Virus record (IMG/VR): IMGVR_UViG_3300024520_000388
Coordinates: 1-28,278 of that record
Origin: a virus
DNA: 28,278 bases
Direction: 5' to 3' (one strand)
In this document: positions 1 to 28,278 of the stretch, in pieces
How positions within the stretch are numbered: position 1 is the stretch's first letter
Layout: every line of letters begins with the position of its first letter
Notes under the pieces: generated by a model
What the model was told of the DNA's origin: nothing
The model's input: only the letters and a program-made list of their open reading frames with translations
Databases searched by the model: none
Position numbers and translations under genes: made by a program

Positions 1-1
1 G

Positions 2-151
2 AGGAAACCTGACAGCAGTGGAAACGCAAGAGTCAAAGCAGCAAAACAAAAAGTGAAGGCTACTAGAGCGAAAATGTCAGCGGCACTAAAAGTTATGAAG
101 GGTCCAAAGAAATACAAATCAGGCGGGGCCGTTAAAAAGAAGAAGAAATAA
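2..151 (+). CDS. C-terminal end of a basic phage protein (partial)
   Basis: The frame is open from the left edge to a TAA, giving the last 49 residues of a protein whose start lies outside the window. The piece is strongly basic: about a third of its residues are Lys or Arg, and it ends in five lysines. A Ser-Gly-Gly-Ala-Val motif sits just before the lysine tail and resembles the Gly-Gly motif near the end of the next gene. An AGGAG overlapping the stop serves the next gene, so the two are probably co-transcribed. I do not recognise a family. The charge would fit a DNA-contacting or capsid-associated structural protein, but that is inference. Confidence 0.6.
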   Translation, partial: RKPDSSGNARVKAAKQKVKATRAKMSAALKVMKGPKKYKSGGAVKKKKK

Positions 152-163
152 GGAGTAAGGTGA

Positions 164-580
164 GTGGCTAAAGATTCAAATAAATTCTATGGTGCAGATC
201 ACCAAGCGTTGATGGCTGCCGATAAAAAAAAGAAGCAAGCTAAAAAGCCTAAGAAAAAAATAAAAGTTTCTCCTGGTAAACCTTATTATTCCAGTAAATC
301 TTTGAGGGACGGTTTTGAGCAAACTTTACCTGCAGCACTATCCAGCGAACAATCTAAAAAAAGAAGTCCTCTAGGTAAAAATTCTCCTCGTGCTGCCCTA
401 CTGGAGGCAGTTCAAGACATACAGGATTTGTTTAGAGGTGATGAAGGTAAAGTAGGCTCTCGAATGGCTAAAGAAGTAGCCAAACAAGAAGTAGTTAGGA
501 AGAGTAAAGGCGGAATGGTAAAACCACGAGGAGTTGGACAAGCCTCTGGTGGTTGGGGCAAAGCAATGAGGAGTCGATGA
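164..580 (+). CDS. Lys-rich structural-operon protein, unknown function
   Basis: 138 residues. The start is GTG, chosen because AGGAG lies at 151-155, eight bases upstream. The first 50 residues are lysine-rich, with runs such as DKKKKQAKKPKKK. A middle segment (about 77-92) looks helical. The C-terminus has a Gly-rich signature, KGGMVKPRGVGQASGGWGKA, ending in MRSR. This Gly-Gly signature recurs in looser form in several other virion-operon proteins of the window. The stop codon overlaps the start of the next gene. There is no catalytic motif, signal peptide or membrane segment. A minor structural or DNA-binding role is plausible from position and charge only. Confidence 0.7.
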   Translation: MAKDSNKFYGADHQALMAADKKKKQAKKPKKKIKVSPGKPYYSSKSLRDGFEQTLPAALSSEQSKKRSPLGKNSPRAALLEAVQDIQDLFRGDEGKVGSRMAKEVAKQEVVRKSKGGMVKPRGVGQASGGWGKAMRSR

Positions 581-738
581 TGAAACAAGGATATAAAACT
601 AAACCAGGGAAAATGACTGAAAAGCCTGGAGCGAAACCCAGTAACACAGGGCCTGTAAATGTTCCTGGCGGTGGTGTCTACGGTAAAAAGACTGCTGAGG
701 TAGGCCGACCCAAGGGACGCATACCTTATTATTGTTAG
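580..738 (+). CDS. Small basic Pro/Gly-rich protein, unknown
   Basis: 52 residues. The frame is open upstream to an ATG at 553, but GAGGAG at 568-573 favours the ATGs at 577 or 580. I chose 580: its spacing is six bases and it shares an A with the TGA of the preceding gene. The protein is basic, rich in Lys, Pro and Gly, has a GGG at about residue 30 and ends in Tyr-Tyr-Cys. No family is recognised. It sits between a Lys-rich protein and the first adaptor-like gene, so it is probably a small structural or assembly protein. Its compact, low-complexity composition makes it likely to be missed by gene finders. Confidence 0.55.
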   Translation: MKQGYKTKPGKMTEKPGAKPSNTGPVNVPGGGVYGKKTAEVGRPKGRIPYYC

Positions 739-747
739 GAGCAACTA

Positions 748-1434
748 ATGCCTACGACTTCAGGAACTACAGCTTTCTTTCCTCCTGTAGATGAAATCAT
801 TGAGGAAGCTTATGACATGCTTGGTGGGGAACCCCAACTAGGGCATGATCCTATAAGTGCGCGCCGAAGTCTAAATTTACTTTTCATTGATATGCAAAAT
901 AGGGGCGTTCCTCTCTTTGCCCAAGAACAAAAAACTTTATCTTTAGTTGCCGAACAAGAGAGCTATACTCTGGATGCTGACACTGTAGACATACTTGAAG
1001 TGGCTCTAAGGAGAACAAGCAATTCAGTAAATACTGACACTCAATTACAGCGCGTCAGCATGGAAGAGTATCTAATAATTCCTAATAAGTCTAACCAAGG
1101 TAGAACAGCGCAAGTTGCCTTGGACCGACAAAAAATTCCAGTTCTTTATGTTTGGCCTGCGCCTGAAGCAGCTACCACTGATAAAATACTTTATTGGAGG
1201 GTAAGACGCTTGGAAGATATTACAGCTAGTTTTCAAAATGTTGATTGGGTGTATCGTTATCTGCCTGCCATTATTTGTGGTCTAGCGTACTATTTAGCAT
1301 ACAAAAGATTTGGCATTGAGCCAGGAAAACTTAACTATCTCAAGGCTTCTTACGAAGAAAAAATGCAGCTTGCCTTAGAGTCCGATAGGGAGCGTGTAAA
1401 TATGCGGGTTGTTCCACGCTTAAAGGTTCTATAA
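748..1434 (+). CDS. Head-to-tail adaptor protein (gp4-like)
   Basis: 228 residues, with AGGAG just upstream. The opening (PVDEIIEEAYDMLGG, then a helix containing ARRSLNLLFIDMQNRG) and a middle beta region (EQESYTLDADTVDILEVALRR) have the layout of the podovirus adaptor family, such as P22 gp4-type tail accessory proteins. In that family a helical bundle binds the portal and a small beta domain faces the tail. The C-terminal half (about 170-215) is helical, with a Tyr-rich patch. The protein would form the ring that joins the portal to the nozzle and retains packaged DNA. The family call rests on pattern memory and gene order. A second adaptor-like protein lies at 2944-3606. Confidence 0.7.
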   Translation: MPTTSGTTAFFPPVDEIIEEAYDMLGGEPQLGHDPISARRSLNLLFIDMQNRGVPLFAQEQKTLSLVAEQESYTLDADTVDILEVALRRTSNSVNTDTQLQRVSMEEYLIIPNKSNQGRTAQVALDRQKIPVLYVWPAPEAATTDKILYWRVRRLEDITASFQNVDWVYRYLPAIICGLAYYLAYKRFGIEPGKLNYLKASYEEKMQLALESDRERVNMRVVPRLKVL

Positions 1435-1438
1435 AACA

Positions 1439-1705
1439 ATGGCAGCAGGAAAATATTCATGGTTTATTTCAGACCGCTCAAGTTTTCGTTTTAAATATAG
1501 GGATCAAATAAGAGAGCCTGGAACGGGGTATCGAGTTGGTCCTGGAGAATCGGACGGCGTTTACAACTTGGTGACAAGTCCACTTAACCAAGCTCCAGAT
1601 ACCAAGGACAATCCAGCTTTGCAAAACCCAAGACCTGATGTAGTATTAGCAACAACGGGAGATAGCTCTTGGACTCCCTCAATGACCACCAACACAAACA
1701 ATTAA
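1439..1705 (+). CDS. Small virion-operon protein, unknown
   Basis: 88 residues, beginning four bases after the preceding stop. The Shine-Dalgarno is weak, so translation probably depends on coupling. The N-terminal part is aromatic and charged (KYSWFISDRSSFRFKYRDQ). The C-terminal half is a polar Pro/Asn/Thr-rich tail without predicted structure. There is no membrane segment or catalytic motif. Its place between adaptor-like and beta-rich structural genes suggests a minor virion component. I do not recognise the family. Confidence 0.65.
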   Translation: MAAGKYSWFISDRSSFRFKYRDQIREPGTGYRVGPGESDGVYNLVTSPLNQAPDTKDNPALQNPRPDVVLATTGDSSWTPSMTTNTNN

Positions 1706-1716
1706 GGTAGGAGAAA

Positions 1717-2226
1717 ATGAAGCAAAGAACTAAAGTAGGTAGCCATTGGGATTGGACCTGCTATGACAAACAAGGTGTTCTAAAGTGGAAAGAGGAATAC
1801 GATAATCTTGTTGTCAATCAGGGTCTAAATGATCTTTTGCAGAAATATTTCAATGGTTCAAGTTATACGGCAGCATGGAAAGTGGCTCTCAAAGCTACTG
1901 GCACAGTTTCTGCAGGTGACACTCAAGCAACTCATGGCTTTACGGAAATTACTGCCTACAGCACAGTGGGTGGAGCAACTTCGGCTGCAATAAGGCCAAC
2001 GGCTATTTTAGCTTCAGCTTCTTCACAGTCAGTTGTAACTTCTACTGCTGCAGTATTCTCCATAATTGCTTCAGCGTCTGTGGCAGGTGGCTTCTTGACT
2101 ACGGGTACAACGGTAGCTGGAAATCTGGGTGTTCTATATGGAGCAGGAGATTTTACGGCCATTAGAACTGTAATTAACGGAGATGTTATTAATGTGAGTC
2201 TTACGCTTACTGCCTCTGCAAGCTAA
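1717..2226 (+). CDS. Beta-rich phage structural protein
   Basis: 169 residues, with a good AGGAGA upstream. The N-terminus contains the pattern NLVVNQGLNDLLQKYF, which I associate with a widespread unnamed phage structural family. The rest is Ser/Thr/Ala-rich with alternating hydrophobic residues typical of beta strands (TAAVFSIIASASVAGGF, then DVINVSLTLTAS at the end). There is no signal peptide. The neighbouring gene is also beta-rich and repetitive. A tail or capsid-surface component is the likeliest role. Family membership is from memory of the pattern and is moderately secure; the exact location in the virion is unknown. Confidence 0.65.
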   Translation: MKQRTKVGSHWDWTCYDKQGVLKWKEEYDNLVVNQGLNDLLQKYFNGSSYTAAWKVALKATGTVSAGDTQATHGFTEITAYSTVGGATSAAIRPTAILASASSQSVVTSTAAVFSIIASASVAGGFLTTGTTVAGNLGVLYGAGDFTAIRTVINGDVINVSLTLTASAS

Positions 2227-2232
2227 TGACCC

Positions 2233-2922
2233 ATGCCATCTTACACTGGATTTGGATCAGGACCATATAACACACTTCTATACGATAGATCGTGGGTTAC
2301 TGCATTTGTAACCTTAGGTGTTTCGATTGCTGACAACTATTCGGCTGACGTTTATATAACAGATACCTTAACTTTTGGTGCTGCGGTTGAAGCTGTTAAA
2401 CTTGCGGACGGTTACATTTATGCTGATTTAACTTTAGGTTTTCAGACAAATATTCCTGCTGTATCTGTCGGTGGTAATTACGGTGTTGATTTAACTATTG
2501 GTGGTGTTCTATTAGAGGATACATTTACAGGAAGTCCCACTTATAATCCAAGTTTAACTTTCGGTGTTTCGTTAGCTGATGAACCGACAACTAAACATGA
2601 AGTTCATGACACAGTTACTTTAGGAGTTAGTGTAGCTGACACTCCATTAGCAGCAGCTACATTAAATGCTTCATTAAGTTTAGGAACAGGTTTCGTTTAT
2701 AATAATACTGCTTCATTTGTGCTAAATAATACTTTAACATTTGCAACACAAATAACAGCAGAAGTAAGTAGTACAGGACGTTATATAGATCAATGGTCTT
2801 CTGTAACAGCAGCGGCGGCAGAGACTTGGACAACAGTAGCGGCAGGAGCGGCAGAAACATGGGTTTCAGTAGGGGGAGCAACACCTGAAACATGGACTAC
2901 TGTATCGCTTGGGTTTGACTAA
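2233..2922 (+). CDS. Repetitive beta-rich virion protein with C-terminal W repeats
   Basis: 229 residues. Two kinds of repeat are visible. Residues 20-170 carry spaced copies of a strand motif of the type [LV]T[LF]G followed by Val/Ser/Ala/Asp (VTLGVSIAD, LTFGVSLAD, VTLGVSVAD), suggesting a stack of similar beta hairpins. Residues about 186-225 hold a tandem 11-residue unit beginning with Trp and ending Glu-Thr (WTTVAAGAAET, WVSVGGATPET). The protein ends in GFD. Such proteins in phage tail operons are usually fibrous or surface-exposed. No enzyme motif is present. It lies seven bases after the previous stop. Confidence 0.65.
   Translation: MPSYTGFGSGPYNTLLYDRSWVTAFVTLGVSIADNYSADVYITDTLTFGAAVEAVKLADGYIYADLTLGFQTNIPAVSVGGNYGVDLTIGGVLLEDTFTGSPTYNPSLTFGVSLADEPTTKHEVHDTVTLGVSVADTPLAAATLNASLSLGTGFVYNNTASFVLNNTLTFATQITAEVSSTGRYIDQWSSVTAAAAETWTTVAAGAAETWVSVGGATPETWTTVSLGFD
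2790..2913 (+). repeat. Tandem 11-codon W...ET repeats
   Basis: Within the preceding CDS, four Trp codons recur at intervals of 12, 11 and 11 residues. Each is followed by Ser/Thr-x-Val and a small-residue linker, ending in Glu-Thr before the next Trp. At DNA level the units resemble each other around the Glu-Thr-Trp codons but have diverged, so selection for the peptide pattern is more likely than recent duplication. Similar short Trp repeats occur at the ends of other phage tail-region proteins that I remember; their function is unknown to me. Confidence 0.6.
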
Positions 2923-2943
2923 GGAGGGTGGTAATATCTAACT

Positions 2944-3606
2944 ATGGCTATAACTTATACAACATTGCAAGATCAAATCAAAGATACTGCTGAAGACGAT
3001 TCAGAGGAATTTTCTGACGCCATCCCCAGTTTTATTGACAGGGCTGAAACTCGCTTATCCAGAGAGCTAGATCATCCTGAGATGGCAGGCCATTTCCAGA
3101 CTACGCTAGCCTACGGTGATCCCTTTGTAACCAAGCCAGACAATATGTTGGCACCCTTGAATTTTTATGTCACTGATGCTGGAAGCCGTATAAAGCTTTT
3201 ATTTAGAACCGAAGAATATATTGCAGACTATTGGCCTACAAGGACTTCTGTGGGTGTACCTAAATATTATTCTAATTATGGGGGAGATCGTTGGATCGTT
3301 GCTCCCAGCCCCAGCAGTACAAATGCAGCAGAAGTAGCCATAGTAATACAGCCAGCAACGCTTTCAGCAGGCAACCAAACTAATTTCTTTACAGACAAAT
3401 GCTTTGATGCTCTCTTCTTCGCTTGTATGATTGAAGCCTATATGTATCTAAAGAATTATTCTGTTCTTGAGGTTTGGAATTTTAGGTATGGACAAGCCAT
3501 GCAAGCCCTGCAAAATGAGGGTAGACGCACGAGGCGTGATGATGAAGAGATGCCAGCAAGCAAAGCAGGTCAAAATACCCTTACAGGTTTAGGAGGAGGA
3601 GTATGA
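2944..3606 (+). CDS. Second adaptor-like structural protein
   Basis: 220 residues. The N-terminal helix pair (TLQDQIKDTAEDDSEEF, then IPSFIDRAETRLSRELDHPE) followed by a beta section (PDNMLAPLNFYV to YYSNYGGDRWIVAPSPS) matches the phage adaptor family that includes the SU10-type adaptor. The C-terminal helices contain FFACMIEAYMYLKNY and an Arg-rich stretch. It would bind the portal or extend the connector. AAGGAGGG lies at 2921-2928, an unusually long 15 bases from this ATG. An in-frame TAA at 2932 excludes an upstream start, so initiation may be inefficient or use a closer site. With the gene at 748-1434 there are two adaptor-like genes in one operon. Confidence 0.7.
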   Translation: MAITYTTLQDQIKDTAEDDSEEFSDAIPSFIDRAETRLSRELDHPEMAGHFQTTLAYGDPFVTKPDNMLAPLNFYVTDAGSRIKLLFRTEEYIADYWPTRTSVGVPKYYSNYGGDRWIVAPSPSSTNAAEVAIVIQPATLSAGNQTNFFTDKCFDALFFACMIEAYMYLKNYSVLEVWNFRYGQAMQALQNEGRRTRRDDEEMPASKAGQNTLTGLGGGV

Positions 3607-4400
3607 ACAACTTACAATCAATACCCAGGACACACCAGGGAGAACACTTAGCCTATATTTCTCCACAAGAAGCGCAAATGTTAAGGCAACAAGGCGGTGG
3701 TATGGCTCCAGATGGTGGTCAACTCCAAGGCCCAGGCGGCATCCCAAGTTTCCAGGTCGGCGGCGGCGGGGCTGATATCGCACAGCGAGCGGCAGGTGAC
3801 ATGGCATTTTTTCAGCAGATGTTGCCTGAATATACGTCAGTCCAACACCTTAATCAATCTAAAGGCGGCAGTTACGCACAAGCTGGCCAGCCAGGATTTC
3901 GAGGGGCAATTATGGCGGAAAGAATGCGTATGGACAAAGAGGCTCGAACCCCAGAGCCAGAACCTGTGGAGCGAGACCTTAGTGAGGATATTGCAGAGCG
4001 TCAAAAAGATTTAGATGACACTCTTACAAGGGGGGCAGAACGCCAAACTGCTATGTATGCCAACTTAGGTTATGGTGCGCCACCTTCTCAATACGGTCAA
4101 CTTTCCACAGGGGAACAACTTTTTCCTCAGAATGCATCTCCTCAAGGTGTGCCAGCATACGCCAATCTTTTGGGTAATCCTGCAATTGCACAGGCTTTAC
4201 AACAAAGTGGGCTTCAAGCTGTGTCAGCGACTCAAGCTCCTCAATCTCTTCAAAATCAAGTGAATACTCGCGCACAAGAAATAAGAACTGCTGCACAAGG
4301 AGGGCTTATTAAGCGTTATGATCTTGGGGGCTTGGTAAATACCATGCTTCTTCAAGCATCGAGAAGCCGAGACAGCATTCCAAGTAATGCGGTAAGCTAA
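3603..4400 (+). CDS. Gln/Gly-rich virion-operon protein
   Basis: 265 residues, with a strong GGAGGAGG upstream and a four-base overlap with the adaptor gene. The N-terminus has IPRTHQGEHLAYISPQEAQMLRQQGGG, then Gly-rich linkers. A charged helical region spans about residues 100-145 (MAERMRMDKEAR, DLSEDIAERQKDLDD). A LGYGAPPSQYG segment at about 155-165 is almost repeated in the protein at 8530-9570. Near the end, QGGLIKRYDLGGLV carries the Gly-Gly motif that recurs across the operon. No known domain is recognised. It lies between the adaptor-like gene and the tail fibre gene, so a tail-assembly or internal virion role is plausible. Confidence 0.65.
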   Translation: MNNLQSIPRTHQGEHLAYISPQEAQMLRQQGGGMAPDGGQLQGPGGIPSFQVGGGGADIAQRAAGDMAFFQQMLPEYTSVQHLNQSKGGSYAQAGQPGFRGAIMAERMRMDKEARTPEPEPVERDLSEDIAERQKDLDDTLTRGAERQTAMYANLGYGAPPSQYGQLSTGEQLFPQNASPQGVPAYANLLGNPAIAQALQQSGLQAVSATQAPQSLQNQVNTRAQEIRTAAQGGLIKRYDLGGLVNTMLLQASRSRDSIPSNAVS

Positions 4401-5908
4401 TGAGTTCGACATACACCAGCATATTACGCCTAGAAAAACAAGGGTCAGGGGAAAACGCCTCTACCTGGGGTGAAAAACTAAATGATTCAGTAATTGATTT
4501 AGTAGATTCGGCTGTTGGCGCGGTAACCTCAATTGATCTTTCAGGAGTCGGCACAGCTTTCACGGTATCTACAGCCGATGGTGCTGCTGATCAAGCCCGA
4601 AGTGCAGTACTATATTTTCATGGTTCTGTTTCAACTGCTGTCAGTATTACAGTTCCAGCGGTAGATAAAACTTACATCTTTAGTAATCGAACTGCAGGAG
4701 GTCACGATCTTAAGCTCAAACCTGCTGGCGGTAACGAAGGTACAATACCTGCAGGGCAAACCACACTCATTTATACTGATGGAACCACGGTAAAAAATCT
4801 ATTTACAAGCATTACTGGCATGAGTCAGGTGGGTGCAAGTCTGGGTTCTTTTACTTCTGTTGCGGCTGACCTTATTAAGGCTGATGTTGTTGGAGTGTCA
4901 GTAAGTCTTAGTGCCACCAATATCAGGGGCGTTACAGGATCATTTACTACAAAGGTGTCTGCTGCTGCTCTAGAAATATCGGGGGTAACCAGCTTAGGCG
5001 CTTTACGAGGAACTACAGCAACCTTTAGTGGTGCCGTTTCTGTATCAACTATAGCAGGTGATGGCTCTGCTTTGACTGGCTTATCCACTTTACCAGTAAA
5101 TTATTTAAGTGGTATGAATTTATCAAATGGATCAGATAGTGATCACGATATAAATATTACCTCAGGGGGCGCTAGAAATTCTACAGACGCAAGTAGCCTG
5201 ACACTGAGTTCAACTTTTGTTAAACAAATAGATGCGACATGGGCAAATGGTTCGGCTGCTGGTGGTCTAGCTAGCGGAGTAAGCCTGTCTGCAAATACTT
5301 GGTATCATGTACATACTATAGCAGTTACAGCAGGAACTGACGTTGGTTTCGATACTTCCCCTGTTGCCGCTAACCTCATAGCTAATAATGACGCCTCTGC
5401 CTATCGTCGGATCGGCGCTGTTTACACAGATAGCAGTAGCAACATAAGGGGCTTTAAACAGAAGGGCGATAAATTTTTATATGATCAGCCTATCTTATCC
5501 TACACCTCTATAAATATTGGCGCTGGTTCACGAACCACACTTACTCTAAATTCACCCGTATCGGTATCAACAGAAGTAATCTTTAACCACATAAACTTTG
5601 GTTTATTTACTGAAGCCTTATATGCCTACAGACCTTTGTCGATGACTGATGTTTCTGTTGTAGATAACGGGACTGCAACTGCACCTACCTCTGCTGCTAT
5701 GGGAACCCTGGCTAACTATGGCGCTGGTTATGTTGAATATGGTGATAACGCAAGAATAAGGGATTTCACATGGGAAGGAGTCTGCGAAACAAATCTTAGT
5801 AGTCAAATTGGAATTCGCACCCAAGTTGCTGGGGGATCAGCAGACGGCGCACCAGAGAATGCTTTCCAAACTACAGGCTGGTATGACAGCAGAGGCAAGG
5901 ATGGCTGA
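4400..5908 (+). CDS. Tail fibre protein
   Basis: 502 residues, starting in a TAATG overlap. The N-terminus (YTSILRLEKQGSGENASTWGEKLN) is a segment I know from many phage tail fibres and probably anchors the protein to the tail. Residues about 140-225 are Ser/Val/Thr-rich, of the type that forms triple beta structures, with the fibre-like phrase IAGDGSALTGLS. The C-terminal 270 residues begin at YLSGMNLSNGSDSDHDINI, contain ANTWYHVHTIAV and form a conserved distal domain that probably contacts the host receptor. No intramolecular chaperone or enzymatic motif is visible. The next gene overlaps by one base. Fibre assignment is secure; receptor specificity cannot be read. Confidence 0.85.
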   Translation: MSSTYTSILRLEKQGSGENASTWGEKLNDSVIDLVDSAVGAVTSIDLSGVGTAFTVSTADGAADQARSAVLYFHGSVSTAVSITVPAVDKTYIFSNRTAGGHDLKLKPAGGNEGTIPAGQTTLIYTDGTTVKNLFTSITGMSQVGASLGSFTSVAADLIKADVVGVSVSLSATNIRGVTGSFTTKVSAAALEISGVTSLGALRGTTATFSGAVSVSTIAGDGSALTGLSTLPVNYLSGMNLSNGSDSDHDINITSGGARNSTDASSLTLSSTFVKQIDATWANGSAAGGLASGVSLSANTWYHVHTIAVTAGTDVGFDTSPVAANLIANNDASAYRRIGAVYTDSSSNIRGFKQKGDKFLYDQPILSYTSINIGAGSRTTLTLNSPVSVSTEVIFNHINFGLFTEALYAYRPLSMTDVSVVDNGTATAPTSAAMGTLANYGAGYVEYGDNARIRDFTWEGVCETNLSSQIGIRTQVAGGSADGAPENAFQTTGWYDSRGKDG

Positions 5909-7830
5909 TGTCTACCGACAGTATTACACAAAGGATAAGCTTTAACCCTACAATCAGCAGAGAAGCTACTCAGTATTCTGAGGAAGGCAACTGGTTCGAT
6001 GGTGACAAGATACGATTTCGCAAGGGCAAAGCGCAAAATATTAGGGGTTACCAAAAGAAACTAACTTCTACTTTTGCGGGAAAAGGCCGCGATATAATTA
6101 CCTTCCGAGGTCTTGAAGGTAAAAGATATATTTCGTGGGGAACCGAAAGTCTTTTACATCTTTACTATGGTGGCGAAGTATTTGATATTACACCCGTATC
6201 AGCCTCTGTATCTCTGGCAGCAGGCAATGTAACCACCTCAACAGGCAGCTTCTATGTCCATGTATCTAATACGGGACATGGTAGAGTTGTTGGCGACTAT
6301 ATGGCTTTTGTCAGTAGTAGCATCATGGCTGGTGTTACCTTGCAAGGAAATACCTACAGAATTACAAGCGCAGGTACCAATACTTTTGAGGTGAGCGCCC
6401 AGCGGAGTGCCTCTGCAAATCACGCCAATACAGGAACCAGCTTTGTCTACTACAACATAGCTAGTGGAACAAGCATTGGCACAGCAGGGTTTGGCTATGG
6501 TGCCAGCACCTTCAATACCGCAAGAGCCTCAGTCACAGTTGGTGGGGTAGTAACTCTAGGTGGTTGGAACGCTCCTGCAGCACAATCTGATATCGAAATT
6601 GGTATACGTCAATGGTCTTTAGATGTTTTTGGTGAAAATCTTTTGGCTACTCCCAGAGGTGGACGCATCTACCAGTGGGTAGAAGACAACGGACCTCAGA
6701 AAAGAGCAGTAGAAGTATCTACCACCACCACTGCTGGAGTAAGCACAGGTGTTCCTCTCCAAAATAACTTTGTCTTGGTTTCCCCTAGAGATCGTCATGT
6801 GATCACCTTGGGTTGCACAGACTTGACAGGAACCTTTGATCCTATGGTTCTTAGGTTTTCTGACCAAGCCAACATTGATGAATGGACTCCTTCGGTATCA
6901 ACTACAGCAGATCAAATTCGCCTTGGTGACGGCAGTAAACTTATAGGCGGCGTAAAAACTCGTGATGCAGTCATGGTTTTTTCAGACACAGCGGCATATG
7001 CGATGCAATTTGTCGGTCCTCCCTTCACCTTTAATGTAGATTTAGTTGGTTCTAATTGTGGTCTCGTAGCTCCCCACGCCGCAACAGCCGATAACGATCT
7101 GGTGTTTTGGATGGGCATAGACAACTTCTATATGTTTGACGGCTCAGTAAAAATACTTCCTTGTTCTGTTCGTAACTATGTATTTTCAGATATAAACTTC
7201 GATGAGTTGGATAAGGTTTATGCTGCAGTAAATCAAGAGTTTCAAGAAATTGTGTGGCTTTACCCTACCGCTGATTCTTCAGAATGTAACCGCTATGTTT
7301 TGTTTGGCCGTGGAGATGGAACCCCCAATGAGCCACCTTACTGGGCATTTGGTTCAGGAATATTTTCTACTTGGGCAGACAGAAACATATTTGAATCTAT
7401 TCATGTTACAGGAACTTCGGTCTCCTTGGGTGATCAATTCCTCATAGAGAATGAGCCTAAGGGAGTCTACACGGCAGATACTCAAAAAATGCACTCCTTC
7501 ATAGAGAGCACCTATTTTGATATTCCCTTTGGTCCCGCAGGCCCTAACAACCCTGAAGGCGATTTCATCATTTATATGGATCGTATTATTCCTGATTTTG
7601 ATTTTGACGGGACCAATGCACAAACCAGCATACGGCTTACAACCAAGAGATTTCCTCAAAGTGAAGCCTCTGTATCTAAAGGCCCCTACACTATAAGAGC
7701 TTCCACAGAAAAGATATCTTTGCGAGTTAGGGGAAGACAGGCTAAAATAAGAGTTGATGCAAGTATTGCGGGAACAAGCTGGAGATTAGCTGACTTTAGA
7801 GTAGATGTTCAAGCGGATGGTAAGCGATGA
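5908..7830 (+). CDS. Tail nozzle / DNA stabilisation protein (gp10/gp12-like)
   Basis: 640 residues, translationally coupled to the fibre gene through TGATG. The opening (REATQYSEEGNWFDGDKIRFRKGKAQNIRGYQ) and the repeated beta blades (LGDGSKLIGGVKTRDAVMVFSDTAAYAM, GIDNFYMFDGSVKILP) are typical of the phage stabilisation family, which includes P22 gp10 and T7-type nozzle proteins. These form a beta-propeller nozzle under the adaptor. An inserted Ser/Thr-rich domain at about residues 90-215 is probably the exposed part. The C-terminus (about 585-640) is a further beta domain. Size and position directly after the tail fibre agree with a nozzle protein that keeps packaged DNA inside until ejection. 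Confidence 0.8.
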   Translation: MSTDSITQRISFNPTISREATQYSEEGNWFDGDKIRFRKGKAQNIRGYQKKLTSTFAGKGRDIITFRGLEGKRYISWGTESLLHLYYGGEVFDITPVSASVSLAAGNVTTSTGSFYVHVSNTGHGRVVGDYMAFVSSSIMAGVTLQGNTYRITSAGTNTFEVSAQRSASANHANTGTSFVYYNIASGTSIGTAGFGYGASTFNTARASVTVGGVVTLGGWNAPAAQSDIEIGIRQWSLDVFGENLLATPRGGRIYQWVEDNGPQKRAVEVSTTTTAGVSTGVPLQNNFVLVSPRDRHVITLGCTDLTGTFDPMVLRFSDQANIDEWTPSVSTTADQIRLGDGSKLIGGVKTRDAVMVFSDTAAYAMQFVGPPFTFNVDLVGSNCGLVAPHAATADNDLVFWMGIDNFYMFDGSVKILPCSVRNYVFSDINFDELDKVYAAVNQEFQEIVWLYPTADSSECNRYVLFGRGDGTPNEPPYWAFGSGIFSTWADRNIFESIHVTGTSVSLGDQFLIENEPKGVYTADTQKMHSFIESTYFDIPFGPAGPNNPEGDFIIYMDRIIPDFDFDGTNAQTSIRLTTKRFPQSEASVSKGPYTIRASTEKISLRVRGRQAKIRVDASIAGTSWRLADFRVDVQADGKR

Positions 7831-8105
7831 TTTTTCCTCGTTTAACCTCAACTTCGGAAAGCAATATCTTTAGATGGGCAGCGCAGCTAGTCAATGTGCT
7901 GGAAAGAAATCGTGATGAAATATTTTCCAGCTTTACTAGGCAGGACGCAGGGGGAACCGTAAGACTTAATGGACGAATACAAGTTAATCAGGATGCTACA
8001 AACCCCGATGTCACTACGGATGATAGAGTAGGTGAAATAAGATATAATGCGGCAACAAGTAAGTTTCAAGGCTTCAATGGTTCTGGTTGGCAGGACTTTC
8101 ACTGA
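7827..8105 (+). CDS. Small tail protein with fibre-tip motif
   Basis: 92 residues, beginning in an ATGA overlap with the nozzle gene. The N-terminal half is helical (SNIFRWAAQLVNVLERNRDEIF). The C-terminal half is beta-like and ends GEIRYNAATSKFQGFNGSGWQDF, a motif I know from the distal or trimerising part of many phage tail fibres and collar proteins. It could be a short fibre subunit, a fibre connector or a needle-like plug beneath the nozzle. No enzymatic motif is present. Coupling to the nozzle gene supports a tail-tip role. Confidence 0.65.
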   Translation: MIFPRLTSTSESNIFRWAAQLVNVLERNRDEIFSSFTRQDAGGTVRLNGRIQVNQDATNPDVTTDDRVGEIRYNAATSKFQGFNGSGWQDFH

Positions 8106-8530
8106 TGGCTGAATTTGATTTAAAAGTAGGCAGCTTTAAGGGACACGCTGACTTAGATGTAGACCCTGAGAATATGTTTACTTCTTTGGCAGAAAAGCTG
8201 GACTCACAAAGATTGCATAAAGCACTTGATTTTTTAAAGCAATATGAAAATCAAATAGGTGTCGGTGCAGGAATACTTAGTTTACTGGGCGGCAAAGATA
8301 TAGACCCACCATTCATAGAGAGTGGAAAGCATTCTTACGGCGTTAAAAATTTAAATTTAGGTTTTTTAAAAGGTGATCCTAATCTTGAGCTACAATATAA
8401 CTACGGTCAAGAAGAAGACCCATTTAATTTCCAGGCTAATTTAGGTGCAGATGAGGAAAATCAATATATGAAAATAGGTGGAACTTATAAATTTGCTGGG
8501 GGAGGGCTTGCTACCCTCTCGGCTTACTAA
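8105..8530 (+). CDS. Virion-operon protein with beta-barrel-like C-terminus
   Basis: 141 residues from the ATG in TGATG at 8103-8107. An upstream in-frame ATG at 8087 is less likely because it lies inside the previous gene without that coupling. The N-terminus (MAEFDLKVGSFKGHADLDVD) is followed by a helix (KALDFLKQYENQIG). From about residue 75 to the end there are alternating polar and apolar strands separated by short turns (NLELQYNYGQ, FNFQANLG, YMKIGGTYKF), which look like beta hairpins of an outer-membrane type. It ends FAGGGLATLSAY. There is no signal peptide. Probably a minor virion protein; function unknown. Confidence 0.65.
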   Translation: MAEFDLKVGSFKGHADLDVDPENMFTSLAEKLDSQRLHKALDFLKQYENQIGVGAGILSLLGGKDIDPPFIESGKHSYGVKNLNLGFLKGDPNLELQYNYGQEEDPFNFQANLGADEENQYMKIGGTYKFAGGGLATLSAY

Positions 8531-9570
8531 TGCCTTTTCCCTTAATCCCTGTACTCATAGGTGCTGGCATAGGTGCAATGGCTGGCGGTATGTCTGGTGA
8601 AGACGGCTGGGATTGGAATAAAGCCTTGATGGGCGGTGTCTTTGGCGCAGCTACAGGTGGCGTAGGTGCTGCTGCTGTGGCCCCTGCCGCTGGAGCTGCT
8701 GCTTCTTCTGCTGCTGGACTAGCATCTACTTCGGCCCCAGGCTTGGCTGCTGTGGGCGGCCTTAGTGCTGCTCCTGCTTCTGGTATAGCTGCTTCTGGTG
8801 TGGGTGGTCTCTCCTATGGTATGGGGTCTCAAGCTGCAGCCGCTTCTAAAGCTGGCTATTTAGGCAGCGGTCTCGGAAGTTCCTTAGGCAGTATGGGTGG
8901 ACCTGGCATAGCGCCTTTGCCCCAAGCGCCTGCTCTACAATCTTCATATGCTTCAACTGCTGGATCACAGGGTTTAGGTTATGGTGCACCACAATCTTCA
9001 TACGCCACACCCAAAGGAAAAGGATTAGATTGGAATAAAGTAGACTTGAGTAATGTTGGGGATGCTACACAAAAAAGTTTGCAGCAAAAACCTGCAGAAC
9101 CTTTTGATGATAGGATTGTTCAAGGCCAAGAAAAGACAGGGCAATCAAGTGATTCTTCTGTAGCAACAGAATTAGCAGCTGCTGCGGCGTCTATGCAATC
9201 ACCAACTTCTCAACCAGGATTAAACATAGAAGATGATGTAGCTTCTTTTAGTCGAGGTAGGGGTGTCGTAATGACTCCTAAAGGCTCTCTTACAGGGGGC
9301 CTGTTAGTCGGGCCTGGAACAGGAACATCTGACAGCATAGCATCAACTATTTTTCCTGATGTTGCCTCAAAGCTTGGTGCTTCTAGCGCGCAAAATATTC
9401 AAGGTGGCGGTCACTCACTTCAACCTGCAGCTTTATCAGATGGTGAATACGTCTTAACTGCTAAGGCTGTTAAAGGTTTCGGGAAAAAAGCAGGCGCACC
9501 CCCTGGACAAGAACGTGAATATGGGAGTAAACTACTAGACAGTGTAATGAATCAAATGCAAAGAGTATGA
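8530..9570 (+). CDS. Gly/Ala-rich internal or tail protein with GTSDSI/LSDGEYV motif
   Basis: 346 residues, starting in TAATG. The N-terminal 120 residues are extremely Gly/Ala/Ser-rich with a hydrophobic start (FPLIPVLIGAGIGAMAGG), possibly membrane-active. The C-terminus contains GPGTGTSDSI, then LQPAALSDGEYVLTAKAV, a signature I know from the ends of many phage virion and tape-measure-like proteins of marine phages. Position before the GNAT and the large internal proteins, and the hydrophobic Gly-rich start, suggest an ejected core protein comparable in role to the small T7 core proteins. That role is inference. The stop overlaps the GNAT start (ATGA). Confidence 0.7.
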   Translation: MPFPLIPVLIGAGIGAMAGGMSGEDGWDWNKALMGGVFGAATGGVGAAAVAPAAGAAASSAAGLASTSAPGLAAVGGLSAAPASGIAASGVGGLSYGMGSQAAAASKAGYLGSGLGSSLGSMGGPGIAPLPQAPALQSSYASTAGSQGLGYGAPQSSYATPKGKGLDWNKVDLSNVGDATQKSLQQKPAEPFDDRIVQGQEKTGQSSDSSVATELAAAAASMQSPTSQPGLNIEDDVASFSRGRGVVMTPKGSLTGGLLVGPGTGTSDSIASTIFPDVASKLGASSAQNIQGGGHSLQPAALSDGEYVLTAKAVKGFGKKAGAPPGQEREYGSKLLDSVMNQMQRV

Positions 9571-10001
9571 TCACAGAAGCAACTTTGAATGACATATATC
9601 CACAATACAAAATGTTAACAGAAGTAACAGATTGGTTTGCATATCAGAAAAAAGAACACAACGCAGAAAAAACTATAGATCAACTAAGTCTTTGTGCTGA
9701 TCAAGGACTTAATTTTATAGCTAAAGACAAGGGGCAAATAGTAGGGATGCTCCTATTATGTTATGATAGTTTGTGGTTTTCAGATTCGCGTCACCTAGTT
9801 AACTTGCTTTATTATGTGGCGGATGATCACAGAAAAACTTCGCTAGCTGTAAGACTATTAGAGGCAGGTAAAAAGAAAGCGGCAGAACTAGGATTACCAC
9901 TACATATGAGTGTAACATACGGAACAGATGTGGAAAGAAAAGAGAAGTTTTTTTTGCGTAATGGCTTTGACAAAATTGGCGGAAATTATTTACTGAGGTA
10001 A
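9567..10001 (+). CDS. GNAT-family N-acetyltransferase
   Basis: 144 residues. The fold signature is clear: IVGMLLLCYD (central strand), LLYYVADDHRKTSLAVRLLEAGKKKAAELG (strand, then the acetyl-CoA pyrophosphate loop and helix), and FFLRNGFDKIGGNYLL at the end. The loop HRKTSLA stands in for the usual R/QxxGxG/A, so the canonical glycines are missing, as in some other phage GNATs. Such enzymes move acetyl groups from acetyl-CoA to amines of proteins or small molecules. It is embedded in the virion operon with four-base coupling upstream and three bases to the next gene, so it is made late. Its target may be a virion or host protein; the sequence does not say which. Confidence 0.8.
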   Translation: MITEATLNDIYPQYKMLTEVTDWFAYQKKEHNAEKTIDQLSLCADQGLNFIAKDKGQIVGMLLLCYDSLWFSDSRHLVNLLYYVADDHRKTSLAVRLLEAGKKKAAELGLPLHMSVTYGTDVERKEKFFLRNGFDKIGGNYLLR

Positions 10002-10004
10002 GAA

Positions 10005-13000
10005 ATGGGAAAGAGTAGTGGTGGTAGCGCACCTGGAGGATCACAAACAATCATACAGGATGTAGCGGAGCCATTTAAAGGTTTTGCTACAAGGTCTTTA
10101 CAAAGAGCAGAGGATTTACAAGGTCTGCCTAGCGTTCCTTTCACGGGTGTCGCTACGGCCCCACCAACGCCAGATGAACTTGTTGCAGCGCAAGCTCTTC
10201 GCAATAGGTTTATGGAACACGATCCTCTTTCTGTAGAAGCATTAGCCCTACAAAGGACAGGTGCTGATCCCATTACTGCTGCCAGTATTCAACAACGTCA
10301 AAGCCCTTTTGAAGCATTGCTTGCACAGGAATCTTATCGTCGCTTGGGTGAACGCACTCAACTTGATTTGCAAAAGCAAAGGGCGCGAGAAGTAGGGGCT
10401 GGCGGAACAGATCGTGGTCGAGGCGCTATAGAAGACCACCTCATACGACAACGAGCTGAAGATCAAGAACGTAGAATAGGTCTTGAAGCAGGTCAACGAG
10501 CTTTTACAGATGCCAGTGCGCTAGCACAAGCAGATCGAACTGCAAGAAGTGAAGCAGGACAAAATATAATGGGTGGTTTAGGGCAACGACAAGCCTTAGG
10601 TCGGCGTGATGTGGATGATATGCTTAAAGTTGGGGCACAGTTTAGAGAGCAATTCATACAGCCAGAACTTAATCTTGAACGTCAACAGTTTCAAGAAAGG
10701 CGTGGTCCAGCTTCAGTTCAAAATCCTTTTGGTTTCGAGCAATTTTTCTCTGGTATAAGGTCGGCTGCACCTACGCCAACATCTCAAACAACACAACGAT
10801 TTGCACAAACACCCTCAGGTCTATCGCAAATAGCTCCTATAGTTGGTGCTGGTATTCAGGCTGCTCCTCAATTTATGGCTCAAGGTGGACCGATAGCTTT
10901 TCATGGCGGCGGTGATGTTCCTGCAGGAAAAAACACAGCTACTCTTGAACAGTTAATTGAACTTGCGCGTTCTGCAAATCTGCCTGTAGAACAAATGGCA
11001 CCCTTATATCAACATAATGCTGAAGGCTTTAGAGAAAAACTAAAAGTAATGCTGGGCATCACCCCTGGATATCCTTCTGTTCAGGTAGATGAAACGATTA
11101 CTGAAGAGATTTCTGAAGGGGAGCCTTCCTATGTAACCCCTGTAAGAATAGGAAGAGGTGGACCTCAACCCCAGCCTATAGGAGATATTGATCCAAAGCG
11201 TACCTTGGGAGGGCGCGAGGTAGATGTAGATGGACCTGCTTATGCAGGAACTCAAGTCGGTCCCCGCGAACAAATTATAACAGAAACAATAGATCGCTCC
11301 CCAGGGACAGAGCCCGTCCAATCAGATTTTCCTGATATTGATCCAAGATATGGTTCAAGCTTGACAGAGCTAGGAAAACTGATGGAAGCAGCGGCTCTTG
11401 CAAGGGCTCAAGAAGAAAAGGGCGTTGAAAAGTCTAGGCCTTTAGGATATGGTTTACTAGGTAGCGGTGAAAAGCCACGGGGTACGCTAACTGAAGAAGG
11501 AACTAGAGATCGAGCTGCTGACTTGGAAAGACGAGCTGCTGAATTTGAAAAGAGACAGTCTTCTCCTCCTGCCCAAATAGCTGATCAAAGTGAAGGAATA
11601 AAATATCCTGCTCTAAATTATTCAGCACCCGCTCCTGTACAAGAAGCTCCTGAAGAATATTGGGCTCAATCTTTGGAAGGTTTATCTGAACCTGTGCCGC
11701 CTACTCCAGGTGCCAAAGATTTTGATGATGGTTTTGCTACTTCTCCTGAATCTGAAAGAAAATATACTAATTCAGAAATTACGGGTATGTTGCAGTTTGC
11801 TAATACAGGACGAGGGCGTGAAAGGCTTCCAAGAGGTTTAATGTCTTTAAGCCAATTTGAAGTGGCTGAAGAACTTAAGCCTTTAAAAAAACAATGGCGT
11901 AAAAATTCTAAGGAAAAGCGGGATGCGGAGCGTCGTGAACGTATTGCCAACCGTCGAAATTTCCGAAGAGGCCAAAGTCCTATAAGAGATACAGGAAATA
12001 TTGATATTGATTTCGATAGCATTAGAGAAGCTTTAGGTTTTGAAAAAGGCGGAATAGCTTCCTTTGGTAATGGCGGATCAGCTTATTCAGGCGAAACCAG
12101 AGGCGTGGATATACCTCCTGATCGTGCAGCCTTTAGAATACAAGGTGGTATAGAGGAGTTGAAAGATAAATATGCTGCTATAAGTAAAAGTCCATTTAGT
12201 CGAGATTCTCTTTTAGGTAGAGTAGATCATGGACTCAAAGATGGAAGCATTAAAGAACTTGATGCTATACAAGATGAGATAGAAGCCGCAGAAAGTCTTG
12301 TTGGGGAAGCGCAAGCAGCAATGCGGGACAATGTGAAAGAAGTTAGAGAGAAAGTAAAAGCTAATAAAGTTACCTCTGTCCCTAATGCGACACCAGGGGA
12401 GACCAACACCTCTAGGCTTGCAGCACTTCTTGAAGTTGCGAATAACTTAAATGCTCTTGATCCTATGGAACAATATTATCCTGACGCACCTGAGCTAACG
12501 TCAAAACAAAGATTAGGAAAACTTCTTTCTGGTATAGGGGGCGCTATAGGTCAAATCTCTGCTAATCCTGAAACAGGACAAACAGATTTTTCAGGTATGG
12601 GTCAAGGACTTACAAGTTCTATGAAACGCCATGATGACGAACTTAAAGCGAACAGAAAAGCTGTTATAGATTTCCAATTAGCGCAAAAGAAATCTCAGAT
12701 GGACACTTTAAGTTCTCTTGCTACGTTAGAAGAAACAATATTGTCAGGAGATAAAATAGCAGCCGAAACAAAATTAGCACAAATGAAAGCTGATCATCCT
12801 TTCTTGGATGTATGGCTAGGTGTTGTAGAAAAAGAGATGGAACTGTCAGAATTTCGCAGTGGGGGGCCAGATATGAATAAGGTTTCTGGGCTTGTGAGGG
12901 ATTTAATAGCGCAAATTACTAACCAACCAAAAGGTGACTCTTCAGGTTATAAAGTGCCTGATAAGGTTAGACAAACTCTTGAATCTTCTAGAAATAGACA

Positions 13001-13007
13001 ACACTGA
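10005..13007 (+). CDS. Large internal virion (ejection-type) protein, 1000 aa
   Basis: 1000 residues, with GAGGT six bases upstream. The N-terminal 230 residues are rich in Gln, Arg, Glu and Ala with long helices (ALLAQESYRRLGERTQLDLQKQR and similar), suggesting coiled coils. Two Gly-Gly motifs appear: AQGGPIAFHGGG at about residue 293 and EKGGIASFGNGG at about 679. The middle (350-600) is Pro/Glu-rich and probably disordered. The C-terminal 300 residues are helical (EELKDKYAAI, LDAIQDEIEAAESLVGEAQAA, DDELKANRKAVIDFQ). No lytic transglycosylase or peptidase motif was seen. Size and order before the 2205-residue protein resemble the paired core proteins T7 gp15 and gp16. That role is inferred from context. 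Confidence 0.7.
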   Translation: MGKSSGGSAPGGSQTIIQDVAEPFKGFATRSLQRAEDLQGLPSVPFTGVATAPPTPDELVAAQALRNRFMEHDPLSVEALALQRTGADPITAASIQQRQSPFEALLAQESYRRLGERTQLDLQKQRAREVGAGGTDRGRGAIEDHLIRQRAEDQERRIGLEAGQRAFTDASALAQADRTARSEAGQNIMGGLGQRQALGRRDVDDMLKVGAQFREQFIQPELNLERQQFQERRGPASVQNPFGFEQFFSGIRSAAPTPTSQTTQRFAQTPSGLSQIAPIVGAGIQAAPQFMAQGGPIAFHGGGDVPAGKNTATLEQLIELARSANLPVEQMAPLYQHNAEGFREKLKVMLGITPGYPSVQVDETITEEISEGEPSYVTPVRIGRGGPQPQPIGDIDPKRTLGGREVDVDGPAYAGTQVGPREQIITETIDRSPGTEPVQSDFPDIDPRYGSSLTELGKLMEAAALARAQEEKGVEKSRPLGYGLLGSGEKPRGTLTEEGTRDRAADLERRAAEFEKRQSSPPAQIADQSEGIKYPALNYSAPAPVQEAPEEYWAQSLEGLSEPVPPTPGAKDFDDGFATSPESERKYTNSEITGMLQFANTGRGRERLPRGLMSLSQFEVAEELKPLKKQWRKNSKEKRDAERRERIANRRNFRRGQSPIRDTGNIDIDFDSIREALGFEKGGIASFGNGGSAYSGETRGVDIPPDRAAFRIQGGIEELKDKYAAISKSPFSRDSLLGRVDHGLKDGSIKELDAIQDEIEAAESLVGEAQAAMRDNVKEVREKVKANKVTSVPNATPGETNTSRLAALLEVANNLNALDPMEQYYPDAPELTSKQRLGKLLSGIGGAIGQISANPETGQTDFSGMGQGLTSSMKRHDDELKANRKAVIDFQLAQKKSQMDTLSSLATLEETILSGDKIAAETKLAQMKADHPFLDVWLGVVEKEMELSEFRSGGPDMNKVSGLVRDLIAQITNQPKGDSSGYKVPDKVRQTLESSRNRQH

Positions 13008-13015
13008 GATTGATA

Positions 13016-16000
13016 GTGGCAGAAGAAAACTCACTTGGCTCCTCGCTTATTCTTCAAGGTATGCGGGATGCAAACCCTGAACTTTTGGGCGAAGAGTCAG
13101 ACCCGACTATAGCAGAATTTTTATGGCAAAATGAAATCGTTAATAAAGGTCAAGAAGAAAATTTTAATAAAGATGATTTCTTTCAAAATCTTGGCACACT
13201 AAGAAATGATGTAGGTTTTTTTGACAGCATTGGACGATCAATTTCTCGTGGCTGGTCAACTACTATCGATTCTTTCGATGTCGCTGAAAAATATCTAGGT
13301 GAAATTTCTGGAGGTGTTTTAAGCTATAAACCTTTTGAACATATTGCTACAGGCTCAGGGCAATTTACTGATAAACAGCTTGCTGAAAGGTTTATGGGTA
13401 GAGAGCAAGATCGAAGACGTAACTCACCTTCCTTTAATCAAATGCAAAAATTACAGGCCATTGTTGCTGAAGACGCTGATCTTTGGGACATGGTTAGTAA
13501 TGCTGCTGATGCAAATCTTATACTAAGTTTACTGGCGGAAAGTCTTGCCAGCTATGCACCCACCCTCCTAGCTGCAGGTGTAGCTGGTGCCGCGACAGGA
13601 GGCTTCGGCGCTGTTCCTATACTTACAGGAGCTGTAGTAGGTTCAGGTATGATGACAGGCACTGGATTGATGGAGTATTTACGCGAAGAAGAAGGTGTAG
13701 AAACTGCTGAAGATTTTGAAAAAGCTTTTAGTGATCCTGATATGATGGGAAGAGCGGCTAAATCGGGCGCTAAGTACGGTGTACCCATAGGTATGATAGA
13801 CGCCTTTAGTATGGGTATTGCTGGTAATGTAGGGCGTATTATTAATACAGGTAACCGCTCTGTGAGGGCTGCAACTAGGGTAAGTAAAGCTGCTGATAAA
13901 GCTTTGTCTAAAAGTAAAGGACTTAAAAAACTTGGTAAAACCTCAGCCGTAATAGGTGGCGAAGCAGCTGTTCAAGGTGGGCTTGGGGCCTTGGGTGAAA
14001 CCCTAGGTAGTTATTGGAGCACAGGAAAAGTAAATGCTGGTGAAGTATTTCTTGAAGCTATTATTGAACCAGCAATACTTCCTTTTGAACTTGCGGTCAA
14101 ATCTCCCAGGGCTGCGGCGCGTTTAATCACAAGAGAAAAAACAAACGAGTTTACAAAAGACCCTCAAGATAAGATAGACAGTCCAGAAACTAATATGGAT
14201 CGACGCATACTAGAAAGCGCAGAAACACCTATAGAGGGTCAAGATACAATTGATGTTCAATCAATAATTAATGTTGGACCTGCAGGTGTGGTCGATAAGC
14301 AAATTATAGACACCCAGTCAATGGACCCTAAAGTTAGAAAACAACTTGTTCGGAAAAAAATCTTAAGAAAAGTAGGCGGTAAAAAAGCAGGTAAATTTGA
14401 ATATAGGTTTACTGAAAAGGGAGCCTTAATATATAACGAAGAAATACTTCCCAGGCTACAAGCCGAAGCAGAAACAAAATACCAGGGCAGCCAGGGTCAA
14501 GCTGAGGCAGTAGATGTAGCTATAGATTCAGCGGTAGACCTTGAGGAATTTGAAGGATGGCGCATCCAAAACATAGATGACTCTACAGGCGGTCCTACCT
14601 TCCAAGCGCGAAACCCCAAGAATGGACAACTTATCAGGGGCTTCACTCTTATTGATATCAAGGCTAAGATTACCGACGACTTAGCTAATAGACCTCTAGG
14701 TCAACAAGAGTTGTGGGACGATCTCGATGAGCAAAGGCAAGGGGATTTTAGGGGTACCTTAGAAAGAGTTGCTAGCATTGAAGACTCATCTATTGAACAA
14801 GATGTCGCAAATTTGACTGCTATAGATACAGATAAAAATCTTTCTGAAGTGGAAAGAAATGCTTCCCTGCTTAAATATTTGATTGACGGGATACGCGAAG
14901 AGAGTACCACCAAGGCAGGTAAGCCAAAGAAAAAATTTACTAAGGCTGCTGCTCGAAGAGTGAATGCTCTGCTGGAGATGCAAGATAATCTTAGTGGTGC
15001 GCTATCAGAACAAGTTGCAGAAGAACCCCAGAAGGGGAAGCAGCTTAAACTTAACTTGAGGAAAAAACAAAAGCCTGTAAAAATGGGTCCGAAAAATAGG
15101 GCGCGAGTAGAAACTTTTGTTAATGAGGTTGAAGAAAGAAGTAATAACTTAGCGGGACTTAGGGCTTACCTGGAAGGTACTATAAGAGACCCGAAAATTA
15201 CCGCTCGTGATCCCAGAAAAATGTTGGCTCGTTCTGCTCTTGATAGAATTAGGAGTCAAGATGCTGGCATACAACCAGAAACTGTCAGCTTAACTCGACA
15301 ACAAGAAAATGTTTTGCGAGATACACTAGACAAGGCGCGTATCGATGAGCAGCTAAAAGAAGTTATGTTGGCTCAGTATGGTAAAAGCCATAAAATGCGG
15401 CGAGCTGCACGAAAGAGATTTTTAAGTGAGGATGCGGCAGATCAGCAACTAAGAGAACGTATCTTTGAGGCAATAGAAACCGATAAAGATACTGTCCGTA
15501 AGATGCCTGATAAATCTCGGACGGTTGCGACACGCGAGAGAAGTACCCTGGAGCTTGAGCAAGCAGAACAGTTGATAGGTACAGAGGCGTGGCAGGCACT
15601 GGTGCTGGAAGAATGGCAGAAGGAGCAAGCAAGGTATCCTTCTCGCGATACAAAGACAACAAATACACAAGCATTAATTAATGCTTTTGCTAGAGTCAAC
15701 TCAATACGCAGACAAATTTATGATTTAAATATTGAAGTCGCTAACGATATTGTTAATGAAACTGCCTTGCAAGATCGTGGCGTTGGCGGAAATTCTGTGC
15801 GCTCTCTGAGTATCACAGAACAAAAAGAGCTGCTTGAATTTATCCAAAATATGTTGGGTAGAAGCGTTTCAGTAATCTTCGATACTGTTAATTCAATGAC
15901 AGACACTGTGCGTAGAATACAAGCGATACCCGAAAACATAGTGGTACAGGGATACGCTAACCCCCTAGAAAAAACTATTGTTCTTGCGCTAGACAGAAAA

Positions 16001-19000
16001 TTTTCCAAGCAAATTGCTGGGGAAGAAGCTTTTCATATAGCCATGAGAATAGCCCTTACCGAAGAGGAGCGCGGTGTTCTTGAAGGGTATGATTGGATTG
16101 ATATAGCTAGACAAAATCAGATAGATGTTTCGACATATCCCATTGACATCCAGGCGTTTGAAGCAGTAGCAAAAGTATTTGCCAAGTATATTGATGGAGA
16201 AAAAGTAAAGGGCTTGAGCCCTGCTAACAAGAGTTCATTGGGACGAGTAAAAAATTTCCTTGATAAGCTGGCTAACTTTGTTCGGGGTAAGGGATGGAAG
16301 AAACGCTACCCAACACCCATAGATATTTTTGATTCGATTAGCAGGGGAGACTTAGCTAATCGAGAGTTTCATTTTCCTGTAGGTCCAGTAGCTGAGAACT
16401 TTCTTGATTTAAATCAAGAAGAACTAGTATCAATACAAAGTGATATAAAGAGGGAAGAAAAAGCCGCTAATCACTGGAATACTTTTGGATTGTTTAACCG
16501 ACTTTTGGAGCACCCTTCTAAGTTAGCTGCAAAAGTTCCTTGGATGCATGTTACCTACGCATTGATTGATCAAATGAAAAGGTTTCAAGATAAAACGGTG
16601 CATGACGGTCTTACTATAATGCGGACTTATTCTAATGCATCTCGAAAGGATCAACGAGAAGTAGAGAAGTTTGCTCATCTTTTAGATTTTGAAGCGCAAG
16701 GTAGAAACCCTCAACAAATGAGTGAGTATATACTGGACAGCGATAATCAGGATTCGCCTACTATAGGATTTCAGATACCACTTACGGAAGATGCCCAAGA
16801 ACTTAGCGACTTACAAAACAAAATAAAGAAGTATGAATTTGCTATGGGCGGCACAATCAACGGGCAGAAAATAGAGCCTGGAGCCAGAATAGAATTAACT
16901 GAAGAACAAACGAAAGCTTATAGATCATATAAAGAGGGCGCTGATTATAGGCGTGATATGGTAAAACAAGCTATCCTAATTAAGCTTGGGGAACTATCTG
17001 AAGGAGCTACAACAAACGATTTAGTAGAAAAGATACTGATTGTTGAAAGTGAATTTGCTGAGGTTTTAGGTACTAAAGCAGAGGAAGCTGTTCAAGAAGA
17101 GTTGACCCGCCTTAAGAATGCTCGACGCATGATAAAGGAACTAGACGGCAATCCTTTCTATATGGCTCGTATGCGTAAAGGTACCAAACAAATAATTGTC
17201 AGAGAGAAAATGTTCGATGAGGATGGCCAAGAAATAAAGGGTAAGTATGGTCCGATTCAACACTTAGAAGTTGATAGTAAAAGGACTGGAGAATTTAGAA
17301 AGACTTTCGATAAGTTAATAGATTCAAGAGCAGAAGAATTACGAAAAATTTGGGGGCCTAAATTTGAGGTCAAGTCTCAAGAGTTTAGTATTGAAGAAAC
17401 AATTACGACTGCTTTATCTGATGCTAAGGCAGGCAAAGACTTCGCAGTGGTTTCAGGTTTATCGTTGATGGAAATGATTATGTCTGATCTTAATGTGGAA
17501 GCTAGTGATCCTGTGAAGGGAGCTTTTGAAAGACTTAAGAAACAACTAGAAAAAAAATCTATCGAGGGCTTGGGAGAGGTTAGACAAGCCCAAAATATTA
17601 CTGGGCATTGGAACCCAAATGTTGTTGGCTATGCAAATATAGTTGCTAAGAAACAATTGCACACCCTGAGTTATCAGTTAGGTAAAATTATTTTTGATCC
17701 GCAACTTGAGAAAGAGGGGAAGTATCTTGAAGTAAGCCGCAAGGAAGCAGCTGATGACAGCAGCCCTAACTTCAATCGGGATACAGTTCGTACTATTGAG
17801 GCAGTTCAAAAATATTTAAAAACATATTTGGATTTTGTTAATGACCCTGTAAATAAAGGGGCAGCTATTCGTAATTTAGTATTCCATATGGCTATTGGTG
17901 GAAGGATGTCATCAGCCATTCTTAACTGGATGCAATTACCTCAAGCCTTATGGCCTCTTCTATGTGCTATAAATCCAGGAAGTTATGGAATAGCTACACC
18001 CTTTATGATAGCCAAAAATACTGCGTTATTGGCCAAGGCTTGGGCAGATGCTAATAGAGTTGCTTGGCATGCAGGTTTTAAAGGCCCCATAACTGCATAC
18101 AATTTAAAACTAGAGCTTGGTATGCCACAAAAAATTGGTGTTAGTGAGATGTTAAGTCTGGGGTTACGGGATGAATCCGAATGGAATTTAATTAGGGAGC
18201 TTGCTCCACAAGGTGTTCTTTCTCCCATTAATATGGAAGACTTGACTGACAATGTTAATTACAAAGAATTGTTTAGAGAGGGAAGCCTAAAGGCAAAAAG
18301 TTTGGGAACAACACTTAGTTTTCTTTCAAATGTTAGTTCGTATATGTTTGCTTATACAGAATTTACCAACAGGGTTGCGACTGCTCTCGTAGTTCATAGA
18401 GCAGCTAGAGACCCCCAGAAAGGTGCTCAAGTTCGTGCCAACTTAGATGCACTGAAAAATCAAACTTACTTTAAAGATTCTCCTCGATTAGCTCCTGTCC
18501 AGCTTGAAGACAATGAAGAAGGATATATAAACGCAGCGCACATAGCCGTAGTTGAGTCTCAATATATGATGGGCAAGTTTAATAGGCCCCAACTATTTTA
18601 CTTGGGTGGCAAAGGTGGAAATGTCTTAGGCGCTTTGCTTCCTATAGCCACGCAGTTTATGTCTTTCCCCTTCCAATATTTAGAGATGTATTTTAAAAAT
18701 GTTAGGCGTGTAACAAAGGGGAAGAGTGCGGCTGAGAGGAAAATAGGTGTTCAGACAGGAGTTTTAATTACCTTGGCTATGATAGGTTTGGCTGGCGCAT
18801 TGGGTTTACCTTTCATGGAAAACATAAAGCGATTGATACTGTTGTTTAGTGATCTCGATATTGAAAGAGAGATGAGAGAAACAATGGTTAATGACTTGGG
18901 TTGGGGAGCGGAAGTTACTAATGTTATTGCGAGTGGAGCCTTGTTTCAATATTTAGGTTTTGAAGGAAGTAAAAGAGCAGGTATGGGTAGCATGGTTGAC

Positions 19001-19633
19001 TCAAGTTATCTTCAAGGAGATGTGGGTGCAGTCTTTGGTCCTGCTGGTGGTATGGTAGAGCAGACATTTCATTATGTAAAAGAAGGTATTGAAAGAGGCG
19101 ATCCAGTAATGATTGCTAGAGGGTTGATTCCTATAGGCGGCATAAAAGATATGTTTGGTTTTGTTGATGCTGCTGAGAGAGGGATAAGAACTAGACGAGG
19201 AAATCTTTTAATAGCGCCTGAAGATATGACGACAGGAGAATATTGGACCAAGCTTATAGGCTTCTATCCTAGTAGGGCGGCTTTAAGAAGAGACCTACTT
19301 GCATATTCTATTCAGGACAGAAACGCAGGCCAAAGAAACAGAGATTTAACAGTAGATCGTTTAATGCTACTCAGAAGAAGAATTAGACGCACGGGAAACC
19401 CTTCAGAAAAACTTGAGTTACAGGAAGAATTTGATGACATACTCTATAACTATAATAGGAGGGCTTCAAAGAATAGATGGCGGCCAATAACAACAAGCTT
19501 ATTGGGCAGAAGGATTCTTGCGGAGGTTAATCCCACTGCAGCTCAGTTGAAAACTATGCCTGTAGCTGCACGAAGAGATTTTTTAACTTCTGCACGAATG
19601 CTTAAAGTTTTAGAAGAAGGCTTAGGTAAATAA
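13016..19633 (+). CDS. Giant internal virion / ejection protein, about 2205 aa
   Basis: The frame opens at a TTG at 13010, but the GTG at 13016 has a better-spaced GAG upstream and gives a normal VAEEN start. Residues about 165-215 are hydrophobic and Gly-rich, and a second hydrophobic segment (VLITLAMIGLAGALGLPF) lies near 1915; both are possible membrane-interacting parts. Around residue 1005, IAGEEAFHIAMRIALTEEER resembles the zincin-like HEAFH segment of large polyvalent phage proteins with the first His replaced by Glu. Residues 1625-1700 (GRMSSAILNWMQLPQALWP) are a C-terminal block I know from giant marine phage virion proteins. It is probably ejected with DNA, like T7 gp16. No complete catalytic domain was recognised. 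Confidence 0.8.
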   Translation: MAEENSLGSSLILQGMRDANPELLGEESDPTIAEFLWQNEIVNKGQEENFNKDDFFQNLGTLRNDVGFFDSIGRSISRGWSTTIDSFDVAEKYLGEISGGVLSYKPFEHIATGSGQFTDKQLAERFMGREQDRRRNSPSFNQMQKLQAIVAEDADLWDMVSNAADANLILSLLAESLASYAPTLLAAGVAGAATGGFGAVPILTGAVVGSGMMTGTGLMEYLREEEGVETAEDFEKAFSDPDMMGRAAKSGAKYGVPIGMIDAFSMGIAGNVGRIINTGNRSVRAATRVSKAADKALSKSKGLKKLGKTSAVIGGEAAVQGGLGALGETLGSYWSTGKVNAGEVFLEAIIEPAILPFELAVKSPRAAARLITREKTNEFTKDPQDKIDSPETNMDRRILESAETPIEGQDTIDVQSIINVGPAGVVDKQIIDTQSMDPKVRKQLVRKKILRKVGGKKAGKFEYRFTEKGALIYNEEILPRLQAEAETKYQGSQGQAEAVDVAIDSAVDLEEFEGWRIQNIDDSTGGPTFQARNPKNGQLIRGFTLIDIKAKITDDLANRPLGQQELWDDLDEQRQGDFRGTLERVASIEDSSIEQDVANLTAIDTDKNLSEVERNASLLKYLIDGIREESTTKAGKPKKKFTKAAARRVNALLEMQDNLSGALSEQVAEEPQKGKQLKLNLRKKQKPVKMGPKNRARVETFVNEVEERSNNLAGLRAYLEGTIRDPKITARDPRKMLARSALDRIRSQDAGIQPETVSLTRQQENVLRDTLDKARIDEQLKEVMLAQYGKSHKMRRAARKRFLSEDAADQQLRERIFEAIETDKDTVRKMPDKSRTVATRERSTLELEQAEQLIGTEAWQALVLEEWQKEQARYPSRDTKTTNTQALINAFARVNSIRRQIYDLNIEVANDIVNETALQDRGVGGNSVRSLSITEQKELLEFIQNMLGRSVSVIFDTVNSMTDTVRRIQAIPENIVVQGYANPLEKTIVLALDRKFSKQIAGEEAFHIAMRIALTEEERGVLEGYDWIDIARQNQIDVSTYPIDIQAFEAVAKVFAKYIDGEKVKGLSPANKSSLGRVKNFLDKLANFVRGKGWKKRYPTPIDIFDSISRGDLANREFHFPVGPVAENFLDLNQEELVSIQSDIKREEKAANHWNTFGLFNRLLEHPSKLAAKVPWMHVTYALIDQMKRFQDKTVHDGLTIMRTYSNASRKDQREVEKFAHLLDFEAQGRNPQQMSEYILDSDNQDSPTIGFQIPLTEDAQELSDLQNKIKKYEFAMGGTINGQKIEPGARIELTEEQTKAYRSYKEGADYRRDMVKQAILIKLGELSEGATTNDLVEKILIVESEFAEVLGTKAEEAVQEELTRLKNARRMIKELDGNPFYMARMRKGTKQIIVREKMFDEDGQEIKGKYGPIQHLEVDSKRTGEFRKTFDKLIDSRAEELRKIWGPKFEVKSQEFSIEETITTALSDAKAGKDFAVVSGLSLMEMIMSDLNVEASDPVKGAFERLKKQLEKKSIEGLGEVRQAQNITGHWNPNVVGYANIVAKKQLHTLSYQLGKIIFDPQLEKEGKYLEVSRKEAADDSSPNFNRDTVRTIEAVQKYLKTYLDFVNDPVNKGAAIRNLVFHMAIGGRMSSAILNWMQLPQALWPLLCAINPGSYGIATPFMIAKNTALLAKAWADANRVAWHAGFKGPITAYNLKLELGMPQKIGVSEMLSLGLRDESEWNLIRELAPQGVLSPINMEDLTDNVNYKELFREGSLKAKSLGTTLSFLSNVSSYMFAYTEFTNRVATALVVHRAARDPQKGAQVRANLDALKNQTYFKDSPRLAPVQLEDNEEGYINAAHIAVVESQYMMGKFNRPQLFYLGGKGGNVLGALLPIATQFMSFPFQYLEMYFKNVRRVTKGKSAAERKIGVQTGVLITLAMIGLAGALGLPFMENIKRLILLFSDLDIEREMRETMVNDLGWGAEVTNVIASGALFQYLGFEGSKRAGMGSMVDSSYLQGDVGAVFGPAGGMVEQTFHYVKEGIERGDPVMIARGLIPIGGIKDMFGFVDAAERGIRTRRGNLLIAPEDMTTGEYWTKLIGFYPSRAALRRDLLAYSIQDRNAGQRNRDLTVDRLMLLRRRIRRTGNPSEKLELQEEFDDILYNYNRRASKNRWRPITTSLLGRRILAEVNPTAAQLKTMPVAARRDFLTSARMLKVLEEGLGK

Positions 19634-19634
19634 G

Positions 19635-19663
19635 TTGACAACGCTATAATTTAATAGTATTTA
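19635..19663 (+). promoter_or_regulatory. Possible host-type promoter before the glycosyltransferase block
   Basis: A perfect TTGACA lies at 19635-19640, directly after the giant gene's stop. At 17 bases spacing there is TATTTA (19658-19663), a weak -10 match. A perfect TATAAT is also present at 19645-19650, but only four bases from the -35-like box. The 61-base gap is A/T-rich and is the longest plus-strand gap in the window, whereas most neighbouring genes overlap. A separate late or delayed promoter for the downstream block is plausible but unproven. Confidence 0.4.
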
Positions 19664-19694
19664 TAGAGAGATTTATAACCTCTAGGAGCGTTGA

Positions 19695-20405
19695 GTGAAA
19701 AAGTTGTTGGTGTGCGTGGGCTATGATTCTCGTGAGGACATAGCTTACCAAGTGTGTCGGCATTCAATATACAGGAGAAGCACACTTCCTGTTGAAATAT
19801 ATCCTCTTAAACATAAAGAGTTAAGGGACCGTGGAATTTTCTGGCGGCCTTGGTTGACTGCTGGTTCAGGGCAGACTGTCGATTGCATAGATGGTAGACC
19901 TTTCTCTACTGCATTTTCGCACACCCGTTTTTTGACACCTCATCTGGCCAAAGAGAAGGGATATCAATGGGCTTTGTTTGTTGATTGTGATTTTCTTTTT
20001 ACAGAGGATGTCGCTAACTTGTTTAATCTTATTGATGATAACTACTCTGTGATGTGCAGAAAGTTTCAGTATCATATAGCTAATGATGTAAAGATGGATG
20101 GGATGCAGCAATCAAGCTATGACAAAAAGCTGTGGTCTAGTCTTTGTCTGTGGAATACTGATAAGCATTTTCCTACAGTGGAACAAGTTAATTCTAGAGA
20201 TGGTGCTTGGTTACATCAATTTCAATGGTTGTCTGATCAGCAGATTGGAGAGGTTCCCGAAGGATGGAACTGGATATCAGGGACTGACGAGGTTCCTAAA
20301 GCAATACATTATACAGGAGGTGGTCCTTGGTTTCCCCAGCATGAGGGTTGTGAGTATGGACATCTTTGGAAGAGTGAATTAGAGCACATGGAGAATAGTA
20401 AATGA
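19695..20405 (+). CDS. Glycosyltransferase with DxD motif (GT-A type)
   Basis: 236 residues. The start is GTG, with AGGAG at 19684-19688 six bases upstream. The protein begins with a strand typical of nucleotide-sugar transferases (KLLVCVGYDSREDIAY). It carries ALFVDCDFLF at 94-101, whose Asp-Cys-Asp (97-99) is the metal-binding DxD of GT-A enzymes, and a downstream AIHYTGGGPWF, like the metal-binding His loop of GT8-like families. The donor sugar and acceptor cannot be read. It overlaps the next gene by four bases (ATGA), so the two products probably act together on one glycan. No signal peptide or membrane anchor is visible, so the action would be cytoplasmic. Confidence 0.8.
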   Translation: MKKLLVCVGYDSREDIAYQVCRHSIYRRSTLPVEIYPLKHKELRDRGIFWRPWLTAGSGQTVDCIDGRPFSTAFSHTRFLTPHLAKEKGYQWALFVDCDFLFTEDVANLFNLIDDNYSVMCRKFQYHIANDVKMDGMQQSSYDKKLWSSLCLWNTDKHFPTVEQVNSRDGAWLHQFQWLSDQQIGEVPEGWNWISGTDEVPKAIHYTGGGPWFPQHEGCEYGHLWKSELEHMENSK

Positions 20406-22591
20406 TTTTAGTTACCAGCTTTCACGCCAAGTCGTGGGACACTTATGCAAAAAGGTTTATGGAAAGCTTCCAAAAACTATGGCCTAAGAGCGTGAAGTTA
20501 CATGCGTTTTATCATGACGGCGATATTCCCAAGGACGCTCCTTCGGGCAGCAACATCTCTTACAGAAAACTTAACCACCCAGAGATGCTTGAATTTAAAG
20601 AGAGATTTAAAGATAAGAATGGTGGCTCACCTTACAATTATAGGCTTGATGCCATTAAGTTTTGTCATAAGGTGTTTGCCTTGACCGAGATGGCAGAGGA
20701 ACTCAGGACCAATAAGTCTAAACAACAATGGCTTATGTGGTTGGATGCCGACACAGTAACCAAGAAGAAGCTTCCTCTCAGGGAGATTAAGAATTGGGTC
20801 GAACCTAAGGCAGACGTAGTTTACTTGGGTCGCAAAGCCATAGATTATTGTGAGTCTAGCTTCCTTGCTTTTAATATGGATAACATTCCTGCCCACGTTT
20901 TATTGGAGGACTTTAGGGGCTTGTATCTTTCAGGCGAACTGTTTGGGTACAGGGAGTGGCATGACGGCTTTGCCTTTGAGCGTCTACTCAGGATGCACAG
21001 GGTACATGGTCTTAATACTCATGACTTGACACCCAACTGTGAAGACTTGCAGGCTTTCAATAGTAGTCCTTTGGCAAAATACTTGCACCATTTTAAGGGA
21101 CCAGACAAGGGGCAGACACACGCGCCAGTAAGATATAATCATTTGGTTGAGATGGTTGGTTTCTATAAGCCTAAAACAATTCTTGAGACAGGCACATGGA
21201 ATGGTGACAGGGCTGTGCAGCTTTGTCTTGCGGCTCTGCAGGCTTCGCCAGGGGATATACGCTATGTAGGTTATGATCTTTTCGAGGATGGTAACAAGGA
21301 ACTTGATCAGCTCGAATTTAATGCCAAGCCTAATACTGCTATGGATAAGGTTGCCAAGAAGCTTGATCGCCTTAAGGAGTTGCACCCAAGGTTTGATTAC
21401 TCTTTGCACAAGGGTGACACCAGGGAAATCATGAAGCATCACAAGGTAGACTTTGCTTATCTTGATGGTGGGCATTCTGTGGATACAGCAGCCAACGACT
21501 TTGAAAAGGTTGCGGGGTCCAAGGTAGTGGTGATGGATGATTACTTTGTTAAGGATGAGGCAGGGCAAATACCTCCTGATAAGTGGCAGGGTACCAACAA
21601 GGTTTATGATGCTCACGAAGGAAGAAAGTTTCTTATTAATTCTCCTGACCCTGTGAATGTGGGCGGTAAAATTTCGCTGGCTGTCTTTGTTGAAGAGGGT
21701 CAAGACCCACCCAACATGGATAGAACCGCAGTTCCTATCATCGTTAATCCTGTTGATTGCGTTGAGAAAGATTTTCTTCACGACAACATCAAAGAGAATG
21801 TAAAAATTATTCCTCTCTACATAGAACGTAAGTTCGACTGGCATGAGCGAAAGCTTGTTATTGTTTCGGGAGGGCCTAGTATTCGGGATGATTTTACCGC
21901 GATCAGAAAAGCACAGATTCAGGGAGCTGATATCATGTGCGTAAAACACTCGCTGCCTATGCTATTAGACGCTGGTATAACTCCTTGGGGATGCATTATA
22001 CTGGACCCGCGAACCTTAGATGGCGAAAGTACGCATGGAGTTGTCAGGCGAAACCTGTTTAAAAAGAAATCGGACACCTTATTTTTTGTTGCGAGTATGA
22101 CTAATCCTGAGGTAACTAAATTCCTTAGGGATAGAGGAGATACAATCTATGGTTGGCATGCTTTTTCTCAGGCCAGCAGTAAGTTGCCAGAATTGCAAGA
22201 CAAGATGCTGGTAACTGGAGGTACTTGCGCTGCCATGAGAGCGGTAGGTTTAGGTCACACTCTAGGATACAGGAGCTTTGATTTGTATGGTTTTGATTCT
22301 TGTGTTGAGGAGCCATCTGAAAAAGAAAAGAAGAAGATGGACCAGGAAACTGATAAGCCTAAGTACATTGAAGTTGGTATAGGCGGAAGAAAGTTTTGGA
22401 CTACAGGAGAATTGTTGGCACAAGCTCAAGATTTCGAGAGACTTGTCGGACGTAATGATGTAGATATGAGGTTGCAAGTTTTTGGTAAAGGCATGGTTCC
22501 TGCGTTGTGGGAGAACATGCAAGCACAAAGAGAAATTTCACCTAGTTTTGCTTCATATGTAGCTGAACACGAGAAAGGCAATGATGGCTGA
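20402..22591 (+). CDS. Three-domain fusion: GT-like, SAM methyltransferase, DUF115/Maf-like
   Basis: 729 residues. Residues 1-235 look like a second GT-A glycosyltransferase: strand ILVTSFHAKSWDTYA, WLMWLDADTV with DAD at 115-117, and a WHDGFAFERLL acceptor-side helix. Residues about 245-430 are a class I SAM methyltransferase: ILETGTWNGD (motif I, 260-269), GYDLFEDG, FAYLDGGHS (351-359) and VVMDDYF. Residues about 450-640 match the DUF115 (MptE/Maf-type) pattern: VIVSGGPS (487-493), ILDPR (533-537), GGTCAAMRAVGLG and DLYGFDS. Maf proteins of this family transfer nonulosonic sugars to flagellin. The fusion probably builds and caps a glycan on a host or virion target. The domain calls are good; the reaction is inference. 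Confidence 0.8.
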   Translation: MILVTSFHAKSWDTYAKRFMESFQKLWPKSVKLHAFYHDGDIPKDAPSGSNISYRKLNHPEMLEFKERFKDKNGGSPYNYRLDAIKFCHKVFALTEMAEELRTNKSKQQWLMWLDADTVTKKKLPLREIKNWVEPKADVVYLGRKAIDYCESSFLAFNMDNIPAHVLLEDFRGLYLSGELFGYREWHDGFAFERLLRMHRVHGLNTHDLTPNCEDLQAFNSSPLAKYLHHFKGPDKGQTHAPVRYNHLVEMVGFYKPKTILETGTWNGDRAVQLCLAALQASPGDIRYVGYDLFEDGNKELDQLEFNAKPNTAMDKVAKKLDRLKELHPRFDYSLHKGDTREIMKHHKVDFAYLDGGHSVDTAANDFEKVAGSKVVVMDDYFVKDEAGQIPPDKWQGTNKVYDAHEGRKFLINSPDPVNVGGKISLAVFVEEGQDPPNMDRTAVPIIVNPVDCVEKDFLHDNIKENVKIIPLYIERKFDWHERKLVIVSGGPSIRDDFTAIRKAQIQGADIMCVKHSLPMLLDAGITPWGCIILDPRTLDGESTHGVVRRNLFKKKSDTLFFVASMTNPEVTKFLRDRGDTIYGWHAFSQASSKLPELQDKMLVTGGTCAAMRAVGLGHTLGYRSFDLYGFDSCVEEPSEKEKKKMDQETDKPKYIEVGIGGRKFWTTGELLAQAQDFERLVGRNDVDMRLQVFGKGMVPALWENMQAQREISPSFASYVAEHEKGNDG

Positions 22592-22847
22592 CATTATATC
22601 GTTAAATAAAGCTGTATCTGATGACGTAAAGAAATCTTTGGATGAGATAAAAGAATTTAAAGAGAAGGGGCTAGCAGAAGTAACTAAGTTTATAGAGGAC
22701 AAGGATACTGTAGGATATATAATATTAACTTTTGATGCTGAAGGAAATACTATTATAACAGCAGCAGGACAACTTGATCCAGCCGATTGCTGTATAGCTC
22801 TCGAACGTATAAAATATCAAATTATAAATAATGAAGGAGGTATGTGA
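22584..22847 (+). CDS. Conserved-looking small phage protein, unknown
   Basis: 87 residues from the second of two adjacent ATGs (22581 and 22584), chosen because AAAGG lies about six bases upstream. The first half is a charged helix (SLDEIKEFKEKGLAEVTKFI). The second half is a compact alpha/beta segment (GYIILTFDAEGNTIITAAG, then DPADCCIALERIKYQII). The vicinal cysteines at about 70-71 are notable. It overlaps the fusion gene upstream, and its stop overlaps the next start. I recognise no function. Its position just before the holin candidate suggests a late gene, possibly tied to lysis timing or glycan modification. Confidence 0.7.
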   Translation: MADIISLNKAVSDDVKKSLDEIKEFKEKGLAEVTKFIEDKDTVGYIILTFDAEGNTIITAAGQLDPADCCIALERIKYQIINNEGGM

Positions 22848-23131
22848 TGTCTGATCCAATTACTACTACAGTCGAGTCAGTGAGTTGGTGGATGCAAATT
22901 TGGGGAGCAAGGGACGCTATCTTAGGTGGTGCTTTAGGTGTTGTTGCAGCAGCGGCAACCGTAGTGGGCGGCACTAAGACCCCTACTCCTGGTTCATGGC
23001 TAGCAAAAATTTATAAGGTGATCGAGTGGGCTTCTCTTACTTTCGGCAAAGCCAAAGACACAGGCGAGAAGGAAAAATATGTAGCCGAGACTGAAAAAGT
23101 TGAAGTTACGATTGACGTAGAGCCTAAATAA
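22847..23131 (+). CDS. Putative holin
   Basis: 94 residues from the ATG at 22847, with a near-perfect AAGGAGG at 22834-22840, the strongest ribosome site in the area. A GTG one codon earlier is also in frame. One clear membrane segment spans about residues 24-43 (AILGGALGVVAAAATVVGG). An amphipathic helix follows (WLAKIYKVIEWASLTFGKAK), then a highly charged C-terminal tail. This topology and the location directly before the spanin genes fit a small holin that opens the inner membrane at lysis. Holins share little sequence, so the assignment rests on topology and context. It could also be a membrane regulator of lysis. Confidence 0.6.
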   Translation: MSDPITTTVESVSWWMQIWGARDAILGGALGVVAAAATVVGGTKTPTPGSWLAKIYKVIEWASLTFGKAKDTGEKEKYVAETEKVEVTIDVEPK

Positions 23132-23133
23132 TT

Positions 23134-23352
23134 ATGGGTATCTTTAGTATTGTAGTTAAAATTTTCGGGGTGGTTGCTAAGTTAGCGCCGCTCCTGTTTG
23201 CCTATGGTGCTGGAAAGAGGGGTGCTCAAAAGAAACAACTGGAGTTATCCTTAAAGAATGTGAAGGAAAGCAATGAAGTATCTCAGTCTATCAAGCGTCT
23301 TAGTGTCGGGACTGTTCTTAGCAAGTTGCGGAATAATTGGAAGCGGGGATGA
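23134..23352 (+). CDS. Rz-like inner-membrane spanin
   Basis: 72 residues. An N-terminal membrane segment (FSIVVKIFGVVAKLAPLLFAYGAG, about 4-27) is followed by a charged helical part (KRGAQKKQLELSLKNVKES) and the end LSKLRNNWKRG. The final Leu-Arg-x-x-Trp pattern is one I know from short Rz-type proteins of prophages. The frame contains the start of an Rz1-like lipoprotein, the classical overlapping spanin layout. Its product would span the inner membrane and reach for the outer-membrane partner so that the two membranes fuse at the last step of lysis. The periplasmic part is only about 45 residues, short compared with lambda Rz. The ribosome site is weak. Confidence 0.72.
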   Translation: MGIFSIVVKIFGVVAKLAPLLFAYGAGKRGAQKKQLELSLKNVKESNEVSQSIKRLSVGTVLSKLRNNWKRG

Positions 23353-23461
23353 TTGCGCGTGGACCAGACCTATACTTGTTTCCGATGAGGATGTTCTGAC
23401 TGAAGCTACAGCACGGGATATTCTTGTGCATAACGAAGTGTGGGAAAGACTTTGTGAATAA
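23273..23461 (+). CDS. Rz1-like outer-membrane spanin lipoprotein
   Basis: 62 residues, starting inside the Rz-like gene in another frame (80 bases overlap), with AAGGAAAG just upstream. A signal peptide (MKYLSLSSVLVSGLFLASC) ends in a lipobox, Leu-Ala-Ser-Cys19, so the mature lipoprotein begins at Cys19. The mature part has CAWTRPILVSDEDVLTEATARDILVHNE, a pattern familiar from Rz1-like proteins of many phages and prophages, plus Cys28 and Cys61 that could form a disulfide. It would sit in the outer membrane and pair with the Rz-like product. Nested position, lipobox and family pattern together make this a firm call. Confidence 0.82.
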   Translation: MKYLSLSSVLVSGLFLASCGIIGSGDDCAWTRPILVSDEDVLTEATARDILVHNEVWERLCE

Positions 23462-23472
23462 TTTAGGAGAAG

Positions 23473-24306
23473 ATGATGCGTAAGTTACTAGCTGCTTTAT
23501 CTGTAATACTGTTGCTGTCTGGCACAGCCTATGCAGCGGGTTACAAAGACCCAATACCAGTTAAACAACATTTAGAGATGCTCTATCCAACTGTGTTGGT
23601 GGCTGTCGGTGGTGGCAGTGGTTCAGGCACCGTAATTTTTTCTGAAAGGTATCAGGATGAGTTTGCTTCTTTAGTTCTTACTAACTGGCATGTGGTTAGA
23701 GGTGCGATAGCGGTTACAGAGGAATGGGATTCAAAGAATAAGGTGAAGGTGGAGAAAGAAACTCGCCGCCCAGTCAAGATTGAAATCTTTGAGTACAATA
23801 ATTACAGTAAGAGTATAGGAACTACAGGTCGGACAGCAACCATTGTAGCTTATGATAAGAAGAGGGACTTAGCTCTGCTTAGGGTTGATGATAGGGAACG
23901 CGCCCTTGATCATGTGGCAACGCTCTATCCTGAGGGTGAGGATGATGGCCCGTGGATTTTTCAGAAGGCGTGGGCAGTTGGAGCAGGACTTGGTAAGCCA
24001 CCCTTCCCAACGCAGGGATTGCTTTCAGGATTTGCGAAAGACAATTATGGTAACGATCTTATATTGGGAAGTGCGCCCATAATTTTTGGTAATTCGGGCG
24101 GCTCTGGTTACGTCATGTCTCCACGAGGTACCTACGAATTGATAGGTGTTCCAAGCATGGTGTCGGCTTATGGGTGGGGTTCAGTCGTATCTCACATGGG
24201 CTGGTGGAGACCGATATCTGAGATCAGAATTTTTTTACGGGCGAATGACTATGGTTTTGTGCTGGGTGATCCTGAGGTAGAGGATGACCAAGAACAAGGT
24301 AACTAA
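23473..24306 (+). CDS. Secreted trypsin-like serine protease
   Basis: 277 residues, with GGAGAAG upstream. An N-terminal signal peptide (MMRKLLAALSVILLLSGTAYA) predicts export to the periplasm. A chymotrypsin-type catalytic triad is visible in order: LTNWHVV with His73, KRDLALLRVD with Asp132, and FGNSGGSGYV with Ser208. The spacing suits a trypsin-like or DegP-type protease domain. The C-terminal 25 residues are acidic, and there is no PDZ domain. It follows the spanin pair by 11 bases and overlaps the next gene. A periplasmic protease next to lysis genes could act on the envelope, on surface receptors or on host enzymes during lysis. The substrate is unknown. Confidence 0.85.
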   Translation: MMRKLLAALSVILLLSGTAYAAGYKDPIPVKQHLEMLYPTVLVAVGGGSGSGTVIFSERYQDEFASLVLTNWHVVRGAIAVTEEWDSKNKVKVEKETRRPVKIEIFEYNNYSKSIGTTGRTATIVAYDKKRDLALLRVDDRERALDHVATLYPEGEDDGPWIFQKAWAVGAGLGKPPFPTQGLLSGFAKDNYGNDLILGSAPIIFGNSGGSGYVMSPRGTYELIGVPSMVSAYGWGSVVSHMGWWRPISEIRIFLRANDYGFVLGDPEVEDDQEQGN

Positions 24307-24754
24307 TCTTCAAGAAGCGCATCTCTCTAGCAAGGCACCAGACTTTATAGACCCCCATAGTTACCGCACCCCAGCGATGATCAAGGGGTTGAAGTATGAG
24401 GGGGAAGTCAAACAACATTTAAAGGAAATCTTTGATCGGGAAACCAAGATTTTTCTTGGGCCTTGGATAAGATATTTTGATGGGCTTAAGTGGCGCTTCG
24501 CTCAACCTGACGTTGTTCTCTTCAATGAACACTTGGTCATAGGAGAAATTAAATTAACGTGGAGACCTGGGGCGGTGAGAAAGCTAGCTAATCTTTATGA
24601 ACCTTTATGCCGCAAGGTGTGGCCTGACTACCAAGTAAAGAAGGTTCAGATATGTAAAGGGATTAAGAATAATTGTAAGGTAAATGAGTGGCACCAGCTT
24701 GAGGATATCATGCATCCAGATAAGCCAGATCATTTCGATGTTCACTGGTTCTAA
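24284..24754 (+). CDS. PD-(D/E)XK nuclease-like protein
   Basis: 156 residues, overlapping the protease by 23 bases, with GAGG just upstream. The nuclease core reads KYEGEVKQHLKEIF (helix with Glu39 and Glu41), KWRFAQPDVVLF (Asp76) and HLVIGEIKLTWRPGA (Glu88, Lys90), the PD...ExK pattern of this fold. The next helix (AVRKLANLYEPL) fits the usual order. The C-terminal third contains three cysteines (109, 124, 131) and a basic patch. Such enzymes act in phage recombination, DNA trimming or host-DNA breakdown. It is the last gene of the plus-strand arm and lies away from the replication genes on the other strand. Fold call is good; exact role unknown. Confidence 0.68.
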   Translation: MTKNKVTNLQEAHLSSKAPDFIDPHSYRTPAMIKGLKYEGEVKQHLKEIFDRETKIFLGPWIRYFDGLKWRFAQPDVVLFNEHLVIGEIKLTWRPGAVRKLANLYEPLCRKVWPDYQVKKVQICKGIKNNCKVNEWHQLEDIMHPDKPDHFDVHWF

Positions 24755-24894
24755 GTAAGCCTCTTTTCCTTAAGTTTTGCTTGACGTTGGCGCTTACGCA
24801 AATGGTATATTTTTTTTCGCCAAAGAAAACTGGTTACACTTAGTAGACGTTCTTCAGTCCAAGTCATCAGGAAGTTATTCCAAAACCAATACAT
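24751..24894 (-). CDS. Possible small basic protein, 47 aa
   Basis: An ATG at 24892-24894 on the minus strand opens 47 codons, ending in TAG at 24751-24753. AAAGGTGA lies about six bases upstream of the start, a good ribosome site, and the gap to the MazG stop is only 11 bases, as expected for the last gene of the minus-strand operon. The product is aromatic at the N-terminus (MYWFWNNFLMTW) and strongly basic at the C-terminus (HLRKRQRQAKLKEKR). It fills the only noticeable gap in the annotation and ends overlapping the last plus-strand gene by four bases. No family is recognised. Its reality is uncertain because of its size. Confidence 0.45.
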   Translation of the reverse strand: MYWFWNNFLMTWTEERLLSVTSFLWRKKIYHLRKRQRQAKLKEKRLT

Positions 24895-24905
24895 ATAGTT
24901 CACCT

Positions 24906-25259
24906 TTAACTTTCAGATCGCTGGTCTCCCTTGAGAGTTCCCTGCTGTTGGCGGTGGCGTAGCTTGACAAGATTCTTTTCCATACAACTAGATAGGCGTG
25001 TGTCTAAGACAGTTGTTAGCTGGGCTACATACCACAAGACATCTCCAAGCTCGTCTATGATTTGATCTCTTACTTCTTCTGGTATTTCACTGGCAAGCTT
25101 GGGGTTTTTGTAGTCTCCTCTGATTACTTTCTTTAGTTTGTTGGCTACTTCACCAGCCTCACCCACCAAGCCCAGGGTCAGGTATTCTAGGGCGCGCTCA
25201 GGTGGATAGACAGCAGTGATGCCTGTTTGTTTTTGATAGTCGTTTGGATGCTCAATCAT
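24906..25259 (-). CDS. mazG: MazG-like nucleoside triphosphate pyrophosphohydrolase
   Basis: 117 residues. The metal-binding ExxE...ExxD pattern is complete: Glu34-x-x-Glu37 in LGLVGEAGEVANKLKK and Glu70-x-x-Asp73 in IIDELGDVLWYVAQL. The end (KNLVKLRHRQQQGTL) is usual for phage MazG proteins of this short single-domain type. These enzymes hydrolyse nucleoside triphosphates to monophosphates and pyrophosphate. Phage copies have been proposed to clean the nucleotide pool or tune host alarmone signalling. The gene overlaps the preceding nuclease gene by eight bases, so it belongs to the minus-strand nucleotide/DNA operon with ribonucleotide reductase. Assignment is strong; the preferred substrate is not readable. 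Confidence 0.9.
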   Translation of the reverse strand: MIEHPNDYQKQTGITAVYPPERALEYLTLGLVGEAGEVANKLKKVIRGDYKNPKLASEIPEEVRDQIIDELGDVLWYVAQLTTVLDTRLSSCMEKNLVKLRHRQQQGTLKGDQRSES

Positions 25260-25752
25260 TTTCTTGTTCCTTTGGTATCCTTATAATGAAAGAAAGTTTT
25301 TCCATATCGTGGAAGGGTATGAGCGTTAGTTCATCCTTCCTGTTTACTCTATTGTATATGTGGTAAGCTTTTCTTCCTTTGTTATAGTTTAAGTCTTTAA
25401 GTTTTTGTTCTGTAAATTTTATTAGTTTTTCACGGTGAACCAGTAACCACTCTTGAAATCTTTCAAACACAATATAATCTGCCTTGCCATAAAGCCAGCC
25501 TTTATTTCCTCTGACATTTTTAAGTTCAATCCAGGCGAAGTCATCTTGATATTCTGTTTGTTGACGTTGTAGCTTTTTCAATCCTTTGACATCAAACTTT
25601 AAGTCGCGTTCCACCTGAGGCAATATTCCCGCAACATCCCAGTGTTCATGTATGTCTTGTTGTGTGTTGCTGGAGCGAGGGTTCAACAGAAGTTTTGAAA
25701 ACTCTTCCTCTACTTTCTTTGCTTTGTCCAAGAAAGATTTAAAGTTAGTCAT
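25252..25752 (-). CDS. PD-(D/E)XK-type endonuclease (probable)
   Basis: 166 residues with no cysteine. A nuclease-like core is seen: an acidic N-terminal helix (KKVEEEFSKLL), HWDVAG (Asp39), FDVKGLKK (Asp54, Lys56), then FAWIELKNVRGNKGWLYGKADYIVFE with Glu76-Leu-Lys78 as the ExK element and an Ala-Asp-Tyr strand. The order fits the restriction-endonuclease fold; a Holliday-junction or other branched-DNA nuclease is possible. It starts in an ATGA overlap with the Fe-S carrier gene and runs into MazG, so it is made with the replication-associated genes. Its likely job is host-DNA degradation or recombination-intermediate processing. I cannot name the subfamily. Confidence 0.65.
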   Translation of the reverse strand: MTNFKSFLDKAKKVEEEFSKLLLNPRSSNTQQDIHEHWDVAGILPQVERDLKFDVKGLKKLQRQQTEYQDDFAWIELKNVRGNKGWLYGKADYIVFERFQEWLLVHREKLIKFTEQKLKDLNYNKGRKAYHIYNRVNRKDELTLIPFHDMEKLSFIIRIPKEQEND

Positions 25753-26081
25753 GCTGTCTCCTTAAGTGAAAAACTTTCTCCGCACCCACAAGCAGAAGCT
25801 ACATTGGGGTTATTCAAAGATAATATAGTACCAAATAAGTCCTGTTTGTATTCGAGTATGGTACCTACAACATACATGACTGCCAGAGGATCAATATAGA
25901 GAGTGCCTTTAGACAGCGGTATTGCCTCACCCGAAGGCTCATGGACCACCTGCCAGTCGTAGGAGAAGCCAGCACACCCACCACCCTTGACAGACAGCAA
26001 GACACCCTCAGCTTTTTCGCGCTCCAGAATAGAGCAAAGGTGTGCGTCTGCTTCAGGTGTAATAGTTATCATACTCCGCAT
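25749..26081 (-). CDS. A-type Fe-S cluster carrier (IscA/HesB/ErpA family)
   Basis: 110 residues. The three family cysteines are present: Cys36 in GGGCAGFSYDW, and Cys98 and Cys100 in the C-terminal CGCGESF. The segment TLYIDPLAVMYVVGTILEY matches the family's conserved core, and the length is the usual one. These proteins bind an Fe-S cluster and hand it to target apoproteins. The first ATG (26081) has GGAGG three bases upstream; a second ATG at 26072, also in frame, is possible. The start overlaps the 3' end of the ribonucleotide reductase gene by 13 bases. No Fe-S client is evident in the visible part of the operon. The family call is firm. Confidence 0.9.
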   Translation of the reverse strand: MRSMITITPEADAHLCSILEREKAEGVLLSVKGGGCAGFSYDWQVVHEPSGEAIPLSKGTLYIDPLAVMYVVGTILEYKQDLFGTILSLNNPNVASACGCGESFSLKETA

Positions 26082-27751
26082 GTACCTCCATGGCCTGTGA
26101 TGGTACAGATGTCGTGGGATTCCAGGGATTCCTCAAACTCTTCACCCAGTTTTTCTTTGGCTTCCTTGTAGGGTACAGCAGTGAGCGGTTGTCCACCACG
26201 GCAGCCATCTGGATAGCAGGTGAAGCCTCTTAGGCGGTGGGCATAGCTGGCCAGAACCTTGGTGAAGTGAGGCATAGTGTCCTCGTTGTTGTGCTTCGAT
26301 CCCCACTTGGGTAGATTGATGGTGCTTGAGATGCTCATGTCCACATAATCTTGGATGTCTGCCTGGAACTTGATGCGCCTTTCATAATCTTCCGCCAGTT
26401 TGAGGGCCGAATCTATGTCGTCTGGTTTGATGCCATAAAGGTCGATGATCTCTTGGGCTGCCGAGTCTACTACATATTGGTAGTGCCAGCGTGTGCCGCC
26501 CTTGAGGTAGCGCCTCTTGTAGGCCACAGCGAAGATAGGCTCGATGCCTGTGCTGGTGCCAGCAAGGATGCCTATGGAGCCTGTAGGAGCTATGGCACGG
26601 TTGGCTACAGGGGTACTAACACCCAGATGCGCTGAAAATTCTTTGCTAACCTTGTCTGAGACACCCCTGTAGACAGTAAGAAAGGAATGTAAGGTGGGTG
26701 TTACCTCATAGCGTTCACCTTTCTTTACGAGGAACTCGTGGATACCCATGAGGCCAAGACCTAGACGCCTGTTCTTCTCTCGAACTTGGTTTACCTTGGC
26801 GTAGGGAAGCTTTGCCCTGAGGGTGCCACACAGGAGGAACTTGGTTGCCAGTTCTACCACCTGAGAAAACTCATGGATGCTATCGATGCGCCCCATGTTG
26901 ACAGAGCCAAGGTTACACACATCAGAGTCATCGCTTGAGGTTACCTCAGTGCAAGCGTTACGCAGAGTTTCAGTTTCCTTGTCGAAGAAATTGAAAGAGA
27001 ACCCTGGCTCTGCCGTAGTTAAGGCTTGTTTGACATTCTGTTTAAAGAGTTCGCCAGGATCACCTGTGTTGTAATATTGAAGAAGCCAATCGGTATCATA
27101 GTTTACTGAGATGTTGGTCATGTCGAGGGGCGCAGGAAAGTTGAAGTCTTGTTCTTTTATGTCGCCAAGAGTGTGTCCCGTGCTACCGACTGGCATCTTG
27201 TACCAGTTTTTTGAGTCGAGAAATTTGCTTATGTCTGGATGCTGCCAGTTGAGTGAAGCATAGATGGCTGACCTACGGCTACCACCTTGCATCACCCGCC
27301 TGCCAATCTCGTTGATCATTTGCATCTTGGGCAGAGGGCCAGAGGCTAGGCCACCTGTACCCTGTAGGGTTGCGCCTTCCTCACGGTATACAGAATAGTC
27401 TATGCCGATGCCACCGCCTGTCATCAAGCAAGACTCTGACTTCCAAGAGAGGTTGGCCCAGTCTTCGCGTGTATCTTCTTCCGCTTTGAGAAGGTAGCAG
27501 TTGTTAAAGAATTTATTTTGACGGCCAGCGTAGTAGATGTAGCGTCCGCCTGGAATAAATTTAAGATTGCTGATGATGTTTACCAGCTCTTCTTTCTCGG
27601 ATTTTTGCATGAAGTTTTGACACACATCTTCGACGAGGACGCGAGACAGATCGTTCCATGTGTCACAGTTTTCGTGGGAATACTTATGGTTGAAGATGTC
27701 CTCTGAAAATTTGCTGCGAAATTGCGGATTTCTATTTGATTTAAATGGCAT
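26069..27751 (-). CDS. nrdJ: Class II (adenosylcobalamin-dependent) ribonucleotide reductase
   Basis: 560 residues, single chain. It converts ribonucleotides to deoxyribonucleotides using a cobalamin-derived radical. The catalytic Asn265-Ala-Cys267-Thr-Glu269 motif carries the thiyl-radical cysteine. The reducing disulfide pair is Cys85 (FNNCYLL) and Cys279 (DVCNLGSVNM). APTGSIGILAGTSTGIEP forms the phosphate-binding region. The C-terminal redox cysteines are Cys549 and Cys558. Its single-subunit build with no NrdB beside it fits class II enzymes common in marine phages; a class I alpha subunit is less likely given the short N-terminus without an ATP-cone. AAAGGT lies 11 bases before the start. 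It heads the coupled reductase, Fe-S carrier, nuclease, MazG set. Confidence 0.9.
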   Translation of the reverse strand: MPFKSNRNPQFRSKFSEDIFNHKYSHENCDTWNDLSRVLVEDVCQNFMQKSEKEELVNIISNLKFIPGGRYIYYAGRQNKFFNNCYLLKAEEDTREDWANLSWKSESCLMTGGGIGIDYSVYREEGATLQGTGGLASGPLPKMQMINEIGRRVMQGGSRRSAIYASLNWQHPDISKFLDSKNWYKMPVGSTGHTLGDIKEQDFNFPAPLDMTNISVNYDTDWLLQYYNTGDPGELFKQNVKQALTTAEPGFSFNFFDKETETLRNACTEVTSSDDSDVCNLGSVNMGRIDSIHEFSQVVELATKFLLCGTLRAKLPYAKVNQVREKNRRLGLGLMGIHEFLVKKGERYEVTPTLHSFLTVYRGVSDKVSKEFSAHLGVSTPVANRAIAPTGSIGILAGTSTGIEPIFAVAYKRRYLKGGTRWHYQYVVDSAAQEIIDLYGIKPDDIDSALKLAEDYERRIKFQADIQDYVDMSISSTINLPKWGSKHNNEDTMPHFTKVLASYAHRLRGFTCYPDGCRGGQPLTAVPYKEAKEKLGEEFEESLESHDICTITGHGGTCGV

Positions 27752-27785
27752 TAAATTAGTTTACCTTTCTTGCTTTGATGAAGTC

Positions 27786-28278
27786 TTAACCCTGCCATTT
27801 TTTTAGGCCATCTGGATTTTTTTCAGATAGTTTCCCCCAGTTGAGGCCATACTCAGCGTCCACTGGAATAGTCATTTTTCTTTGGTGGATTTCGACGGTA
27901 ATTGTGAGACAGTCTAACACACGCCTGAGCAAGAGGTCAAAATTATTCTTAGGAATACTGGCTACAATGGCGTCGTGAATCATGCCTTGAAGTTTTACTT
28001 GAGGTTCAAGTGTTTGCCAAACTTTCTTCAGACCTTGGGCCATGATGTCTGCCACTACTGATTGGGGTCCAAAGGCGATGGCCTTTCTTAGGGTGTGATC
28101 AGACCACGTCCTTTCATAAAATATTCTGCGGCGGCCCAGGGGTGTAGTAATTTGTTGGTCTTGTTGTATTTTTCTGGCCACACTTTGATGCCAAGTACGT
28201 ATACCCGCAAAGCTCTTGAAGAATTTTCTTTGGAACTCCTGGACAAACTTGGTTTCTACTTGAGCTACTTGAGCTAGA
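27786..28278 (-). CDS. polA: DNA polymerase family A, C-terminal part (cut by window edge)
   Basis: The frame is open from the right edge to TAA at 27786, giving the last 163 residues. An internal GTG at 28179-28181 is not a real start, because typical polymerase sequence continues upstream (FFKSFAGIRTWHQSVARKI). Visible landmarks are TPLGRRRIF, TLRKAIAFGPQSVVADIMAQGL (palm helix after the fingers) and motif C as IHDAIVAS, where the metal-binding Asp is kept but the usual following Glu is Ala. The end (PVDAEYGLNWGKL) is standard for the family. It replicates the phage genome. The 34-base gap to the ribonucleotide reductase start suggests co-transcription. Confidence 0.93.
   Translation of the reverse strand, partial: LAQVAQVETKFVQEFQRKFFKSFAGIRTWHQSVARKIQQDQQITTPLGRRRIFYERTWSDHTLRKAIAFGPQSVVADIMAQGLKKVWQTLEPQVKLQGMIHDAIVASIPKNNFDLLLRRVLDCLTITVEIHQRKMTIPVDAEYGLNWGKLSEKNPDGLKKWQG

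What the first reader, a model, noticed from the sequence alone, without database searches (positions are those of the whole stretch)
19695..22591. Glycosyltransferase next to a GT-methyltransferase-DUF115 triple fusion in a late phage block
Two coupled genes encode a DxD glycosyltransferase and a 729-residue protein with three recognisable modules: GT-A-like (DAD 115-117), class I SAM methyltransferase (ETGTWNGD 262-269; YLDGGHS 353-359) and DUF115/MptE-Maf-like (SGGPS 489-493; LDPR 534-537; GGT 606-608). DUF115 occurs in Maf proteins that attach nonulosonic sugars to flagellin. I know no described phage pathway with this exact set. It could glycosylate and methyl-cap virion proteins, or remodel a host surface glycan to block reinfection. 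The block follows the virion operon and precedes lysis, and may have its own promoter.
Basis: partly seen in the sequence, partly recalled or inferred. Interest (0 to 1): 0.75.

Follow-up and report, generated by a model that had tools for sequence, protein, structure and literature searches.

The report
Phage sugar-building and methyl-capping enzyme operon
An uncultured, probably marine phage carries two coupled genes that look like a small assembly line for building a sugar chain and capping it with a methyl group; the same pair occurs in well over 500 uncultured virus contigs but was not found intact in any of 50,697 searched phage records.

Summary
ORF 19695-20405 (236 aa, "G") is a GT8-like glycosyltransferase. 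ORF 20402-22591 (729 aa) is a real three-domain protein: N, a GT-A glycosyltransferase (best single-domain fold matches are GT6 enzymes); M, a Methyltransf_24 methyltransferase with a MycE-like sugar-O-methyltransferase active-site pattern; D, PF01973/DUF115, whose closest solved fold is the Maf flagellin glycosyltransferase, then archaeal MptE, then sialyltransferases. Many relatives place it beside RNR genes, so "late block" is local. In two of three lineages whose fused M lost its active-site residues, a separate methyltransferase gene is present (7/7 and 5/5 contigs; 0/19 contigs with intact M), which suggests methylation is a required step. Best reading: a viral glycan-assembly and methyl-capping system that works like chlorovirus A064R but uses a Maf-like domain. 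Acceptor (virion protein or host surface glycan) and sugars are unknown. New variant of a known kind.

The parts
19695..20405 (+). Gene G: 236-aa GT8-like glycosyltransferase (DCD 97-99; HYTGGGPW 205-212)
   Evidence: PHROG 28018 E 4e-61; family profile matches GT8 structures WbbM and 5gvv at E 0.001-0.002; Mosig homologue passes the GT8 cut-off
20402..22591 (+). Gene N-M-D: 729-aa triple fusion
   Evidence: model mean pLDDT 83.7
20402..21106 (+). N domain, residues 1-235: GT-A glycosyltransferase; D115xD117 and H230xKG
   Evidence: Full-length model matches GT6 alpha-1,3-galactosyltransferase, blood-group GTA/GTB and LARGE1; Mosig and ct7QV12 homologues; D115 in 121/123, H230 in 119/123
21122..21721 (+). 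M domain, residues 241-440: class I SAM methyltransferase; E262xGTWNG, D292, D355GGH358, D379D380
   Evidence: PF13578 above cut-off; active-site pattern as in MycE/ThnM1 (PMC9275233)
21722..22588 (+). D domain, residues 441-729: PF01973 MptE-like/DUF115, Maf-like fold
   Evidence: PF01973 65 bits; model pLDDT 88.8, pTM 0.86; fold matches 5mu5 Maf E 2e-9, 8sd5 HPPK 4e-5, GT29 sialyltransferases about 2e-3
20402..20405 (+). 4-bp ATGA start/stop overlap coupling G and N-M-D
   Evidence: in 145 of 150 loci the two genes lie within 30 bp, all on the same strand
21679..23119 (.). Diverged block (D domain, 88-aa ORF, 95-aa holin-like ORF) between two segments about 98% identical to L002; left breakpoint near the M/D boundary

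Best explanation
The two genes form a phage-encoded glycan-assembly unit. Shown by computation: G is a GT8-like transferase, N a GT-A transferase, M a SAM methyltransferase with a sugar-O-methyltransferase active-site pattern, and D a Maf/MptE-like domain. Inferred: G and N each add a sugar from a nucleotide-sugar donor, with a metal held by their DxD motifs (about 0.75); D attaches an acidic sugar from a host-made activated donor (about 0.55); and M, or a separate methyltransferase in lineages where M decayed, O-methylates the glycan as a cap (about 0.7). Most likely acceptor: a virion protein (about 0.45), then a host surface glycan or glycoprotein (about 0.35). The product would disguise the particle or change host receptors. 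The order of steps and the sugars are not known.
For: Profile and fold identity of the modules. Near-universal operon G then N-M-D: 134 intact loci and 7 more cut by a contig end, 145/150 within 30 bp. Motif conservation: D115 121/123, E262 and G264 123/123, DPR 122/123, GGT 122/123, WTTGE 122/123. Purifying selection. M has D355-x-x-H358 and D379-D380, the pattern that binds metal and sugar in MycE/ThnM1 (PMC9275233). Replacement pattern: the fused M lost these residues in three lineages; degG carries MT2 immediately downstream (30/31 proteins, the exception being a contig that ends there; 7/7 long contigs) and degE carries a stand-alone M gene (5/5 contigs), against 0/19 intact-M contigs with either. 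Unfused counterparts in Pelagibacter phage Mosig: two FkbM-type methyltransferases, N, G and a sulfotransferase nearly in a row. Precedent: chlorovirus A064R, two GTs and a methyltransferase in one chain, builds a capsid glycan (PMC9614988). Mycobacteriophages glycosylate capsid and tail proteins (PMC12363180).
Against: No biochemistry exists and the acceptor is unknown. No NeuB or CMP-sugar synthetase gene in ten relatives, so a nonulosonate donor would have to come from the host. D also resembles the MptE kinase. In most of the long relatives examined the pair sits with RNR and DNA-metabolism genes, which weakens a late virion-decoration argument. The degN lineage (4 proteins) lost M residues and no replacement was found in the contigs searched. 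The replacement evidence rests on only two independent events.
Confidence: 0.62

Rival explanations
1. Host surface remodelling: the enzymes add or cap sugars on host LPS or another envelope glycan during infection, blocking adsorption of further phages or of released progeny.
For: In most of the long relatives examined the pair lies in the RNR/DNA-metabolism block, so it may be expressed before the virion genes. Glycosyltransferases of pelagiphages are discussed in the literature as lipopolysaccharide-modification genes (PMC9599517).
Against: No flippase or membrane-anchored transferase of the known seroconversion kind was seen beside the pair (by eye).
Confidence: 0.3
2. D is not a sugar transferase but a pterin or nucleotide diphosphokinase-like enzyme, with N and G modifying a small molecule or cofactor.
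For: PF01973 is named for MptE; the second fold match is M. jannaschii HPPK (E 4e-5).
Against: The best match, by four orders of magnitude in E-value, is the Maf glycosyltransferase, and sialyltransferases follow; D is fused to a GT and a methyltransferase-fold domain in 122 further distinct proteins.
Confidence: 0.1
3. Phage DNA modification: the transferases glycosylate hydroxymethylated bases to evade restriction.
For: Location near RNR in many relatives.
Against: No gene of the thymidylate-synthase/dCMP-hydroxymethylase family (PF00303) in ten relatives, eight of them 53-62 kb; the M domain belongs to Methyltransf_24, not to a DNA-methyltransferase family in Pfam.
Confidence: 0.06

Closest known systems
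PBCV-1 chlorovirus A064R (and A111/114R)
   Same: One viral polypeptide with glycosyltransferase and methyltransferase domains that builds and methyl-caps a capsid glycan; a second methyltransferase (A061L) is a separate gene (PMC9614988)
   Different: Order is GT-GT-methyltransferase with no PF01973 domain; virus of algae; homology was not established here (an unnamed 638-aa viral entry, M1IF74, is a weak fold match)
Maf flagellin glycosyltransferases (5mu5; CbMaf)
   Same: Closest solved fold for D; Maf also has a Rossmann-like domain with weak methyltransferase similarity before the PF01973 domain (PMC11339370)
   Different: No helical C-terminal domain, no flagellar context, an intact methyltransferase active site in most members, and an extra GT-A domain
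Pelagibacter phage Mosig EXVC030M glycan cluster (genes 00183-00191)
   Same: N and G homologues adjacent, beside methyltransferases and a sulfotransferase
   Different: Separate genes, no PF01973 domain in the whole record, different phage family (Kyanoviridae)
A0A6J7X5Q0, uncultured Caudovirales phage, 714 aa
   Same: Match over the whole length (32% identity, E 2e-60)
   Different: Only a database entry named 'Methyltransferase domain containing protein'; no description found

Membership tests
PF01973 MptE-like (DUF115) | Score over the curated cut-off | tested here: met
   65 bits against 34.6 in the window protein; also met in all 8 IMG/VR relatives and all 12 contigs
Maf glycosyltransferase | PF01973 domain of Maf-like fold | tested here: met
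   5mu5 is the top match, E 2e-9, TMq 0.60
Maf glycosyltransferase | Helical C-terminal domain after the PF01973 domain | tested here: not met
   The D model ends soon after the transferase fold with two short helices; the Maf C-terminal helical bundle is described in PMC11339370
Maf glycosyltransferase | Transfers nonulosonic acid to flagellin | not testable with these tools
   Needs biochemistry; no nonulosonate synthesis genes in ten relatives
MptE 6-hydroxymethylpterin diphosphokinase | Stand-alone enzyme (archaeal pterin pathway) | tested here: not met
   D is fused to N and M in all complete relatives except L100, where it is fused to N alone
Methyltransf_24 (PF13578) | Score over the curated cut-off | tested here: met
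   30.5 bits against 26.3
MycE-type metal-dependent sugar O-methyltransferase | Asp-x-x-His plus second Asp of the metal site | tested here: met
   D355, H358, D379-D380; reference residues Asp275, His278, Asp304 from PMC9275233. Pattern only
MycE-type metal-dependent sugar O-methyltransferase | Recognisable sequence kinship to MycE | tested here: not met
   The PDB search with the M profile returned no MycE entry
GT8 | PF01501 score over cut-off for gene G | tested here: inconclusive
   15.7 bits against 24.3 in the window; Mosig homologue 30.9 bits; PDB profile hits to GT8 at E 0.001-0.002
A064R-type viral glycan enzyme | GT, GT and methyltransferase in one chain acting on a capsid glycan | tested here: inconclusive
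   GT and methyltransferase in one chain is met; the third domain is PF01973 here; activity and acceptor not testable

The most novel reading that the evidence does not exclude
A widespread lineage of uncultured phages carries a Maf-type protein glycosylation system that attaches and methyl-caps an acidic-sugar glycan on its own virion proteins, with domain exchange between phages at the M/D boundary producing glycan types.
Probability: 0.25. Interest if true: 0.82.

Novelty: new variant of a known kind. Interest (0 to 1): 0.62.

Why it matters
If right, it is an abundant phage glycan-building system, absent in intact form from the phage records searched, and the first phage counterpart I know of to the chlorovirus A064R enzyme. 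It would give a testable handle on whether and why phages decorate their particles or hosts with methylated sugars, and the decay of M with replacement elsewhere in the genome is a natural experiment on which step is essential.

Tried and rejected
A domain-swap signal in M between L133 and L128 (29% identity) was an artefact: a stand-alone M had been compared with a fused M; the fused M domains are 92% identical. A Fisher test on M decay against MT2 (p 3e-20) is not used as a measure of strength: the tree shows degG to be one clade, so only independent events are counted. Single-domain searches of D and M in phage records found nothing, and two diverged full-length queries found only the N homologues. 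PADLOC found no defence family and NCBIfam nothing above cut-off. PDB sequence searches with N and D profiles found nothing. Literature searches for DUF115 or MptE-like proteins in phages found no relevant paper. The one genome scan found only two MAG contigs, both with phage genes alongside.

Full report
The observation. Two overlapping genes lie at 19695-20405 (G, 236 aa) and 20402-22591 (N-M-D, 729 aa), joined by a 4-bp ATGA overlap. Pfam places PF01973 at residues 461-636 (65 bits, cut-off 34.6) and Methyltransf_24 at 261-370 (30.5, cut-off 26.3); the GT2 and GT8 matches to N and G are weak. The window is a 28,278-base virus record.

Modules by fold. The full-length AlphaFold model (mean pLDDT 83.7, pTM 0.55, 40-sequence alignment) matches Maf (5mu5, E 2e-8) and, over a length of one domain, GT6 alpha-1,3-galactosyltransferase, blood-group GTA/GTB and, more loosely, LARGE1: the N domain is read as a GT-A enzyme. 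The table does not print which residues are aligned, so the assignment of the GT-A matches to N rests on the DxD domain being the only candidate. The D domain alone (pLDDT 88.8, pTM 0.86) matches Maf at E 2e-9, M. jannaschii HPPK at 4e-5 and GT29 sialyltransferases at about 2e-3. G's family profile matches GT8 structures at E 0.001-0.002, and its homologue in Pelagibacter phage Mosig passes the GT8 cut-off. M has E262xGTWNG, D292, D355GGH358 and D379D380; the spacing of D355 and H358 equals that of Asp275/His278 of MycE and ThnM1, which methylate sugars with a bound metal (PMC9275233). This last point is a motif match, not a sequence hit: the PDB search with the M profile did not return MycE.

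How widespread. Of 166 loci with at least one module (some overlap on one contig), 134 show G directly followed by N-M-D, 7 more show it cut by a contig end, and the rest are mostly truncated contigs. Natural variants are N-M without D (L049, L056), N-D without M (L100), N and G as separate genes (Mosig) and N alone (ct7QV12). In 145 of 150 loci G and N-M-D lie within 30 bp on one strand. Across 123 distinct proteins D115 is kept in 121, E262 in all, DPR in 122 and W666TTGE in 122; dN/dS is 0.04-0.16 in G, N, M and D where dS was not saturated. In the phage collection (50,697 records) the only matches are unfused pieces: Mosig and ct7QV12 for N, and 18 records for G, mostly Caulobacter giant phages. 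The two MAG contigs found carry phage genes of the same lineage.

Context. The nearest relatives (G009, L004, L005) keep the window's order: large virion protein, G, N-M-D, holin- and spanin-like genes, protease. In more distant relatives (G010, G011, G013, G016), which share virion proteins with the window at roughly 37-45% identity, the pair lies after RNR and before a gene that looks by eye like a small terminase, on the strand opposite to the virion block; in G010 a gene that looks by eye like an Hsp20 lies between RNR and G. L100 keeps the post-virion position. The 62-bp gap before G gave no promoter call, and promoter-like sites in the region are no more frequent than in shuffled sequence.

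Decay and replacement of M. In 40 of 122 relatives the fused M lost H358 and usually D355, while motif I is mostly kept. A tree of the N and D domains groups these as degG (31, one clade), degE (5, one clade) and degN (4; one or two changes). In degG a second methyltransferase of another family (MT2, closest Pfam Methyltransf_23, just under its cut-off) overlaps or abuts the end of N-M-D in 30 of 31; the exception's contig ends there. In whole contigs MT2 is present in 7/7 degG and 0/19 intact-M contigs. In degE a stand-alone copy of M is present in 5/5 contigs (one apparently frameshifted), and in 0/19 intact-M contigs. The degN contigs searched show neither. So two of three losses are matched by a replacement gene: methylation is probably an essential step, but this rests on two events, and the contigs are not complete genomes.

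Recombination. Against L002 the window is about 98% identical from G to the end of M, about 73% from 21679 to 23119 (D domain, an 88-aa ORF and a holin-like ORF), and about 98% again to about 23.9 kb; the upstream virion gene is about 50%. The left breakpoint lies at residue 426, near the M/D boundary. L003 shows the same left breakpoint, but its protein is nearly the same as that of L002, so this is one event; it suggests domain exchange and does not prove a general mechanism.

Function. The set (two glycosyltransferases, a sugar-type methyltransferase, a Maf-like domain) points to assembly and methyl-capping of a glycan. Chlorovirus A064R is the best working analogue: two GTs and a methyltransferase in one chain, building a capsid glycan, with a second methyltransferase as a separate gene (PMC9614988). 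Phage virion glycosylation itself has precedent in mycobacteriophages (PMC12363180). Acceptor and sugars are open. No NeuB or CMP-sugar synthetase gene was found in ten relatives, so an acidic-sugar donor would have to come from the host. No thymidylate-synthase-family gene was found there either, which counts against DNA glycosylation by the T4 route. No defence family matched.

Verdict. It works like known viral multi-domain glycan enzymes and is a new variant of that kind; it is not filed as a Maf protein, because the Maf C-terminal domain is missing. The mechanism is inferred and the acceptor unknown.

Noticed in passing
window 23473-24306: Trypsin-like protease (PF13365 46.6 bits) with a signal-peptide-like start, in the lysis block; well conserved in near relatives (89% in G009).
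   Followed up: no
window 25752-26081 (-): Fe-S cluster carrier (PF01521) with relatives in many of the 60-kb phages.
   Followed up: no
window 24909-25259 (-): MazG-type pyrophosphohydrolase (PF03819) close to the RNR gene.
   Followed up: no
L005 6265-6636 (-): ORF that looks by eye like an HNH endonuclease, near the end of the RNR gene; possibly a mobile element.
   Followed up: no
L137 4011-4652: An extra ORF, by eye ThyX-like, sits between G and N-M-D.
   Followed up: no
L049 and L140 (one 59,571-base contig): Carries both the G/N-M-D operon and a second N-M gene without D.
   Followed up: partly
L100 9137-10051: 304-aa ORF with no Pfam match directly after the N-D fusion that lacks M.
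   Followed up: partly
L128 (contig G021) 10027-10667: The stand-alone M appears split into two frames (197 and 47 aa): a frameshift or a sequencing error.
   Followed up: no
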